Of a stretch of DNA of 64,000 bases, positions 1 to 64,000 are shown piece by piece; the stretch's first letter is position 1; each line of letters starts with the position of its first letter. Origin of the DNA: Bacteroidota bacterium (GTDB lineage Bacteria > Bacteroidota > Bacteroidia > Chitinophagales > Saprospiraceae); assembly GCA_018222965.1 (NCBI GenBank), contig JAAEZH010000015.1, positions 1 to 64,000 on the forward strand, written 5' to 3'. The position numbers and the translations under genes were made by a program. Under the pieces are notes generated by a model. That model saw only the letters and a list, made by a program, of their open reading frames with translations. It had not been told where the DNA came from and made no database searches.

Positions 1-18
1 TGATAATGCATGAAAAAT

Positions 19-55
19 GGCTTGATTGGTTCGTATCAAAATACGAAATCAAGCC
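19..55. repeat. Nested inverted repeat at the left edge
   Basis: GGCTTGATT (19-27) pairs with AATCAAGCC (47-55), and an inner CGTAT/ATACG pair (32-36 and 41-45) extends the stem. It lies in the gap after the stop of the minus-strand DUF4304 gene. It could be a terminator, but no clear T-run follows on either strand, so the role is open. Confidence 0.5.
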
Positions 56-130
56 TTAAATTGGAAGGAAATTAGATAGAAGTTATTGCGCGGTCTGACG
101 GTTTGGCTATGAGCAGGCGGGCTTTAAGAG

Positions 131-916
131 CTACTTGCCTTTCAGCATAGACCAAAGTTTCTTAATAGTATTATCGTTTCGTTTATCACTGTCCGCCCGC
201 TTGCTTACAGGTGTTGTTGTGGGGCGTATTTCTAATTTCACTTCTTTCTTTTCAGCAAAGTCTTCAAGTCGTTTTATCCATTCGCGATTTACAGTCGGTT
301 CAGATTCGTCTCTAATTACTTGTCCATCTTTAGTCCTGATTTCGGACACTTGAGGCTTTGGAAATAATGCTTCATTGTACAAGTCGTTCCAGAATTTCTC
401 AGCTCTTGCTCGTTCTCCATATTTTTCGATTATCAAGAATTTTTCAATTGGTCCTGTTATAGGTTCAAACTTCCAATCGAAGAATTCAATCCATTTATTG
501 GGATCTTGGTATTTGTCCAAAAATGGTAAAACATAATTTTCAACGTCTTTGATTATCTGAATTTTTAGTTTCTCAAGGTCAGTCCGCTTGTTTAAATCAT
601 ACCAAATATCACCTTTATTCAATAATTGTCCGTGCCTTAATCGGATTTCACAGTCATACTCTTTAGGAAATTTAGGAAGTTCTCTTTGGTAAACTATGTT
701 CTGAATCTCCTTATCAAGTAGTCCAAGGTTGAAAACAAAGGTCTTGTCGTCTTTTGAGTTCCATTGACTTTGCTGGACATTAAATGCCTGTCCGACTTCT
801 CCTAAGTCACGATAGAAGTTATTACCGTTTTTCTTAAAGCCGTTAGCCTTAAAAATCGGTGCGATAACTTCCTTGATTATCGAATCAAATTCTGATTTAA
901 AGTCTCGGTCTGTCAT
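131..916 (-). CDS. DUF4304 domain-containing protein
   Basis: 261-residue soluble protein with no signal peptide. Residues 1 to about 130 match the DUF4304 pattern: an opening helix followed by a GFKKNGNNFYR segment and a hydrophobic F(V)FNLGLL strand. The C-terminal 70 residues are charged and probably disordered. The molecular function of DUF4304 is unknown. Genes of this family are usually solitary and found in accessory DNA. This one stands alone, is AT-rich compared with the core genes further right, and is separated from the metal operon by a long palindrome at 931-996. The ATG at 916 is the only sensible start. I assign the family from recognisable N-terminal motifs and propose no function. 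Confidence 0.65.
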   Translation of the reverse strand: MTDRDFKSEFDSIIKEVIAPIFKANGFKKNGNNFYRDLGEVGQAFNVQQSQWNSKDDKTFVFNLGLLDKEIQNIVYQRELPKFPKEYDCEIRLRHGQLLNKGDIWYDLNKRTDLEKLKIQIIKDVENYVLPFLDKYQDPNKWIEFFDWKFEPITGPIEKFLIIEKYGERARAEKFWNDLYNEALFPKPQVSEIRTKDGQVIRDESEPTVNREWIKRLEDFAEKKEVKLEIRPTTTPVSKRADSDKRNDNTIKKLWSMLKGK

Positions 917-930
917 TTTTTATATGCCCC

Positions 931-996
931 ACAACGTTTCGTGTATGCGTCGTTTGCCCGTTTAGGGCAAATGAACGCATACACATTGTTCCGCAC
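931..996. repeat. Long attC-like palindrome
   Basis: GTGTATGCGT (941-950) pairs with ACGCATACAC (975-984), and an inner TTTGCCC/GGGCAAA pair (953-959 and 965-971) surrounds a five-base loop. Flanking half-sites read ACAACGTTTC on the left and ATTGTTCCGC on the right. The plan (outer GTGTAT/ATACAC, inner CCC/GGG) recurs at 5061-5118. It resembles integron attC recombination sites, but the canonical GTTRRRY core is not exact. Confidence 0.5.
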
Positions 997-1012
997 TCGC
1001 CTTTTTTTTAAT

Positions 1013-1804
1013 TTACTTTGCTAATTTTAATATTCTTATTGCTCCTTGAATAACCAAAATAAAAACAATCGTTCCTATTACCAAATCTGGTTTGCTCGAA
1101 TCTAACCAATTCACCAAAATCCCTGCTGTAATTACTCCTAAATTAATTATTACATCGTTAGAGGTGAAAATCATACTGGCTTGCATGTGCGCTTCTTTAC
1201 TTTTAGATTTTTGCAATAGATACAAACAAATCCCATTCGCAATTAAAGCAAGAATCGAAACTATTATCATAGTTGAAAAATCGGGCATCTTTTCTACGCC
1301 AAAAAATCTTCTTATCACTTCAATAAATCCAATTACTGCTAATGTGATTTGAAAATAACCTGCAACTTTCGCTATTCTTTTCTTCCTTATCAAAGTACCG
1401 CCAACTGCAAAAAGGCTAATACCATAAACAAAAGCATCTGCCAACATATCTAAACTATCCGCCACCAATCCCATTGATTTAGAAATCAATCCTGTTGTCA
1501 TTTCGATTAAAAAGAAAGCAAAATTGATAGCAAGTACTGTCCAAAGTAATTTCTTTTGATTTGCGTTTTCGCTAAATTCGACTTCTTTGGTTTCAATCGT
1601 TTTTACTTTCTTTCCTCCTAAATCTAAGTCAATTATGGATTGTTCGATTTGGTCACCTTGCCCATCGTGAAAAACAGTTAAAGTTCTGTTTGGGATGTCA
1701 AAATCGAGGTTTTTTATGCTCGGTATTCCGTCCAACTTCATACGGATTAGATTTTCCTCCGAAGGACAATCCATCTTAGGGATTTTATATATTGATTTTT
1801 CCAT
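1013..1804 (-). CDS. Cation diffusion facilitator with N-terminal HMA-like domain
   Basis: Inner-membrane metal transporter, 263 residues from the ATG at 1804. An upstream ATG at 1840 would add a 12-residue extension unlike the family. Residues 1-75 form a heavy-metal-associated-like ferredoxin fold with an MDC motif (residues 11-13). Residues 85-263 hold about six membrane segments. The first metal site appears as DSLDMLAD (about 116-123), with acidic residues instead of the usual His of CDF proteins, and a later SND-type segment lies in TM5. The gene is last in a minus-strand set with a TonB receptor and a DUF6660 protein, which fits uptake or efflux of a transition metal. The metal cannot be read from the sequence. 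Base composition is AT-rich like its neighbours, which suggests transfer as a unit. Confidence 0.8.
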   Translation of the reverse strand: MEKSIYKIPKMDCPSEENLIRMKLDGIPSIKNLDFDIPNRTLTVFHDGQGDQIEQSIIDLDLGGKKVKTIETKEVEFSENANQKKLLWTVLAINFAFFLIEMTTGLISKSMGLVADSLDMLADAFVYGISLFAVGGTLIRKKRIAKVAGYFQITLAVIGFIEVIRRFFGVEKMPDFSTMIIVSILALIANGICLYLLQKSKSKEAHMQASMIFTSNDVIINLGVITAGILVNWLDSSKPDLVIGTIVFILVIQGAIRILKLAK

Positions 1805-1878
1805 GATTATTTTTCTGATAATAAAAAAGTTAGAGAGCAAATTCAGTCATTACTCTCTAACGATTTGAGTCGCAATTT

Positions 1879-4062
1879 CTATTCTTCTTCTATTTCTCCG
1901 AATATCGTCCACTTTAATCCTGCGGTAAAAATGAACCCATCTGTCGGTGCCCAAATTTCAGGAAAGGAAGGATTTGTATGTGGTGGTATTACAGTATCTT
2001 GGAATTTGGAAAGTCGGGTGTCTGTGAAGTTTTCAAAATTCACAAACACGTTGAGCTTCTCAATTTGACGAGATACCAATAATCCCATAGTCCAGTAATC
2101 TTCGACAGGAGACAAGTCAAACAAGGTTTGTCCGCCTGTGAAGTACACTTCATAACCAAGTCTCCATTTTCCGCTTTCATACATCAATATTCCCCCTGCA
2201 TTATGCTTTGGGGTAATTGGTTTTTGCCGATTGATACCGTCATAATCTAATTGGGCATCAATAAAGGCGTATTGCAAATAGAGTTTAAAATCATCGTAAC
2301 TAAATTTAATATTCGTTTCCAATCCTTTGCTGTCCGTTTTCCCATCAGCGTTTACAAAAAGGAATTGGTTATTTGCATCTTGGGTCAGAATCAAGGGGTC
2401 AAACAATTGAGTGTAGAAAAATAGATTATTGATAGAAAAGCTGACCTCATCAAATAAGATAGTCTTGTAGTTTACATCCAAATTTATTCCTGCTGACTTT
2501 TCTGCTTTCGTGTCATTTATTCCGATAGGAAGTATGCTTTGAAAGGTTCGGCTTTCTGCTTCTTCGCTAAAAATGGTTGGTAGTTTGTAGCCCATTCCAC
2601 CGCCAATTCGAGTTGTCCAATGCTCGTTAAGGTCTAATAAAAGATTGATGCGAGGCAGGACAAACCAATCATAATCGGTATTGTAATCAATTCTTAACCC
2701 TGATTCCAAAGCTGCTTTTTCTGAAAACGACCAAACATTCTGACCAAAAACCCCAAAGGTATTATTGCTGTAATCTCTTACAGGGTTTTGATTAAAAGGT
2801 GTTTCAGTAAATTCTTCCGTCCACATGTTTGCACCAAAAACCCAATCCGCTTTTTCGTTTGCTGTGGAATAAGATACCTCTGAAAAACTCGCTATTTGTT
2901 GACCATCAAAAGTGAAATCAGGAATCCCTATACTTCTATCAAAAAAGTTGACGCTATTTCTAATCGTTAAATTGGCATCTTCTGAAAACGCTTTTTGATA
3001 ACTGATTTGAGAAGCCAATCGAGTAGATTTATTTTCCTCCGTAAAAGGATGCTCAGCACTTGGTGAGTTTTCAATAGCGGTTACATCACCACCCAATCTG
3101 TTTTCAAAAGAACTATTGATACCAATTCTCAGACTACTTGATTCGTCAAAATTGTAAAAGAAGGTTGGGTTGATAGCAATGTTTTTCACTTCGGGAAGTT
3201 CCGAGAAATCATCATCATTGACATCATAGACTTGTTGAAGATTACCTACGGCATAAAGAGAAAAACCAGCTTTTCCATACTCCTCAGCATAAAACCCATT
3301 TAAGGTAGAACCCAATGCCTGTGTTTGGGTAAACATGAATTCCAATTGTGGTTCTTCTTCAGGGCGTTTGCTAATCAAATTGACCAGTCCTGCAATTGCT
3401 CCACCACCATATAGTGTAGAAGCACTCCCTTTAATAATTTCCACTTGTTTCAAATCCAAAGGTGGTATTTGCATAATACTCAAACCTCCTGCAAAGCCCC
3501 CGAAAATTGGAAAACCGTCTTTGAGCAATTGGGTGTAGCGACCATCTAAACCTTGAATACGAATACTTTGATTGGCAGAATTTGCAGAAGTTTGTTGCAT
3601 TTGAATACCTGTACTTTCACGCAACAGCATGGAAATATTAGTAGAGTTCATAAATGCTTTTTCGCCTAATTCTTCTGCGGTGATTGCTTCCAATCGAGTC
3701 GGTAAATCTTGAATTAATCGGCTACTACGAGTTGTTGTAACCGTTACGGTTTCCAGTTCCTCACTTCCTGATTCCAATAAAATAGTTAGAGGTTCTTGTT
3801 GAGGTAAAGAAACCTCCAATTCTATGGTTTCATAGCTTACATAACTAACTCGAACTTCGTAATTGCCATTTGGCAAATTTTCAATGGCAACAGTTCCATC
3901 TAAGTCCGTTACACCACCTTTGTTAGGTTCTTCAAATAGGACATTTACTCCTATGAGTGGTTCATTTGAATCAGCATCTAAAATGGTGGCTTTGAATGTA
4001 TTTTGGCAATAGACCACACTAAATGTAGCCATTGCCATGAATGACAATAATAATTTTTTCAT
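1879..4062 (-). CDS. TonB-dependent outer-membrane receptor
   Basis: 727-residue outer-membrane receptor. Residues 1-19 are a signal peptide ending in a Cys-Gln junction (VVYCQ). Residues about 22-95 form a carboxypeptidase-like regulatory domain (GVNVLFEE, GGVTDLDG), typical of Bacteroidota receptors. Residues about 115-230 are the plug, with the conserved IRIQGLDGRY and VEIIKGSASTLYGGGAIAGLVN stretches, followed by a 22-stranded-type barrel that closes with a GLKWTIFGE terminal strand. It lies between a DUF6660 gene upstream and an HMA-CDF transporter downstream on the same strand, so a metal or metal complex is a reasonable substrate. No SusD partner is present, which argues against glycan uptake. 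Its energy would come from TonB/ExbBD; a tonB gene lies at 36.7 kb. Confidence 0.9.
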   Translation of the reverse strand: MKKLLLSFMAMATFSVVYCQNTFKATILDADSNEPLIGVNVLFEEPNKGGVTDLDGTVAIENLPNGNYEVRVSYVSYETIELEVSLPQQEPLTILLESGSEELETVTVTTTRSSRLIQDLPTRLEAITAEELGEKAFMNSTNISMLLRESTGIQMQQTSANSANQSIRIQGLDGRYTQLLKDGFPIFGGFAGGLSIMQIPPLDLKQVEIIKGSASTLYGGGAIAGLVNLISKRPEEEPQLEFMFTQTQALGSTLNGFYAEEYGKAGFSLYAVGNLQQVYDVNDDDFSELPEVKNIAINPTFFYNFDESSSLRIGINSSFENRLGGDVTAIENSPSAEHPFTEENKSTRLASQISYQKAFSEDANLTIRNSVNFFDRSIGIPDFTFDGQQIASFSEVSYSTANEKADWVFGANMWTEEFTETPFNQNPVRDYSNNTFGVFGQNVWSFSEKAALESGLRIDYNTDYDWFVLPRINLLLDLNEHWTTRIGGGMGYKLPTIFSEEAESRTFQSILPIGINDTKAEKSAGINLDVNYKTILFDEVSFSINNLFFYTQLFDPLILTQDANNQFLFVNADGKTDSKGLETNIKFSYDDFKLYLQYAFIDAQLDYDGINRQKPITPKHNAGGILMYESGKWRLGYEVYFTGGQTLFDLSPVEDYWTMGLLVSRQIEKLNVFVNFENFTDTRLSKFQDTVIPPHTNPSFPEIWAPTDGFIFTAGLKWTIFGEIEEE

Positions 4063-4126
4063 TTTTTTAATATTAGATTAACCAAATAAATTTGTGGAAA
4101 GGGCATACCTGTCTATGCCAGATTGA

Positions 4127-4468
4127 TTAACCTAATTGTGGCGGTTGCCAAATGGAATGATTGAAGTCGGAAGGGTGAAAATGTGCTATAAACAAAGGGG
4201 TGGTTTTTGGTAATGAAGTTAATACCTTTTCTGGAAGCCGAATTTCTTTAACGGTATCTAATGCAGTAAAGCAACTACTACAGATACAAAAAGGAGAGCA
4301 AGGCGAATCTTCGCAAGGATCGGAATTTTGTTCCTTTTCTAAACTGTTTTGAATTTCAATATCAATAAGATGATTAGCAAATACCATAATGCCTCCACCA
4401 CCATCACCACAAGGCACAAGTGATAATGCAAAAATGTAGATGGTTAGTATTCTAATCGCTATTTTCAT
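4127..4468 (-). CDS. DUF6660-like small exported Cys-rich protein
   Basis: 113-residue protein with a hydrophobic N-terminus (IRILTIYIFALSLVPC) that may be a signal or lipoprotein peptide. A compact cysteine cluster, CEDSPCSPFCICSSC, lies near the middle. The ATG at 4468 is preferred over a TTG at 4477. Small proteins of this kind in Bacteroidota are usually found just upstream of metal-related TonB receptors or RND efflux genes, as here, where the receptor starts 64 bases downstream. The cysteines could bind a metal ion. That is inference from composition and context, since the family has no established function. The ORF is the first gene of the putative metal operon. Confidence 0.6.
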   Translation of the reverse strand: MKIAIRILTIYIFALSLVPCGDGGGGIMVFANHLIDIEIQNSLEKEQNSDPCEDSPCSPFCICSSCFTALDTVKEIRLPEKVLTSLPKTTPLFIAHFHPSDFNHSIWQPPQLG

Positions 4469-4787
4469 CGGTGGCAAAGTTAATACTTTTCAATGATTTC
4501 TTGTTTTTGATTTGGCTTCTTGTTTTTTTTTCTTTTTGGTGGTGCGGAACATTTATATAAACACCAAATACCTACCCAATCCATCCCAAATCCACCTCAT
4601 AAACACACATTCCCCGCACATAACCGCACCGCTATGCAATTGCACTTACACCATCAATAAAAGGGATATTTCGAGATAAGAACCATTTGGTATCTATGGA
4701 GCTTTTGATAAAAATAGCTTTTTTAGAGGAGAGTTAAAAGAGGAGTGTTTAGAGAGATATTGTTGAGCGGGGAGCGTTTAGCTGTAG
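4469..4787. other. Upstream region of the metal operon
   Basis: No gene is supported here. The region must hold the promoter of the minus-strand metal operon. GTGCGGAACA at 4542-4551 is the inverted counterpart of TGTTCCGCAC at 987-996, so the operon is bracketed by a 10-bp inverted repeat. CCGCACATAACCGCAC near 4615 is a further short palindromic stretch. The rest is AT-rich and unstructured to the eye. Confidence 0.4.
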
Positions 4788-5020
4788 TGTCACATAAACT
4801 CAGGGACAAAACCAGGTACCGCACCTACGGCGCTTAAAGTGAATCCGATATTTATTGTTACAAAGGTGTGCCTCCGCTGGAGGCTTCCTGTAAATGCGGG
4901 TAATGGCTCCAGCGGAGCCCAAACCTTTGTAGCATTTTTTGCGATTTTGATGGTAAGCTCCAGCGGAGCGACACCAATTCGTAGTTCCTGTTTTGGTCCT
5001 AAGATTGGGGGCTAGTACAT
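4788..5020 (+). repeat. MITE-like repeat, copy A
   Basis: About 230 bases closely matching, in inverted orientation, the element at 10141-10344, with one extra segment of roughly 20 bases. The left end reads TGTCACATAAACTCAGGGAC. The right end (GTTTTGGTCCTAAG near 4990-5003) has decayed compared with the other copies. Internal palindromes of the form GCTCCAGCGGAGC occur. No ORF is inside, so it is a non-autonomous element. CGTTTAGC occurs on both sides (4775-4782 and 5025-5032) and may be a relic of a target duplication. Confidence 0.75.
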
Positions 5021-5060
5021 TTATCGTTTAGCGGATTTACGTAGCACCTTGCACATATCC

Positions 5061-5118
5061 GTTCCGTGTATATTGTCGTAGCTCTCCCGTAGGGTAGCGA
5101 TGCACTATACACCCCGTT
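5061..5118. repeat. Second attC-like palindrome
   Basis: GTGTAT (5066-5071) and ATACAC (5107-5112) form the outer arms. GCTCTCCC and GGGTAGC form an imperfect inner stem around a GTA loop. The flank on the right reads CCCCGTTAGCC, close to the GTTRRRY core of integron attC sites. The layout matches the palindrome at 931-996 although the sequences differ. Confidence 0.4.
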
Positions 5119-5230
5119 AGCCTTTCGTTATATTGGTTTATCACTCCAATCTTGTGCAGCAAGACAGAAAACTTGTATCCGTTCTCACTGCAATGGAAAG
5201 CAATTGATCCTGACATGCTTCCTATTCAAA

Positions 5231-5887
5231 TTAGGCAAGAATATCCCAGCCCGAAAAGCCTACAACCGCATAAAATAAGTTGTTTAGAATATGAATTAGG
5301 ATTGCCATTTTTAAAGAGCCCGTACGTAACAAGATCCAACCCCAGGTCGCACTATACAGAAAATACATGGGCCACAATATCATTGGGCTATGACCAACTG
5401 TAAAAACAACAGAAGTTATCAGGATAGCCCCCCAGACAGGTATTCTCCTGGCTAATGAAGACTGCAAATACCCTCTAAATACAATCTCCTCCATAATTGG
5501 TCCAACCAGAAGTGCCAGCAGTAAAAAACCAGCCATTTCAAGTGCTCCTCCATTTGTTTGAATGAAGTTATACCCAAGTCAAAGTGATTTGGGCTTTTTT
5601 TTTCTCTTTCTTTTTTTGATCTTACTCGGTTGAAGTCCTATTTCAGGATAAAATGGTTGACCTGATCTACGGATATCCCACCAGAAGAAAGTAATTATCA
5701 TAATGCCACTGAGCAAAGCAGAAGTCAGACCCAGGATCTCGAGAGGAACTTTATTAGTTGGCGAAAAGAACTTAAACCCATAAGAGATAGCAATTCCCGC
5801 CAGAAGTTGACAGGCGTACATGATCACAATGGCCAGTATACCTCCCTTTATTGTTAATCGCTGGTGCCTACTTGCCGTTTCTGTCAT
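5231..5887 (-). pseudogene. CPBP intramembrane protease, interrupted by an in-frame TGA
   Basis: Two open segments, 5887-5582 and 5536-5231, are in the same frame and separated only by one TGA at 5581-5579; the 14 codons between that stop and the downstream ATG are open. The N-terminal part has two membrane segments and ends in a Lys/Arg-rich stretch. The C-terminal part has the glutamic-protease signature EEIVFRG, the later GHSP motif and a final HILNN motif, as in CPBP (CAAX-protease-related) enzymes. The N-part, ending just past an EIGLQP motif, runs straight into the catalytic part, so one expected membrane segment may also be missing. The gene is most simply read as inactivated by a nonsense mutation. 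The C-terminal fragment could still be translated from its own ATG, but it would lack the N-terminal helices. MITE-like repeats flank both sides. Confidence 0.7.
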
Positions 5888-5942
5888 TCAAGGTTGATTG
5901 TTTTGATAGTAATGAAGGTTAGCACGGAGCACGTAGCTGTAC

Positions 5943-6421
5943 TGTCACTCAAACTTCAGGGCACTCTTTAATATTGATAATTAGTAAATCCTGTACCACT
6001 ATTTGCCCATAGTACTCTGCTCCACCTCTGAGGGGGAGCTGTCCGCTTTTAGCGGGCTGAGAGGGAGAAACCCCGTTATGACCTAATTGTATTTGCCTCC
6101 GGCGGCTTCTTTGCCTTGATGCAAATGAAGCAACCTGCCTGCCCGTGAGGCCACGGCCGAGCAGGCAAGGAGATCATCCCGATAGCTATCGGGAGTATTT
6201 TATTTTTAACGCTGCGCTGCAAGTCAAAAAGCTAAACTGGCTAAACTCGCCGGAACAGACTACCTGATGCCTAAAGTCTCTTTGTGTTGCACACCTTTTT
6301 ATATGCTCTTAGGTTTCTGGCTCAGACACTACCCAGTTTTTAACGCCTTTTGACTCACTGCTCACTAAATAAAATAAGGCCGGATAAAATACTTAAAGAT
6401 TGACCCTAAGTAATTAAGCCA
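5943..6421 (+). repeat. MITE-like composite repeat, copy C
   Basis: Starts with TGTCACTCAAACTTCAGGGC and ends with TTGACCCTAAGTAATTAAGCCA, an imperfect terminal inverted repeat shared with the other copies. Inside are blocks also present at 57362-57850. One runs from ATATTGATAATTAGTA to TACTCTGCTCCACCTC, one contains TTAGCGGGCT followed by TTTGCCTCCGGCGGCTTC, one has CTATCGGGAGTATTTTATTT, and one has AATAAGGCCGGATAAAA. The blocks are the same but their order differs between copies, so this is a mosaic. No ORF is supported. Short hairpins such as CCTGCCTGCCCG/CGAGCAGGCAAGG occur inside. Confidence 0.75.
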
Positions 6422-6436
6422 GGACACCTAACGGTT

Positions 6437-6526
6437 AACGGAAAGAACGGTATCAACGGTATCAACGAAAAGAACGGCATCAACAGAACCAACGGAACCA
6501 ACGGGATAAACGGAACCAACGAAACC
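6437..6526. repeat. Ten tandem 9-bp units
   Basis: Ten consecutive nonamers beginning AACGG or a one-base variant (AACGGAAAG, AACGGTATC, AACGGAACC and so on). The first five bases are nearly constant and the last four vary. The array ends six bases from the stop codon of the minus-strand DUF6624 gene, so it sits in that gene's 3' untranslated region. The same nonamer recurs three times at about 17520-17548, downstream of ettA. Confidence 0.85.
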
Positions 6527-6532
6527 TCTCCC

Positions 6533-7480
6533 CTACTCCCGATACCACTTCGCCTTAAACTTAATATCAAATCGTTTGGCGTAATCCTCAATCGGTTCCA
6601 GTCCGTATGTTTCTCGGCGTTTATTGATATTGTCCGGATCTTCAATGGGAGCGAATCGTAGCTTTCCGGAATCCGGATCCTGGATCAGTTGGGTACCGTA
6701 GAGTTGACGCTCACCGCGGCCAATTCGAACCAGATCTGTTAACTCGGCGATATAGGACTTTGGAATTTTGTCGGCTTTAGCCGCCTTTTCAAAATAGGGC
6801 AAATAGGCTTCCTGTACCTGAACATCATTATGCAAAACCACTCGCAGCGGAACCAGATTCAAATCGCCCACTACTTCCTCATCCGGATAACCGTATATTT
6901 CCAAAATCTGAGAAATGCGCACCACATTCAAACTATCCAATAATCGTTGCTTTGCCCATAAATTGTAAATCTCCGGCGTATTCCAGCCCTGCCGATCCCC
7001 GGCGGACTGAATCTGACCGCGGTAAAGCTGATCCAGAGAATCAATCTCCCGCAGCTCCCTCTTTAGCAGAGTCGACAAATCCTCCTGCGCTTTATTTTCT
7101 ACTTCCAGCATCCGGTTGAGGGTCTCCGGCCAGCGATCGTCTTTTTGCAACTCAAAAAAGTCAGGATCATTAAGCGTCGTCCGGACTTCATTCCAGCCAG
7201 CCGATATCGCCGCATTTAAAAGCTCAAAGGACCGATCAATATTGCCGAGCAGAGCATGGCTTTTGGCGCCATAATAAAGATGCTCCGGAAAAGGACTCCT
7301 CACCTGAGAAAAAGCCTGATCGTATGCACTGGCCGCCGTTTCAAAATCCCGCGTTTCATACAAACGATTGGCAATTTCGATCATCTCCGGATAGGTCGGA
7401 TTGCCTCCGGGTTGCGAAAAGCCATTCGCCGCAAAGGCAAAAACAAAAAAAAGAAGGAACGCGTAAATTAATTTTGACAT
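6533..7480 (-). CDS. DUF6624 domain protein with TPR-like N-terminus
   Basis: 315-residue exported protein. Residues 1-22 form a signal peptide ending AANGFSQ. Residues about 28-115 look like TPR-type helices (IANRLYETRDFETAASAYDQAF, then YYGAKSHALLGNIDRSFELL). The C-terminal 170 residues fit DUF6624: LDQLYRG, IYGYPDEEVVG, VVLHND, YGTQL and PIEDPDNINKRRETYGLEPIEDY. No enzymatic function is established for this family; it is common in Bacteroidota, often as secreted or lipid-anchored proteins. The gene is solitary. Its stop codon almost abuts a tandem nonamer array, and the region upstream is shared with the divergent cytochrome c gene at 7655. Confidence 0.75.
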   Translation of the reverse strand: MSKLIYAFLLFFVFAFAANGFSQPGGNPTYPEMIEIANRLYETRDFETAASAYDQAFSQVRSPFPEHLYYGAKSHALLGNIDRSFELLNAAISAGWNEVRTTLNDPDFFELQKDDRWPETLNRMLEVENKAQEDLSTLLKRELREIDSLDQLYRGQIQSAGDRQGWNTPEIYNLWAKQRLLDSLNVVRISQILEIYGYPDEEVVGDLNLVPLRVVLHNDVQVQEAYLPYFEKAAKADKIPKSYIAELTDLVRIGRGERQLYGTQLIQDPDSGKLRFAPIEDPDNINKRRETYGLEPIEDYAKRFDIKFKAKWYRE

Positions 7481-7654
7481 AATTCGTATGCTGTATTTTC
7501 GGCTAAGAAAGCGGGCTGGCCCGAAGTATTCTTAAACAACTTCTAGCTCAAAGATAAAAGAGAGTTGCCGGAAAACAGGCATTCTTTGAACATCTCTAAA
7601 TACCTTCGTGTTTCCTATTAAATTATTCCAACACTTCAAAACGAACATCCTCGG

Positions 7655-7993
7655 ATGAAATATTTCTCTGTCCTCTTTCTTGCGCTTACTTTTCTGATTG
7701 CCTGTGGTTCTGAATCTGCCAGCGACAGCACCGCAGCGGCTTCTGCTACTCCCGCCCCGCCAGACGGAAAAAAGATCTATAAAATCAATTGCGTACAATG
7801 CCATGGACTGCGAGGAAACCTTGGTGCCAGTGGTTCCTTCGACCTTACTTCCTCCGACCTGAGCATGGAAGAACGCATCAACGTAATCACCAACGGCCGA
7901 AATACCATGATGCCTTTTAAATCGCTCCTCGACGAAGACGAGATCGAAGCTGTGGCAAAATACACCCTCGAACTGAAGGTCTCCGAAGAATGA
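7655..7993 (+). CDS. Small cytochrome c lipoprotein
   Basis: 112 residues. The N-terminus is a lipoprotein signal with the lipobox LIAC (Cys about 17), followed by a Ser/Ala/Pro linker, so the protein is probably anchored to a membrane and faces the periplasm. One heme-attachment site, CVQCH, lies about residues 46-50. The distal Met ligand is probably the Met in NTMMPFK (about 92-98). This is the small class I cytochrome c fold with about 75 residues after the linker. Its stop overlaps the anmK start (ATGA at 7990-7993), so the two are translationally coupled, although no functional link is obvious. It probably carries electrons to a terminal oxidase; the partner is not in the window. Confidence 0.85.
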   Translation: MKYFSVLFLALTFLIACGSESASDSTAAASATPAPPDGKKIYKINCVQCHGLRGNLGASGSFDLTSSDLSMEERINVITNGRNTMMPFKSLLDEDEIEAVAKYTLELKVSEE

Positions 7994-9051
7994 TCAGCCG
8001 ACGAATTCTCGGCATGATGTCGGGCAGCTCGCTCGATGGTGTTGATTTGGCCATTTGCCGATTTGATTGGGAAGGTGATCACTTTTCTTCCTGGAAAATG
8101 GAGCAGACAGCAACCATCCCCTACTCCGATGCCTGGATCAAACGATTGCAAAAATGTGCCGATTACAAGCTGGCAGATTTGCTTCAACTGGACAGCCTCC
8201 TGGCCGAAGCCTACTTGCAGATATTAGAGCAATTTGATCCCTGGGAAAAGAGAAAAAAAGACATTGATGCCGTTGCCTTACACGGGCATACCGTGTTGCA
8301 CCAGCCCGAAGCGGAGATTAGCCTCCAACTGGGTTCGGGCGCACATGTAGCGAAAGCCATTCAGGCTCCTGTAATTACTCAATTGCGGGATGCAGACATA
8401 GAGGCTGGCGGACAAGGTGCGCCACTCGCTCCACTGGCAGATCGCTTTCTTTTTCCCGGCTATGCAGCCTACCTCAACATTGGAGGGATTTCCAATTGCT
8501 ACATTCCGAATAAAAAACTTGCTTTTGATACCGGTGGGGCCAATCAGCTGCTGAACCGGCTCGCTAATATAGCCGGGAAATCCTACGATAAAGAGGGACA
8601 AATGGCTAAAAAAGGCCAACTTATTCCGACGCTGCTGGAAGAATTAAATAAACTGCCCTGGTTTCAAAAACCTGCTCCAAAGTCCTTATCCAATCAGTGG
8701 GTCCGGGAAATCGTGTGGCCAATTATTGAAAAAACCGAAGGATCGGTGGCGGATAAATTACACACCACTACCCAACACATCGCCTGGCATATCTCCGAAG
8801 CGCTGCGGGGAATAGAAGGAAAAATACTCCTGAGCGGAGGTGGAGCACACAACACCTATTTAGTGCAATGTCTCCAAAACCATCTGGGTGACTCCCTGTT
8901 TATTCCCAAACCGGAAGTGATAGATTATAAAGAAGCAGCACTGACTGCGCTGGTGGGATTCTTTCGGCTGGAGCAAATTCCGGCTCCCATTTGCGAATTG
9001 ACAGGCGCTTCCCGCAATGCTGTGCCGGGAGCTTTGTATCTTCCCGCCTGA
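7990..9051 (+). CDS. anmK: Anhydro-N-acetylmuramic acid kinase
   Basis: 353-residue cytoplasmic kinase that cleaves and phosphorylates 1,6-anhydro-MurNAc to MurNAc-6-phosphate in peptidoglycan recycling. Seen: the N-terminal GMMSGSSLDGVD phosphate-binding motif (residues 8-19), LNIGGISN (about 161-168) followed by AFDTGGANQLLN with the catalytic Asp region, and LLSGGGAHN near residue 283. Length is typical of the Bacteroidota form. It overlaps the upstream cytochrome gene by four bases, and the epimerase gene starts 19 bases downstream, so the three probably form one transcript. An AmgK-type sugar kinase at 19.4-20.9 kb may act on related sugars. MurQ and sugar permeases are not in the window. 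Confidence 0.9.
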   Translation: MISRRILGMMSGSSLDGVDLAICRFDWEGDHFSSWKMEQTATIPYSDAWIKRLQKCADYKLADLLQLDSLLAEAYLQILEQFDPWEKRKKDIDAVALHGHTVLHQPEAEISLQLGSGAHVAKAIQAPVITQLRDADIEAGGQGAPLAPLADRFLFPGYAAYLNIGGISNCYIPNKKLAFDTGGANQLLNRLANIAGKSYDKEGQMAKKGQLIPTLLEELNKLPWFQKPAPKSLSNQWVREIVWPIIEKTEGSVADKLHTTTQHIAWHISEALRGIEGKILLSGGGAHNTYLVQCLQNHLGDSLFIPKPEVIDYKEAALTALVGFFRLEQIPAPICELTGASRNAVPGALYLPA

Positions 9052-9070
9052 AATTACTCCGGCTATTTAA

Positions 9071-10117
9071 ATGATCGACAAAAAAGCACATATTCTTGTT
9101 ACAGGTGGCACCGGTTTTATCGGTTCCTATATCCTCCGGCATTTGCTGGACAAGGGGTATGAGTCTGTTTCTGCCTTTCGGCGAAAATCGAGCCGTTTAG
9201 ATCTGGTAGCTGACTTCTCAGAGGAGATAAACTGGATCGAATGCGATCTCCGCGATGCATTTGATCTGAATAAGGCAATAAGCGATGTCGATTACATCAT
9301 ACACGCAGCCGCTAAGGTTTCCTTTCACAAATCAGACCGGGATTTGCTCTACGAAATCAACGTGGAGGGAACGGCAAACCTGGTCAATTTCGCCCTCAAA
9401 CATCAGGTCAAAAAACTGATACATGTTAGTTCGGTTGCCGCAATAGGTCGAAAAGACGAAAGCAACATCATCGACGAAGACGTCGACTGGCAAAAATCGC
9501 GGCACAACTCCAATTATGCCATCAGCAAACACCTCGCCGAAATGGAAGTCTGGCGAGGCGCCTCCGAAGGCCTGGACGTTGCCGTTCTCAATCCGGCAAA
9601 TGTGATGGGAAGTGGCTTTTGGAACGAAGGTACAGCCCGCACCTTCCAACAGATCTGGGACGGATTCCCTTTCTACACTTCCGGCATGACTGGTTATGTA
9701 GATGTGCGGGATGTAGCCCGTTTTTCTATCGACCTTCTGGAGTCTGATATTAAAGGAGAGCGGTTTATTCTCAGCGAAAACGACTACAGCTACAAACACA
9801 TTTTTGAACTGATCGCCCGGGCTCTCAATAAAAAAGCCCCCGGCATCAAAGTCAAAAAATGGATGGTTCCCTTTGCCCGAATAGGGGATTGGGTCAAAAG
9901 CAAAATGGCCGGAAAGCGCCCCTTTCTCAGCCGGGAAATAGCCCACAATGCTTTTCAGCGCTGGAAATACGTCAACGAAAAATCGAGAGAAGCCCTCGCT
10001 TTCGAATACACGCCGATCCCCCAAACCATCATGGAAACCGCCAGGCAATTTAAAATCGCTCGCGAAAACGGGATGTCCCCCTCCCATCTCCCTTTCAAAG
10101 TTTCCAAAACTACCTAA
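9071..10117 (+). CDS. NAD-dependent epimerase/dehydratase (extended SDR)
   Basis: 348-residue extended short-chain dehydrogenase. The NAD(P)-binding TGGTGFIG motif is at residues about 11-18, the mid-domain HAAAKVSF motif at about 79-86, and the active-site pair YAISK at about 156-160 with an upstream catalytic Ser in HVSSVAA. The C-terminal third is variable and probably binds the substrate. Dihydroflavonol-reductase-like members of this family act on steroids, sugars or quinone precursors. The exact substrate cannot be told. It follows anmK by 19 bases. One exact copy of the 13-bp motif GCCTTTCGGCGAA lies inside the coding sequence at 9173-9185. Downstream is a heptamer array interrupted by a MITE-like repeat. 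Confidence 0.8.
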   Translation: MIDKKAHILVTGGTGFIGSYILRHLLDKGYESVSAFRRKSSRLDLVADFSEEINWIECDLRDAFDLNKAISDVDYIIHAAAKVSFHKSDRDLLYEINVEGTANLVNFALKHQVKKLIHVSSVAAIGRKDESNIIDEDVDWQKSRHNSNYAISKHLAEMEVWRGASEGLDVAVLNPANVMGSGFWNEGTARTFQQIWDGFPFYTSGMTGYVDVRDVARFSIDLLESDIKGERFILSENDYSYKHIFELIARALNKKAPGIKVKKWMVPFARIGDWVKSKMAGKRPFLSREIAHNAFQRWKYVNEKSREALAFEYTPIPQTIMETARQFKIARENGMSPSHLPFKVSKTT

Positions 10118-10140
10118 GCCTTTCTATCCTCTATCTGTAT

Positions 10141-10344
10141 TGACACAATTCCTTAGGGTCAAAACAGGAACTACGAATTGGTGTCGCTCCGCTGGAGCTT
10201 ACTATCAAAATCGCAAAAAAATGCTACAAAGGTTGGGCTCCGCTGGAGCCTCCACAGGAGGCACACCTTTGTAATAACAAATATCGGATTTACTTTAAGC
10301 GCCGTAGGTGCGGCACCTGGTTTTGTCACTAAGTTTATGTGACA
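10141..10344 (-). repeat. MITE-like repeat, copy B, with 6-bp target duplication
   Basis: A 204-bp element with imperfect terminal inverted repeats. The left end is TGACACAATTCCTTAGGGTC and the inverted right end is TGTCACATAAACTTAGTGAC, both running on into CAAAAC. It is flanked by CTGTAT on both sides (10135-10140 and 10345-10350), a perfect 6-bp direct repeat expected from transposition. It is inverted relative to copy A at 4788. Inside are GGCTCCGCTGGAGCC-type palindromes. There is no ORF, so a transposase in trans would be needed. The insertion split a TATCCTC heptamer array. Confidence 0.85.
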
Positions 10345-10351
10345 CTGTATC

Positions 10352-10388
10352 TATCCTCTATCCTCTATCCTCTATCCTCTATCCTCTA
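10352..10388. repeat. TATCCTC heptamer array
   Basis: Five consecutive TATCCTC units plus a partial one. A further TATCCTCTATC lies on the other side of the MITE (about 10125-10135), so the array originally began about ten bases after the stop codon of the epimerase gene. Confidence 0.85.
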
Positions 10389-10530
10389 GAATAAAAATTT
10401 GCGCTTTTGCAATAATTTCCTAATTTGATTACCCTTTCCTATTGCTCGTCAGAATTATCTTTCGCCTTGAGCGGGAAATTGCTCTAACAACAGCTAAACA
10501 CACATTAGTTAACCAAAAGCGTAACGATTT

Positions 10531-12657
10531 ATGATCTACGAAACCAAAAACATCCGGAATGTGGCTCTGTTGGGTCATCCCGGCTCCGGTAAGACGACAT
10601 TCGCTGAAACCATGTTGTACGAAGCCGGAGCCATAAGCAGAAGAGGTAAAGTGGAAGAAAAATCCACCGTATCAGATTACACCAACATCGAACAAGAGCG
10701 CGGAAACTCCCTTTTCAGCACCCTAATGCACGCACATTGGAAAGATTCCAAGATCAACATTCTCGATACGCCGGGTTTCGATGATTTTATCGGCGAAGTG
10801 GTATCCTCCCTCAAAGTAGCCGATACTTCCGTTATGCTCCTCAATGCGAGAAGCGGCGTAGAAGTAGGTACCGAACTTATTTGGGAATACATTGAAAAAC
10901 ACAAATCGCCCGCCCTGTTTGTAGTCAATCAAATCGATCACGAAAAAGCAGATTACCAAAGCACCCTCGAACAAGCCGTCAACCGATTTGGCAATAAAGT
11001 CATTCCGGTACAATATCCGCTGGAAGGGGGCCCGGGTTTCAATACCATTGTGGATGCCCTCCAAATGATCATGTATGTATTCCCGGAAGGGGGCGGAAAA
11101 CCGGAAAAACAAGACATCCCGGAATCAGAAATTGGTCGTGCTCAGGAAATGCACAATGTGCTGGTAGAAGCTGCCGCAGAGAATGACGAAGGCCTCATGG
11201 AGAAATTCTTCGATGCCGGATCACTCACCGAAGAAGAACTGACACAGGGACTTCGGATTGCTATTTCCAAACAGGAAATTTTCCCGCTCTTTATTTGTTC
11301 TTCTACCGAGAATATGGGTAGCGGACGAATCATGGGCTTTATCAACGATATTTGTCCGTCACCGGCAGAACGTCCTCCGGCAGAATTGGAAGGAGGCGGA
11401 GAATTGGAATGTAATTCCGACGATGACACCACCATCTTTATCTTCAAAACCATTTCCGAACCGAGGGTGGGTAATGTGTCCTATTTTAAAATTTACTCGG
11501 GAACACTCAAAGGGGGCGATGAACTGGTCAATCAAAAAACCAGAAACTCCGAACGATTTGGGCAGCTCTTTGAAGCAAACGGCAAACACCGCGATGCAGT
11601 ACCCGAACTCCGGGCCGGTGATCTGGGAGTAACCGTAAAACTCAAAGACAGCCACAGCAATCAAACGCTTAACTCTAAAGGCACTGATCGGACAATAGAT
11701 CCAATCACGTTCCCGGAATCCAGAATCCGGGTAGCGGTCAGTCCGCCGAGCAAAAATGATATGGAAAAGCTTATGAAAGCCCTCCATACCATCGAAGAAG
11801 AAGATCCAACATTGATCATAGAGCAATCAAAAACACTCCGCCAAACACTCCTTCACGGACAAGGACAGTTGCACCTCGACCTCATCAAATACCGCATTGA
11901 AAAGGTTAATGGTGTTTCGATGGATTTCATTAAACCGCGCATCCCCTACCGCGAAACCATTACCAAGGTTGCCAATGGAGACTACCGCCACAAAAAGCAA
12001 ACGGGAGGTGCCGGCCAGTTTGGAGAGGTCCATATGCGCGTTGAGCCCTTCCATGAAGGCATGGCTCCACCAGATGGTCTCACCGTAAGAAAACAGGAGG
12101 TTGATGATCTCCCCTGGGGTGGAAAGCTGGCTTTCTTCTGGTGTATTGTAGGTGGGTCTATTGATGCCAAATACAGCAATGCCATCAAAAAAGGAATCAT
12201 GCAACGCATGGAAGACGGTCCGCTAACAGGATCCTATTGCCAGGACATCCGGGTTTCCATTTACGATGGTAAAATGCATGCCGTAGACAGCAATGATAAC
12301 GCCTTTATGACTGCAGCAAAAATGGCCTTCAAGCAAAACTTCGAGAAGGCCGGTCCGCAATTGATGGAACCCATCTACCATCTCGAAATCTTATGTTCGG
12401 ATGATGTTATGGGCGAAGTTATGGGCGACCTGCAAACGCGCCGTGCCCTGATTATGGGTATGGGGTCAGAGGGGCATTACCAAAAGATTGAAGCTCATGT
12501 GCCGCTTTCTGAATTGTATAAATACTCTTCCACGCTCCGCTCCCTTTCACAGGGAAGAGCAAAATTCCATCAGCATTTTCACGAATATGCTCCGGTGCCC
12601 GGAGACTTGCAACAACAGCTGATTCAGGAATACAAAGAATCACAGGAGGAAGATTGA
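10531..12657 (+). CDS. Elongation factor G-like GTPase (EF-G paralogue)
   Basis: 708-residue translational GTPase with the EF-G domain order. Domain I has G1 GHPGSGKTT (about residues 15-23), G3 DTPGFDDF and G4 NQID. A beta-barrel domain II follows (NVSYFKIYSGTLKGGDELV), then domains III-V, including IPYRETI and a terminal EVMGDLQTRRALIMGM segment. Canonical EF-G has AHVDAGKT and NKMD at G1 and G4, and the RGIT switch motif is replaced here by RGNS. It therefore belongs to the EF-G2/EF-G-like group instead of the main fusA product. Such paralogues may act in ribosome recycling or under stress; the role is not fixed. No rpsL, rpsG or tuf genes are next to it, in line with a paralogue. A strong terminator follows. 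Confidence 0.85.
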   Translation: MIYETKNIRNVALLGHPGSGKTTFAETMLYEAGAISRRGKVEEKSTVSDYTNIEQERGNSLFSTLMHAHWKDSKINILDTPGFDDFIGEVVSSLKVADTSVMLLNARSGVEVGTELIWEYIEKHKSPALFVVNQIDHEKADYQSTLEQAVNRFGNKVIPVQYPLEGGPGFNTIVDALQMIMYVFPEGGGKPEKQDIPESEIGRAQEMHNVLVEAAAENDEGLMEKFFDAGSLTEEELTQGLRIAISKQEIFPLFICSSTENMGSGRIMGFINDICPSPAERPPAELEGGGELECNSDDDTTIFIFKTISEPRVGNVSYFKIYSGTLKGGDELVNQKTRNSERFGQLFEANGKHRDAVPELRAGDLGVTVKLKDSHSNQTLNSKGTDRTIDPITFPESRIRVAVSPPSKNDMEKLMKALHTIEEEDPTLIIEQSKTLRQTLLHGQGQLHLDLIKYRIEKVNGVSMDFIKPRIPYRETITKVANGDYRHKKQTGGAGQFGEVHMRVEPFHEGMAPPDGLTVRKQEVDDLPWGGKLAFFWCIVGGSIDAKYSNAIKKGIMQRMEDGPLTGSYCQDIRVSIYDGKMHAVDSNDNAFMTAAKMAFKQNFEKAGPQLMEPIYHLEILCSDDVMGEVMGDLQTRRALIMGMGSEGHYQKIEAHVPLSELYKYSSTLRSLSQGRAKFHQHFHEYAPVPGDLQQQLIQEYKESQEED

Positions 12658-12681
12658 CAACCGAATAGATTGAAGTAAATC

Positions 12682-12720
12682 AAAAACGCAGCTGAAACAT
12701 TTTCGGCTGCGTTTTTCTTT
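12682..12720 (+). terminator. Terminator after the EF-G-like gene
   Basis: Stem AAAAACGCAGC (12682-12692) and GCTGCGTTTTT (12706-12716), extended inward by GAAA/TTTC, with T-rich sequence after it. It lies between convergent genes and, with its A-run on the left arm, could work in both directions. Confidence 0.85.
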
Positions 12721-12741
12721 TATACCAACTCTGGAATACGC

Positions 12742-13071
12742 TTATTTCGGTGGCAGTGTATTCACATAAGCAAAGCCTTTTTTGAGCCATTCGGCTACCA
12801 CATCCGGCTCCTTCAATAGCGCCTCCGGTACCAACACATAATCGCGCATCGTTGCCCCATGCGATTTTAAAGGCCCGGAATCAGGATACTGCTCTATGAA
12901 TTTCTTTTGGTCTTCTTTGGGAAGTCGAATCCCCAACTCTCCTGCCTTATTTAACAGAGAAAACATATACCCGTTGGAAGAAGTGTAGGGCATGGATTTG
13001 CCTTTGCGCTCAAAATCCGAAATGCCTTCAACGATAGCATCGTAAGCTTTTAAGTTATTTTCCCAACTCAT
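12742..13071 (-). CDS. TfoX/YjbR-like small protein
   Basis: 109 residues from the ATG at 13071; a longer reading from 13128 overlaps the upstream gene and adds unlike sequence. Seen: MPYTSSNGYMFSLLNKAGELGIRL, then the spaced motif MRDYVLVPEALL and a final EWLKKGFAYVNTLPP. This arrangement fits the TfoX/Sxy N-terminal domain fold (small alpha/beta proteins acting on a glycine-rich loop and MR-Y-V-P strand). The start overlaps the stop of the flavin monooxygenase gene by four bases (ATGA), so the two are co-translated. The function of stand-alone copies is unknown. The family assignment rests on motif spacing only. Confidence 0.55.
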   Translation of the reverse strand: MSWENNLKAYDAIVEGISDFERKGKSMPYTSSNGYMFSLLNKAGELGIRLPKEDQKKFIEQYPDSGPLKSHGATMRDYVLVPEALLKEPDVVAEWLKKGFAYVNTLPPK

Positions 13072-14240
13072 ACTGTCTTTGCTCTTTCTGTATTTTTCTG
13101 GTGCAGAAACCGTTTTTTCTCCTGCCACATATGTGCCACCACCCGACGAGAATCCCGGTAAATGCTTTCCAGGATGCCACTGGAATAACCATCGAAGCCC
13201 ACAAAATACAGGTCTGGATGGCTTTCGCCGGATATCGGACCAGACGGGTAACCGTGTTCATTGAGCAGAACCTCTCCGTTTTCTACAAACTCCTGAATAA
13301 GCGCATAGAAACCGGTCGCCAGAATGATATGATCAAATTGTTCTTCCCGACCGTCCGTAAAGGTCACCGTATTTTCTCCAATTCGGCTTATGCCTGGTCG
13401 CACCTTAATAGCCCCCGATTTAATTTTGTCTACGGTTCCAATATCAAGTACAGGCGTTTTAGCCAGTGTACGCAGTTGTTTCCTCGGATTAATTTTTGGG
13501 CGGCTGATGCCGAATTCGGACAGGTCGCCTATGGTCAGTTTTTGAACCAATCGGCCAATACGATCGCCCACAACATTGGGCAATTTATCTAATATTTTTG
13601 CCGTAACCTGTGTAGGTCGGCCATTGATGTCGCGCGGCACAATATTAACCGGACTGCGCACACTCATGGTAGTATCAACCCCGTGTTCCGCCAGATCAAG
13701 TGCGATCTCTGCACCGGTATTGCCCATGCCCACCACCAGCGTTCTGCTCGCTGGTTGAAAAACTTTCGGGTTCTTATATTTCAGGCTGTGCCGGATGGTA
13801 CCGGAAAAGTGAGCCATCCCCTCAAAGTCCGGAATTTTGGGGACCCGGTTGAATCCGGTACAAACCACAACGGCTTTGGACTCGTAGGCAGATCCATCTG
13901 CCGTTTCTGTTTTCCATCCTTTCTCCAGACGGGAAACCTTGATAACTTCTTTTCCGAAAAGCGGATGAATATTGAATTTTGCCGCATATTCCTGATAGTA
14001 AGCCACCAGGTCGTTCTTTGGCACATATTCCGGAAGGGCATCCGGCAGTGGATAATGCGGGAGCCCCGAAAACCTTTTGATGGTGTGCAAATGAAGCCTG
14101 TCGTAGTGATTTACCCAGGCATTGGCCAGGTTTTTACTCTTTTCCAACATCTGAAACTCAATGCCCAGGTTTCTTAGTCGCCCCGCCGTGGCCAGTCCTG
14201 CAGGACCAGCGCCTATAATGATAACCGGAATTTTTGCCAT
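13068..14240 (-). CDS. Flavin-containing monooxygenase-like FAD/NADPH oxidoreductase
   Basis: 390-residue soluble two-dinucleotide-binding flavoprotein. The FAD motif GAGPAGLATAG is at residues about 9-19. The FMO/BVMO fingerprint FSGTIRHSLKY matches FxGxxxHxxxY (about 148-158). The NADPH motif is GMGNTGAEIA (about 171-180), and ATGFYALI near residue 315 is the FATGY-type segment. It resembles YUCCA/FMO-type N- or S-oxygenases. The substrate is unknown. It shares a transcript with the TfoX-like gene through a 4-bp overlap. Upstream, an AT-rich gap of about 120 bases separates it from the divergent fic gene. Confidence 0.8.
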   Translation of the reverse strand: MAKIPVIIIGAGPAGLATAGRLRNLGIEFQMLEKSKNLANAWVNHYDRLHLHTIKRFSGLPHYPLPDALPEYVPKNDLVAYYQEYAAKFNIHPLFGKEVIKVSRLEKGWKTETADGSAYESKAVVVCTGFNRVPKIPDFEGMAHFSGTIRHSLKYKNPKVFQPASRTLVVGMGNTGAEIALDLAEHGVDTTMSVRSPVNIVPRDINGRPTQVTAKILDKLPNVVGDRIGRLVQKLTIGDLSEFGISRPKINPRKQLRTLAKTPVLDIGTVDKIKSGAIKVRPGISRIGENTVTFTDGREEQFDHIILATGFYALIQEFVENGEVLLNEHGYPSGPISGESHPDLYFVGFDGYSSGILESIYRDSRRVVAHMWQEKKRFLHQKNTERAKTV

Positions 14241-14302
14241 ACGTATTTAAACATACGAAAAATCAATGGCAAAAGTTTAACTCCTTTTTTACGCCCAAAA
14301 AG

Positions 14303-14353
14303 CATATGTATAAAAAAATACATTTTTTATACATATGACCAAGTAAATGTATA
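14303..14353. promoter_or_regulatory. Palindromic operator upstream of fic
   Basis: A perfect 15-bp inverted repeat, CATATGTATAAAAAA (14303-14317) and TTTTTTATACATATG (14323-14337), with a 5-nt spacer. A further ATGTATA half-site follows at 14347-14353. The core ATGTATA therefore occurs three times just before the Fic gene, which itself carries a C-terminal winged helix. Autoregulation by the Fic protein is inferred. Confidence 0.6.
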
Positions 14354-14363
14354 AATTGCCTTA

Positions 14364-15461
14364 TTGTTTATTCATTTAAACCAAAGGAAATTGTCAACTT
14401 ATAAAATAGAACTGCTGCCACTACATAAAGAGGTAGAAACAAAGGCGGTCCTAAAAAGTCTGCCAAAAGCACATGCTGCATTGGCAGAACTAAAAGGAAT
14501 AGCTAAATCAATCCCCAACCAAAACATCCTAATAAACGCTTTAGCCATACAAGAGGCAAAAGACAGTTCTGAAATAGAGAACATCATAACGACACATGAT
14601 GAGTTGTATAAAATGGACCTAAACCTGAGTGGTGTAAAATCATTAGCAGCAAAAGAAGTACAAAATTATGTGTCCGCACTAAAAAGAGGCTTTGCATTGA
14701 TTTCAGAAAATCAATTATTGACCACCGGGGTAATCAAAAATGTCCAAAGAGTATTGGAAGATAATGAGGCAGGATTCAGAAAGCTACCGGGCACAGATTT
14801 AAAAAGTAGTAAAACCGGTCAGGTAATCTACACGCCACCACAGGATAAGAATCTGATTGAACAATTAATGGCCAACCTCGAAAAATACATAAATCAGGAT
14901 GAATTATCTGACAATGATCCACTTGTAAAAATGGCTATAATTCATCATCAATTTGAAAGTATTCACCCCTTTTATGATGGGAATGGAAGAACCGGAAGAA
15001 TTGTGAATATACTGTACTTAATATTACAAGGTCTTCTGGAATTACCTGTTTTATATCTGAGTAAATACATCATTAAAACGAAGTCTGACTATTACAGACT
15101 GCTGCAGTCAGTAAGGGATACAGGTTCGTGGGAGGAATGGCTGATCTATATTATAACTGGAGTTGAAGAAACCGCAAGGAGTACTATTAAACTTATTCAA
15201 CGCATCCAGGAGCTCATGAAAAAACAAAAATTCGAGATAAGAGAAAAGTACAAATTCTACAGCCAGGATTTACTAAACAACCTGTATAAACACCCCTACA
15301 CAAAAATAGGATTCCTTGTCAAGGATTTAGGGGTCACAAGAATTACCGCAACTAAATATCTGGATGAACTTGTCGAAGGAGGAATATTACATAAAGAAAA
15401 AATGGGTAGATCCTATTACTATATAAATGTCGAATTATTAAGGATACTAACAAGTCAGTAA
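14364..15461 (+). CDS. Fic family protein with C-terminal winged helix
   Basis: 365-residue Fic-domain protein. Residues about 10-90 are the Fic N-terminal domain and carry the inhibitory-helix motif SSEIEN (68-73), which matches (S/T)xxxE(G/N) of self-inhibited class II Fic enzymes. The catalytic loop HPFYDGNGRTGR (201-212) is complete, so AMP or another nucleotide can probably be transferred to a target protein. Residues about 300-365 form a winged helix-turn-helix (FLVKDLGVTRITATKYLDELVEGG). The start is uncertain. TTG at 14364 is given, a second TTG at 14391 has an AAAGGA element directly before it, and no in-frame ATG exists. The gene is AT-rich, stands alone and is preceded by a perfect palindrome, all signs of a transferred, self-regulated module. 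Confidence 0.85.
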   Translation: MFIHLNQRKLSTYKIELLPLHKEVETKAVLKSLPKAHAALAELKGIAKSIPNQNILINALAIQEAKDSSEIENIITTHDELYKMDLNLSGVKSLAAKEVQNYVSALKRGFALISENQLLTTGVIKNVQRVLEDNEAGFRKLPGTDLKSSKTGQVIYTPPQDKNLIEQLMANLEKYINQDELSDNDPLVKMAIIHHQFESIHPFYDGNGRTGRIVNILYLILQGLLELPVLYLSKYIIKTKSDYYRLLQSVRDTGSWEEWLIYIITGVEETARSTIKLIQRIQELMKKQKFEIREKYKFYSQDLLNNLYKHPYTKIGFLVKDLGVTRITATKYLDELVEGGILHKEKMGRSYYYINVELLRILTSQ

Positions 15462-15507
15462 ATCTTCGGGAATTTGGCCTTCAAAAGTCAAAAATTTAAC
15501 TCAATCT

Positions 15508-16146
15508 TTACCGTTTCTTTCCCACAAACCGGATATACCGCCAGCTTCCTCCATATGCCCAGTGCAAACGCACTTTTGCCGGAGCAAACAACTTTGACAA
15601 TACCGGCAACAAATGACCTTCCATTCGCACATGATGATTGCTCATGTGCTCCCGAAACCAGGTCAATGGAGAATCGTGAAAATCAACTACCGCTATCCAT
15701 CCGCCTGGTTTCAGATCGGCAGCTGCCCGTTCCAGAAGCATTTCCCACTGCGGATTGATCATCGTCAGGGAATAAGAAAACAACACCACGTCCAGTTTTC
15801 CTGTCATTGGATTGGCTTCCGCCGAATAGGCTTCCTGGATCAGCGCTACCCTATCCCGAAATCGACTGGTACGCTTTCCGGCCAACTGAATCATATCGGA
15901 TGACACATCCATTCCGGTGAAGCGGGCATTGGGAAATCTACGGGCCAGATTGCGCAGATTATACCCCGTCCCGCAGCCAACCTCCAGCAGGTTAAAAGCT
16001 TCTCCTCGTCCAAAAGGAAGATCCCGAAGGATTGCTTTTCGCCCAAACAGAAAACTCCACCGGGTGAGATCGTAAATTTTCGATTGCAGGCGGTAATAAG
16101 CCTGCATGTTTCGGTTCTGCTGTAATTCTCCTCTTTGAATATCCAT
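15508..16146 (-). CDS. btaB: SAM-dependent N-methyltransferase, BtaB-like
   Basis: 212-residue class I methyltransferase. The SAM-binding motif LLEVGCGTGYN is at residues about 53-63, the acidic GMDVS strand follows, and FSYSLTMI and VVDFHDS lie in the second half; the last two are characteristic of BtaB-type enzymes. It starts five bases after the stop of the DUF3419 (BtaA) gene, so the pair is an operon. BtaB would methylate diacylglyceryl-homoserine three times to give the betaine lipid DGTS at the inner membrane. The assignment depends on the partner: taken alone the protein could be any small methyltransferase, but the pairing and the motifs make BtaB the best reading. It faces the convergent fic gene 46 bases away. 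Confidence 0.75.
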   Translation of the reverse strand: MDIQRGELQQNRNMQAYYRLQSKIYDLTRWSFLFGRKAILRDLPFGRGEAFNLLEVGCGTGYNLRNLARRFPNARFTGMDVSSDMIQLAGKRTSRFRDRVALIQEAYSAEANPMTGKLDVVLFSYSLTMINPQWEMLLERAAADLKPGGWIAVVDFHDSPLTWFREHMSNHHVRMEGHLLPVLSKLFAPAKVRLHWAYGGSWRYIRFVGKKR

Positions 16147-16151
16147 AGCAA

Positions 16152-17333
16152 TTATTTTACAGTGGCTAAATACACACTGGCGTATGTTCCGACTCGATCC
16201 AGGGCATGCTGTTTAAGGGTTTCTTCCTCTTCAAATTCGACGCGATCAAGCACAAAGTCCGGGAAAAAGTCTACCTCAGGAGCTGCAGAACGCAGCAAAA
16301 TCCGGGTTCCCGAATGGCTGTTTTTCAAAATCAGGTGCCATTCTTCCTCCAGTGCTTCAGGCATATGTTGGGCCAGCCAATCCTGATGATCCAACAAAAT
16401 AAAATGAGAGTATGACCCCGGATTTTTCTGAAGAAATTCAGCCAGGGTATTGGTATGGGTCTTTACCCGATCGATTCGATCTATGAGCAATTCCTGATTA
16501 TCTGCCTTCAGATATTCCGGACAGCAATCTTTCGAATAATAGCCGTGCAGGTATAAATGGTAGAAGTAATTTTCATTCGCCGGAAGGCTGAGGAAAACAT
16601 TGCGCAGGCATTTTCTCACATAACCCGGAATCCCCTTCTCATAGCGATCAAAAAACAACTTTTGCTGGGCGCGAGGCACCCCGACCAGACTCATGGTCAA
16701 ATGCTGATTAAGTGCCCATTCTACCAGGCCATCCAAAATCCGGCGTTCCACCGCTTTGTAAATCTCTTGCTGAGCCTGCATATCCGGAGCAGCAAACAGG
16801 GCTTTCATCTGCTTTCTCAATCCACGCTTGGAGGTAAAATACTGTCGGGCGAGCCAGGCAAAGGTTCCGGAAGAGCCGTAATAGTAAAAGGATTTGCGCA
16901 GCCCTTTGCCGGTAAACATGCGGATATTCCGATCCCAATATTCCTGGGCAGAGGCGGGAAGAAAAGGACGTAAACGGGTTTCATACCGGATGATTGCATC
17001 GGGATCTTGTCCCATGCCAAACATTTGAAATAACTGCTCGTGGGTGAGATTTACAAGAGCAGCCCTTTTCAGTTCCAGCAGCGCATTCTGCCTGAAATTC
17101 ACATCCACACAATGGATGGCTTTTGGATCATCCAACAAATATTCCAGGGCATTACATCCTGCACTGGTAATCATAACCACTTCACTGTCGGGACCAAAAT
17201 GGAGGAGAGCCCGGTCGCAGCGAGGATCTTCCCAACAGGTGTTGTAAACCAGGTTCTTAGTATGTACCCGGCGGAATGTCCAGTTGCGGATCTTATCCCG
17301 CCGGGTCCTTAGAGGAGTGTGTGTTGCAGCCAT
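16152..17333 (-). CDS. btaA: DUF3419 protein, BtaA-like aminocarboxypropyl transferase
   Basis: 393 residues from the ATG at 17333; a GTG at 17354 would add seven residues. DUF3419 proteins transfer the 3-amino-3-carboxypropyl group of SAM to diacylglycerol, the first step of betaine-lipid (DGTS) synthesis. Seen: YNTCWEDPRCD (about 30-40), ITSAGCNALEYLL (about 55-67) and HCVDVNFRQNALLELK, the SAM-fold motifs of this family; a C-terminal half with several LLDHQDW/WHLILKNS strands follows. Length fits BtaA (about 400). The BtaB-like methyltransferase begins five bases downstream. A TACATTTG box at 17345-17338 (minus strand), the consensus -7 element of Bacteroidota, lies so close to the ATG that the transcript would be nearly leaderless. 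Confidence 0.8.
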   Translation of the reverse strand: MAATHTPLRTRRDKIRNWTFRRVHTKNLVYNTCWEDPRCDRALLHFGPDSEVVMITSAGCNALEYLLDDPKAIHCVDVNFRQNALLELKRAALVNLTHEQLFQMFGMGQDPDAIIRYETRLRPFLPASAQEYWDRNIRMFTGKGLRKSFYYYGSSGTFAWLARQYFTSKRGLRKQMKALFAAPDMQAQQEIYKAVERRILDGLVEWALNQHLTMSLVGVPRAQQKLFFDRYEKGIPGYVRKCLRNVFLSLPANENYFYHLYLHGYYSKDCCPEYLKADNQELLIDRIDRVKTHTNTLAEFLQKNPGSYSHFILLDHQDWLAQHMPEALEEEWHLILKNSHSGTRILLRSAAPEVDFFPDFVLDRVEFEEEETLKQHALDRVGTYASVYLATVK

Positions 17334-17519
17334 TACCCAAATGTACCCGGGCAATGTCTGCTGGATATTAAGCCAAATTTATCCTTTGGTTAATTTTTTA
17401 AAGTTGAGTTTGGGGGAGGTCGGTTCTCGCTTTGCTCAGCGGTTGGGTTGAGTGGAGGGCAAATGCAAATGAGATCCGTTTTACTTTTTGAAGAATAGTC
17501 GTTCTTTACCCAACTCCCA

Positions 17520-17600
17520 CACGGAACCAACGGAACCAACGGAATAAACACCATTACACCCCTACACCATTACACCATTACACCATTACACCATTACACC
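17520..17600. repeat. Tandem repeats directly after ettA
   Basis: Three ACGGAACCA-type nonamers (from about 17520) are followed by at least four ACACCATT octamers ending at the ettA stop codon. The nonamer is the one found in the array at 6437-6526. The repeats lie in the 3' untranslated region of the minus-strand gene. Confidence 0.8.
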
Positions 17601-19276
17601 TAAGAAGCAAAGGTATCCTTAAACTTCGGCCGCTTTGGAGTAATATCACCCAGGCGATCCATCTTGGCTTTTTCGTATGCCGAGAAGTTTCCTTCAAAGA
17701 AAATCACTTCTCCCTCGTCTTCAAAGGAGAGAATGTGTGTAGCCAGACGGTCCATAAACCAACGGTCGTGCGAAATTAATAATACGCAACCGGCAAAGTT
17801 TTCGAGGGCTTCCTCGAGAGCTCGCAGGGTATTTACATCGATATCGTTGGTAGGTTCATCAAGGAGGACAACATTGCCGCCTTCTTTCAGCGTCATAGCC
17901 AGGTGTACCCGGTTTCGCTCTCCACCAGAGAGTACGCCGACCTTTTTCTGTTGATCACCACCACTAAAATTAAAGCGACTGATGTAGGCCCGGCTGTTGA
18001 TGGAAGAATTTCCGACTTGAAGAATATCCTCCCCGCCAGACACAACTTGCCAGACTGTTTTCTCCGGATGCAGATCTTCGTGGGTTTGATCCACATAAGC
18101 CAGTTGCACCGTTTCTCCAATCGTAACACTGCCTTTATCCGGCTGCTCTTTTCCCATCAGGATGCGGAAAAGCGTACTCTTTCCAACACCGTTGGCACCA
18201 ATAATACCGACGATAGCATTTTTAGGAATATCGAAATTCAGATTATCAAACAACACCCGACCATCGTATGCTTTGCTGAGTCCTTCTACTTCAATAACCT
18301 TATCTCCCAGACGAGGGCCATCGGGAATAAACAACTGCAATCGTTGTTCTTTGGCTTTTGTCTCTTCATCCCGCAGCTTCTCATAAGCATTCAAACGGGC
18401 TTTCCCTTTTGTCTGGCGGGCTTTTGGCGACATCCGTACCCATTCCAATTCTCGCTCCAGGGTCTTTTGGCGCTTGGCATCTGCCCGCTCTTCCATTTCC
18501 AGGCGCTTGGCTTTTTGTTCGAGCCAGGAAGAATAGTTGCCTTCCCAGGGAATACCTTCTCCGCGGTCGAGTTCCAAAATCCAACCGGCCACATTATCCA
18601 AAAAGTAGCGGTCGTGAGTTACGGCAATAACCGTACCCGGGAAATGCTGCAGGTATTGTTCCAGCCAATGCACACTTTCTGCATCCAGGTGGTTGGTAGG
18701 CTCATCGAGCAAGAGGATATCCGGCGAGCTCAGCAAAAGACGGCAAAGAGCTACCCGACGACGTTCCCCGCCGGAAAGGACACTTACAGAAGCATCTGAT
18801 GGCGGACAACGAAGCGCATCCATGGCTGTTTCCAAACGATGATCCAGTTCCCATGCCTGAGATTGATCCAGTTTTTCAGTCAGTTCTCCCTGTTTGGCGA
18901 TCAGGTCGTTCATCTCGTCATCGGTCATGGGCTCGGCAAATTTGAGGTTGATTTCCTCGTATTCTTTCAGCATATCCACGATGTGCTGCACGCCTTCTTC
19001 CACAACTTCCCGCACGGTCTTTGACTCGTCGAGTTGGGGCTCCTGTTCCAGGTACCCAATCTTGTACTCGCTTTCAAATTCGATTTTGCCTTCATAATTT
19101 TGATCGATTCCGGCAATGATCTTCAAAAGAGAGGATTTACCCGAACCGTTCAGACCGAGAACTCCGATCTTAGCGCCGTAAAAGAAAGAGAGATATATAT
19201 TTTTGAGAACCTGCTTATTCGGAGGGAACGTTTTATTTACCCCCTGCATGGAAAAAATGATCTTTTCGTTGGCCAT
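17600..19276 (-). CDS. ettA: Energy-dependent translational throttle protein EttA (ABC-F)
   Basis: 558-residue soluble ABC-F ATPase that binds the ribosomal E site and adjusts the first elongation step to the ATP/ADP state. Two ABC modules: Walker A GLNGSGKSS (about 41-49) with signature LSGGERRRVAL, and Walker A GANGVGKST with signature LSGGERNRVHL. Both Walker B segments (LLLDEPTNHLD and VLLDEPTNDID) are complete. The linker of about 80 residues between them is the P-site tRNA-interaction region (ELEWVRMSPKARQTKGKARL). Length and motif content match EttA and exclude the longer Uup and antibiotic-resistance ABC-F types. Its stop codon is immediately followed by tandem short repeats. Confidence 0.92.
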   Translation of the reverse strand: MANEKIIFSMQGVNKTFPPNKQVLKNIYLSFFYGAKIGVLGLNGSGKSSLLKIIAGIDQNYEGKIEFESEYKIGYLEQEPQLDESKTVREVVEEGVQHIVDMLKEYEEINLKFAEPMTDDEMNDLIAKQGELTEKLDQSQAWELDHRLETAMDALRCPPSDASVSVLSGGERRRVALCRLLLSSPDILLLDEPTNHLDAESVHWLEQYLQHFPGTVIAVTHDRYFLDNVAGWILELDRGEGIPWEGNYSSWLEQKAKRLEMEERADAKRQKTLERELEWVRMSPKARQTKGKARLNAYEKLRDEETKAKEQRLQLFIPDGPRLGDKVIEVEGLSKAYDGRVLFDNLNFDIPKNAIVGIIGANGVGKSTLFRILMGKEQPDKGSVTIGETVQLAYVDQTHEDLHPEKTVWQVVSGGEDILQVGNSSINSRAYISRFNFSGGDQQKKVGVLSGGERNRVHLAMTLKEGGNVVLLDEPTNDIDVNTLRALEEALENFAGCVLLISHDRWFMDRLATHILSFEDEGEVIFFEGNFSAYEKAKMDRLGDITPKRPKFKDTFAS

Positions 19277-19419
19277 ACTTGTGATTTTGGAGCGCTAAAA
19301 TACAGGTTTATGCCGGGGAAACCCAAACAAGTTTTTAAGAGCTTGTTCGGGTCAGATTGTTAGTATGCCGGGCCAAAAAAATATCCAGCCGCCGATTACC
19401 GACTATATTTCTACAAACG

Positions 19420-20856
19420 TCAAGCCTGATTCTCCGGCCAAAAGCTTCGTTCGCGGTGCTTTAGCTCAACGGTTACGCCTTCGCGTTGGGCAAGACGTGC
19501 TGCCAGTTGTTCGGCAGAGAACACCGAGCGATGTTGTCCGCCGGTACAGCCAAAGCTTACCTGCAAGTCGGTAAATTCCCTTTCCAGATAAGTGTCTACT
19601 GCCCGGTCAACCAGGGTAAATACCGGCTCGAGGAAGTCACCAATTCCGCTTTTTTCTTTCAGGAATTGCTGGACACCAGCATTCAAGCCGGTAAGGGGTT
19701 TATACTCTTCGAAGCGGCCGGGATTGAGCAAAGGACGACAGTCAAAAATATATCCACCACCATTGCCGGAAGGGTCTTCCGGCAATCCGCGTTTGTATGA
19801 AAAGCTGGTGATTCGAACGGTGAGATCTGTCGACTTTTGTTCTGCTGGCATCGGAAAAGAATTATATGTTTTCGAAAGGGCTTCCTCAATCACACTAACA
19901 TCCACGGGAAAATCTACCTGGGCAAACAACCAACGGGCATTCTCCAGTGCGAAGGGAATACTTTGGATAAAATGCGGTTTTTTCTGCACCAGGCCCCGAA
20001 AGCCATAGGCTCCCAAAACCTGCAGGGTACGCAACAACACAAAGCCATAATACGATTTGCGGAAACGCGCCTTGTCAATATCTGAATATTGCTGCACCTC
20101 CCCCATGTAATAATCCAACAATTGTTCGCGCACTTCTGCCGGCATTTGTGCTTTTGCCTGCCAAAGCAGAGAGGCCACGTCATAAGCAACCGGCCCTTTT
20201 CGCCCGCCCTGATAATCGATAAAGTAAGGCTTCCCTCCCTGAAAAATCACATTGCGGGACTGGCAGTCACGCAGCATAAAGTACCAGGCAGGAGCTTCCA
20301 TCAACCAATCGAGCAAAGCATTATAAGCCTGCTCTAAAGCGGCTTCATCAAAGGGGACCTCCTGCAATTTCAGATAGAAATACTTGAAATAATCCAGATC
20401 CCACCGCATAGCTGTTCGATCGAATCGAGCAGCCGGGTAGGCAGATTCATAAGGCAGATCTTTGTCTCCCAGGATTTGGATTCGCGCCAGTTCGGCCAGG
20501 ACCAATTTGTATTTTTCAATCAAATTCGGACCAAATGTTTCGCCATCGGCAGGCAAATCCTTATAGAGGGAATGCGCTCCGAGGTCTTCCTGCAAATACA
20601 AATAGCCATTCGCCGAAAGGCCATAAATAGCCGGTACAGCGAGCCCTAATTGATCAAAATGCCGGGAAAAATCCAGGAAGGCTTTATTCTCTTTCAGATC
20701 TTCGTTCCAGGTTGCGATGGCTTGTTTATCTCCGCCCGAAACGCGAAAGTAGCGGCGGGAGGATCCGGCCAGCGGCAAAGGCACAATGTTTTCCGCTTCC
20801 GCGAATGCCCACTCGCGAAACAGTTTTTTTATGCCTTGTTCGATCTGATTATCCAA
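19420..20856 (-). CDS. AmgK-like sugar kinase fused to RapZ C-terminal domain
   Basis: 478 residues in two parts. Residues 1 to about 325 are an aminoglycoside-phosphotransferase-fold kinase: LAGSSRRYFRV (29-39), RDCQSRN (196-202, Brenner-type catalytic loop) and FIDYQGGRKGP (212-222, Mg-binding Asp). These segments resemble AmgK, the MurNAc/GlcNAc anomeric kinase of cell-wall recycling. Residues about 345-478 are the RapZ C-terminal domain, with its signature GCTGGQHRS (436-444). In E. coli RapZ this domain senses glucosamine-6-phosphate. The P-loop N-terminal domain of RapZ is absent. The fusion could couple sugar kinase activity to amino-sugar levels, which is inference. It follows obgE by 18 bases in an adk-obgE-kinase operon. 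Confidence 0.8.
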   Translation of the reverse strand: MDNQIEQGIKKLFREWAFAEAENIVPLPLAGSSRRYFRVSGGDKQAIATWNEDLKENKAFLDFSRHFDQLGLAVPAIYGLSANGYLYLQEDLGAHSLYKDLPADGETFGPNLIEKYKLVLAELARIQILGDKDLPYESAYPAARFDRTAMRWDLDYFKYFYLKLQEVPFDEAALEQAYNALLDWLMEAPAWYFMLRDCQSRNVIFQGGKPYFIDYQGGRKGPVAYDVASLLWQAKAQMPAEVREQLLDYYMGEVQQYSDIDKARFRKSYYGFVLLRTLQVLGAYGFRGLVQKKPHFIQSIPFALENARWLFAQVDFPVDVSVIEEALSKTYNSFPMPAEQKSTDLTVRITSFSYKRGLPEDPSGNGGGYIFDCRPLLNPGRFEEYKPLTGLNAGVQQFLKEKSGIGDFLEPVFTLVDRAVDTYLEREFTDLQVSFGCTGGQHRSVFSAEQLAARLAQREGVTVELKHRERSFWPENQA

Positions 20857-20874
20857 TAGTTGGGATTTGGGATC

Positions 20875-21876
20875 TTAATCCTGCTCCGCATGCATCTCTT
20901 TCCAGATGAGGTCTTTGAGTGCATCCAGTCCTTTTTGAGCTACGGATGAAATGAATACATAGGGAATCGCGTCGGGCAGTTCCTTCTCCAGTAAGCCCTT
21001 TAGCTCTTCATCGAGCATATCCGATTTGGTAATAGCCAGGATTCTCGGTTTGTCGAGCAATTCCTGATTGTACTGAAACAGCTCGTTGAGCAATACCTCG
21101 TATTCCTTTTTGATGCTCTCCGTATCACAGGGGATCATAAACAGGAGGATGGAATTGCGCTCAATATGTCGCAGAAAACGATGGCCGAGCCCTTTTCCTT
21201 CATGCGCTTTCTCAATAATTCCGGGAATATCTGCCATCACGAAAGAACGATGGTCCCGGTATTTTACGATACCCAAATTAGGCACCAGCGTCGTAAAAGG
21301 ATAATTGGCGATTTTGGGTTTGGCGGCCGAAACGACCGACAACAAAGTAGATTTTCCGGCATTCGGGAATCCAACCAGGCCGACATCTGCCAGCACTTTA
21401 AGTTCCAGGATTTTCCATTCTTCTTTGCCATCCTGCCCGGGTTGAGAATAACGGGGCGTCTGATTGGTAGAAGATTTGAAGTGACTGTTGCCCAATCCTC
21501 CCATACCTCCTTCAACCAGGATCCTTTCCTCTCCGTGTTTGGTGATTTCCATATTGATCTCACCGGTCTCAACGTCTTTGGCTACCGTACCGAGTGGCAC
21601 ATCCAACACAATGTCGTCTCCGTTTTTTCCGGTGCGGTGGTTTTCACTTCCGTTTCCGCCCCGGCCGGCAACTACATGCTTTCGATACTTCAAATTGAGA
21701 AGGGTCCAGACATTTTCGTTGCCTCGCAAAATCACATGTCCGCCGCGTCCGCCATCACCGCCATCGGGACCTCCTTTAGGGTTTCCCTTGGTGCGAAGCA
21801 AATGAGAGGAACCTGCTCCGCCGGCACCAGACCGGCAGCAGATTTTTACATAATCGACAAAATTCTGCTCTGCCAT
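20875..21876 (-). CDS. obgE: GTPase Obg
   Basis: 333-residue ribosome-associated GTPase needed for 50S assembly and stress control. The glycine-rich Obg fold takes residues 1-158, with repeats such as [12 protein letters not shown] and [17 protein letters not shown]. The G domain follows, with G1 GFPNAGKS (about 166-173), G3 DIPGIIEKA and G4 TKSD. The C-terminal domain of some Obg proteins is absent, as usual in this phylum. It sits 20 bases after adk and 18 bases before the AmgK-RapZ gene, so the three are co-transcribed. Confidence 0.95.
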
Positions 21877-21896
21877 GTGGCCGGCGGTTTAGTAAC

Positions 21897-22475
21897 TTAA
21901 ATTTCTTTATCAATAGCCGTGCAAAGGCGGTCAAATATCTCTTCAATGGATCCAATACCGTCGATCTTTTGGGACTTGCCCTTTTTATCGTAGTAATCGA
22001 ATACGGGAGCTGTTTCACTATTGTAGACCTCGATCCGGTTGCGAATGATCGACTCATCATTATCATCGGGACGGCCGGATGTTTTTCCGCGCTCCAGAAT
22101 ACGCTTTACAATTTCTTCGTCGTCTACTTCCAGAGAAAGCAGGGCGGTAACTTCTTCCTTGCGCTCTCCGAGCAAAACATCCAGTGCTTCTGCCTGAGCC
22201 ACGGTGCGAGGGAAGCCGTCGAAAATATATCCAGCAACATCCGGATTCGCTTCTACCTTGTTACGAAGCATGCCAATAGTAACCGAATCCGGCACCAACT
22301 CTCCTTTTTCAATGTAACTTTTTGCCTCCTGGCCCAGAGGGGTGTTGTTACCCATTTCATAGCGAAACAGATCACCGGTAGAAATATGCAAAAGGTCATA
22401 TTTCTCGGTCAAACGGGCAGCCTGGGTTCCTTTACCACTACCCGGAGGGCCAAAAAGAATTAAATTGATCATCAA
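21897..22475 (-). CDS. adk: Adenylate kinase
   Basis: 192-residue enzyme converting ATP and AMP into two ADP. The P-loop GPPGSGKGTQAA is at residues about 9-20, the AMP-binding stretch STGDLFRYEM follows, then FDGFPRTVAQAEAL and the Arg-rich ERGKTSGRPDD. The LID is short and lacks the four zinc-binding cysteines of many bacterial enzymes, so this is the short form. Two adjacent ATG codons (22475 and 22472) are possible starts. It is the first gene of the adk-obgE-AmgK/RapZ operon; the gap of about 110 bases before it separates it from the NlpC/P60 gene. Confidence 0.95.
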   Translation of the reverse strand: MMINLILFGPPGSGKGTQAARLTEKYDLLHISTGDLFRYEMGNNTPLGQEAKSYIEKGELVPDSVTIGMLRNKVEANPDVAGYIFDGFPRTVAQAEALDVLLGERKEEVTALLSLEVDDEEIVKRILERGKTSGRPDDNDESIIRNRIEVYNSETAPVFDYYDKKGKSQKIDGIGSIEEIFDRLCTAIDKEI

Positions 22476-22587
22476 TAAAAATTTAGAAAAGTACCAGGTT
22501 AGGCGTGGTACAGATTAATCAGGTCCGCGAAAATACGGAATAAAATTTTGCTATCCGAACCAGACCGTGGTTTTCAGCCCCTGACTA

Positions 22588-23100
22588 TTATTGGTCGATT
22601 ACGTTACGGATGGTCGCGTATTTTGAAGACCAGTAGCTCGACTCTTCTATATTGTCGATTACCACGCCCCTCGATGAGGTAGCATGAATCACCCGAATCC
22701 CTTCAGGTCCGTTGGATACAACAAGTGCAACGTGAAATACATTCCCGCTTTTGCGTTTTCTAAAAAACACCAAATCCCCTGGCTGTGCATCACGCGGACT
22801 AACCGGACTTCCTTCTGTTTCCTGAACACCAGACTGATGGGTGAGGTCAATGCCAAAATTACCCATTACATAACAGGTAAAACCAGAACAATCAAAGCCT
22901 TTTGGGCTCATTCCGGCGTATTTATACCTGGTCCCTTCGTATTTCCGGGCATATGTCACAATTTCACTCCTAAGGCCATCCTCTTTAACAGCTTTGGAGG
23001 TACTGCCACCCGGCTGATAGGGCTGAAAGCTACTACAGCCTAATAAACTGTATGTCAGCAAGATAGCACCTAAATAAAAAATAATTTGGATTTTTTTCAT
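22588..23100 (-). CDS. NlpC/P60 family lipoprotein endopeptidase
   Basis: 170-residue cell-wall hydrolase. The N-terminus is a lipoprotein signal with the lipobox LLGC (Cys about 22), so it is anchored to a membrane. The NlpC/P60 (C40) domain covers about 45-170, with the catalytic Cys in GFDCSGF (about 69-75), a motif GDLVFF, the His in HVALVVS and a third polar residue in IHATSSRGV. This family cuts gamma-D-Glu-diaminopimelate bonds in peptide stems. There is no SH3 domain. It is transcribed apart from adk, with a promoter that must lie in the 23101-23247 gap. Confidence 0.88.
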   Translation of the reverse strand: MKKIQIIFYLGAILLTYSLLGCSSFQPYQPGGSTSKAVKEDGLRSEIVTYARKYEGTRYKYAGMSPKGFDCSGFTCYVMGNFGIDLTHQSGVQETEGSPVSPRDAQPGDLVFFRKRKSGNVFHVALVVSNGPEGIRVIHATSSRGVVIDNIEESSYWSSKYATIRNVIDQ

Positions 23101-23162
23101 CGAATTATGATACTTTTTTCCCGAAGCACGTCATAAGGTACGGAAGGTTAGTTGATGGATGT

Positions 23163-23208
23163 ACATGCGGTCACGGTTTTACCGATGGCCGCATTTTTTT
23201 TCTAACGT
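23163..23208 (+). terminator. Orphan hairpin with T-run on the plus strand
   Basis: ATGCGG (about 23164) pairs with CCGCAT, with an inner CGGT/ACCG pair, followed directly by a run of eight T on the plus strand. The adjacent genes are both on the minus strand, so no annotated plus-strand transcript needs it. It may end a short antisense or small RNA from the upstream region of the NlpC gene. Confidence 0.45.
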
Positions 23209-23247
23209 TTGAAGCGTACAATTCAGCTGTTATCCAATTCCTAATTA

Positions 23248-24030
23248 TTAGTCTCTTAACACCTTGAAAGAGTCGGAGGACTCCAAAAATGGATACCTGC
23301 TCCTGTAGGCTTTCAATTTTTCCAGCGAAAGAACGCTGGTTTCTATAGATTCCGTATCTCCTGCCTCAAACAACGGGTTTCCCTGAAAATCAATCAAACA
23401 ACTTTTCCCCGGATATTCGATGCCGTTCCCATCACTTCCCGTTCGATTAACACCTGCTACATAGGCCTGGTTTTCGATAGCGCGTGCCTGCAACAACTTA
23501 GTCCAGGCAGACACCCGCGCCGAAGGCCAGTTGGCTACATAAACCAGCAGATCGTAATAGGGATCTGTATTGCGACTCCAAACGGGAAACCGAAGGTCGT
23601 AACAAATCAGGGGGCAAATTCGCCAGTTCCGAATCTGTACACTCAAGCGCTCATAGCCTGCCGAAAAGTGATCGGCCTCGCCGCCATAAGCAAAAAGGTG
23701 CCGCTTGTCATAGGTAAAATATTTCCCATCGGGCTGCATCCAAATCAAGCGATTGTAATAACTACCACGATCTTCACAAATCAAACTTCCGCTCACCACC
23801 GCTCCGGTCTGTACAGCCTGCTCCCGCATCCAGTCAATCGTGGGACCAGGATATATTTCTGCCTGTTTGGCAGCTTCCATAAAAAAGCCGGTGGTAAACA
23901 TTTCGGGCAACAGGATGAGATCGGTCTGCCCTTTCAGTGTTTTTAGCCTTTCGGCGAAAGCCGCTTTATTAGCTTCAGCATCAGCCCAGGCTAATGGAGA
24001 TTGTACGGTCGTAATGCGGAGTTCTGACAT
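23248..24030 (-). CDS. Nitrilase-family amidase (omega-amidase YafV-like)
   Basis: 260 residues from the ATG at 24030; the longer reading from 24129 runs into the terminator region of rplY and is unlikely. The catalytic triad of the carbon-nitrogen hydrolase family is visible: Glu in LLPEMFTTGF, Lys in YDKRHLFAYGG and Cys in PLICYDLRFP. The surrounding segments fit the omega-amidase group that hydrolyses alpha-ketoglutaramate or alpha-ketosuccinamate, repair products of glutamine and asparagine transamination. An exact 13-bp motif TTCGCCGAAAGGC lies in the coding strand (23946-23958). The gene stands alone on the minus strand, before the NlpC gene. Confidence 0.82.
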   Translation of the reverse strand: MSELRITTVQSPLAWADAEANKAAFAERLKTLKGQTDLILLPEMFTTGFFMEAAKQAEIYPGPTIDWMREQAVQTGAVVSGSLICEDRGSYYNRLIWMQPDGKYFTYDKRHLFAYGGEADHFSAGYERLSVQIRNWRICPLICYDLRFPVWSRNTDPYYDLLVYVANWPSARVSAWTKLLQARAIENQAYVAGVNRTGSDGNGIEYPGKSCLIDFQGNPLFEAGDTESIETSVLSLEKLKAYRSRYPFLESSDSFKVLRD

Positions 24031-24124
24031 ACTACAAAAATGCAGCCGCCTGCTTAAATAAACAATTTTACGCCCAAGAAAGTATGAAAGTCGAAGTATT
24101 CCAGACAGGTTGACACCTCTACAA

Positions 24125-24156
24125 AGCAAAAAAGGTACGACCCGAGGGCCGTACCT
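24125..24156 (-). terminator. Terminator of the rplY transcript
   Basis: Arms AGGTACG (24133-24139) and CGTACCT (24150-24156), with an inner CCC/GGG pair. On the minus strand a T-rich run follows at about 24132-24125, 37 bases after the rplY stop. Confidence 0.85.
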
Positions 24157-24192
24157 ACTATATAGATTGTTTCAAATAATTTGGGTTCGAAT

Positions 24193-24831
24193 TTATTCGT
24201 CGCCTCCCTCTTCGCCTTCGCCTTCACCTTCTTCGCCCTCTTCACCTGCTGCTTCCTCTTCTTCTTCGAGGCCTGCGGCACGCATAGCACGTGGTACATC
24301 GACCAGAGCAACTGGTGTATTGGGCGAACTCAGGATCTGAACTTCATCACCAATCTGGATGTCGCGTACACGTACAGACATTCCCAGCTTAAGGTGTGAG
24401 ATATTAAGAACCAGTTCTTCTACCAGATTCTCAGGAGTAGTTTTGACTTTAACGCGTCGCAGAGACTGCTGCAGTTTACCACCATTCATCACTCCGGGAG
24501 ATGTTCCTTCAAAACGCACTGGCAAAGCAACCTTTACAGGTTTCCCTTCAACCAACTGCAGGAAATCAATATGCTCAATCTCTTCCGTTACCGGATGAAA
24601 CTGCACATCCTTCACGATTGCACGGTACTGCTTACCATCAGCGGTAATATCAGCTACTTTGAAATCAGGCGTATAGATCAAATCTTTTACGTCACCCTTG
24701 GTGGTGGTAAAGTGTACCACGTCGTCACCTCCATACATTACACATGGAATGCTGCCTGTTTTACGGGCGACTTTGGCTGACTTGGACCCGGTGTTGGTCC
24801 TTGGATCTACGGTTATAGCTACGGTATTCAT
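24193..24831 (-). CDS. rplY: Large ribosomal subunit protein bL25 (long CTC form)
   Basis: 212-residue ribosomal protein that binds 5S rRNA. Residues 1-90 form the L25 beta-barrel (IPCVMYGGDDVVHF, FHPVTEEIEHIDF). Residues about 90-185 are the additional TL5/CTC domain (KVALPVRFEGTSPGVMNGG). The tail is a long Glu/Gly stretch, common in Bacteroidota. It follows the prs gene after 96 bases, a pairing seen in many bacteria, and ends with a strong terminator. Confidence 0.93.
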   Translation of the reverse strand: MNTVAITVDPRTNTGSKSAKVARKTGSIPCVMYGGDDVVHFTTTKGDVKDLIYTPDFKVADITADGKQYRAIVKDVQFHPVTEEIEHIDFLQLVEGKPVKVALPVRFEGTSPGVMNGGKLQQSLRRVKVKTTPENLVEELVLNISHLKLGMSVRVRDIQIGDEVQILSSPNTPVALVDVPRAMRAAGLEEEEEAAGEEGEEGEGEGEEGGDE

Positions 24832-24927
24832 TACTAATGAATTCTATTCTTCTATTCAAAAATGCACGCAAAGATAGGCTTTTTCAGCAAAGAGAGAAAG
24901 CCCCGTTCGTTTTTTTCTATAAAATAA

Positions 24928-25860
24928 TCACCCGTCAACGAAAAGCGCTGAAATGGAGCGGTGTTCGTGGGTATTTCGGATAGCCCGGGCAAACAACTTG
25001 GCGGTAGAAAGCACCTTGATCTTCTTAGACTTTTTCTTGAGCGGTATGGTGTCGCAGACAATGAGTTCATCCAACTTGGATTTCTCCAAATTTTCGTAAG
25101 CATTGCCAGACAAGACCGGGTGCGTACACAAAGCCCGAACGCTCTTGGCGCCCTTCTCCATAATAATATCCGCTGCCCGGCAAAGAGTACCCGCTGTATC
25201 AACCAGGTCGTCGACCAGAACAACATCTGCACCGGCAACATCTCCGATTACCGTCATCCCGGCGACTTCATTCGCACGCTTGCGGTACTTATCACAAATA
25301 ACCAGGTTGCGCTCAAAATACTTTGCATAAGTCCGGGCTCGCTTTACGCCGCCAACATCCGGAGAGGCGAATGTTACATTCGACATATCATGCTCTTGCA
25401 GATAAGGAATATAGATCGCTTCACTTTTCAAATGATCTACCGGGATATCAAAGAACCCCTGAATCTGATCGGCATGAAAATCCATCGTCATGATCCGGTT
25501 TGCACCGGCAGCCTGGATAAGGTTTGCAATCAATTTAGCAGAGATCGGCACACGTGGTTTATCTTTACGATCCTGACGGGCATAACCAAAGTAGGGAATC
25601 ACGGCGGTGATATACCCTGCGCTGGCTCGCTTGGCCGCATCGACCATCAGCAAAAGCTCCATGAGATTCTCAGCCGGCGGGAATGTCGACTGGATAAAAA
25701 ACGCATAGGAACCCCGCACCGATTCATTGATAATTGGCTGCATTTCGCCATCGCTAAATCTTGCCAGACGAATATCTCCTAGCTTATCCCCGTAAAAATC
25801 AGCAATTTTCTCAGCCAGATACTGGGAATTGGTTCCGGCAAACAGTTTAACTTCAACCAT
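24928..25860 (-). CDS. prs: Ribose-phosphate pyrophosphokinase
   Basis: 310 residues from the ATG at 25860, which gives the usual start MVEVKLFAGTNS; the longer reading from 25887 is less likely. It makes PRPP from ribose-5-phosphate and ATP. Seen: FSDGEM (ATP-binding region), DRKDKPRVPISAKL with the flexible-loop basic residues, MDFHADQIQGFF (divalent-metal site), and the PRPP-binding loop DVVLVDDLVDTAGTL (about 212-226). Length matches class I enzymes. It is upstream of rplY and probably shares its transcript. Confidence 0.95.
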   Translation of the reverse strand: MVEVKLFAGTNSQYLAEKIADFYGDKLGDIRLARFSDGEMQPIINESVRGSYAFFIQSTFPPAENLMELLLMVDAAKRASAGYITAVIPYFGYARQDRKDKPRVPISAKLIANLIQAAGANRIMTMDFHADQIQGFFDIPVDHLKSEAIYIPYLQEHDMSNVTFASPDVGGVKRARTYAKYFERNLVICDKYRKRANEVAGMTVIGDVAGADVVLVDDLVDTAGTLCRAADIIMEKGAKSVRALCTHPVLSGNAYENLEKSKLDELIVCDTIPLKKKSKKIKVLSTAKLFARAIRNTHEHRSISALFVDG

Positions 25861-26083
25861 ACTATTTGTTGAAAAAAATGAATGCAATAAGATGAAATAG
25901 CGAAAAATCAGCTGTAAATCAACTTGCTATCACGCCCTTTCTTTACCTTGCACGAAGGTATAAAGAATTGCCGAGAGGCAATCGGATACCAGCCTAATTT
26001 CCCATAGAGGAAATAACGGAATCCGGGTTTTATTTAAACAATCTGGTCCTTTTATGGTATTCAACCTAAAATAACCTTATTTC

Positions 26084-26992
26084 ATGAACCGCTTGATCCT
26101 TCTTTTTCTGCCTCCCTTTCTCAGCCTGACCCTGATTGGCTGTGGCGTGGACGAAGCTGCTCAAAACCACAGCTCCTTTGCCAAAATGCAAGTTCCCGAT
26201 GAATTTGCCGAGTATTGGTTTGCAGGAGAAGCAGAACTCAACAGCTACAAACTGGACATCATGCGCTATGGGGAGAAGCGCACCGGCCATGCCGTGAATG
26301 TTTTTGTAACGGAGGATCTTTCGCATGAAAAGCAGGTTAAGCTCGACAATCCCTCCGAATCGCCAAACGACAGAGTTCCCGTTTTAAAACTTAACCAACT
26401 CTACAAATTTGAAACCGGCATCTACGACTACTCCATGATGTCTTCTGTTTTCACCCCTATAAATTTCCGCCAGGATCCACACAGCCTAAAAACAACTTGT
26501 TCGGTACAGGATTGGTGTGGTCAGACCTTTACTCAATTAAACCGGGAGAAAAAAAATTATCGCTTCCGCCAGTATTCTTACTTCGAGTCGGAAGGTGATG
26601 TGGATAAAAGCATTCGTCCGGAAATGCTGGAAGATGAAATCTGGAACCGCCTGCGCATTGATCCAAATAGTATTCCCGAAGGAGAAGTGCTCCTGTTTCC
26701 CGGAAACTTTTTTCTGCGCCTAAGCCACGAAGACACAAAACCAAGAGCAGCGCGCATTCAATTTGAGGCCAGTGAAGCCACCGGAGAATGCATTATCGAA
26801 TACCTCCACCTCGACAGAACGCTTCGCATTCATTTTCAGTCCAGCTTCCCACACCGAATTTTGAGCTGGACCGTAGTTCAGGGCAAACAACAGATGGTTA
26901 ATGCGACCCTTCTGGAAAGTTTAAAAAGCCCTTACTGGAACAAGCACGACAACAAACATGCTTTCCTGAGAGACAGCCTAAAATTGAATTAG
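26084..26992 (+). CDS. Uncharacterised lipoprotein (often mislabelled Maf)
   Basis: 302 residues with the lipobox LIGC (Cys about 20), so it is probably a membrane-anchored lipoprotein of the envelope. The body has YWFAGEAELNSYKLDIMRYGEKRTGHAVNVFVTED, a KLNQLYKFETGIYDYSMMSSVFTP segment and SVQDWCGQTFTQLN, a well-conserved family pattern in Bacteroidota. Databases often call these septum formation inhibitor Maf, but the nucleotide-pyrophosphatase motifs of Maf are not visible, so I do not use the name. It precedes the EamA transporter gene by nine bases. Confidence 0.6.
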   Translation: MNRLILLFLPPFLSLTLIGCGVDEAAQNHSSFAKMQVPDEFAEYWFAGEAELNSYKLDIMRYGEKRTGHAVNVFVTEDLSHEKQVKLDNPSESPNDRVPVLKLNQLYKFETGIYDYSMMSSVFTPINFRQDPHSLKTTCSVQDWCGQTFTQLNREKKNYRFRQYSYFESEGDVDKSIRPEMLEDEIWNRLRIDPNSIPEGEVLLFPGNFFLRLSHEDTKPRAARIQFEASEATGECIIEYLHLDRTLRIHFQSSFPHRILSWTVVQGKQQMVNATLLESLKSPYWNKHDNKHAFLRDSLKLN

Positions 26993-27001
26993 ACCACACG
27001 A

Positions 27002-27901
27002 ATGAGTCAAAACAAACCCTGGCTGAGCTGGTTGCTTCTGTTATTCCTCGGAATCACCTGGGGCACCTCCTACATCCTTATTAAAAAAGGGCTGGTTGTA
27101 TTTTCATCTATCCAATTGGCAGCCCTCCGAATCACCTTATCAGCGCTGGCATTTTTACCGGTTTTCATCTTTCGATTCAGTAAGATCAACTGGAAAAAAT
27201 GGAAGTACCTACTGGTTGTAGGCCTTGCTGGTAGTGGCCTACCGGCTATATTTTTTGCCTTTGCCCAGAAAGAATTAAGCAGCTCCCTCACCGGAGTACT
27301 CAGTTCCATGACCCCGTTGTTTACGCTTGTAATTGGATTGCTCTTTTTCGGACTAACTTTTAAAGTTCGCCAAATCAGCGGCATCCTTCTGGGGCTTGCG
27401 GGGACACTTGTACTTGTATGGTTTGGAGGCAGCCGGGAAGCATCAGGCAATATATGGTATGGTTTACTGGTTGTAGCTGCTGCAAGCATGTACGCGCTTA
27501 GTTCAAACACCGTAAAAGCATACCTGCAGAACATGAAGTCGCTCACCATCAGTTCAACCTCTTTCGTACTGATAGGCCCGCTGGGATTGGCATTTCTGCT
27601 AAACACAGACTTTTTTCAGGTGATGGAAAATACACCGGGTGCCTGGACCGCTTTTGGTTATGTGCTTATTCTTTCATTGGCCGGCACTGTAATAGCCTCC
27701 ATTCTCTTCTTCCGGCTTGTCCAAATACGGGATGCCGTATTTGCCAGCATGGTAAGCTATCTCATTCCGTTGATAGCTCTTTTCTGGGGCTACCAGGACG
27801 GCGAACAACTCAGCTGGTATCACTTTACAGGAATGGCGCTAATTCTTACCGGATTATACCTTAGCCGGGAGCGAAAACGAAAGGAAATACAAACAACCTG
27901 A
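27002..27901 (+). CDS. EamA/DMT-family transporter
   Basis: 299-residue inner-membrane protein with ten predicted transmembrane helices in two EamA repeats (about 10-145 and 155-290). The N-terminal segment LGITWGTSYILIKKG is typical of the drug/metabolite transporter superfamily. The C-terminus is short and basic (SRERKRKE). The substrate is unknown; members export amino acids, nucleotides or other metabolites. It lies nine bases after the lipoprotein gene and 45 bases before lptC. Confidence 0.88.
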   Translation: MSQNKPWLSWLLLLFLGITWGTSYILIKKGLVVFSSIQLAALRITLSALAFLPVFIFRFSKINWKKWKYLLVVGLAGSGLPAIFFAFAQKELSSSLTGVLSSMTPLFTLVIGLLFFGLTFKVRQISGILLGLAGTLVLVWFGGSREASGNIWYGLLVVAAASMYALSSNTVKAYLQNMKSLTISSTSFVLIGPLGLAFLLNTDFFQVMENTPGAWTAFGYVLILSLAGTVIASILFFRLVQIRDAVFASMVSYLIPLIALFWGYQDGEQLSWYHFTGMALILTGLYLSRERKRKEIQTT

Positions 27902-27946
27902 TCGGGTATTGTTGTCAAACAAAACCGTAATTTTGTGTCCTAATTT

Positions 27947-28513
27947 ATGCGAATATCAAGTTTTCATATTTTTCTCTTTGTCGCTTTTACAAGCTTATTA
28001 CACGCCTGTAAAAACGACCTACAGGCAGTAAGAGACCTCACCAGAGAGCCCAAGGCACAAGTCGAAGAGGTTTACGACTTTGAAATGCTCTACAGCGACT
28101 CGGCTATTGTCAGAATAAGAATAAGTGGTCCGGTCATGCTTCGCCATGTCGACCAACAGGCACCTCTGCAGGAATTCCCGGAAGGGGTATTGGTAGAGTT
28201 TTTCGACCCCGCTGGTAATGTAACCAGTAAACTGAGCAGCCGATATGCTGTGCGCGATGAAGACGAGAAAAAAGTATTGGTTCGAGATAGCGTTGTCTGG
28301 GAATCCGTCAATCAGGAAAAGCTCGAAACCTCCGAACTTACCTGGGACGAACGCGAAGAAAAGATTTTTACAAACAAATTTGTCACCATTCGCAGACCGG
28401 ACGAGATCATATATGGACACGGCTTTGAATCCAATCAGGAGTTTACGCGTTCCAGAATCCGGGCTATTGAAGGAAGGATAAAGATGAATGAGCTAAATTC
28501 AGCCGGATTTTAA
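27947..28513 (+). CDS. lptC: LPS export protein LptC
   Basis: 188-residue lipoprotein-type protein that carries lipopolysaccharide across the periplasm between LptBFG and LptA. The signal peptide ends at HACKND (Cys about 24). The body is the LptC beta-jellyroll: YSDSAIVRIRISGPVMLRH, a FPEGVLVEFFDPAGNVTSKLSSRYAVRDEDEKKVLVRDSVVW stretch and TSELTWDEREEKIFTNKFVTIRRPDEIIYGHGFES. A TAATTTTG box at 27928-27935 fits the phylum's -7 element, with a TTG 16 bases before it, so the gene may also have its own promoter. The CNNM gene follows after 15 bases. Confidence 0.88.
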   Translation: MRISSFHIFLFVAFTSLLHACKNDLQAVRDLTREPKAQVEEVYDFEMLYSDSAIVRIRISGPVMLRHVDQQAPLQEFPEGVLVEFFDPAGNVTSKLSSRYAVRDEDEKKVLVRDSVVWESVNQEKLETSELTWDEREEKIFTNKFVTIRRPDEIIYGHGFESNQEFTRSRIRAIEGRIKMNELNSAGF

Positions 28514-28528
28514 TACTTTTAAGAGTAT

Positions 28529-29809
28529 ATGATTGCAGGAATTCTAATATTTCTTCTTCTTTCAGCCCTGTTTTCCGGATCGGAAATAGCGTTCCTTTCT
28601 GCCAATAAGCTGATTGTTGAACTTAAAAGAAAAAAGGGATCTCGCAGAGGCAATCTCCTGGCTGGTTTTTTTGAGAAACCCTCCGACTTTCTGGGAACAC
28701 TGCTCGTGGGCAACAATATTGCCCTGGTGGTTTTCACCTCACTGATGTCGGTTCCGCTCTCGACTTTATTTCAGGATCAGCTTGGCATAAGCAGCAATGG
28801 ACTACTCCTGCTGCTCAACACCCTGATCATTACCATTGTTATTCTGATCTTCGGGGAATTTTTGCCCAAAACACTCTTCCGCCTGTATGCAGATGAGGTT
28901 CTGTTTGCCCTGGCTTACCCTTTGCAAATCATTCGTGTTATTCTGGCAATTCCAGCCTGGATAATGATAAAACTATCCAACCTCCTGCTACGACTCTTTA
29001 TCTCTTCTAATCCGGAAGAAGTAGAAGGCGTTTTCACTCGATTGGATCTGGAACACTTCATCAAGACCTCCCGTACGGAAGAGAATGATGAAATTGATAC
29101 CGAGTTGTTTGAGAAAGCACTCAATCTTCGGGAGGTACGTGTAAAAGATTGTATGGTTCCCAGACCGGAAGTAGTCGGCATAGATATACTCTCAACGATT
29201 GATGAGTTGGTAACTGCTTTCCAGGAATCCAACCTCTCAAGGATCATCGTGTATAAGGATGATATTGACGAAGTGGAGGGATATGTGCATCATCAGCAAC
29301 TTCTCAACAGCCCAAATCGTATTACCGCAATAGTTTTAAAAATCGCCTACGTCCCTGAATCCATGCGGGCCCGGGACCTAATGAATCAGTTCATTAAAAC
29401 ACGTACCAACATTGCCTGTGTTGTAGATGAATTTGGCGGTACCTCAGGTATTATTACCCTCGAAGATATTCTCGAAGAGATCTTTGGGGAAATTGAAGAC
29501 GAACACGATCAGGAAGAGTATCTCGAAGAACAGATATCCGATAATGAGTATTTGCTCAGCGGGCGTCTGGAGATCGATTACATAAATGAAAAGTATCCTC
29601 AACTAGGCTTGCCGGAAGGCGATTATCATACCTTATCCGGTTATCTCGTCATGACTACCGGGAGCATCCCCGAGCAAGGCGATGAAATCTTACTCGGAGA
29701 TTGTAAATACCAACTGGAAATGGTCGGTGATACCAAAATAGAAACAATTCGGATCATCAAAATCGATCACGAACTGGATGCTTCAAAACCGGATCAGGAT
29801 ACCAAATGA
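28529..29809 (+). CDS. CNNM/HlyC-CorC family transporter (GldE-like)
   Basis: 426 residues. The N-terminal CNNM/DUF21 domain (about 1-190) has several membrane helices and the segment SGSEIAFLSANK. Two CBS domains follow (about 205-330; VKDCMVPRPEVVGID and the DEFGGTSGIITLEDILEEIFGEI signature). The C-terminus is a CorC_HlyC domain (YLLSGRLEIDYINEKY). Members export or sense Mg or Co ions; in gliding Bacteroidota the GldE protein has this fold. Which applies here cannot be told from the sequence. It follows lptC by 15 bases, and its stop overlaps that of the next, convergent gene by 16 bases. Confidence 0.88.
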   Translation: MIAGILIFLLLSALFSGSEIAFLSANKLIVELKRKKGSRRGNLLAGFFEKPSDFLGTLLVGNNIALVVFTSLMSVPLSTLFQDQLGISSNGLLLLLNTLIITIVILIFGEFLPKTLFRLYADEVLFALAYPLQIIRVILAIPAWIMIKLSNLLLRLFISSNPEEVEGVFTRLDLEHFIKTSRTEENDEIDTELFEKALNLREVRVKDCMVPRPEVVGIDILSTIDELVTAFQESNLSRIIVYKDDIDEVEGYVHHQQLLNSPNRITAIVLKIAYVPESMRARDLMNQFIKTRTNIACVVDEFGGTSGIITLEDILEEIFGEIEDEHDQEEYLEEQISDNEYLLSGRLEIDYINEKYPQLGLPEGDYHTLSGYLVMTTGSIPEQGDEILLGDCKYQLEMVGDTKIETIRIIKIDHELDASKPDQDTK

Positions 29810-30636
29810 TCAATCAAATCTGATTCTTTTTCTCCTTCATCAAATCCAACCACATCCTCATAAGCAGCAAAAATACTGCAGTTCAAAATTGCAGAGATTA
29901 CAGCTCCGGTTAATAATTGAATGATCAGGGTTATGGTGAGACCAAAAGAAAGTAAAGCACCTGCCACGGAAATCAATATAGCGATTCCGACTATCAGTAA
30001 ACCTACTAAAAAATGGGAGCCCCATCGTTTGCTTACCACCTTGCGGCTTGCCTCCATAGCTTGCCAGGGTGCCATATCCTTATAAACAATTAGGTAGGGC
30101 GCCCACCAATAGGCAATGCCAAAATAAATAAAGGGGATAAAGCCCAGTAACATTAGAAATAAAGATGTTCCCGACATACTTGCAAAATACATTGCAAGAG
30201 CCTCCGGATTTTCTATTGCCTGCACCAAAACATTCAGGACACCCCCGCTACTTGCCATAATGAGAATAAGCGGAATAAAACAGGCAATTAGAATCAGTGT
30301 AATTAAAACATTATATCCAATCAGCTTGCCCATGTAATCCTTAGCCTCACCAAATGCTTCAAATCCGGGAGTCTCCCCCTCACTGGCACGGCGCAGGAAA
30401 ATCGCCAGGGCTCCGGCCACAAAGGGACCGATAAGCAGCAAATTTACCAATCCGCTAAGCCCTCCCAGCCCCAACTGGGAAAAAACAACCGGAATAGCTC
30501 CTGCCAACAGCAGCAGCCCCGTAATAGGCAAAAAGTTTTTAGTGTAGAAGTCCCAGCCACGCGTAACGTAATCACCAACCCGAAAATCATAGCCATTTTG
30601 GATCAGAGACTGGAGTTTAGAATTTGAAGGTTCCAT
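29794..30636 (-). CDS. Multi-pass membrane protein
   Basis: 280-residue inner-membrane protein with about six hydrophobic helices and an amphipathic N-terminus. The segment GGLVNLLLIGPFVAGALAIFLRR is followed by acidic and glycine-rich loops. A later KDMAPWQAMEASRKVVSKRW stretch precedes the last two helices, as in YciC-like and DUF975-type membrane proteins. No catalytic motif is visible. It converges with the CNNM gene (16-bp overlap at the ends). No function is assigned. Confidence 0.7.
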   Translation of the reverse strand: MEPSNSKLQSLIQNGYDFRVGDYVTRGWDFYTKNFLPITGLLLLAGAIPVVFSQLGLGGLSGLVNLLLIGPFVAGALAIFLRRASEGETPGFEAFGEAKDYMGKLIGYNVLITLILIACFIPLILIMASSGGVLNVLVQAIENPEALAMYFASMSGTSLFLMLLGFIPFIYFGIAYWWAPYLIVYKDMAPWQAMEASRKVVSKRWGSHFLVGLLIVGIAILISVAGALLSFGLTITLIIQLLTGAVISAILNCSIFAAYEDVVGFDEGEKESDLIDHLVS

Positions 30637-30664
30637 GCTTTGGTCTTTTTGGGAAATTTAAACA

Positions 30665-30699
30665 AAAAAGGCTGCTTCCTTAGCAGAAGCAGCCTTTTT
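30665..30699 (-). terminator. Terminator after ppiD
   Basis: A 14-bp perfect stem, AAAAAGGCTGCTTC (30665-30678) and GAAGCAGCCTTTTT (30686-30699), with a 7-nt loop. It lies 24 bases past the ppiD stop. With A and T runs on both sides it could stop transcription in both directions. Confidence 0.92.
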
Positions 30700-30722
30700 C
30701 ATAAATTATCTTCCAAAGATAT

Positions 30723-32867
30723 TTAGAAGAAAACCGATCTGCGGTCATTAATATCCGCGTTCGCCTTGAGTCCGTTTATCAACTGAGCGTTGATTTGAGA
30801 CTGGAGCGAACCAGACTGAGTAGAACGGATTTGAGGAATATTTGCAGCCTGAGTATTGGCAGGCTTGTAAGTCGTTTTCACCACAAATACACCGCTATTT
30901 CCCTGTACCGGAGCGGACACCTGATTCAGCTCAAGGCTGAAAGCACGGCCAACAACTTTCGGTTCAGAACCTAAGCCGGTGATAAAGCTGGAGCTGAATG
31001 ACGTGTTCTTAACGGTATCAACCGCAGCGCCGTATTGATTAGCAATTGCGCTCAGATCGGTGTTTCCACCAATAGCCGAAGAGATCATCTCTGCTTTCTT
31101 CGCATTCCGAACAGCCGGCTCAATTTCAGTCCTCACTTCATCAACACTTGCATAGCCCGGTTCGCGTACGCTGTGAAGCGCTACAACCACGTATTTATTC
31201 GTGTAGTAATCTTCCAGATTTTGGAAACGGTAAAGCGATGGCGCTACATCACCCACAGAAGGAACTTCCATCTGCGGATCATTACCAAATGCCCAGCGGA
31301 TCATATCCCGGCTACTCTGGCTGCTTCCCAGGTTAGCGATGAAGTAATCATTTTCTTTCAAGCCCGTAGATACTACAGCTTCCAGGTTTGGATCAGCTGC
31401 AGCGGCAGTTTGCATAGCTTCTAAAGTTCCGTTGGCTTCAAAGAATTCTACTGCTTTATCCTGAACGGCATTAATCGTTGCGTCTGAAGGTACAATAGAC
31501 TTACCCACATAGGCTACCTTAAAGCCTTCTTCAGCTTCTTCTCCGTATTTGCGATCCGTTACTTCTACCAGGTGCGCACCAAACTGGGTGATTACGGTAT
31601 TCAGTTCTCCCTCTTCTGCGTCAAAGAAAATCAGGTCATTAAATGGCTTCACCATCATTCCCTGAGCGGCGAAACCAAGATCCCCCCCTTTGCTAGCCGT
31701 CCCGTCAGAACCGAAAGCAAGTGCCAGACTGTCAAATGAATGTGTACCGGCTTCGATAAGTGTTTTCAGACTATCTACAGTCGACATAGCTGATGCCAGC
31801 TGAGCCTGATTGTTTGGATCAGCCTGGATCAGAATATGGCGGGAACGCACAGAGTCAGGGATAACCATACGATCAACCAGCTTAACCAGCTGATAGTCGT
31901 TTCCGGCCATGAACGGCCCGTAAACCTGACCGGCTTCCATGCTTCCAATAGTGTCAGAAACAGCCGGAGGCAGGGCATCTTCTCCTACGAAAGCAGGATC
32001 CATCTGGCCAAAGTTGTTCTGAACAAAAAGAGCCAATTCCTCATCGGTCTTTGTTCCAAACTCATCGCGAAGTTTAGCAACTTCATCACGCACAGCTGCA
32101 GAGTCTGCTGTTGAAGGCTTAACATCAAAGGATACATAAGCAAGTTTACGTGTTTCTTCCTCCTGATGGAAAGACTCTTTATTTTCTTTTAGGTACTCCT
32201 CATAATCAGCATCAGAAAGACTTACTTCCGAATCAGCTACTGCATCAAAAGGAACCTTCACGTAAACGAAATCAATTTTGCTGGCCTGATCTGCACCAAG
32301 CATCTCAGCCTGCCAGGTCGGAATGTACATAGCCGAGCCTACAAGTTCGTTTATCTTGGTCTTCAAACGATCATTAATGATTTCGTTTTCCTGATGCGCC
32401 CAAAACTGACGAAGTTGAGGTGCCAAATCATTATTCTGAATGGCCGTTTGGAATTCAGACAAACGCTGACGGTCGATCTGACCAGTAGCCTGGTTGCGGA
32501 AACGATTGGTAATAATCGGGCTGAGGTTGGTTCCAAACTGGAGGTCGATCAACTCTTCCTTACTAACACCCAGGCCGATCTCTTCTGCTTCTTCACGCAC
32601 AACGATGTTGTCCAGGTAGTAATTCCAGATAGTATTGCGCTGCGCAAATGGATCCCCGGCCGAACCACTAAATACAATTTGTTCCGTACGGGTAAACTGG
32701 TTTACATCAACCGGCGTTCCGTTAATTTCAGCCAGCGTAGTCTGGCCTGAGCCAAAGATACTTTGCTGACCAGAGGTCATATCCATCAGGATAAACCCGC
32801 CAAGCCCCAGAGCGATCATCACCACCAGGACCCAGCTATTGTTTCTAATTTTACCAATAAGTGCCAT
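30723..32867 (-). CDS. SurA/PpiD-type peptidyl-prolyl isomerase
   Basis: 714-residue envelope foldase. One membrane helix near the N-terminus (WVLVVMIALGLGGFILMDM, about 11-30) anchors it in the inner membrane with the bulk in the periplasm, as in PpiD. A SurA-like N-terminal chaperone region follows. The parvulin domain begins about residue 340 (SRHILIQADPN) and has the conserved GGDLGF segment. The C-terminal region is a second, more divergent chaperone part. It would assist folding of outer-membrane and secreted proteins. The gene is monocistronic, with a strong terminator. Confidence 0.87.
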   Translation of the reverse strand: MALIGKIRNNSWVLVVMIALGLGGFILMDMTSGQQSIFGSGQTTLAEINGTPVDVNQFTRTEQIVFSGSAGDPFAQRNTIWNYYLDNIVVREEAEEIGLGVSKEELIDLQFGTNLSPIITNRFRNQATGQIDRQRLSEFQTAIQNNDLAPQLRQFWAHQENEIINDRLKTKINELVGSAMYIPTWQAEMLGADQASKIDFVYVKVPFDAVADSEVSLSDADYEEYLKENKESFHQEEETRKLAYVSFDVKPSTADSAAVRDEVAKLRDEFGTKTDEELALFVQNNFGQMDPAFVGEDALPPAVSDTIGSMEAGQVYGPFMAGNDYQLVKLVDRMVIPDSVRSRHILIQADPNNQAQLASAMSTVDSLKTLIEAGTHSFDSLALAFGSDGTASKGGDLGFAAQGMMVKPFNDLIFFDAEEGELNTVITQFGAHLVEVTDRKYGEEAEEGFKVAYVGKSIVPSDATINAVQDKAVEFFEANGTLEAMQTAAAADPNLEAVVSTGLKENDYFIANLGSSQSSRDMIRWAFGNDPQMEVPSVGDVAPSLYRFQNLEDYYTNKYVVVALHSVREPGYASVDEVRTEIEPAVRNAKKAEMISSAIGGNTDLSAIANQYGAAVDTVKNTSFSSSFITGLGSEPKVVGRAFSLELNQVSAPVQGNSGVFVVKTTYKPANTQAANIPQIRSTQSGSLQSQINAQLINGLKANADINDRRSVFF

Positions 32868-33028
32868 TCGTAATATTTTTCTATCGCAATCACCCCAAAA
32901 TCAGGGATGCACAACAATCTGATGCACAATAATTTAGCTAAAAAAAATTTGCAGACTTCTGACTGCAAACTCAGTAGATTCCAAAAAATCCCTGCAAAAG
33001 TAAGGTCTTTACCGGGTTTTTCAAAAAT

Positions 33029-33643
33029 TTATTCTTCATCTGCCTTTCCGTAATGCTCGCGGGCTGCCGCATCAAGCTGTTCGTAAAATGCCATACCGTA
33101 TTTTCTAACGAGGGCATCTTTCACAAACTGATAGACCGGCACCTGCAATTCCCGGCCCAGCGAACAAGCTGCCGAACAGATATCCCACCGATCGTAATTG
33201 AGCGCCCTGAAGCCGGCAGCAGGCTCTTCTTTAGCTCGTACCGGATACAAATGGCAGCTTATCGGCTTCTGAAAAGAAACGGCTCCCGCTTCAGAAGCTT
33301 TTTCAATACCGCACTTGGCGATGCCCCTCTTATCGTAGGTCAAATAGGCACATGCGCCATTTTCCAGTAGCGGGGTACCATAATTATCCGCTTCTTCATA
33401 CCAGACATACAATCCCTTTTCTTCCAGAACCGCAATGCCTTCCGGAATTAAAAAGGGACGAACAGCCGGATAAATATCTTCCAGCGTCTGCAATTCCTCC
33501 TTTTCCAGAGGCGCTCCCCAGTCTCCTTCCCAACAACAAGCACCCAAGCAAGCGTTTAAATTACAAACGAATTGCTCCTGAATTAGAGCATCACTTATTA
33601 GTATGTCATCTATTATCAGCACCTCTGCAATTATTTGTCGCAA
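33029..33643 (-). CDS. DUF3109 family Cys-rich protein
   Basis: 204 residues, soluble, with no signal peptide. The cysteine pattern CNLNACLGACC near the N-terminus (about residues 27-37) plus later Cys residues in ENGACAYLTYDKRGIAKCGIE, PISCHLYP and DICSAACSLG fits DUF3109, a family related to YkgJ-type zinc or iron-sulfur binding proteins. The biochemical role is not known. It is a minus-strand gene between ppiD and the divergent gene at 33812, with a gap of about 160 bases to ppiD. The family is nearly universal in Bacteroidota. Confidence 0.85.
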   Translation of the reverse strand: MRQIIAEVLIIDDILISDALIQEQFVCNLNACLGACCWEGDWGAPLEKEELQTLEDIYPAVRPFLIPEGIAVLEEKGLYVWYEEADNYGTPLLENGACAYLTYDKRGIAKCGIEKASEAGAVSFQKPISCHLYPVRAKEEPAAGFRALNYDRWDICSAACSLGRELQVPVYQFVKDALVRKYGMAFYEQLDAAAREHYGKADEE

Positions 33644-33811
33644 ACTTACTTTTTTTAAGAAAAACAGGCGGCCATTTCTTTCTCTTCCGCATTTTTCATG
33701 TCAAATTTGTAATTTTACCGGACTCGTGCATCGTTTTAGGGAACACAAAACGGTGACAATTAAAAATTCTTGCGTCTAAACGCATAGTTAAAGCCTGAAA
33801 ATCAATTTTCT

Positions 33812-34222
33812 ATGAGAAAGTTTCTGTGCATGCTGCCCTTGTTTTTGATTGCATTCGCCATGAATGCACAAGAAGTTTCTGCAGTAGAAGTGAACGAACA
33901 AACGGAGGCCTTGCAACAAGTATATAACCTCAGCGACCAACAAGTCGTCGAAATGCAAAAAATTCAGGAACGCAAATTGCGCAATCTGGCAAGCATCCAA
34001 AACTTAAAAGAAGAAAACCAGGATCTGTATTACCAGAAACTCAAAGCGATCCAATACAATACGGACATTTCCATTCAACGATTGCTCAACAGCGATCAGA
34101 TGAAAATCTTTTACGAACGTTCCGTGGATCGCCGACAACGTCAGGCCGAATTAGCCCGGAAGCTGCAAGATCAGGGTGCCACTCCAACGGAAATCGAACG
34201 AGCACTCATTGAAATGGAATAA
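33812..34222 (+). CDS. Small exported helical protein
   Basis: 136 residues with a clear signal peptide (MRKFLCMLPLFLIAFAMNAQ). The rest is helical and charged, with a heptad-like pattern: NEQTEALQQVYNLSDQQVVEMQKIQ, then YQKLKAIQYNTDISIQRLLNSDQMKIFYERSVDRRQRQAELARKL. This resembles Spy/CpxP-type or other small periplasmic helical chaperones by layout only. A strong terminator follows (34242-34280), so it is monocistronic. No function is assigned. Confidence 0.7.
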   Translation: MRKFLCMLPLFLIAFAMNAQEVSAVEVNEQTEALQQVYNLSDQQVVEMQKIQERKLRNLASIQNLKEENQDLYYQKLKAIQYNTDISIQRLLNSDQMKIFYERSVDRRQRQAELARKLQDQGATPTEIERALIEME

Positions 34223-34241
34223 ATCGCGAAATACATATTTC

Positions 34242-34280
34242 AAAAAGCGGTTGGGAATCAATTCCTAACCGCTTTTTTTT
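34242..34280 (+). terminator. Terminator after the small exported protein
   Basis: AAAAAGCGGTTGGGAAT (34242-34258) pairs imperfectly with ATTCCTAACCGCTTTTT (34260-34276), with eight T at the 3' side. It begins 20 bases past the stop codon. Confidence 0.92.
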
Positions 34281-34635
34281 ATACCAAAGCTGCCCAAAAA
34301 CCAAAACATCTTGGTACTACAAGGCTTTGCAGGATTTTTGCTAATTTTACGCGGCTCAAAAGAAAGCGTCTTCCAGGACTTTGAAAACAGGAGTTAGCCC
34401 TCCAAATAAAACGGCAGGAATCTGATTCTTTATTTGTCTTAAAACATATAAAAACAATCGAGATTCGCCGAAAGGCATACCCTGCAAAAACTCTTATTGG
34501 GAAGCGCTGTTACTAATTATGATGTAACGTCTGAGAAATATTTACAGACGTTTTCTCCCTGCACACGGACACCCGAGCTGTTTCCGGGGATGACAGGAAG
34601 GTTTTTTGTTAAACTATTAAATACTCACCTCTTAA
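34281..34635. other. Long leader region of gltA
   Basis: No ORF is supported in these 355 bases. An exact copy of TTCGCCGAAAGGC is at 34464-34476. A hairpin with arms AACGTCTG (34526-34533) and CAGACGTT (34545-34552), followed by a TTCT run, sits about 85 bases before the gltA ATG and looks like an intrinsic terminator within the leader, which could attenuate gltA. The promoter is not obvious. Confidence 0.45.
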
Positions 34636-35949
34636 ATGGAAATGGATCCCTTAAAGAAGAAATTCCAGGAAAAATCAGAAGCCTTAAAGGTCGAACTTAA
34701 AGCCCTCCTCAAAGAACATGGCGGTCGCAAAGTCGATGAAGTAAAACTCAGCCAAATTTTTGGTGGTGCCCGAGGCATTAAAACCATGGTATGGGAAACT
34801 TCTCAGCTGGATCCGATCGAAGGGATTCGGTTTCGGGGGTATTCGATTCCTCAATTGAGGGAATTACTCCCTAAAGGTCCCGACGGGAAAGAGCCATTGC
34901 CAGAAGGTCTGTTTTGGCTGATGCTCGTCGGAGAAGTCCCAACACCAGAACAGGTTACCTGGCTCACCAAACAATGGACGCAGCGCTCGAATGTACCCGA
35001 ACACGTTTACAGCGTGCTCGACGCACTTCCTGCGGATACACACCCTATGACCCAATTTGTTGTGGCCATCAACGCCATGCAAACGGGCAGCGTATTTGCA
35101 CGCCGCTATGAAGAAATGGGTAAGTCTGAATACTGGGACGCTACCTATGAGGACACCATGAACCTCATTGCCCGTCTCCCGCGGGTTGCAGCCTATATCT
35201 ATCGCCGCACCTATTACAACGGTGACCATATTCAACCGGATATTTCGCTCGACTGGGCTGCCAACTTTGCACATATGCTCGGCATTAGCAATCCGGAATT
35301 CATGAATCTGATGCGTCTTTACCTCACGATCCACGCTGATCACGAAGGAGGGAACGCCTCTGCACATACCGTTCACCTTATTGGTTCTACCCTGAGTGAT
35401 CCTTATCTGGCTTTCGCCGGAGGCATGAACTCCCTGGCAGGCCCACTGCACGGTTTGGCCAATCAGGAAGTAATCAAATGGATATTCAAAATGCTCGATG
35501 CGCTTGGAACGAAAAACCCAAGCAAAGAGCAAATTGCTGAATATGTAAATGGTACACTGCAGGCTGGTCGTGTAATTCCAGGTTATGGCCACGCCGTTTT
35601 GCGTCGCCCTGACCCCCGCTTCATGGCTCAAAAACGATTCGCCGAAGATTATATCAAAGACGACGATATCGTACAGGTAGTTTGGAAAATCTTTGACGTG
35701 GTTCCTCCAATCCTGGAAGGACTCGGAAAAGTCAAAAACCCATGGCCTAATGTAGATGCCCACTCCGGTGCCCTGCTCGTTCATTACGGGATGGATCAGT
35801 ACAGCTTCTATACCGTTCTCTTTGGCGTGTCTCGCGCCCTTGGAGTTCTGGCAAACGGCTGTTGGTCAAGAGCACTCGGATTCCCGCTGGAACGCCCAAA
35901 ATCGGTTACCAGCAACTGGGTAAAAGAATGGCTAAAAGAAAATCAGTAG
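34636..35949 (+). CDS. gltA: Citrate synthase (mitochondrial-type)
   Basis: 437-residue enzyme that condenses acetyl-CoA and oxaloacetate, entry to the TCA cycle. It belongs to the group close to mitochondrial enzymes and not the hexameric GltA type: LDPIEGIRFRGYSIP, LPEGLFWLMLVGEVPT and LHPMTQF-like HPMTQFVVAI segments are seen. Catalytic residues are in GPLHGLANQEV (His), PGYGHAVLRRPDPR (His) and NVDAHSG (Asp). It lies alone, with a long leader upstream and a terminator shortly after the stop. Confidence 0.92.
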   Translation: MEMDPLKKKFQEKSEALKVELKALLKEHGGRKVDEVKLSQIFGGARGIKTMVWETSQLDPIEGIRFRGYSIPQLRELLPKGPDGKEPLPEGLFWLMLVGEVPTPEQVTWLTKQWTQRSNVPEHVYSVLDALPADTHPMTQFVVAINAMQTGSVFARRYEEMGKSEYWDATYEDTMNLIARLPRVAAYIYRRTYYNGDHIQPDISLDWAANFAHMLGISNPEFMNLMRLYLTIHADHEGGNASAHTVHLIGSTLSDPYLAFAGGMNSLAGPLHGLANQEVIKWIFKMLDALGTKNPSKEQIAEYVNGTLQAGRVIPGYGHAVLRRPDPRFMAQKRFAEDYIKDDDIVQVVWKIFDVVPPILEGLGKVKNPWPNVDAHSGALLVHYGMDQYSFYTVLFGVSRALGVLANGCWSRALGFPLERPKSVTSNWVKEWLKENQ

Positions 35950-35985
35950 GCCTAATCCGGGCAAACTGAAAAATTCTCCTATTTT

Positions 35986-36020
35986 TGGGCATGCTGAGAA
36001 ATTCAGTATGCCCATTTCTT
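35986..36020 (+). terminator. Terminator between gltA and gcvH
   Basis: TGGGCATGCTGA (35986-35997) pairs with TCAGTATGCCCA (36003-36014) with one mismatch, followed by TTTCTTTTA. It lies 36 bases after the gltA stop. Confidence 0.85.
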
Positions 36021-36051
36021 TTATTGACAACATTCAAATAAAACCGGAAAT

Positions 36052-36444
36052 ATGGAATTTCCATCCCATTTAAAATATACCAAGGATCACGAATGGATCC
36101 GCATAGAAGATGGCAACATCGCCTACGTAGGTATTACAGCCTTTGCCCAGGAAGAACTGGGAGAACTCGTATACATCGAAGTTGACACGGTTGGTGAAAC
36201 CATCGGCAAAGATGACGTATTTGGTACTGTGGAAGCAGTAAAAACCACCTCCGACCTCTTTTTGCCCGTATCGGGAAAAGTTCTCGAATTCAATGCGGAA
36301 ATTGATGAATCGGCGGGCGACAACCCTACCCTGGTAAATGAATCCCCTTACGATAAGGGATGGATCATTAAAATGGAAATTACAGATCCTTCAGAACTGG
36401 AGGACTTGATGGACGCAGATGCCTATCAGGAACTGGTCCAATAA
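36052..36444 (+). CDS. gcvH: Glycine cleavage system H protein
   Basis: 130-residue lipoylated carrier protein that moves the aminomethyl group between the P and T proteins of the glycine cleavage complex. The lipoyl Lys is residue 64 in VEAVKTTSD. Other conserved features are YTKDHEWIR (9-17), [17 protein letters not shown] and the C-terminal [13 protein letters not shown]. Length fits the family. gcvP and gcvT are not in the window, so the system is split as usual in Bacteroidota. Confidence 0.96.
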
Positions 36445-36596
36445 TTTCTTTTCACCCCCTTACACCAAAAAGCAAGTGGGCTGCATCTATTAGGTACAGA
36501 CACTTTCAAAAACTGTTTGAGGTCCTTTTTTCCGATCGCTTTATGCAAACCGGATCAAAAAACAACCTGAAAATGACAGTCGCTGAAAGCAATGTT

Positions 36597-36626
36597 TTTT
36601 GATTACGATGGAAATCCGTACTTTCG
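36597..36626 (+). promoter_or_regulatory. Candidate promoter of tonB
   Basis: A TTTTG element (36597-36601) is followed after 17 bases by TACTTTCG (36619-36626), one mismatch from the Bacteroidota -7 consensus TAnnTTTG. It lies 79 bases before the tonB ATG. Confidence 0.4.
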
Positions 36627-36704
36627 AACCTAACAGTTCGATCTGCTGATGAATATCCATCGTAAATGATTGATTGTTAAATTAAAACTTAAATCCAAGC
36701 CATT

Positions 36705-37595
36705 ATGGACATTTCAGTAACAGGGAAATGGCTGGTGGTTGCTCTGGTAGTCCTCGCAGCAATTACGATCGGAATTATTTTATTCCTTCGTAATCGTTAT
36801 GCTTCGCGGTCTAGCGAAGACATTGCACAGGCATCTGGTTCTGGCTCTCCTCTGGAAAACCGGAATAAGTATGCCGATGTAAATGTCTTTAAGCTTAGCT
36901 CCACGTTCTTGCTTTTTGGTCTACTGACAGCAGTAACGCTCTCAGTACTTGCGTTTAGCTGGACTTCCTACGAAGAGGATGTATATATCCCGGAAGGCGC
37001 GATGGACCTAGATGACGAGATCATTATGGAGCCACCACGTACTAAAGAGCCACCTCCTCCACCGCCACCGCCGCCACCACCTCAGATTGAAGAGGTGCCG
37101 GAAGAAGAAATTGAAGAGGATCAGGAAGATCTCTTCCAGGATCAAACTATTGAGGAAGAATCTCAGGTAGAGGCTCCTATTCAGGATGCACCTCCGCCTC
37201 CACCTCCGCCTCCACCGCCGCCACCAGCGCCAAAAGAGGATGAGATATTTGTTGCCGTAGAAGACATGCCACGTTTCCCGGCTTGCGAAGATCAGCCAAC
37301 AAAAGCTGAGAAAGAGCAGTGTGCCCAAACTGAAATGTTGAAGTTTATCTACAAAAACATTAAGTATCCACCTATCGCACGTGAAAACGGCGTTGAAGGT
37401 ACCTGCGTTGTACGCTTTGTGGTTGAGCCAAATGGCGATATCACCAATGTAGAGCTGCTCCGCGATATCGGTGCCCAGTGTGGACAGGAAGCCCTGCGGG
37501 TTGTCAATATGATGCCTCAGTGGGTTCCAGGACGACAGCAAGGTCGTAAAGTACGGGTTCAGTTTAACCTGCCCGTGAAGTTCAAGCTTCAGTAA
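36705..37595 (+). CDS. tonB: Energy transducer TonB
   Basis: 296-residue inner-membrane protein that passes proton-motive energy to outer-membrane receptors. It has a first hydrophobic segment (residues about 8-28) and a second (about 66-87) before the proline-rich region, so this is not the simple one-helix TonB. Two blocks of consecutive prolines (around 115-126 and 165-174) flank a long acidic stretch. The C-terminal TonB domain covers about 205-296, with IKYPPIARENGVEGTCVVRFVVEP and VNMMPQWVPGRQQGRKVRVQFNLPVKF. Two Cys (about 195 and 207) just before this domain are typical of the phylum. ExbB/ExbD are not in the window. Confidence 0.9.
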   Translation: MDISVTGKWLVVALVVLAAITIGIILFLRNRYASRSSEDIAQASGSGSPLENRNKYADVNVFKLSSTFLLFGLLTAVTLSVLAFSWTSYEEDVYIPEGAMDLDDEIIMEPPRTKEPPPPPPPPPPPQIEEVPEEEIEEDQEDLFQDQTIEEESQVEAPIQDAPPPPPPPPPPPPAPKEDEIFVAVEDMPRFPACEDQPTKAEKEQCAQTEMLKFIYKNIKYPPIARENGVEGTCVVRFVVEPNGDITNVELLRDIGAQCGQEALRVVNMMPQWVPGRQQGRKVRVQFNLPVKFKLQ

Positions 37596-37614
37596 TTACT
37601 GAAAACCTGAGCGG

Positions 37615-37648
37615 AAAGCCGGATGGGATCTCCCTTCCGGCTTTTTTT
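37615..37648 (+). terminator. Terminator after tonB
   Basis: AAAGCCGGA (37615-37623) and TCCGGCTTT (37636-37644) form a 9-bp perfect stem, followed by a T-run, 19 bases after the stop. Confidence 0.9.
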
Positions 37649-37678
37649 ATTCCCTATCTTTCGCCCCACAACTTTTCT

Positions 37679-38956
37679 ATGGAGCAAACAGATATTTGCA
37701 TTGTTGGCGCCGGACCAGGCGGAATGGCTACCGCACTCAAATTACAGGAACTGGGCATTCCCTGTATCCTGCTGGAAAAAGATCAATTTCCAAGAGATAA
37801 AATCTGTGGCGACGCCATTAGTGGAAAAACTACTACCCTCCTCAACCGCCTCGATCCCCTCGTAAAGGAACGATTCAAAAAGATAGAAAAGACCTACAAC
37901 AAGGTCTGGGGCATCCGCTTTGTCGCTCCCAACAAAAAAAACGTAGACATCCCCTTTTCGCCCCAATACCATCCCGACGATGATCCGGCACCGGGTTATG
38001 TCTGCCGGCGCACCGATTTCGACAATTTTATGGCCGAAGAGGTAAAACGCAACCCACTTACGGATTTTCGCGAAAACACGGAGGTGTCACAAATAGATGC
38101 CCTGCCTGAAGGCGGATGGGAAATCCGCGACCGATCCGGAAACACCCACATTCAATGCCGAATTCTTATCGTAGCTAACGGAGCCCACTCCTCCTTTTCC
38201 AGAAAACAGGCGGGAATCCCCAAAGACCTCAAACATTACGCCGGTGGTATCCGTGCCTATTATGAAAACCTCGGTGGCTGGCATCCTCATCGGTTTATTG
38301 AAATTCATTATATCCACCACTTGTTGCCGGGTTATCTCTGGATATTCCCGCTACCCAATGGCGATGCCAATGTCGGATTGGGAATGCGTTCCGATAAGAT
38401 CTCCAAAAGAAAGGTCAATCTGCGCAAAATGCTGGATGAAACCATTCAGACACATCCTATCCTAAAAGAACGCTTTGCAAATGCCCGGCGTGTAGGGCCA
38501 ATACGCGGTTTTGGACTCCCTCTGGGTTCCAGACGCTATGCTATTTCCGGCGATCATTATATGTTGGTTGGAGATGCGGCCCATCTCGTTGACCCCATGT
38601 CAGGCGAAGGAATTGGCAATGCCATTTACAGTGGTTTTATCGCGGCAGAACAGGCCAGGGATTGCCTTTCGGCGAATGACTTTTCGTCGATGTATTTGAA
38701 AGCTTACGACAAAAGAATAAAAAGAGTATTGGGCGACGAAATGGTAGTGAGCTATAATATACAACGCTTCCTCAGCAACCGGTATATACCCAACTTCCTG
38801 GCTAATCTCATTCTGCGAAAGCCACAGATCATCAGGGTCCTGTCCAGTATGTATACAGATCTGGAGATGCGTCGAAAAGCATCCTCCCCCATCTTCTGGA
38901 TGAAAGTTCTTTTGAATCGTTACAAATTTGAAGACAAAACCCAACATTCTTCTTAG
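37679..38956 (+). CDS. Geranylgeranyl-reductase-family FAD oxidoreductase
   Basis: 425-residue flavoprotein. The FAD-binding GAGPGGMATA motif is at residues about 10-19. KDQFPRDKICGDAISG (the PxxYxxWCG-like substrate-side motif region) follows, and the second FAD motif GDAAHLVDPMSGEGIGNAI is near residue 299. These fit the geranylgeranyl reductase/digeranylgeranylglycerophospholipid reductase group, which reduce isoprenoid double bonds, or related halogenase-type monooxygenases. The substrate is not known. One exact GCCTTTCGGCGAA motif is in the coding sequence (38664-38676). It is the only gene in its transcript. Confidence 0.8.
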   Translation: MEQTDICIVGAGPGGMATALKLQELGIPCILLEKDQFPRDKICGDAISGKTTTLLNRLDPLVKERFKKIEKTYNKVWGIRFVAPNKKNVDIPFSPQYHPDDDPAPGYVCRRTDFDNFMAEEVKRNPLTDFRENTEVSQIDALPEGGWEIRDRSGNTHIQCRILIVANGAHSSFSRKQAGIPKDLKHYAGGIRAYYENLGGWHPHRFIEIHYIHHLLPGYLWIFPLPNGDANVGLGMRSDKISKRKVNLRKMLDETIQTHPILKERFANARRVGPIRGFGLPLGSRRYAISGDHYMLVGDAAHLVDPMSGEGIGNAIYSGFIAAEQARDCLSANDFSSMYLKAYDKRIKRVLGDEMVVSYNIQRFLSNRYIPNFLANLILRKPQIIRVLSSMYTDLEMRRKASSPIFWMKVLLNRYKFEDKTQHSS

Positions 38957-39128
38957 CTGTATGAAAGACTCCAATCCGCTATTGCGTTAATCAGAAATCA
39001 AGTCTCAAAGAAAGAGTCCAAATTTTCCTTTCCTGCTTATTTGAATTCTGTACCTTAGGGTCTGCCGAATCAAATAAGATCAGTAATACTGATTTGAAGT
39101 TCATCCAACTTCTTTATACGAAACCTAT

Positions 39129-41072
39129 ATGAGAAACCGAGTCATTATTGAAAATGTCCGCCCCGAAATTGATGGCGGCAGACACTTCATTAAGCGCATC
39201 CAAAACGAACGAATAGATGTTCAGGCAAATATTTTTGCCGATGGCCACGATGTTGTAAGAGCTTCCCTGCATTTTCGCGAAAGCGGAAAAAGAACCTGGC
39301 AGGAAGTGTACATGAGTTCACTGGGTAACGATGAATGGGCCGCCTCCTTCCGTCCTGAAAATATTGGCTTTTATCAATATAAAATCGAAGCCTGGATTGA
39401 TCATCTACAGACCTGGCTCAATGGTTTCTACAAAAAGCAGGCCGATGGTCAGCACATGGCCGTAGAATTGGAGATCGGTGCCGAGCTGTTGTCCAAAACA
39501 GCAGCCCTTTATTCCAAAACAAAAGCCAAACCGCTGCTCGATGCAGAAAAACAACTGCGCGACAAAAAAGGCTATAAAGAGGCCGTAAAACTGGTTTTAA
39601 GCCCGGAATTTGCCCAGATGGTTCTGGCCTTTCCCATGAAGCAATTCCAAACAGAATATGAAAAGGAGCTGCGGGTAAAGGTGGGACGCCCCAAAGAGTT
39701 GTATAGCTCCTGGTATGAATTCTTTCCGCGTTCAGCCGGAAATGGCACAGAGCATGGCACCTTTAAAGACTGCATTAACCAGCTTCCGCGCATTGCCGAA
39801 TTAGGCTTCGATGTACTTTATCTCCCACCTATCCATCCGATTGGCGAAATCAACCGAAAGGGCAAAAACAATGCGGTTCAGGCACAAGACGGAGAACCCG
39901 GATCTCCCTGGGCCATTGGCAGTAAGGACGGCGGTCATAAATCCATTCACAAAGAGCTGGGTACCCTGACAGATTACAAAAAACTAATCCGGGAAGCAGC
40001 CAAACACGATATTGAAATCGCTCTCGACCTGGCGTTTCAGTGTGCGCCGGATCATCCCTACATCAAAGAACATCCGGAATGGTTTGTGTGGCGACCAGAT
40101 GGCACCATTGCCTATGCCGAAAACCCGCCTAAAAAATACCAGGATATTGTTCCGCTCAACTTTGAAACCAAGGATTGGAAAAACCTTTGGAACGAGCTGC
40201 TGGAAGTAACGCTTTACTGGGTAAAACAGGGCGTAAAAATCTTTCGGGTAGACAACCCGCATACCAAAGCCCTGCCTTTTTGGGAATGGATGATTGATCA
40301 GGTCAACAAGAAACACCCGGAAGTGATTTTCCTCTCAGAAGCATTTACGCGCCCGCGGGTAATGGCCGGTCTGGCGAAAGCCGGATTCACCCAGGGATAC
40401 ACCTACTTTGCCTGGCGTACCAATAAGGAGGAAATGGAAGAATACTTAACGGAACTGAGCAAAACAGAATGGCGCGAATTCTTCCGTCCCAACTTTTGGC
40501 CCAACACTCCCGATATTTTACCTTATGAGTTGATGGGAGCCGGATCCAACACCTTTGTGAAACAACTATTATTGGCAGCAACACTGAGCTCGAATTACGG
40601 ATTGTATGGTCCTGCCTACGAAATGATGGACAATCAGGGCAACTTCAATGGAAAAGAAGAGTACCTCAATTCGGAGAAATACGAAATAAAGAAATACGAT
40701 TGGACTAAGCGAAACCGCCTCACTGATGCCATGACGCGCATCAATAAGATCCGAAAGGAAAATCCGGCTTTGCAGGATACGTACAACATTCATTTTACCA
40801 GAACAGACAACGACAAGCTGATGAGCTACATTAAGCTCACCGAGGATCGTTCGAATATCATCTGGTGTATTGCCAACTTTGATACGCAAAACGGGCAATC
40901 CGGTTTTGTGGAAGTTCCCAAAGATGTATTGGGAATCACCAGTCAGCATGTACACCTGCAAGTCACCGACCTGCTTACAGGAGCTACTTACCACTGGTTT
41001 AATGACTGGAATTACATAGAATTACATCCGGGCAAATGGCCGATGCACATTTTCCGTGTACGGATGGGTTGA
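39129..41072 (+). CDS. glgE: Alpha-1,4-glucan:maltose-1-phosphate maltosyltransferase
   Basis: 647-residue GH13_3 enzyme that extends alpha-1,4-glucan from maltose-1-phosphate. Residues 1 to about 110 form the N-terminal DUF3416-type beta domain (RPEIDGGRHFIKR). The (beta/alpha)8 domain has RVDNPHTK with nucleophile Asp375 and FLSEAFTRP with acid/base Glu404. The signature segments DVLYLPPIHPIG and RPNFWPNTPDILPYEL are also complete, so the enzyme should be active. It lies alone, 11 kb from the TreS-like/maltokinase fusion that would supply maltose-1-phosphate. No glgB or glgP is in the window. Confidence 0.94.
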   Translation: MRNRVIIENVRPEIDGGRHFIKRIQNERIDVQANIFADGHDVVRASLHFRESGKRTWQEVYMSSLGNDEWAASFRPENIGFYQYKIEAWIDHLQTWLNGFYKKQADGQHMAVELEIGAELLSKTAALYSKTKAKPLLDAEKQLRDKKGYKEAVKLVLSPEFAQMVLAFPMKQFQTEYEKELRVKVGRPKELYSSWYEFFPRSAGNGTEHGTFKDCINQLPRIAELGFDVLYLPPIHPIGEINRKGKNNAVQAQDGEPGSPWAIGSKDGGHKSIHKELGTLTDYKKLIREAAKHDIEIALDLAFQCAPDHPYIKEHPEWFVWRPDGTIAYAENPPKKYQDIVPLNFETKDWKNLWNELLEVTLYWVKQGVKIFRVDNPHTKALPFWEWMIDQVNKKHPEVIFLSEAFTRPRVMAGLAKAGFTQGYTYFAWRTNKEEMEEYLTELSKTEWREFFRPNFWPNTPDILPYELMGAGSNTFVKQLLLAATLSSNYGLYGPAYEMMDNQGNFNGKEEYLNSEKYEIKKYDWTKRNRLTDAMTRINKIRKENPALQDTYNIHFTRTDNDKLMSYIKLTEDRSNIIWCIANFDTQNGQSGFVEVPKDVLGITSQHVHLQVTDLLTGATYHWFNDWNYIELHPGKWPMHIFRVRMG

Positions 41073-41154
41073 TTTTTCATTAAAACGAACAAATCAATTG
41101 ATAATTCGTCCCTTTTAATGAAATACAATTCTTGACCTCACTAAATTGACTATT

Positions 41155-41607
41155 ATGAAGAAGCTCAACTTTACGCACGTCCTGGTTCTTGCCTTGTTCT
41201 TGCCGTTTATGTCTCAGGCTGCTGTAAACGTTTCCAGTATAGCCCCAACAGCTGAAACTGCTGAAAACTGGATCCAGCAACTAAGCGTGGAAGAATTTTT
41301 GGACATGAGTCCAGGAGATATTAAAGCCAGGACGGGTAAAAAAATGAATTTCCGTGAGAAAATGGCTTTCAGAATGGCCAGGCATCGGGTGAAAAAAGCG
41401 CAGAAGCGTGGAGAGAATCTCAGTATGGCAGCAGCTTATGACGATGCCAGTGGCGATTTCAACCTGGGTGGATTCCTGCTCGGATTCCTGCTGGGACCAA
41501 TTGGTGTGCTACTTTCGCTGCTCTTCGGAAAAGGAGCTTTTCGATCATCACTCATTGGCCTGCTATGTGCCATTATTGTTGGATTGATTGGTTGGATTAT
41601 TTTCTAA
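41155..41607 (+). CDS. Small exported or membrane protein with C-terminal double helix
   Basis: 150 residues from the ATG at 41155. Signal peptide residues 1-23 (KLNFTHVLVLALFLPFMSQA). A soluble, basic middle segment (NFREKMAFRMARHRVKKAQKRGE) follows. Two close hydrophobic helices, about 107-150 (GGFLLGFLLGPIGVLLSLLFG and SSLIGLLCAIIVGLIGWIIF), end at the C-terminus, so the protein is held in the inner membrane. Similar small proteins occur in Bacteroidota without known function. A strong terminator follows. Confidence 0.7.
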   Translation: MKKLNFTHVLVLALFLPFMSQAAVNVSSIAPTAETAENWIQQLSVEEFLDMSPGDIKARTGKKMNFREKMAFRMARHRVKKAQKRGENLSMAAAYDDASGDFNLGGFLLGFLLGPIGVLLSLLFGKGAFRSSLIGLLCAIIVGLIGWIIF

Positions 41608-41624
41608 ACCAACTCCCTGCGAAT

Positions 41625-41664
41625 AAAAGGCCCTGAATGTCGAAAAACAATCAGGGCCTTTTTT
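41625..41664 (+). terminator. Terminator after the small membrane protein
   Basis: AAAAGGCCCTGA (41625-41636) and TCAGGGCCTTTT (41651-41662) form a 12-bp perfect stem with a T-run, 17 bases past the stop. Confidence 0.92.
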
Positions 41665-41788
41665 ATTGGTGGCAGGTATAACCACAAAAGGTGCTACCTT
41701 AAAAAACAAGTGTTTTATCCGAAACAAGGCGAAAAGTAACGCAAAAGCTTAGGCAATTAGCAGTTAAAATCTCCAGAAACGTACAATT

Positions 41789-42724
41789 ATGAAAAAGTTC
41801 AAAATCCTGGTTTTTGGCATTGGTGGTGTCGGGGGATACTTCGGTGGAAAACTCGCATACGCATTCGCGGAAAGCGATAAAATTCAAGTGGATTTTGTGG
41901 CCCGGGGAGAACACGCAAAAGCCATTCGACAAAACGGTTTACACTTGCAAACCGATGAGAAAAGCTGGAAGGTTTATCCAAACCAGGTCCTCACCTCCAC
42001 CAAATCGGCCGGCAGCTATGACCTAATCCTGCTTTGCAGCAAAACCTACGATCTGGAAGAAAGTGCTCATGCAATCCAACAGAACTGCACAACTGAAACA
42101 CTAATTCTCCCCTTGCAAAATGGGGTAGACAACCAATTGCGCCTGATGAATGCCCGCCTCTCCGGTATTGTACTGGAAGGATTGGTCTACCTCATTGGCT
42201 GGAAGAAAGGACCGGGAGAAGTTGTGCAATCCGGACAGTTTCGGCAGCTCTATTTCGGGAGCTATAACCCGGCTGTATCTGAAAAACTCAGGTTGCTGGA
42301 ATCCATTTTTCAACAAGCCGACATGGAAGCTTTTTTAGACCCTAAGATCCGCTCCCGGATTTGGCAGAAGTTTATGCTTGTCAGTCCGCTGGCCTGTATC
42401 ACCTCTTATACCAAACTTCCCATAAAAGAGAGCTTGAAGGATGCCGCCAATAAAGAATTGTACGAAAACTGTGTCGGGGAAGTCTGGCAGTTGGCTTGTG
42501 CCTTGCATATTCCGCTGCCCAAAAACCTGCTGGAAGACATCAACGAAAAGGTAAATCAATTTAAACCGGAAGCAACTACTTCCATGCAACGCGACTTTGA
42601 AGCAGGCAAACAAACAGAACTTGAGTCCCTTTGCGGATTTGTGGTGAGGAGGTCAAAAGAACTGGGACTACAAACTCCCGGCATGGAGAAGATTTACAGG
42701 CACTTACAAGCTGATCCCCAATAA
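41789..42724 (+). CDS. 2-dehydropantoate 2-reductase family protein
   Basis: 311-residue NADPH-dependent oxidoreductase, ApbA/PanE family. GIGGVGGYFGGKLA (residues about 11-24) is the dinucleotide-binding loop. LPLQNGVDN (about 108-116) carries the conserved Asn, and a Lys in the RIWQKFMLVSPLACITSY segment (about 190-207) is the likely catalytic residue. PanE reduces ketopantoate in coenzyme A synthesis, but this family is broad and has paralogues, so I leave the symbol blank. It converges on an Lrp-type regulator with no gap (stops at 42724 and 42725). Confidence 0.8.
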   Translation: MKKFKILVFGIGGVGGYFGGKLAYAFAESDKIQVDFVARGEHAKAIRQNGLHLQTDEKSWKVYPNQVLTSTKSAGSYDLILLCSKTYDLEESAHAIQQNCTTETLILPLQNGVDNQLRLMNARLSGIVLEGLVYLIGWKKGPGEVVQSGQFRQLYFGSYNPAVSEKLRLLESIFQQADMEAFLDPKIRSRIWQKFMLVSPLACITSYTKLPIKESLKDAANKELYENCVGEVWQLACALHIPLPKNLLEDINEKVNQFKPEATTSMQRDFEAGKQTELESLCGFVVRRSKELGLQTPGMEKIYRHLQADPQ

Positions 42725-43198
42725 TCAAACAGATTCTGTCTTTATCGGAAAAACGGGATCATCTTTCACGTCTGTCATCACAAAAAAGCTTTGCACCCGG
42801 CCAATATTGTCAATAGAAGCCAGTTTTTGCGAGACAAAATGCTGATAAGTATCCATGTCGGGGACAATGATTTTCAATAAATAATCAAACAAGCCGGCAA
42901 TGTGATAACACTCTGTCACCTCCTCTAAATGCCGCACATCCTGCTGGAATTTTTCAATATATGCTGTCTTGTGGTTTTCCAGACGCACATTGCAAAAAGC
43001 CAATAATGGCAAGCCGACCTGGCGCCTGTCCAGAATAGCACTATACCCCTTTATCAGTCCCTCTCGCTCCATTCTCTTAATGCGTTCATGCACCGGCGTA
43101 GTGGTCAACCCCAGCTTTCCGGCTATCTCTTTAATGGTTTGCTTGGCATCTTCCTGCAACAATCGAAGGATTTTCAAATCGGTAGTATCCGGTTTCAT
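42725..43198 (-). CDS. Lrp/AsnC family transcriptional regulator
   Basis: 157-residue regulator. The N-terminal helix-turn-helix is residues about 8-55 (LKILRLLQEDAKQTIKEIAGKLGLTTTPVHERIKRME). The C-terminal RAM ligand-binding domain follows (GLPLLAFCNVRLENH, ECYHIAGLFDYLLKIIVPDMDTYQHF). Amino acids are the usual ligands. The divergent neighbour is a PLP-dependent Cys/Met-metabolism enzyme, a pairing seen in other bacteria between Lrp-type regulators and sulfur-amino-acid lyases; regulation of that gene is likely. The intergenic gap of about 176 bases is AT-rich. Confidence 0.88.
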   Translation of the reverse strand: MKPDTTDLKILRLLQEDAKQTIKEIAGKLGLTTTPVHERIKRMEREGLIKGYSAILDRRQVGLPLLAFCNVRLENHKTAYIEKFQQDVRHLEEVTECYHIAGLFDYLLKIIVPDMDTYQHFVSQKLASIDNIGRVQSFFVMTDVKDDPVFPIKTESV

Positions 43199-43374
43199 AG
43201 TAGATTTTTCTTTTGCAGTCCTAAAAACAGCTTTTTATAGAACAAAAGATCAATAATTAAAAAAATTTAGAAAAATATTCTTCCCCAAGTTAAATAAAAA
43301 GAACAAAGACCTATTCGGACTATCTTTATAAAGAGTTGTTAGTCAATTCCTAACCAGCGCAAAGCATCCGAATT

Positions 43375-44664
43375 ATGAAAAAACCACCTTTTAGTCCCGA
43401 ATCATTGATGATGTCTTACGGCTACAAGCCGGAACTGTCTGAAGGAGCCATCAAATGTCCCATCTTTCAAACCTCGACCTTCGTTTTTAAGAATGCCGAA
43501 GAAGGAAAGGCTTTTTTCGAGCTGGCTTACGGATTGAGAGAAGCCGACAAGGATGAGCAACCCGGACTCATCTACAGCCGCCTGAATAATCCCGATCTGG
43601 AAATCCTGGAAGAACGCCTTTCCCTTTGGGACGGTGCAGAATCCTGTGCCGTTTTTGAGAGTGGCATGTCGGCTATTTCCAGTGTCCTTTTCGAATTTCT
43701 GGAACCAGGCGACCTCTTACTATACAGCAATCCGGTATATGGAGGAACCGACCACTTCATCAAACACGTTCTCAAAAAATTTGGCATTCATACGCTGGGA
43801 TTCAAACCCGGACAAAGTGTTGAAGAAATCCGTCAATTAGTAGAAGCAAGCGGCATGGCTGATCGGCTGGCCATGGTCTACCTCGAGACCCCGGCCAATC
43901 CGACCAATGCCCTGATCGATATTCGTGCCTGTAAAGAGTTGGCAAATAGCTACTCAAACCCCAAAAAACAAGTTCTCACGGCTGTCGACAACACCTACCT
44001 CGGTCCGCTTTGGCAACATCCGCTCAAGCAGGGAGCAGATCTGGTATTGTATTCTGCTACCAAATACATCGGCGGCCACAGCGATGTAATTGCGGGAGCC
44101 TGTCTGGGCTCCAAAGAACTGATCACCCGCCTGAAAACCCTGCGCACCTTCCTGGGAAACATGGCTGGGCCGTGGACGGGATGGCTGTTGCTCCGTAGTT
44201 TGGAAACACTGAAAGTGCGGATGGAGCAGCAAGCTCGAAATGCCCAGGAGCTAGCCGATTTCCTTCGCGACCAGGAAGCCGTTGAAAAAGTATATTTCCT
44301 CGGCCACTTGAAGCCGGAAGACGGAGAGCAGTATCGTATATTCCAAAATCAATGCTTGTCTCCAGGTGCTATGATCGCCTTCCTCATTAAGGGCGGAGAA
44401 AAAGAAGCTTTTGCCTTCCTCAATCATTTGAAATTATTCAAATTGGCGGTGAGCCTGGGAAGTACAGAATCCCTGGCCCAGCATCCAGCCAGCATGACAC
44501 ATGCCGGTGTGGATCCGGCAGAGCGCATGGAGTTTGGGATCAGCGATAATCTGATACGTTTGTCTATCGGAGTCGAAAAAGCAGAGGATCTGATTTGGGA
44601 TATCCGGCAGGCTCTCTCACATGTAAACAGTTGGAAGGAAGAGGCCGTACCAAGTCTTGTTTAG
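43375..44664 (+). CDS. Cys/Met metabolism PLP-dependent enzyme (gamma-lyase/synthase type)
   Basis: 429-residue fold-type I PLP enzyme of the cystathionine gamma-synthase/methionine gamma-lyase family. Seen: YSRLNNPDLEILEERL, FESGMSAISS, NPVYGGTDHF, the cofactor-binding VDNTYLGP with its Asp, and the PLP-binding Lys in SATKYIGGHSD (about 226-236). The C-terminal SLGSTESLAQHPASMTH region is conserved. The YGGT segment lacks the Cys (YGCT) that typifies methionine gamma-lyase, so a cystathionine-type or homocysteine-related role is equally possible. It is divergent from an Lrp-type regulator that probably controls it. Confidence 0.83.
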   Translation: MKKPPFSPESLMMSYGYKPELSEGAIKCPIFQTSTFVFKNAEEGKAFFELAYGLREADKDEQPGLIYSRLNNPDLEILEERLSLWDGAESCAVFESGMSAISSVLFEFLEPGDLLLYSNPVYGGTDHFIKHVLKKFGIHTLGFKPGQSVEEIRQLVEASGMADRLAMVYLETPANPTNALIDIRACKELANSYSNPKKQVLTAVDNTYLGPLWQHPLKQGADLVLYSATKYIGGHSDVIAGACLGSKELITRLKTLRTFLGNMAGPWTGWLLLRSLETLKVRMEQQARNAQELADFLRDQEAVEKVYFLGHLKPEDGEQYRIFQNQCLSPGAMIAFLIKGGEKEAFAFLNHLKLFKLAVSLGSTESLAQHPASMTHAGVDPAERMEFGISDNLIRLSIGVEKAEDLIWDIRQALSHVNSWKEEAVPSLV

Positions 44665-44687
44665 ACAGCTTTCCTCCCATTTGAAAG

Positions 44688-44716
44688 GCTCCTGTCACAT
44701 TTTTTCGCCTTGAGCG
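44688..44716 (+). promoter_or_regulatory. Upstream block shared with the EF-G-like gene
   Basis: GCTCCTGTCACAT followed by TTTTTCGCCTTGAGCG lies 84 to 56 bases before the ATG of the cytochrome gene. GCTCGTCAGAATTATCT followed by TTCGCCTTGAGCG lies at 10444-10473, with TTCGCCTTGAGCG beginning 70 bases before the EF-G-like start (68 bases here). The 13-bp core is identical. Here it forms the small hairpin TTTCGC/GCGAAA. A common regulatory element is inferred. Confidence 0.45.
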
Positions 44717-44771
44717 AAACAAAGCCCCTTAGATTCGGATATATTTAACATTTGATAAATTCTCCGATTGC

Positions 44772-46724
44772 ATGAGGCTGATACCTTTGAAAATACTGGC
44801 AGGAGTCTTTTTTTTGCTTCCTATCCTAATGTCACATCTGCCTGTTCAACAGGCAGAAGCTGAAATCGCTGCTTTTCACTCAAAGGCTGAACTGGATCGC
44901 TTTTCCTATATGTTTCCCGACAGCCTACTCCCCAATCAATACAACGAACTCTTTGCAGCCTCCGGCACCTGCGATAAATGCCACGGTTACGACACGGCCA
45001 TGGTGGCCAGCGTAGACCCGATCGGGCAAGATATTAATGTAGTCGATGATTGGCGATCTACGATGATGGCCAATTCGGCCAGGGACCCTTTCTGGCGAGC
45101 AAAAGTCAGCCACGAAGTACTCGTCAACCCCCAACATCAGGAAGAACTGGAAGACAAATGTACTTCCTGTCATGCCCCCCTGGGACACTTCAATGCCAAA
45201 GAGCTGGGGCAGCCCCATTATTCTATGGCTGATCTGGCTTTCGACACGGTAGCCCTGGACGGTGTTTCCTGTCTGGCCTGCCATCAGCAGCAGCCTGAAA
45301 ACCTGGGCGATGGTCATTCGGGGAATCTTTTGTTTGACACAGCCCAAATAGCCTACGGACCTTATCCGGGGCCACTCGCTACTCCAATGGCGCTCGAGTC
45401 AGGCTGGGTGCCCCTTTATGGTCCGCATATTCAGGACGCCGGAGTTTGTGCAGCCTGCCATACCCTGATCACCTCAACCGTCGACCTCGATGGCAATTAC
45501 ACAGGAGGCAGTTTTGTAGAGCAGGCTACCTATCACGAATGGCTAAACTCTGAATATGCCGACGATGGAATCAGTTGCCAATCTTGTCACATGCCCCAGT
45601 TTTCCAAAGCAGGCGTCTATTTGGCTTCCGGTATTGAAACCGAGCCCCGCTCCCCTTTTGGCCTGCACGATCTGGTGGGTGCCAACACTTTAATGCTGGA
45701 AATTTTGAGAGACAATGCCGAAACACTTGGAGTAACGGCGCTGCCGGAGCATTTTGACGAGACCATCGCCAAAACCCTCAACCTGCTTCAAAGTCAAAGC
45801 TTACAAGTGGAGCTCGATTATGAAGCTTCGGGCAGTGATTCTGTGGACATAAGCGTTTTGCTCACCAATATGGCAGGCCATAAATTTCCATCAGGTTATC
45901 CGGCGCGCCGACTGGTTGTTCAGTTTATCCTGGAGAACGAAGAAACCAGTGATACGCTTTTTGCCAGCGGCCTGTTTGATGATTCCTTTGAAGCCACCGG
46001 CCAGAACCCGGACTTTGAACCGCATTACGATATCATCCGGGATGAAGAGGAAGTGCAGATATACGAATTGGTCATGGGAGATGTAGATGGAAATGTGACA
46101 ACGGTTTTAGAAAGAGCCGATCACCCCATAAAAGACAACAGGCTTACGCCGAAGGGCTTTAGCCTAAGCGATCCGGTATACGACACTACCCGAATCGCCG
46201 GACTGGCATTGACAGACCTCAATTTCAACAAAGACGAGGAGGGTGTCGAAGGAAGTGGCACCGATCGACTCCTCTACCGCCTGCCCGTTGAATACTTTTA
46301 CGACGATTCCCGCATCCAGGTTCGGGTGTATTATCAAAGCGCTCCCCCCAAATGGATGGAAGAGATGTTTTCTGAAAGTTCTCCGGAAATTGATTCCTTT
46401 AAAGACATGTTTGATGCAGCCGACAGAAGCCCTGTACTCATCAGAGAACGAACACTTTCCATTCCGGGAACGGTTTCGACGCAGGCTGTTGCCAACAGGC
46501 AAAAATTCAGGCTTTCGCCGAATCCTGCCTCAGGCTTTTTCCAGGTGGAAGCTGAAACCACATTTGACTTATATCTTTATTCCCCGAAAGGGAAATTAAT
46601 ATACCGCCAATCCGGCGAGTCGGGGCTTAACCACTTTGATATCAACTTGCCTCCCGGTGTGTACTTTATCTACATTACAGACGAAACTAATAAGGGATCA
46701 ACCCAACGGATAATCATCCAATAA
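44772..46724 (+). CDS. Five-heme cytochrome c with T9SS sorting domain
   Basis: 650-residue exported protein. The signal peptide covers about residues 1-23. Five CxxCH heme sites start at Cys 67 (CDKCH), 130 (CTSCH), 167 (CLACH), 226 (CAACH) and 269 (CQSCH), as in cytochrome c554/NapC-NrfA-like multiheme folds. A beta-rich region follows (MAGHKFPSGYPARRLVVQF). The last about 75 residues are a Por-secretion/T9SS sorting domain (LSPNPASGFFQVEAETT and PPGVYFIYITDE), so the protein would be sent through the type IX system to the cell surface or medium. The CRTAC1-like gene follows after ten bases and ends in the same type of domain. The redox partner is not known. Confidence 0.88.
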   Translation: MRLIPLKILAGVFFLLPILMSHLPVQQAEAEIAAFHSKAELDRFSYMFPDSLLPNQYNELFAASGTCDKCHGYDTAMVASVDPIGQDINVVDDWRSTMMANSARDPFWRAKVSHEVLVNPQHQEELEDKCTSCHAPLGHFNAKELGQPHYSMADLAFDTVALDGVSCLACHQQQPENLGDGHSGNLLFDTAQIAYGPYPGPLATPMALESGWVPLYGPHIQDAGVCAACHTLITSTVDLDGNYTGGSFVEQATYHEWLNSEYADDGISCQSCHMPQFSKAGVYLASGIETEPRSPFGLHDLVGANTLMLEILRDNAETLGVTALPEHFDETIAKTLNLLQSQSLQVELDYEASGSDSVDISVLLTNMAGHKFPSGYPARRLVVQFILENEETSDTLFASGLFDDSFEATGQNPDFEPHYDIIRDEEEVQIYELVMGDVDGNVTTVLERADHPIKDNRLTPKGFSLSDPVYDTTRIAGLALTDLNFNKDEEGVEGSGTDRLLYRLPVEYFYDDSRIQVRVYYQSAPPKWMEEMFSESSPEIDSFKDMFDAADRSPVLIRERTLSIPGTVSTQAVANRQKFRLSPNPASGFFQVEAETTFDLYLYSPKGKLIYRQSGESGLNHFDINLPPGVYFIYITDETNKGSTQRIIIQ

Positions 46725-46734
46725 TGCTGAAATT

Positions 46735-49479
46735 ATGAAGAACAATTTACTCCTGTACCTAATGTTGCTTCTGGCTGTAATGCCATTCGCCGAAAGGCTG
46801 CAAGCACAAATAAGCTTTACCGACAACTCGAATCTGCTGGGAACTACCTCCGGTTTTTCCTACGAAGATTGCGCCGTTGACATGAACGGAGACTTCCTCG
46901 ATGATGTGGTACGTGTAACCGGCAACGGCATGTATATCGATTACCAACAGATCGACGGCTCCTTCACGCAATCCTTTTTTGCCATTGATTTTGAAAATGT
47001 ACCGAGCTGGAGTTTGTGTGCCGGCGACATAGACGGCAATGGCTACAACGATCTATTATTTGGAGATGGTAACAGAGTCTCCTTCGTATACGCCAATGCA
47101 GACGGAACGGCCTATACCGAAGACGACCGTCCGGAGTACATTTTCTGCCAGCGAAGCACCATGGCCGACATCGACAACGATGGCCACCTCGATGCTTTTG
47201 TTTGCCATGATGTCGATCAAAGCCACCCCTATCGCAATGATGGAAACGGCTACCTCGAACTGGACCAAACGCTTATCGAAACCATCGACCAACCCGGCAA
47301 TTATGCTGCTATCTGGTGCGATTATGACAACGACAATGACATAGATCTGTACGTTACAAAGTGCCGCGGTGGAGCGCCTCCGGGTGACCCTACTCGCACA
47401 AACCGCCTGTATCAAAACAACGGCGACGGCACTTATACAGAAGTAGCCGAGGCAGCTAATATGGATGACAATTCGCAATCCTGGGCTACGGTCTTTGAAG
47501 ACTTTGACAACGACGGCGATTTTGATGCCTTCATTGTAAATCACGACTTCACCAACCTCCTCATGCGAAATGAAGGAGACGGCACCTTTACCAATGTAAT
47601 CGGCGCCAGCGGAATTGATGAATTTGATCTGGGTGCCTGGGAAAATGCCTCTGGTGATTTCAACAACGATGGCTATGTAGACATCCTTTCCGAGCTCGGC
47701 AAGGAGATATACTTTGGCAATGGCGACCTTACATTTACCAGTCAGGATTTGCCATTTGATGATGGCGGAATCGGTGATTTCAACAACGACGGCTTTTTGG
47801 ATGTCATCAAAAGCAACGCACTTTGGCTCAATGACGGCAATGACCACAACTGGGTAAAGATTTCCACCGTAGGCACCTTCAGCAACCTGAATGGAATTGG
47901 AGCAAGAGTTGAAATTCACGGAGACTGGGGTATTCAGATCCGGGAGGTTCGCTCCGGCCAGAGTTTTAGTCCGATGAGCACCCTCAACGTGCATTTCGGA
48001 TTGGGCGATGCCACATCCATTGACCAGATCGTGGTTAAATGGCCCTCCGGATTTGAAACAGTAGTAGAAAATCCGGCTATTAATACGGCACATGTAATTA
48101 CAGAAGTAGGTTGTCTCTTGCCTGCTACCGTACTGAGCGTGGATGGGTCCACCCAATTATGTCCCGGAGAAAGCATCAACATTTCTGCACCGGAAGGATT
48201 TACGTATGCCTGGTCTACGGAGGAAGACACCCAATCCATTCTGGTAAATGAGCCCGGCAATTACAGCGTGACATTAACAGATGCGGATGGATGTGTATCC
48301 CTTTCAAACATTGTACAGGTAATGAATGTCGTGGAAGTATATCCGACCATTGATGCTCAAAGCAGTTTGATATTCTGTAAGGGAGAATCCGTTATGCTGA
48401 CATCCAGTGGAGGTCCAAACCTCGAATGGTCCAATGGCCAAACTTCCGAAAACATTGAAGTTTTTGAGAGCGGCATTTATTCTGTAAGTGTGGATCCCGT
48501 TTGCCCGGGAGACGCTTTGCTTTCCAACGAGCTGGAAGTGGTTGTTCTGGAGTCTGCAGAACCCGAGCTTCTGGCTGTTATGCCAAACGGAGATCAGACA
48601 TTCACCCTGACGGCTGCCGGTGAAAACCTCAGCTGGTATGATGCAGAATCCGGTGGTAATTTGCTGGGCACAGGCGACAGTTATGTGACCCCTCCATTGA
48701 GTGACGAAACGACTTATTGGGTAGAATCCACCTCTGAATACCCCGGAGAATTACAGGAAGGCGGGAAGGAAGACCTAACAGGAAACGGTGGACTTCCCGC
48801 ATCAGGAGGCTATTCCCTATTTGACAGTTGGGAGCCTTTTACCCTTATTTCTGTTGATGTATTTGTCCCTCAGAATGCAGCAGAGGGCACACGTACGGTG
48901 CAACTCACCGATGCCAACGGAATCGTGTTGGAAGAAAAAGTATTTGAACTGGAGCAGGGGCAACATCAGCTTGATCTCAATTTTGCCGTACCGGTTGGTG
49001 TTGACCTGAGTCTGCGTTGCCCGGAAGCAAATTTATTCCGAAACTCCGGTAGTGTGTCCTATCCATATCCGATTGGTGATGTAGGCGAGCTAAAAACCTC
49101 CTCTTTTGGCACAGGCTATTACTACTATTTCTACAACTGGAAGATTCAGAAGGAGAGTTTCAGTTGTACCTCGTATCGCATACCGGCTACGGTAACTTTC
49201 TCCGGTACGGATGAACTAGCTGCTTACGGTTCTTTGGAGCTTTTCCCCAACCCGGCAACAGACGAAGTAATTCTGAGCTTTGAAGCTGAAACTGCTTATC
49301 CGGCTGAAGTACAGGTATTGGATGTAATGGGTCGGGTACTGATACAACGTCAGATTGATATGCTGCAGTCTGGTGAGAATCAAATTCGATTAGCCGTAGA
49401 CCATTTGCCTGCGGGTATTTATGAGACCCGTTTTATTATTGAAGGGAAACAGGCTGTACGAAAACTGATTGTGGAATAA
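46735..49479 (+). CDS. CRTAC1-like FG-GAP/VCBS protein with ASPIC/UnbV and T9SS domains
   Basis: 914 residues, secreted. Signal peptide about 1-24. Residues about 30-360 hold six or more FG-GAP/VCBS repeats with calcium-binding DxDxDGxxD loops (MADIDNDGHLDAF, DYDNDNDIDLYV, DFDNDGDFDAF, DFNNDGYVDIL). Residues about 370-450 are the ASPIC/UnbV domain (SNLNGIGARVEI, VHFGLGD, VVKWPSG). Immunoglobulin-like repeats with PGNYSV strands fill the middle, and the last about 80 residues are a T9SS sorting domain (LFPNPATDEVILSFEAE). It is a surface or secreted beta-propeller protein, probably for binding, and is co-transcribed with the cytochrome gene upstream. A 13-bp TTCGCCGAAAGGC motif sits in the signal-peptide region (46786-46798). 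Confidence 0.88.
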   Translation: MKNNLLLYLMLLLAVMPFAERLQAQISFTDNSNLLGTTSGFSYEDCAVDMNGDFLDDVVRVTGNGMYIDYQQIDGSFTQSFFAIDFENVPSWSLCAGDIDGNGYNDLLFGDGNRVSFVYANADGTAYTEDDRPEYIFCQRSTMADIDNDGHLDAFVCHDVDQSHPYRNDGNGYLELDQTLIETIDQPGNYAAIWCDYDNDNDIDLYVTKCRGGAPPGDPTRTNRLYQNNGDGTYTEVAEAANMDDNSQSWATVFEDFDNDGDFDAFIVNHDFTNLLMRNEGDGTFTNVIGASGIDEFDLGAWENASGDFNNDGYVDILSELGKEIYFGNGDLTFTSQDLPFDDGGIGDFNNDGFLDVIKSNALWLNDGNDHNWVKISTVGTFSNLNGIGARVEIHGDWGIQIREVRSGQSFSPMSTLNVHFGLGDATSIDQIVVKWPSGFETVVENPAINTAHVITEVGCLLPATVLSVDGSTQLCPGESINISAPEGFTYAWSTEEDTQSILVNEPGNYSVTLTDADGCVSLSNIVQVMNVVEVYPTIDAQSSLIFCKGESVMLTSSGGPNLEWSNGQTSENIEVFESGIYSVSVDPVCPGDALLSNELEVVVLESAEPELLAVMPNGDQTFTLTAAGENLSWYDAESGGNLLGTGDSYVTPPLSDETTYWVESTSEYPGELQEGGKEDLTGNGGLPASGGYSLFDSWEPFTLISVDVFVPQNAAEGTRTVQLTDANGIVLEEKVFELEQGQHQLDLNFAVPVGVDLSLRCPEANLFRNSGSVSYPYPIGDVGELKTSSFGTGYYYYFYNWKIQKESFSCTSYRIPATVTFSGTDELAAYGSLELFPNPATDEVILSFEAETAYPAEVQVLDVMGRVLIQRQIDMLQSGENQIRLAVDHLPAGIYETRFIIEGKQAVRKLIVE

Positions 49480-49502
49480 ATTTCCTGCATGCAAACAGCC
49501 TG

Positions 49503-49552
49503 AAAAACGGCTGCCACCGCCAATTATATGGTTCCGGAGGCAGCCGTTTTTT
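49503..49552 (+). terminator. Terminator after the CRTAC1-like gene
   Basis: AAAAACGGCTGCC (49503-49515) and GGCAGCCGTTTTT (49539-49551) form a 13-bp perfect stem with a T-run at the 3' side. Confidence 0.92.
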
Positions 49553-49557
49553 ATTTC

Positions 49558-49602
49558 AACCTGACAGGTCGCCGACCTGACGGGTCGGCGACCTGTCAGG
49601 TT
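49558..49602. repeat. 20-bp perfect inverted repeat
   Basis: Two 20-base arms (49558-49577 and 49583-49602) are exact reverse complements with a 5-base loop. The sub-motif CCTGACAGGT/ACCTGTCAGG is itself palindromic. It lies between a strong terminator and the rlmL-type gene and overlaps the far 5' end of the open frame. It looks like a REP-type dispersed element, but I find only one copy in the window. Confidence 0.8.
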
Positions 49603-49672
49603 GGCAACCCATTTACCGGCATTTTCACCGGAAATCCGTACTTTCCCCAATCACAAAACACAGCTGCCGAAT

Positions 49673-50821
49673 TTGAAATTTATTGCCAAAACTTTACACG
49701 GACTGGAAAACGTACTTGCCCGGGAACTCCTGTTCCTCGGTGCAGGTGAAGTCGAACGAATAAACCGCGCCGTTTCCTTTTCCGGAGACATGGAATTGCT
49801 CTACAAAGCAAACCTCCACCTCCGTACCGCATTACGGATCATACAGCCTGTTCATCATTTTGAGGCCTATAATGAAGACCGCCTCTACACGGAGGTTTAC
49901 AATTTTGACTGGTTTCCTTTTCTGAAAATCAACCAGACCTTCGCAATTGACGCTACCGTTTCTTCCGATCGATTCCGACACTCCAAATACGTGGCACTTA
50001 AAACCAAAGATGCCATCGTAGACCAGTTTCGAAAACGCATAGGACGTCGGCCTTCTATCGATACAGAAAATCCGGATGTCCGGATCAATATTCACGTTTT
50101 CAAGACTTCATTTACGATTTCACTGGATAGCAGCGGCGACTCGCTCCACAAAAGAGGCTATCGCATGCGGGCCCATCCGGCACCCCTCAACGAAGTACTG
50201 GCAGCTGGTATGATTAAACTGTCCGGCTGGACTCCCGATCAGGTATTAGTCGATCCCATGTGTGGCTCCGGAACCTTGCTGATAGAGGCAGCCATGCAGG
50301 CTAGAAACATTCCACCGGCACCCCGCAATCGACGATTCGGTTTCCAAAACTGGAAAAACTACGATCCGGATCTTTGGAAAAAGCTTCTAAGTGATTCCCG
50401 CGATCAGATCAAAGAGCCCGATCTCCAAATCATGGGATTTGATCAGGAGCAATATGCCCTCGATATCACGAAGGAATCTTTGCTTAAGTTCCGCCTGGAG
50501 CGCTTTGTTTCTCTAAGAAAACGAAACTTCTTCAAAATGGATCCGCCTGCCGAAGCAGGTATCATTGTTACCAATCCGCCCTATGGCGAAAGGATTGGGA
50601 CGGGAGATATGGAAGCCTTTTACGAACGCATTGGCGATCATCTCAAACAAAACTGGACGGGTTGGGAAGCCTGGATTATCAGCTCCAATATGGAGGCATT
50701 GAAGCGATTCGGATTGCGACCATCAAAAAAGCTCGTGCTCTTTAATGGTCCGCTGGAATGTAAGTTTCAACAATTTGAAATGTATTCCGGAAGCCGCAAA
50801 AACAAGGAAAGTTCTGACTAA
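49673..50821 (+). CDS. 23S rRNA methyltransferase, THUMP-methylase (RlmL N-half-like)
   Basis: 382 residues from a TTG at 49673, giving LKFIAKTLHGLENVLARELL, which matches the family's usual beginning. The open frame extends to 49601 through a palindrome, which makes that extension unlikely; no ATG start is available. A THUMP domain (about 45-150) is followed by the methylase with motif DPMCGSGTLLIEAA, and NPPYGERIG is the catalytic NPPY loop. This is the RlmL/TrmN-like N2-guanine methyltransferase group; bacterial RlmL makes m2G2445 in 23S rRNA. The stop overlaps the start of the RluA gene by one base (TAATG). Confidence 0.83.
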   Translation: MKFIAKTLHGLENVLARELLFLGAGEVERINRAVSFSGDMELLYKANLHLRTALRIIQPVHHFEAYNEDRLYTEVYNFDWFPFLKINQTFAIDATVSSDRFRHSKYVALKTKDAIVDQFRKRIGRRPSIDTENPDVRINIHVFKTSFTISLDSSGDSLHKRGYRMRAHPAPLNEVLAAGMIKLSGWTPDQVLVDPMCGSGTLLIEAAMQARNIPPAPRNRRFGFQNWKNYDPDLWKKLLSDSRDQIKEPDLQIMGFDQEQYALDITKESLLKFRLERFVSLRKRNFFKMDPPAEAGIIVTNPPYGERIGTGDMEAFYERIGDHLKQNWTGWEAWIISSNMEALKRFGLRPSKKLVLFNGPLECKFQQFEMYSGSRKNKESSD

Positions 50822-51726
50822 TGTACCTGCTGGAATCGCATATCGTTCCGGCTGGCACCCCTCCGGTCCGGCTAAGTGATTATGCTGTCGGGATTTTTGA
50901 GATCATCCATTCCCGGAAGGGCATAAAAAAGGCCATTAAAAGGGGACAGATCCGTATTGATGGCAAACCTGCACAAAGCGGCGACTGGATAGAACCCGGT
51001 CAGTGTCTGGAGCTCTATGAGCGCGAAGACGCTCCGCCAAAACCATATGAATTAGATCTCGAGGTGCCTTTCGAAGATGATTATCTGGCAGTAGTGGTAA
51101 AACCTGCCGGATTAAGAGTCAGTGGTAATATTTATCAGACCCTTTTCAATGCTTTGTCGTTCAACCTCTCCCCTTCTCCGGTAAAGGATGCGCTACCCTG
51201 GCCGCTGCCCGCTCATCGACTGGACAAGCCGACCTCCGGACTGGTACTTATTGCCAAAACCCATTCTATTCGACAACAGTTGGGGAGGTTGTTTGAGCAA
51301 CGGAAAATTGACAAGACCTACCATTGTCTCGTGATCGGCAAAACACCTTTAAAAGGAAGCCTGAACACCCCTTTAGACAACAAAAGAGCGCTTACACATT
51401 TTGAACGTCTTGAGGAAATCCCCTCCCTGTTGAGTGGTCATTTATCCTTGCTGAGGATCAAGATAGAAACGGGTCGCACCCACCAGATTCGTCGCCATTT
51501 ATCAGAGGCCGGCTACCCCATTCTGGGTGATCGAAAGTATGGCTCTGAAGCTAAGGGCACGCAGCATAAAGGTTTATTTCTGGCCGCTACCCGCTTGTCT
51601 TTCTCTCATCCGGCTTTCGCCGAATCAAATACTAAACAGCAAGTAAATATTGAGATACCGCTGCCAAATAAATTCGAAAGTCTGATCAAACGGGAGACTC
51701 GCCGGTGGAAAAAGTGGCGCGAATAA
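50821..51726 (+). CDS. RluA-family pseudouridine synthase
   Basis: 301 residues. An S4-like RNA-binding domain covers residues about 15-75. The catalytic motif HRLDKPTSG (about 137-145) contains the nucleophilic Asp. The following KTYHCLVIGK and TGRTHQIRRHLSEAGYPILGDRKYG segments are characteristic of RluA/RluC/RluD enzymes. The exact uridine target in tRNA or rRNA is not known. It overlaps the upstream methyltransferase gene by one base, so both RNA-modification genes are expressed together. The variant motif GGCTTTCGCCGAATC is in its coding sequence (51612-51626). Confidence 0.9.
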   Translation: MYLLESHIVPAGTPPVRLSDYAVGIFEIIHSRKGIKKAIKRGQIRIDGKPAQSGDWIEPGQCLELYEREDAPPKPYELDLEVPFEDDYLAVVVKPAGLRVSGNIYQTLFNALSFNLSPSPVKDALPWPLPAHRLDKPTSGLVLIAKTHSIRQQLGRLFEQRKIDKTYHCLVIGKTPLKGSLNTPLDNKRALTHFERLEEIPSLLSGHLSLLRIKIETGRTHQIRRHLSEAGYPILGDRKYGSEAKGTQHKGLFLAATRLSFSHPAFAESNTKQQVNIEIPLPNKFESLIKRETRRWKKWRE

Positions 51727-51776
51727 TCCCAATGCTAAATTTGTTTCCGATCTTAGACCTTCACAACCCAGTGCTC

Positions 51777-52247
51777 ATGAGTCATCCAAACGAAAAATTG
51801 ATCCATTCCTTCTACCAGGCTTTTCAAGCGGGGGATGCGGAAGGCATGGCAGCCTGCTACCATCCTGAAATCAGCTTTAGCGATCCGGTTTTTCAAGACT
51901 TACGGGGCAAGGAAGCCGGCGATATGTGGCGGATGTTGTTAAGCCGGGCAACAGGCAATCTGAATATCCGCTTTTCTGATATTCAGGCAGATGACCAAAG
52001 CGGCCGTGCTCATTGGGAAGCCGATTATCCTTTTGGCCCCAAAAAGAGAATGGTGCATAATAAGATTCAAGCTACTTTCCGCTTCCGCGAAGGAAAGATC
52101 GTGGAACATCACGATCATTTCTCTTTCAGAAAATGGGCTTCTATGGCACTTGGGCCGATGGGAAAATTCTTTGGATGGGCTCCATTTGTCAAATCAGCTG
52201 TACGAAAAAAATCCAGATCATATTTACGGAAGTTTCAGGCCAAATAA
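51777..52247 (+). CDS. SnoaL-like (NTF2-fold) protein
   Basis: 156 residues from the ATG at 51777; the open frame begins at 51705, overlapping the RluA gene, but the first 24 residues are unlike the family. MSHPNEKLIHSFYQAFQAGDAEGMAACYHPEISFSDPVF is the standard start of a SnoaL/NTF2 fold, followed by REGKIVEHHDHFSFRKWASMAL. Proteins of this fold are small isomerases, hydrolases or binding proteins; no specific role can be given. It is followed after 55 bases by the TreS-like/maltokinase gene and may share its transcript with the RluA gene. Confidence 0.72.
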   Translation: MSHPNEKLIHSFYQAFQAGDAEGMAACYHPEISFSDPVFQDLRGKEAGDMWRMLLSRATGNLNIRFSDIQADDQSGRAHWEADYPFGPKKRMVHNKIQATFRFREGKIVEHHDHFSFRKWASMALGPMGKFFGWAPFVKSAVRKKSRSYLRKFQAK

Positions 52248-52302
52248 AGCCAGCCTTTTCGTAACTTCCCCATGCCCCTACCATCATAAGAAAAAGCAGC
52301 AG

Positions 52303-55300
52303 ATGCCTGAGAACAGCCAATCCAAAGACCTTTGGTATAAGGATAGTATCATCTATTCATTACATATCCGATCCTTTTTTGACAGCAATGGAACCGGCAA
52401 TGGAGACATACCCGGTTTGATCCAAAAACTGGATTATCTCGAAGATCTGGGGGTCAATTGCATTTCACTCATGCCGTTCTATGAGTCTCCTCTCAGAGAT
52501 GACGGGTATGACATATCGGATCTCCGGAAGATTCATTCCGACTATGGAAGCATGTCCGATTTTAAACGCCTGCTGGATGAAGCCCACAAAAGAGGTATCC
52601 GGGTGATCATCGACATCATCATGAACCACACCTCTAACACACACCCGTGGTTCCAAAAAGCCCGCCATTCGCCGGAAGGCTCACCGGAAAGAGATTACTA
52701 CGTATGGAGCAAGGACCCTCAGAAATACAAGGAAGCAGGCATACTCTTCAGCGATTATGAAAACTCCAACTGGGAATGGGATGACCAGGCACAAGCTTAT
52801 TACTGGCATCGATTTTATGCCCACCAACCCGATCTGAACTACGACAATCCGGCCGTACGGCAGGAAATTCAAAACATCATTGACTTCTGGGCCGAATTGG
52901 GGGTAGATGGCTTTCGCCTAACATCCGTAGTTTTTCTGTTCCAACGAGAAGGAACCAACTGTGAGAATCTGCCTGAAGTGCATGCGTACCTCCGGGAATT
53001 GCGCGGATTCCTTAACAAGAAATACCCGGACAAGATCATCATGGGAGAATCCAATCTCTGGCCGGAAGAAGCTGCCGAGTATTTTGGAGAGGGGGATGAA
53101 TGCCATATGAACTATCATTTCCCGCTGATGCCTCGTCTTTATATGGCGATGCAAACAGAAGACCGATATCCGATTATTGATATTCTGGCACAAACCCCGG
53201 CCATTCCGGAAAATGCTCAATGGGCGCTGTTTCTCCGCAACCACGATGACCTTATGCTTTCGATGGTTACAGAGGAGGAACGCGATTACCTCTATAAAGT
53301 CTTCGCTCAGGATCACGGAGCAAAGATCAATGAAGGTATAAGACGAAGACTGGCACCACTCTTACGCAACGACCGTCGAAAACTGGAACTCCTAAATATT
53401 TTACTCTTCTCCCTGCCCGGTTCTCCGGTCATTTACTACGGAGACGAAATCGGGATGGGGGATAACATCTATCTGGGAGATCGAAAAGGAGTGCGCACCC
53501 CCATGCAGTGGAACTCTGACCGAAATGCCGGTTTTTCAAATGCCAATCCGCAAAAGCTATTCCTTCCCGTTATCCGGGATCCGCAGTATCGCTATGAAGC
53601 GGTTAATGTAGAAAACCAAAGCCGCAACCCATCCAGTTTGCTTTGGTGGATGAAAAACCTGATTTCCATGCGCAAAAGGCTTAAGTCCTTCAGCCATGGC
53701 AGTATAGAATTTCTGGAAACCGCCAATAGCAAGATACTCGCCTATGTTCGGAAAATACCCGGTGAAAGCATTCTGGTGATTGCCAACTTGTCCAAGTTTT
53801 CCCAGGCTGTTTCATTGGATTTGAAAGAATATAAAGGAGTTAAACCGGTAGAAATTTTCAGTCAGAATAAATTTTTTGAAATTACGGATGCTCCCTACTC
53901 CTTTACGATGGGGCCCTATGGTTACTACTGGTTTTTGCTGGAACACAACGAAGAAGGCGAAGAAAGACCGGTAGAGCGCAAGATCGAAGAAGTAGAACTG
54001 GATGTTAACTGGGAGGAAGCCCTGGAGGTTTATACAGCTCGTCGCCAGTTTGAGAAAAAGATTCTCCCCAATTATTTGATGAGTCTTCGTTGGTTTGGGG
54101 GGAAGTCCAAAAAGATTGTTTCGCTGGAGATCCTGCGTCATCCTGCCATTCCGGTAGGCGATAAAAAAGCGTTTATGCTCCAGGTCGGACTTCGGTATAC
54201 AGATGGATTGCCGGAGAGTTACTCGCTTCCGGTTATGCTCATTACGGAACCTGATCGAATCATCCATTTCCTCAAGAAGGAAACACAGGCTGTTGCCTGC
54301 TACCTCAAAACGCCCACCGAAGAGGGAATCATAGTAGATGCGCTCTATGACGAATCCTTCCGGAATGAGTTATTCCATCTTATTCGAACCAACGGCAAAA
54401 TTCCGGTGCCTTCAGGCATGCTAGAATTTGAAGCGGGTAAAATCCTGCAGGATCTCGACATTGAAAAAGAGGATATTGTTTCTGAGATGCTCAAAGTGGA
54501 ACAATCCAATACCTCGGTCATTTACAACAACGAATACTTTTTCAAGATTTACCGAAAACTGGACACGGATATTAATCCGGATCTGGAGTTGGTTCGATTC
54601 CTTTCGGAGAAGACCGATTTTGAGAATTCTCCTCGCTATGGAGGGGGCATCCAGTTGGAAGATCACCAGGATAAATCTTTTACCATTCTGGGACTCTTGC
54701 AAAACAAGATTCCCAATCAGGGGGAGGCCTGGACCATGTTTCTGGAAATCCTGAGCCGCTATTATGAAAAGGTCCTGAGCAAAGTGGATCGCTCCGTCCC
54801 CCCTCCGGATTTGATTTACAAGGAGCATATCACTTTTGAGGACTTCCCGGATCGCATCCAAAAACTTATTGGATCGGTAGCTTATGAACGAGCCGTTCTA
54901 TTGGCCAAACGAACGGCCGAAATGCACATTGCGCTGGCTTCCAGAAAAGACGATCCCGACTTTGTTCCGGAGCCCTTCTCGCAGCATTATCAGCGATCCA
55001 TCTATTCCGGTCATCGCAAACTGGTTTCAGAAAAGCTCAACGCGCTGGAAAGCCGGATCACAAAGCTTCCTCCACATATTGCCGAGGAAGCCAGTCAGAT
55101 TTTGGACATTCGGGAAGACATCCTGGAGTGCTTCAGCGAAATATACAGTCGTAAGATCCAAACCGTAAAAACGCGGATCCATGGAGATTACCACCTGGCG
55201 CAAGTATTGTTTAATGGAAAGGATTACTTCATTATTGATTTTGAAGGGGAGCCTATGCATACCATTAGTGAGCGCCGCCTGAAAAAGACCCCGTTTAAAG

Positions 55301-55641
55301 ATGTGGCAGGCATGATCCGCTCTTTCCATTATGCGGCCTATGGCCAACTGGTACTGAATCAAAATTACCGAAAAGAGGATATGCCCCTGTTGGAGGTTTG
55401 GGCCGAACAATGGTTTCATTACATCAGTCAGAGCTTCCTTTCTGCCTACCTGGAAACGGCAAAAGGTCATGCTTTTATTCCGGAAGACCGGGAGTCCATG
55501 AATCTCCTCCTGCGAAATTATACGGTGGAAAAAGCCATCTACGAAGTTGGTTACGAAATGAACGCAAGGCCGGAGTGGCTGCGCATTCCTATTCGGGGCG
55601 TTTTATATGCCATGAAACCCTTTTTGGAAGGGAAAAAGTAA
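52303..55641 (+). CDS. TreS-like (nucleophile-less) and maltokinase fusion
   Basis: 1112 residues from the ATG at 52303; the open frame continues upstream to 51991 but is unlikely there because it overlaps the SnoaL gene. Residues about 8-560 are a GH13_16 trehalose synthase-like domain with the acid/base Glu (residue 249 in MGESNLWP) and the third acid (residue 315 in RNHDDL). The nucleophile position, Asp in GFRLDA of known TreS, reads GFRLTS, with Thr at 207. Residues about 575-650 are the C-terminal beta domain. The maltokinase part covers about 680-1112, with HGDYH (960-964) and DFEGEP (979-984) intact, so it should make maltose-1-phosphate for GlgE. The TreS half may be inactive or altered. 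Confidence 0.88.
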   Translation: MPENSQSKDLWYKDSIIYSLHIRSFFDSNGTGNGDIPGLIQKLDYLEDLGVNCISLMPFYESPLRDDGYDISDLRKIHSDYGSMSDFKRLLDEAHKRGIRVIIDIIMNHTSNTHPWFQKARHSPEGSPERDYYVWSKDPQKYKEAGILFSDYENSNWEWDDQAQAYYWHRFYAHQPDLNYDNPAVRQEIQNIIDFWAELGVDGFRLTSVVFLFQREGTNCENLPEVHAYLRELRGFLNKKYPDKIIMGESNLWPEEAAEYFGEGDECHMNYHFPLMPRLYMAMQTEDRYPIIDILAQTPAIPENAQWALFLRNHDDLMLSMVTEEERDYLYKVFAQDHGAKINEGIRRRLAPLLRNDRRKLELLNILLFSLPGSPVIYYGDEIGMGDNIYLGDRKGVRTPMQWNSDRNAGFSNANPQKLFLPVIRDPQYRYEAVNVENQSRNPSSLLWWMKNLISMRKRLKSFSHGSIEFLETANSKILAYVRKIPGESILVIANLSKFSQAVSLDLKEYKGVKPVEIFSQNKFFEITDAPYSFTMGPYGYYWFLLEHNEEGEERPVERKIEEVELDVNWEEALEVYTARRQFEKKILPNYLMSLRWFGGKSKKIVSLEILRHPAIPVGDKKAFMLQVGLRYTDGLPESYSLPVMLITEPDRIIHFLKKETQAVACYLKTPTEEGIIVDALYDESFRNELFHLIRTNGKIPVPSGMLEFEAGKILQDLDIEKEDIVSEMLKVEQSNTSVIYNNEYFFKIYRKLDTDINPDLELVRFLSEKTDFENSPRYGGGIQLEDHQDKSFTILGLLQNKIPNQGEAWTMFLEILSRYYEKVLSKVDRSVPPPDLIYKEHITFEDFPDRIQKLIGSVAYERAVLLAKRTAEMHIALASRKDDPDFVPEPFSQHYQRSIYSGHRKLVSEKLNALESRITKLPPHIAEEASQILDIREDILECFSEIYSRKIQTVKTRIHGDYHLAQVLFNGKDYFIIDFEGEPMHTISERRLKKTPFKDVAGMIRSFHYAAYGQLVLNQNYRKEDMPLLEVWAEQWFHYISQSFLSAYLETAKGHAFIPEDRESMNLLLRNYTVEKAIYEVGYEMNARPEWLRIPIRGVLYAMKPFLEGKK

Positions 55642-55821
55642 TTTTTTTCAAAATAATTGCACTTTTTTCACTGAACAGCAATATTTGGCCATTCCCCATT
55701 ATCGGCAAATGGGATTCTGATCACATTCTCTCAGAGAAGAAAAATTTTGCATTCCTGCACCTAAGCTACTTAAAACGAAATTTGACTTAAGCTCTCGATT
55801 GCATTCTCTACTGAAAATCAA

Positions 55822-55852
55822 TTGACTGGCATCAAAATTACTCCTACATTTG
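55822..55852 (+). promoter_or_regulatory. Promoter of the CBM48 gene (TTG-20-TAnnTTTG)
   Basis: TTG (55822-55824) is followed after 20 bases by TACATTTG (55845-55852), an exact match to the Bacteroidota -7 consensus with normal spacing. It lies 46 bases before the ATG of the CBM48 gene at 55898. Confidence 0.65.
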
Positions 55853-55897
55853 CACCGTTAGTGTACTTTTTACACTTTAAGTAAACTTGATAAGATC

Positions 55898-56209
55898 ATG
55901 ATTAAGAAGCAATTTCTGAAGTCAAAGCCGGTATGTAAAGCTACATTTGTACTTCCGCAAGAAGCGGCACCGGAAGCAAAAAATGTTGTTCTCGTAGGTG
56001 AGTTCAACGATTGGGACGCGAAGAACGGAATCGAGATGAAAAAACTTAAAAACGGCACCTTTAAAGCTGTTGTTTCGCTCGAATCTGGAAAAGAATATGA
56101 ATTCCGCTACCTGATTGATGGCAGCACCTGGGAAAACGACTGGGAAGCAGACAACTATGTAACTACTCCTTATGGCGTAGAGAACTCTGTAGTTTCTGCC
56201 CTCAACTAA
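55898..56209 (+). CDS. CBM48 / isoamylase early-set domain protein
   Basis: 103 residues made up of a single glycogen-binding immunoglobulin-like domain. FVLPQEAAPEAKNVVLVGEFNDWD and EFRYLIDGSTWENDWEADNYVTTPYG fit the CBM48/AMPK-beta-type fold, with Trp in EFNDW and a later W in the carbohydrate-facing positions. There is no signal peptide, so it acts in the cytoplasm. It has its own promoter and terminator. Its place after the TreS-like/maltokinase gene suggests glucan binding or regulation in the GlgE pathway, but this is inference. Confidence 0.85.
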   Translation: MIKKQFLKSKPVCKATFVLPQEAAPEAKNVVLVGEFNDWDAKNGIEMKKLKNGTFKAVVSLESGKEYEFRYLIDGSTWENDWEADNYVTTPYGVENSVVSALN

Positions 56210-56304
56210 GAACAAGAAGCTAATGTGTTAGTGCTATGCAGTGGAGTAGTTAAACTCCGACTGGCGGGAATCTACAGTCTGTTGTATAGCTCATGTCGTA
56301 TTAT

Positions 56305-56342
56305 CAAAATGCCAATCGGTCAAAACTGATTGGCATTTTTTT
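56305..56342 (+). terminator. Terminator after the CBM48 gene
   Basis: AAAATGCCAATC (56305-56316) pairs with GATTGGCATTTT (56327-56338) in a 12-bp perfect stem with a T-run, about 95 bases past the stop. Confidence 0.9.
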
Positions 56343-56389
56343 ATGTTTACCCTCCTGTTCAATCAGGCATTTAGTACTTTTAGGAATCT

Positions 56390-57331
56390 ATGGAACCATT
56401 GGAAATAGGAGGAAATTTAATAGAACCCGGACAAGAAGAGATCATCCGAATGAATGTAGGCAGGCTCCCGTCTGACACCCGCATTCAAATTCGCGCACAT
56501 GTGTACCGCAGCGAAAACCCGGGACCGGTTGTTCTGGCTATGGGTGGGGTGCATGGAGACGAGATCAATGGCGTCGAGATCGTACGCCGACTAATTGCCC
56601 ACGGAACCATTCGTCAAATCACCCGCGGAACCATCATTGCCATTCCACTTCTCAACATTTATGGTTTCATCAATTTCTCCAGAGAGGTGCCCGATGGAAA
56701 AGATGTCAATCGAAGTTTCCCCGGCAGGTCGCGGGGGTCACTGGCAAGCCGTGTGGCAAATGCCATCACCAAAAAGATTCTTCCGGTAGTAAATCTAGGC
56801 GTAGACTTCCATACCGGAGGGAGTAATAACTACAATTACCCGCAAGTACGCTATTCCAAAGGAGATGAACTTAGCCGTAAACTGGCGGAAAGTTTTGCTT
56901 CTCCCTACCTGGTTGCCAGTCGCCCCATTCGAAAGTCTTTTCGCAGGGTAAGCCTGGATGCAGGTATTCCTATCCTAACCTACGAAGGCGGAGAAAATAC
57001 CCGTTTTGATGGGTTTTCGATTGAAAAGGGCATCGAAGGCATGAAACGCGTGCTCATCGCACAAGACATGCTCGACCTGCATCTTCCTCCTGTAAAATCA
57101 ATTCACTTCGAACGATCGACCTGGATTCGGGCAGCCCGAGCAGGTCTCTTTCGCTGGACAAAACGCTCCGGACATGCCGTTTCGAAAGGGGAACCCATTG
57201 GGGTCATCAATGACCCTTATGGCATGGATGAAATTCCGGTTATTGCAAAAAAGGAAGGCTATATCATTGGCCACAACAATGCTCCGGTCGTCAATACGGG
57301 AGATGCCCTGTTTCATATTGGATATAACTGA
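56390..57331 (+). CDS. Succinylglutamate desuccinylase/aspartoacylase family protein
   Basis: 313 residues of the zinc carboxypeptidase-like AstE/AspA family. The metal-binding GGVHGDEINGVE is at residues about 53-64, NRSFPGR near residue 108 binds the substrate, and VDFHTGG near residue 138 supplies a further zinc His. The C-terminal 90 residues form the beta-rich domain of this family (HAVSKGEPIGVINDPYG). Such genes are often near rimK-type ATP-grasp genes in Bacteroidota, but none is here. The substrate is unknown. It stands alone, with a composite repeat starting about 30 bases after its stop. Confidence 0.83.
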   Translation: MEPLEIGGNLIEPGQEEIIRMNVGRLPSDTRIQIRAHVYRSENPGPVVLAMGGVHGDEINGVEIVRRLIAHGTIRQITRGTIIAIPLLNIYGFINFSREVPDGKDVNRSFPGRSRGSLASRVANAITKKILPVVNLGVDFHTGGSNNYNYPQVRYSKGDELSRKLAESFASPYLVASRPIRKSFRRVSLDAGIPILTYEGGENTRFDGFSIEKGIEGMKRVLIAQDMLDLHLPPVKSIHFERSTWIRAARAGLFRWTKRSGHAVSKGEPIGVINDPYGMDEIPVIAKKEGYIIGHNNAPVVNTGDALFHIGYN

Positions 57332-57361
57332 TGAATCATAAGTTTTAGGTTTTAATTGTAC

Positions 57362-57850
57362 TGCCACTCAAACTTCAGGGCACTATTAATATTGATAATT
57401 AGTATAATCCTGTAGCACTATTTGTTCATAGTACTCTGCTCCACCTCCCGATTCCTATCGGGAGTATTTTATTTTTAACGCATTTAGACTCACTGCTCAC
57501 TAAAAAAAATAAGGCCGGATAAAACACCCAAAGGTTGACCCTAAGTAATTGTGTCAGTAAAAGCGTTCCTTCCTCGCCAACGGCGAGGAAAATAACCTCC
57601 ATAATGCCTTCTAATCGCAAAATCTCTCCCCACGAGGCTCCGCAGGAGACGAGTAGCTCCCCTTTTCTGTCGCAGTCAGAAAACTCCCCAGGTGTCAATC
57701 GCCGAAGCCGCAGGTGCAGGCGATAAACCGACTCCCCTTTTAGCGGGCTAAGGGGGAGAACCCCCGTTCTGACTTTATTGTATTTGCCTCCGGCGGCTTC
57801 TTTGCCTTGATGCAAATGAAGCAAAGATTGACCCTAAGTAATCAGGCCAG
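57362..57850 (+). repeat. MITE-like composite repeat, copy D
   Basis: Begins TGCCACTCAAACTTCAGGGC. After 195 bases it reaches GACCCTAAGTAATTGTGTCA (57537-57556), the full right end of the family, so 57362-57556 may be a complete element. The rest carries the TTAGCGGGCT, CCTCCGGCGGCTTC and GATGCAAATGAAGCAA blocks also present in copy C but in a different order, and ends in another TTGACCCTAAGTAAT (57829-57843). Further palindromes such as CCTCGCC/GGCGAGG lie inside. No ORF is supported. Confidence 0.72.
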
Positions 57851-57873
57851 TACAGTTAATTTTTAGTTATCCC

Positions 57874-58046
57874 AAAAAAAACGACCCGCCCCAAAGGAAC
57901 GGATCGCTTATCAACAACCGTCTTATTCATCTTTGTTTCAGTTGGTTTGAAGTCAACCAATCCCGAAAGGGTGAGACTTTCACCCTGGGACTGGCTGGCA
58001 CCCGATCTAATTTTGAACGGGTACTCCTGTGGGGGTATTTAAAGGC
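57874..58046 (-). ncRNA. Candidate structured RNA with terminator
   Basis: On the minus strand the region has several stems. ACCCG (58000-58004) pairs with CGGGT (58018-58022), and AGGGTGA (57968-57974) with TCACCCT (57980-57986). CCAATCCC (57957-57964) pairs with GGGACTGG (57987-57994), and TTGGTT (57942-57947) with AACCAA (57955-57960) as an alternative. The 3' end is a strong terminator: an 11-bp stem (57882-57892 with 57897-57907, three G-U pairs) followed by eight T on the minus strand. No ORF fits. The 5' end is not known. The two T-side stems compete with each other, which could be a switch. Confidence 0.4.
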
Positions 58047-58222
58047 TCTAGTTGTTTATTGTTTCGGGGTTATACTTCGATTTCGCTCCCTACAAAATTG
58101 AAGAATTGACGGGTGCCATTAAAGAGCATTTATGCCCTTTTAGCAAATTAGGTAGAAATACGGGGTGGGGGTGGTTTGAGTTTGAGTTTGAGTGTGTGGG
58201 TGGGTGTGAGTGTGGGGAGACT
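58047..58222. other. Gap between candidate RNA and mfd
   Basis: No gene is supported. The region is AT-rich on the left and G/T-rich on the right (GTTTGAGTTTGAGTTTGAG and GTGTGGGTGGGTGTG). The minus-strand end of mfd is at 58223, so this is its 3' flank and the likely 5' flank of the candidate RNA. Confidence 0.4.
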
Positions 58223-61200
58223 CTAGGTCAATGCTGTATTTAGAGCTTTGTCCCGGATTTTTTCGAGGATATCATGGGCATCTGAGAGGGACTTCACGTC
58301 CGGGCGAATCAGGATCAGGTGACGTGGGGATTGCTTCAGCGAAAGCTTATTGAACTCTCCTTTCTTGCCGATAAAATCAAATATCTGCGTAAAGGTTTCA
58401 CTTTCGAAATAGGGAGATTGTGGGTTTTCGACAAAGAAACAGCGCAACTTATTATTCCTCAGCATCAATCTTTCAAAGCCGAGTCGACGACAAATCCAGC
58501 GTAAGCGCAATCCGTCAAACAGCTCTTCTACCTGCCATGGAATAGGACCAAAGCGGTCTTTTAGCCTTTCGGCGAAAGCCGTCAAAGCGGTTTCATCTTC
58601 CAGATCATCCAGTTCTGTGTACAAGGCCAGGCGCTCCTGAATGCTTTCAATATAGTTATCGGGGATGTGCATTTCCACATCGGTATCAATGTGGACATCC
58701 CGTACATAGATCTGCTTTTTGTCCAACTCCTCCTTGAAGATATCCCGGAATTCCTGTTCCTTCAATTCCTGAATGGCCTCATCGAGGATCTTTTGGTAAG
58801 TCTCAAAACCAATATCGCTGATAAAGCCGCTTTGCTCGCCACCCAGCAGGTTTCCGGCGCCACGTATATCGAGATCGCGCATAGCGATATTAAACCCACT
58901 ACCGAGATCGCTGAATTCTTCCAGCGTTTTGAGTCGCTTGCGGGCATCGGGTGTAAGGACCGATAACGGCGGACTAAACAAATAGCAAAAAGCCTTTTGA
59001 TTGGACCGCCCTACCCTGCCACGCAACTGGTGAAGGTCACTCATGCCATACTGGTGAGCATTGTTGATGATCATGGTATTCGCATTCGGAATATCCAGAC
59101 CGGTTTCAATGATATTGGTACTCACCAGTACGTCGTACTTCCCTTCAATAAAGTCTAAAAGCTTCTTTTCAAGGTCTTTGCTTTCCATTTGGCCGTGAGC
59201 CGTAGCGATATCCACATCCGGGCAAAGGCGCTGGATCATGGCTGCTACATCCGGCAGGCTCTTGACGCGATTATGCACAAAGAAAACCTGTCCGCCGCGA
59301 TGGATCTCGTAATAGATAGCTTCCTTGACGAGTTCTTCATTGAAAATTCGAACCTCCGTATGAATAGGCTGTCTGTTTGGAGGTGCTGTACGTAAGATCG
59401 ACAGATCCCGGGCTGCCATCAGGGAAAACTGGAGTGTACGGGGAATAGGAGTCGCCGTAAGCGTCAGGGTATCGACATTGACTTTGAGGTTGCGGAGTTT
59501 TTCTTTGGCTGCCACGCCGAATTTCTGCTCCTCGTCAATGACCAGCAAACCCAAATCTTTAAAGGCTACTTTTTTATTGAGCAAAGCGTGTGTGCCAATC
59601 ACGATATCGACTTCGCCCGAAGTCATGCCGGCCATAACTTCGTTGCGCTCTTTTGTACTGCGAAAACGATTTATGTAATCAACCTTTACGCCAAATTCTT
59701 TCAGTCTGTCGCTGAATGTCTTATAATGCTGCAGCGCAAGAATTGTGGTTGGCACCAAAATAGCCACCTGCTTGCCTCCTACCACACATTTGAAGGCTGC
59801 CCGAACAGCGATCTCTGTTTTTCCAAAACCTACATCTCCACAAATCAGCCGATCCATCGGATTGGCCTTTTGCATATCTTCTTTCACATCGGAAGTAGCT
59901 GTTTCCTGATCGGGGGTATCCTCATAAATAAAGGAGGCTTCCAGCTCATTTTGCAAATAGCCGTCGGGCGGAAACGCATGGCCAACGGCTGCCTTCCGTT
60001 TGGCATACAGCTTGATCAACTCCGTCGCTATGTCTTTGACTTTTCGCTTGGTCTTGCGCTTGAGGTTTTTCCAGGCTTCTGACCCGAGCTTACTGAGCTT
60101 TGGTGCCGTGCCTTCCTTGCCTACAAATTTGGAAATCTTATGCAGCGCATTAATACTCACATAGAGTACATCATTGTTCTTATAGATCAGTCGGACACTC
60201 TCCTGCACATGACCATTTATTTCCAATTTTTCCAGGCCGGAATAACGCCCTACTCCGTGATCGATGTGTGTAACGAAATCTCCGGGGGTCAGTTCCCGAA
60301 GCATTCGCAGGCTGAGAGCTTTGTCTTTGGAGAATCCTTTCCGCAAGCGGAATCGATGGAAACGCTGGAAAATTTCGTGATCTGTATAACAAACCAGCTT
60401 CAAATCCGGCTCAATAAAGCCGGCATGCAAGCCTGTAAGCACCGGATGAAAGTCCACTTTTGCATCCAGATCCTCAAAGATGGAATAAAAGCGCTCGACC
60501 TGTTTTTGGCTTTCCGTCAAAATATAATTGGAAAAACCCTCTTTGGCATGCTTATTCAGATCTTCAATCAGCAGGGTAAAGTTCTTATTGAAATTAGGTT
60601 GTGGTTTGCCGTTGTAAGCAATCTCCGTGCCTCCATTGAGATCACTCCCAACTGTTGGATCAAGTGGCTTGCCTAAAAACACCTGATTAAAAGCCTCCAT
60701 GCCGTCCATGACCTCAATGGGCCTGATAAATGCCCGGTCCCGAAATATCTCCGCAAGATCTTCCTCTTCAGATTTAGACAGTTGGCCGGCATAGGATTCT
60801 GCCTTTTCAAAACACTGCTGCAGCTTATCCAGCGTAAGCTGATAATCACTGATCCAAACCACAGAACCTTCCGGCAACACATCCATCAGAGGCAGTTTCT
60901 GCTCGCGCTGGAACCGGGAATTGATATTCGGAACAATCGATACTTCTTTGATATTCCTGACCGATAACTGATTCAAAGGATCAAACAGGCGGATGCTTTC
61001 CACCTCTTCATCAAACAGCTCGATGCGGTAGGGGTATTCGTTTCCGTAAGAGAAAATATCTACGATGCCTCCCCGCAAGGAATACTGGCCGGGTTCGTAC
61101 ACAAAATCTTCGCGTCTGAACCCAAATTCACCAAGCAGCTGGATGACGGTATCTACGTCCAGATCTTCCCCAACTTTAACCCGCAGGCGATTTGCTTCCA

Positions 61201-61624
61201 GTTCTTTGGGAGAAACAACCTGTTCAAAAAGGGCTTCCGGATAGGTGACAATAATTTCCCCGCCCGGACGATTGAGGCTAATTCGGTTGACTGTTTCGGT
61301 ACGCTGGAGGACGTTATTCTGATTGAGCGCTTCAAACTGCATTGGCCGCTTAAAGCTATCCGGAAAAAAACGCACCGCCTTCTTAGTGTTCAGAAGACCG
61401 GAAAGATCGTTTTGCAGGTAAGCTGCTGATTCTTTGTCATCCAGTACGATCAGGAAAGTCCGGGGGTTTTGTTTCCAGGCAGCTGCGAGGATCATTGATT
61501 GCATACCACCAGCCAGGCCGGTAAGGGTATGAACGACCGTTTTATCAGCCTGCCAGGCTCCGGCAAGTGTTTGCAGACGCGGGTCTTCCTGAAAAGTTTG
61601 GATTAATTGCTCCAGATTGGACAA
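58223..61624 (-). CDS. mfd: Transcription-repair coupling factor Mfd
   Basis: 1133-residue ATP-dependent translocase that removes stalled RNA polymerase and recruits UvrA to the transcribed strand. In order: the UvrB-homology region (about 20-320), the RNA-polymerase-interacting domain (about 435-520, with THIDHGVGRYSGLEKLE), two RecA-like motor domains with Walker A DVGFGKTE, DEEQ, TATPIPRT and QLRGRVGRS (about 555-900), and the C-terminal TRCF domain (about 960-1100). All main motifs are present. One exact TTCGCCGAAAGGC motif lies in the coding strand (58564-58576). The stop is followed on the minus strand by the gap and the candidate RNA. Confidence 0.96.
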   Translation of the reverse strand: MSNLEQLIQTFQEDPRLQTLAGAWQADKTVVHTLTGLAGGMQSMILAAAWKQNPRTFLIVLDDKESAAYLQNDLSGLLNTKKAVRFFPDSFKRPMQFEALNQNNVLQRTETVNRISLNRPGGEIIVTYPEALFEQVVSPKELEANRLRVKVGEDLDVDTVIQLLGEFGFRREDFVYEPGQYSLRGGIVDIFSYGNEYPYRIELFDEEVESIRLFDPLNQLSVRNIKEVSIVPNINSRFQREQKLPLMDVLPEGSVVWISDYQLTLDKLQQCFEKAESYAGQLSKSEEEDLAEIFRDRAFIRPIEVMDGMEAFNQVFLGKPLDPTVGSDLNGGTEIAYNGKPQPNFNKNFTLLIEDLNKHAKEGFSNYILTESQKQVERFYSIFEDLDAKVDFHPVLTGLHAGFIEPDLKLVCYTDHEIFQRFHRFRLRKGFSKDKALSLRMLRELTPGDFVTHIDHGVGRYSGLEKLEINGHVQESVRLIYKNNDVLYVSINALHKISKFVGKEGTAPKLSKLGSEAWKNLKRKTKRKVKDIATELIKLYAKRKAAVGHAFPPDGYLQNELEASFIYEDTPDQETATSDVKEDMQKANPMDRLICGDVGFGKTEIAVRAAFKCVVGGKQVAILVPTTILALQHYKTFSDRLKEFGVKVDYINRFRSTKERNEVMAGMTSGEVDIVIGTHALLNKKVAFKDLGLLVIDEEQKFGVAAKEKLRNLKVNVDTLTLTATPIPRTLQFSLMAARDLSILRTAPPNRQPIHTEVRIFNEELVKEAIYYEIHRGGQVFFVHNRVKSLPDVAAMIQRLCPDVDIATAHGQMESKDLEKKLLDFIEGKYDVLVSTNIIETGLDIPNANTMIINNAHQYGMSDLHQLRGRVGRSNQKAFCYLFSPPLSVLTPDARKRLKTLEEFSDLGSGFNIAMRDLDIRGAGNLLGGEQSGFISDIGFETYQKILDEAIQELKEQEFRDIFKEELDKKQIYVRDVHIDTDVEMHIPDNYIESIQERLALYTELDDLEDETALTAFAERLKDRFGPIPWQVEELFDGLRLRWICRRLGFERLMLRNNKLRCFFVENPQSPYFESETFTQIFDFIGKKGEFNKLSLKQSPRHLILIRPDVKSLSDAHDILEKIRDKALNTALT

Positions 61625-61707
61625 AAGCAGCAGTGGTTTTAATTAGTGCGCAAAGATATGAAACGTTTTTTCAACACGCATTAGGGAGTAAGGGTTCAAT
61701 AATCAGG

Positions 61708-62292
61708 CTAGTCTCCTGGTTCCAGCTTCGGAAAAGAGAGGCGATACTTCGAGGTATTCCAGGAAAAAAACACAAAAAACAAGAAGGCTCCGGATCGATG
61801 CGTTGCCACATCACAAACCAAATCCCCGTCGCCATTCAGGGCAAATCGGAGTTTGGTATAATCCAATGCTCCCATGACGTAAGGCAGAAGTATAAACTTG
61901 ATATTTTTGTTTTTTAGTCTGACATAACCTTCCTTATCGACCTTCATTTTGCAATCCTCTTCATAGATCAGCGAATCCCTTTCCAGCCAACGAAACTGCA
62001 ATCGATTCTCATCGACAATTTGCAGTTCGAAACGATCCACCTTTGAAGTATCCAGGAAATTTCCACTTCCCATAAGGTGCCGATCCAACATAATGGATAA
62101 ATTTATAAAGTGCCCCCGGGCTTCCTTTTTATAGTTTTCCACTCTTTTCGGCATAAAGGCATAAGTTCCGGAAAGATCGGGCGGATTTTCCTTGCTCAGC
62201 GTTTTGGGTTTTACAGCCATTTGGGAAAAGGTCATACAAGAAGTTCCGCCAAGGATTAACAAGGCAAATAGAAAGAAATATTTTAAGTCCAT
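61708..62292 (-). CDS. Uncharacterised lipoprotein
   Basis: 194 residues from the ATG at 62292; a longer reading from 62331 adds 13 residues of unlike sequence. The N-terminus is hydrophobic and ends at GGTSC (Cys about 19), a near-lipobox, so it may be a lipoprotein. The rest is beta-rich with alternating charged and aromatic residues (RFELQIVDENRLQFRWLERDSLIYEEDCKMKVDKEGYVRLKNKNIKFI) and resembles lipocalin-like or other calycin folds by pattern only. It is a single gene on the minus strand with 83 bases before mfd. No function is assigned. Confidence 0.6.
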   Translation of the reverse strand: MDLKYFFLFALLILGGTSCMTFSQMAVKPKTLSKENPPDLSGTYAFMPKRVENYKKEARGHFINLSIMLDRHLMGSGNFLDTSKVDRFELQIVDENRLQFRWLERDSLIYEEDCKMKVDKEGYVRLKNKNIKFILLPYVMGALDYTKLRFALNGDGDLVCDVATHRSGAFLFFVFFSWNTSKYRLSFPKLEPGD

Positions 62293-62390
62293 AGCTTTAG
62301 TGCCGTTTTTCTTTTGGTGTTTCACCTCCATTCAAAATTACCGCATCTCAGGATTTCAGCAATGGATAAATATAGAAATCAACTAAATTA

Positions 62391-62427
62391 AAAAGCCCCT
62401 TCCAAACCAAAAGCTTGAAAGGGGCTT
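62391..62427 (-). terminator. Terminator of the DUF4331 gene
   Basis: AAGCCCCTT (62393-62401) pairs with AAGGGGCTT (62419-62427). On the minus strand the stem is followed by a T-run (62394-62391 and beyond), 17 bases past the stop of the gene at 62444. Confidence 0.88.
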
Positions 62428-62443
62428 AATTCTGAGAGGTCTG

Positions 62444-64000
62444 TTATTTCAGACCCAATTTCCTGGAGACAATTTGATCTCCGGAACGTGCAACAACAAC
62501 ATACATTCCGGCACTAATTCTAAGTGCTTTCAGATTGATGTTAAGTTGCTGTGATGTTTCACCGGAAACGGTACGGCGGTATACAGCCCTACCTGTCCAG
62601 TCAAAAATCTCAACCGTTACTTCTTGTTCGAAACCTTCCAGTTGGATATTGGTAGCTCCGGTAGTCGGGTTAGGAGAAATTTGCATTTCGGCAATCACTT
62701 CACCATCTTCCAGGGACTCCAGGAATTCTACATCCTCCGGACTAAGTCCGTCGTCGCAGGCATCCCCAATTCCGTTTCCGTCTGTATCTGTCTGATCCGG
62801 ATTTGAGGTCAATGGGCAATTATCACATTTGTTACCCAATCCATCACCGTCCCGGTCTCCCTGCGAGCCATTGGCAACGAAAGGACAGTTATCCACGTCA
62901 CCACAGATTCCGTCGCCGTCAATATCATTATTTGGATCATTCGGACATTTATCACAGGCGTCTCCAATGCCATCACCGTCTATATCTGTCTGATCCGGAT
63001 TGGAAACATAGCGACAGTTGTCGCACTTATTTCCAAGACCATCTTCATCAGCATCTGCCTGATTTTGACTGGCAAATTCCGGGCAATTGTCGTCTACATT
63101 TGGGATACCATCACCATCGAGATCCACGAGAATACCACTGCATTCTCCGGTACCCGAATGAGGCATAGCCAAATAAGGGAAACTGCTTCCAAATGATTCG
63201 TCATTCGATTCGACTCCAGTCGAATAAGTCAATACGTCAAGCAGGTCTTGTGTCACCGGGTTTGGATCACCGGCTGTATAATCATCGTACCACAAACCAA
63301 TAGCGGCCAGTACAACACCACTTACAGCTTGAAGCTCAATGCGTGTAACATCATCCTCCAAACGTCGGCCATTCGGGAATCCATCCATGTTTGGGATAAA
63401 CTCCAAATCGGCATTATCTGAATAAGGCGGAGTCGTCAGACCAAGTACAGCTGCCTGCACCAAACCTTCGGAACTAAAATTCGCATCATCTCTCTGCGTA
63501 GGTGGAACAGCCATATTCAAACGAAGCATATCACCACCATTAGGCAGGAAGTTATTTATAAATGGCTTTCCTTCAGCCAGCGGATCTCCCATTTTTCCTG
63601 TAGCCAGTTGGTACGGCCGCAAATTCGGGACACCGGTATGGAAAGCGGGCCATAAATCTACCGAACGCGGTTTTCCCGCTGCCGGTAAGAGTAGGGTACC
63701 GAATATGGCATCATCCAAAGCGGTACCATCAAGAGCGGGGTCCCCTTTCAAAGGAAATAATCCGTCCTGCATATTACCAAAGTCAAAAGCCTGCAGGGAA
63801 TTGCGCTGAATGCGAAGGGCTGAAAGTGCCGGTACGGCACCGCCAAAAAGATCATCGTCCATGTACAGCGCCAACTCTGGATTGTAGAAGAACTCATCCA
63901 GGGAAGTTTCTCCCAACTCATCATAAGGAGTCAGCGAATTCCAAAGGTCTTTGCTACCGATTGGAATGACAGCTTCATTGGTCAATGGCATACCCAAACG
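62444..64000 (-). CDS. DUF4331 protein with type 3 Ca repeats and T9SS domain (5' end missing)
   Basis: The C-terminal 517 or so residues of a secreted protein; the start lies outside the right edge. The first about 285 residues fit DUF4331 (MGMPLTNEAVIPIGSKDLWN, LRLNMAVPPT, FPNGRRLEDDVTRIELQAVSG and SFPYLAMPHSG). Residues about 290-430 hold six thrombospondin type 3-like calcium repeats (DLDGDGIPNVDDNCP, DADEDGLGNKCDNC, DIDGDGIGDACDKCP, DIDGDGICGDVDNCP and so on). The last about 75 residues are a T9SS sorting domain (ISPNPTTGATNIQLEG and SAGMYVVVARSGDQIVSRKLGLK). It would be exported to the cell surface or outside. DUF4331 has no known function. Confidence 0.88.
   Translation of the reverse strand, partial: RLGMPLTNEAVIPIGSKDLWNSLTPYDELGETSLDEFFYNPELALYMDDDLFGGAVPALSALRIQRNSLQAFDFGNMQDGLFPLKGDPALDGTALDDAIFGTLLLPAAGKPRSVDLWPAFHTGVPNLRPYQLATGKMGDPLAEGKPFINNFLPNGGDMLRLNMAVPPTQRDDANFSSEGLVQAAVLGLTTPPYSDNADLEFIPNMDGFPNGRRLEDDVTRIELQAVSGVVLAAIGLWYDDYTAGDPNPVTQDLLDVLTYSTGVESNDESFGSSFPYLAMPHSGTGECSGILVDLDGDGIPNVDDNCPEFASQNQADADEDGLGNKCDNCRYVSNPDQTDIDGDGIGDACDKCPNDPNNDIDGDGICGDVDNCPFVANGSQGDRDGDGLGNKCDNCPLTSNPDQTDTDGNGIGDACDDGLSPEDVEFLESLEDGEVIAEMQISPNPTTGATNIQLEGFEQEVTVEIFDWTGRAVYRRTVSGETSQQLNINLKALRISAGMYVVVARSGDQIVSRKLGLK

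Follow-up and report, generated by a model that had tools for sequence, protein, structure and literature searches.

An AmgK-like kinase joined to the C-terminal domain of RapZ in Bacteroidota, and its possible place in cell-wall sugar salvage

In the window (the whole stretch of 64,000 nucleotides of Bacteroidota DNA that was analysed), the gene at 19420-20856 on the minus strand encodes a protein of 478 amino acids, with a TTG start and without an internal stop, in which an AmgK-like kinase is fused to the C-terminal domain of RapZ (RapZ-C). Residues 30-251 (20104-20769, minus strand) make up an APH-type kinase domain (PF01636, E 3.7e-17, 63.3 bits against a cut-off of 23.2), with the catalytic loop RDCQSRN at residues 196-202 (20251-20271, minus strand) and the motif FIDYQGGRKGP at residues 212-222 (20191-20223, minus strand). 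D197 and N202 of the loop and D214 of the motif are invariant in 22 fused proteins, and D214 would bind metal, as is usual for this residue in APH-type kinases. A linker at residues 338-342 (19831-19845, minus strand), modelled by AlphaFold2 with low confidence (pLDDT <50), leads to RapZ-C at residues 346-469 (19450-19821, minus strand; PF22740 RapZ_C, E 5.3e-32, 111 bits, cut-off 27). Three short elements of this domain matter for what follows: a glycine loop, GNGGG, at residues 364-368 (19753-19767, minus strand), which is absent from the canonical RapZ sequences compared and whose GGG is invariant in 22 fused proteins and 27 RapZ-C domains; the tetrapeptide NPGR at residues 378-381 (19714-19725, minus strand), with Gly where E. 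coli RapZ has H190; and a putative anion-binding loop, GCTGGQHRS, at residues 436-444 (19525-19551, minus strand), which has the pattern C-x2-G-x2-R-S.

The fusion gene follows adk (21897-22475; PF00406, E 7.8e-52) and obgE (20875-21876; PF01018, E 2.4e-54), all three on the minus strand, with 20 nt between adk and obgE and 18 nt between obgE and the fusion gene. The gene for anhydro-MurNAc kinase, anmK, is at 7990-9051 on the plus strand, in another operon (PF03702, E 2.3e-58; NCBIfam NF007144, E 5.9e-100, 334.9 bits, under the cut-off of 436), and is a possible pathway partner of the fusion kinase. A profile search of the window genome found a single copy of RapZ-C, and a MurU-like gene (E 1.6e-86) lies on another contig, C95, away from the fusion. 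The P-loop domain of RapZ (PF03668) is absent from the fusion protein in a Pfam scan and was not found in the window genome. An earlier note on this DNA had described an AmgK-type kinase and RapZ-C in one protein, recognised by the motifs RDCQSRN, FIDYQGGRKGP and GCTGGQHRS, without the RapZ P-loop domain and placed with adk and obgE; this description holds in full, with the three motifs present in the 478-residue frame and both Pfam domains above their cut-offs.

Comparison with known families places each half near, and at some distance from, a characterised protein. For the kinase part, AmgK ranks best among NCBIfam models, with 52.2 and 42.4 bits, far under the cut-offs of 500 and 550 (NF045698 and NF045759); the APH fold and catalytic residues are shared with AmgK of Pseudomonas, while the C-terminal RapZ-C is an addition outside these models. 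The nearest solved sequence is 3csv (E 1.3e-16), which is also the best match by fold (Z 29.3); other fold matches include corramycin phosphotransferase (27.6), choline kinases (about 20-22) and N-acetylhexosamine 1-kinase (4ocv, 20.8). For the C-terminal part the best NCBIfam model is RapZ (100.3 bits, cut-off 244) and the nearest solved sequence is E. coli RapZ (E 1.6e-14). A model of RapZ-C alone (pLDDT 92.5) superimposes on E. coli RapZ with Z 17.4-19.0 and rmsd 1.8-2.3 over 123-128 residues, at 32-36% identity in the structure alignments, and shares with RapZ/YvcJ (PF03668 + PF22740) the GCTGGxHRS loop. The differences from RapZ/YvcJ are the missing P-loop N-terminal domain and basic tail, the Gly at the H190 position and the added GNGGG loop. 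The full-length AlphaFold2 model has pLDDT 89.7 and pTM 0.70; because of the weak linker the arrangement of the two domains in it is not fixed.

In E. coli the pocket of RapZ is described as formed by H190, H252 and R253 with the backbone of T248 and G249, and malonate or sulfate occupied it in the C-terminal domain (PMC5737377); this domain alone is reported to bind GlcN6P (PMC7073468), and substitution of H190 by Ala to inactivate RapZ (PMC9841335). In the fusion family T248, G249, H252 and R253 are all kept, as is C247, described as lying close to the pocket (PMC9841335), and H190 alone is changed. The loop GCTGG(Q/R)HRS was present in 66/66 RapZ-C domains fetched by profile, four of them canonical, and the residue after NP, at the H190 position, was Gly in all 62 fusion-family domains among them; in the four canonical proteins this position also varies (H, H, N and Y). 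A larger set of 132 fusion-family stretches again had Gly at this position in every case, with D182, R184, N188, P189, G200 and H276 invariant as well; no two of these strings are identical, though some come from overlapping loci, and since the pattern used to collect them demanded GG.HRS they are informative at other positions only. Judging from these residues, phosphate binding by RapZ-C of the fusion family is likely. Given the changes in the pocket and at the RNA contacts described below, neither GlcN6P specificity nor RNA binding should be assumed, and the ligand need not be GlcN6P.

RapZ-C was found in 27 of 247 genomes of the phylum, none of which (0/27) had the PF03668 P-loop domain. 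The kinase profile matched 81 of the 247 genomes, strongly (E <1e-70) in 28, that is, in all 27 RapZ-C genomes and one other (G009); the remaining 53 matches were weak (1e-21 to 1e-41), all from a single family, f17, and in frames too short for a fusion. A draw of 392 genomes raised the number of strong kinases to 55, the 27 new ones all having RapZ-C, which accompanies the strong kinase clade in 54/55 genomes; in the second set RapZ-C was sought in genomes chosen for having the kinase. The two domains were fused in 40 of these 54 genomes (22/27 in the first set and 18/27 in the second). Among named relatives, of which at least 586 were confirmed, 79 of the best 80 were fused, the exception (L057) having RapZ-C as a separate frame of 135 amino acids; these are the best 80 from a search seeded by GCTGGQHR or GGG patterns, so the figure is no population estimate, yet it makes an assembly artefact unlikely. 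The same best 80 of at least 586 come from Bacteroidota, Ignavibacteria, Calditrichia, Acidobacteriota, Elusimicrobia and Delongbacteria, and include loci of Bacteroides, Phocaeicola and Parabacteroides.

Three further observations concern the distribution. The single strong-kinase genome of the 55 that lacks RapZ-C, G009, has its kinase directly followed by a MurU-like gene (contig C44, 46089-47785). In family f17, counted by eye, all 54 sampled genomes were without MurQ and AnmK, and 53 of the 54 had a divergent AmgK-like kinase without RapZ-C. In the window's own family RapZ-C is patchy, with 0/5 in the other sampled genomes; MurQ is present in those five and missing from the window genome. 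The idea that the fusion generally replaces canonical RapZ was rejected: among 12 genomes behind loci of the named relatives, canonical RapZ coexists with the fusion in two Acidobacteriota and two Elusimicrobia, its frames being 294-352 residues long, and in the remaining eight the fusion is the only RapZ-C.

The anabolic MurNAc recycling route of Pseudomonas and Caulobacter is MupP-AmgK-MurU, in which MupP is a HAD phosphatase. A pair resembling its last two members recurs here: 41 of the 54 RapZ-C genomes have a MurU-like gene within 1.5 kb (20/27 and 21/27), and 56 of the 80 named loci (the best 80 of at least 586) have one downstream on the same strand at a distance of no more than 400 nt, a lower bound because the sequence of some loci stops shortly after the fusion gene. 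MurU was the top NCBIfam model for all six partners scanned (L002, L003, L018, L026, L034 and L110), below its equivalog cut-off throughout: 131-147 bits against 250 in L002, L003, L018 and L026, 114.7 in L034, and 105 against 370 in L110. The last of these is a triple fusion of kinase, RapZ-C and MurU, 760 amino acids long (L110, 4986-7268, plus strand), in a Bacteroidaceae record from a water buffalo colon MAG.

The kinase is also distributed in a manner complementary to MurQ. MurQ was absent from 70 of the 247 genomes, 69 of which had an AmgK-like kinase, as against only 12 of the 177 genomes with MurQ (Fisher 2e-47, uncorrected for kinship, and 54 of the 70 belong to a single family); absence was read by eye as a best E worse than 1e-12, and the family and AnmK counts were also made by eye. 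Among the RapZ-C genomes MurQ was missing from 32 of 54 (15/27, and 17/27 at E 1e-40) and AnmK was present in 36 of 54 (19/27 including one partial match, in G216, and 17/27). An either/or pattern of AmgK and MurQ is reported for proteobacteria (PMC5371407), and an AmgK-MurU route has been proposed for Tannerella forsythia, a member of the Bacteroidota (PMC7670621, PMC13046382), so the route has a precedent in this phylum and the part left to explain is RapZ-C, a component that the fusion family adds to it. The fusion probably works in the salvage of MurNAc and GlcNAc by way of AmgK and MurU. On the strength of sequence, context and distribution, we consider it highly probable that the N-terminal part is an AmgK-type kinase feeding a MurU-like uridylyltransferase and so bypassing MurA and MurB.

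In 14 of the 54 genomes RapZ-C has a gene of its own. In eight of them (L011, L025-L027, L151-L154) it directly follows the kinase, and in six (G180, G283, G318, G392, G396 and G337) it is unlinked, on another contig or far away; these natural single-domain proteins are about 133-143 amino acids long. In G337 only 45 nt separate the end of RapZ-C from murU and the kinase is some 560 kb distant; in the other five unlinked genomes no MurU-like gene was found within 1.5 kb of RapZ-C. In a midpoint-rooted tree of 65 RapZ-C domains, including four canonical rows, in which bootstrap values were unsettled and many forks open, the fusion family stood apart from the four canonical RapZ sequences (100/99), and separate genes appeared in three places as drawn: a clade of family f4 inside fused sequences of family f2 (97/97), L011 among fused sequences (98/78), and family f47 together with G180 (94/99), in an open position. 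Most simply read, the fusion has split repeatedly and RapZ-C has been kept each time, which implies that its function needs no tether; the number of fissions was read from the drawn tree, the label statistic leaving out the fused rows. RapZ-C of f47 is possibly ancestrally separate, and L011, whose two frames share one phase and are interrupted by just one stop, may contain a sequencing error.

Four f47 genomes offer an observation of their own: in each (L155, 11160-12882; L156, L157 and L164) the single-domain RapZ-C gene precedes an MFS transporter, assigned by a Pfam scan in L155 (PF07690) and by similarity in the other three, which is possibly an amino-sugar importer. In three f47 genomes the separate RapZ-C also lies about 8-16 kb from anmK, the distance in the window being about 10 kb, and a gene link between the two was considered and rejected as incidental, there being no cluster common to f47, G005 and the window.

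Our reading of the whole, to which we would give a probability of roughly 0.45, is that of a salvage kinase informed by its own supply. The N-terminal part would act as an AmgK-type anomeric kinase of amino sugars, yielding MurNAc- and/or GlcNAc-1-phosphate, which a MurU-like uridylyltransferase would take up; RapZ-C would bind a phosphorylated sugar in its GCTGGxHRS pocket and adjust the kinase, or the route, to the supply of amino-sugar phosphates. The fusion, its conservation, the conserved loop and the co-occurrence are observed, and substrate, ligand and direction of control are inferred from them. Against this reading stand the kinase and MurU scores far under equivalog cut-offs, the Gly at the H190 position, the AmgK-like kinases without RapZ-C (in the 53 f17 genomes and G009) and a murU that does not adjoin the fusion in the window genome; moreover, six genomes encode RapZ-C away from the kinase, which makes control through a tether dispensable. 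The earlier note's link to cell-wall sugar recycling gains from the MurU-like neighbour in most relatives examined, the triple fusion and the complementary MurQ distribution. Its mention of anmK in the window is correct as to the gene but carries little weight, considering that genomes with RapZ-C do not have AnmK more often than those lacking it (19/27 vs 153/220, p 1.0). Its suggestion that RapZ-C senses GlcN6P keeps the conserved GCTGGxHRS loop in its favour and is weakened by the Gly in 62/62 domains, the added GGG loop and the clade apart from the four canonical RapZ sequences, while direct control of the kinase by an amino sugar is possible and not the sole reading, with RapZ-C separate in 14/54 genomes and unlinked in six.

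The strongest rival takes RapZ-C to be an enzyme, namely a cysteine-based sugar-phosphate phosphatase built on the C-x2-G-x2-R-S loop, and we regard it as fairly unlikely. In its simplest form the domain would turn MurNAc-6-phosphate into MurNAc, the job of MupP, and one protein would then convert the MurNAc-6-phosphate made by AnmK into MurNAc-1-phosphate for MurU. The signature C, G, R and S are present in all 66 profile-fetched domains, and the loop, as in dual-specificity phosphatases (DUSPs, C-x5-R), sits between a strand and a helix in our model. Among the matches listed for this model, DUSPs account for four of 45 non-RapZ rows, at 12-16% identity: DUSP14 (Z 5.1, rmsd 3.1, 87 residues), DUSP18 (5.0, 2.8, 82), DUSP7 (4.8, 3.3, 86) and DUSP1 (4.7, 3.4, 90). 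C437 coincides with, or is one residue away from, the catalytic cysteine of DUSP18, which we take to be C104, and that of DUSP7, given as C232 in the title of the structure entry, a position obtained by arithmetic on the ends of the aligned ranges and not from a residue alignment. At the same time, phosphofructokinase (Z 6.4, rmsd 3.8, 94 residues) and peptide methyltransferases (Z about 5.5) outscore the DUSPs, a designed P-loop protein, 2lr0, scores similarly (Z 4.9, rmsd 2.7, 85 residues), and a Z near 5 can reflect a common arrangement. Foldseek alone returned nothing significant beyond RapZ for the same model. A phosphatase ancestry found no support by sequence: Pfam phosphatase models matched none of the 27 RapZ-C domains at E up to 10, in a search whose HMMER filters drop most weak matches, and the role remains putative.

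Work on E. coli RapZ cuts both ways for the phosphatase. C247A and C247S both abolish activity, the authors remarking that the -SH may be catalytic, and a crystal of the C-terminal domain with GlcN6P is described as having density that probably comes from a chemically altered product; in the same source, however, all tested pocket and C247 variants fail in the GlmZ pull-down, so that lost binding may explain the inactivity (PMC9841335). Among the genomes, 14 of 54 retain RapZ-C as a gene of its own, and the domain occurs in all nine of the 247 genomes that have AnmK without MurQ, from six families, but six genomes with neither AnmK nor MurQ also have it, and with f17 set aside the comparison (9/9 vs 6/7) is not significant (p 0.44), nor, as noted above, is AnmK enriched overall. 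In T. forsythia, loss of the MurNAc 6-kinase MurK is reported to have aided growth on scarce MurNAc (PMC7670621), which suggests that MurNAc-6-phosphate is not recovered there and speaks against a phosphatase. Stated in full, the claim would be that RapZ-C is an unrecognised cysteine-based enzyme converting sugar phosphates. In the fusion it would probably dephosphorylate MurNAc-6-phosphate and complete AmgK-MurU in Bacteroidota and other phyla, and canonical RapZ would retain the activity in residual or hidden form; this we consider unlikely. If true, such a hidden activity would explain both the dead C247S variant and the apparent transformation of GlcN6P in the crystal.

An assembly role is improbable in our estimate: RapZ-C would dimerise, hold kinase and MurU together and pass the sugar-1-phosphate on. 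The C-terminal domain of RapZ is reported to be a homodimer by itself (PMC5737377), the triple fusion places RapZ-C between kinase and MurU, and the separate RapZ-C of G337 lies just before murU; yet coupling leaves the invariant anion-binding loop unexplained, the five other unlinked RapZ-C genes have no MurU-like gene close by, and a kinase-MurU pair without RapZ-C exists in G009. That the fusion is a moonlighting regulator binding RNA as in E. coli is very improbable, since, although three contact positions are mostly basic in the 132 stretches (K170 is K/R in 125, R184 is R in 132 and R196 is K/R in 113), K251 is Q in 126, R238 is F in 125, the K194 position is K in only nine and E in 51, E. 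coli K270 aligns with Val, the window protein ends HRERSFWPENQA, without the basic tail, and the RNA-binding part of RapZ is described as restricted to Enterobacteriaceae (PMC7073468).

Searches of open-licence PMC papers found no study of the kinase-RapZ-C fusion; the pairing is not new to databases, because public genomes of familiar genera already contain it. The fusion would bring a domain known chiefly from work on a single E. coli regulator into cell-wall sugar salvage in common gut Bacteroidota, and the two-domain protein together with its natural single-domain forms provides material to settle whether RapZ-C binds amino-sugar phosphates or converts them.

Elsewhere in the window, a DUF3419 protein (PF11899, E 1.3e-109; without an NCBIfam match) adjoins a protein resembling SAM methyltransferases, whose NCBIfam matches are weak and under cut-off, within 15508-17354 on the minus strand. 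The pair may resemble BtaA/BtaB of betaine-lipid synthesis, and if the resemblance is true it would be notable in Bacteroidota.
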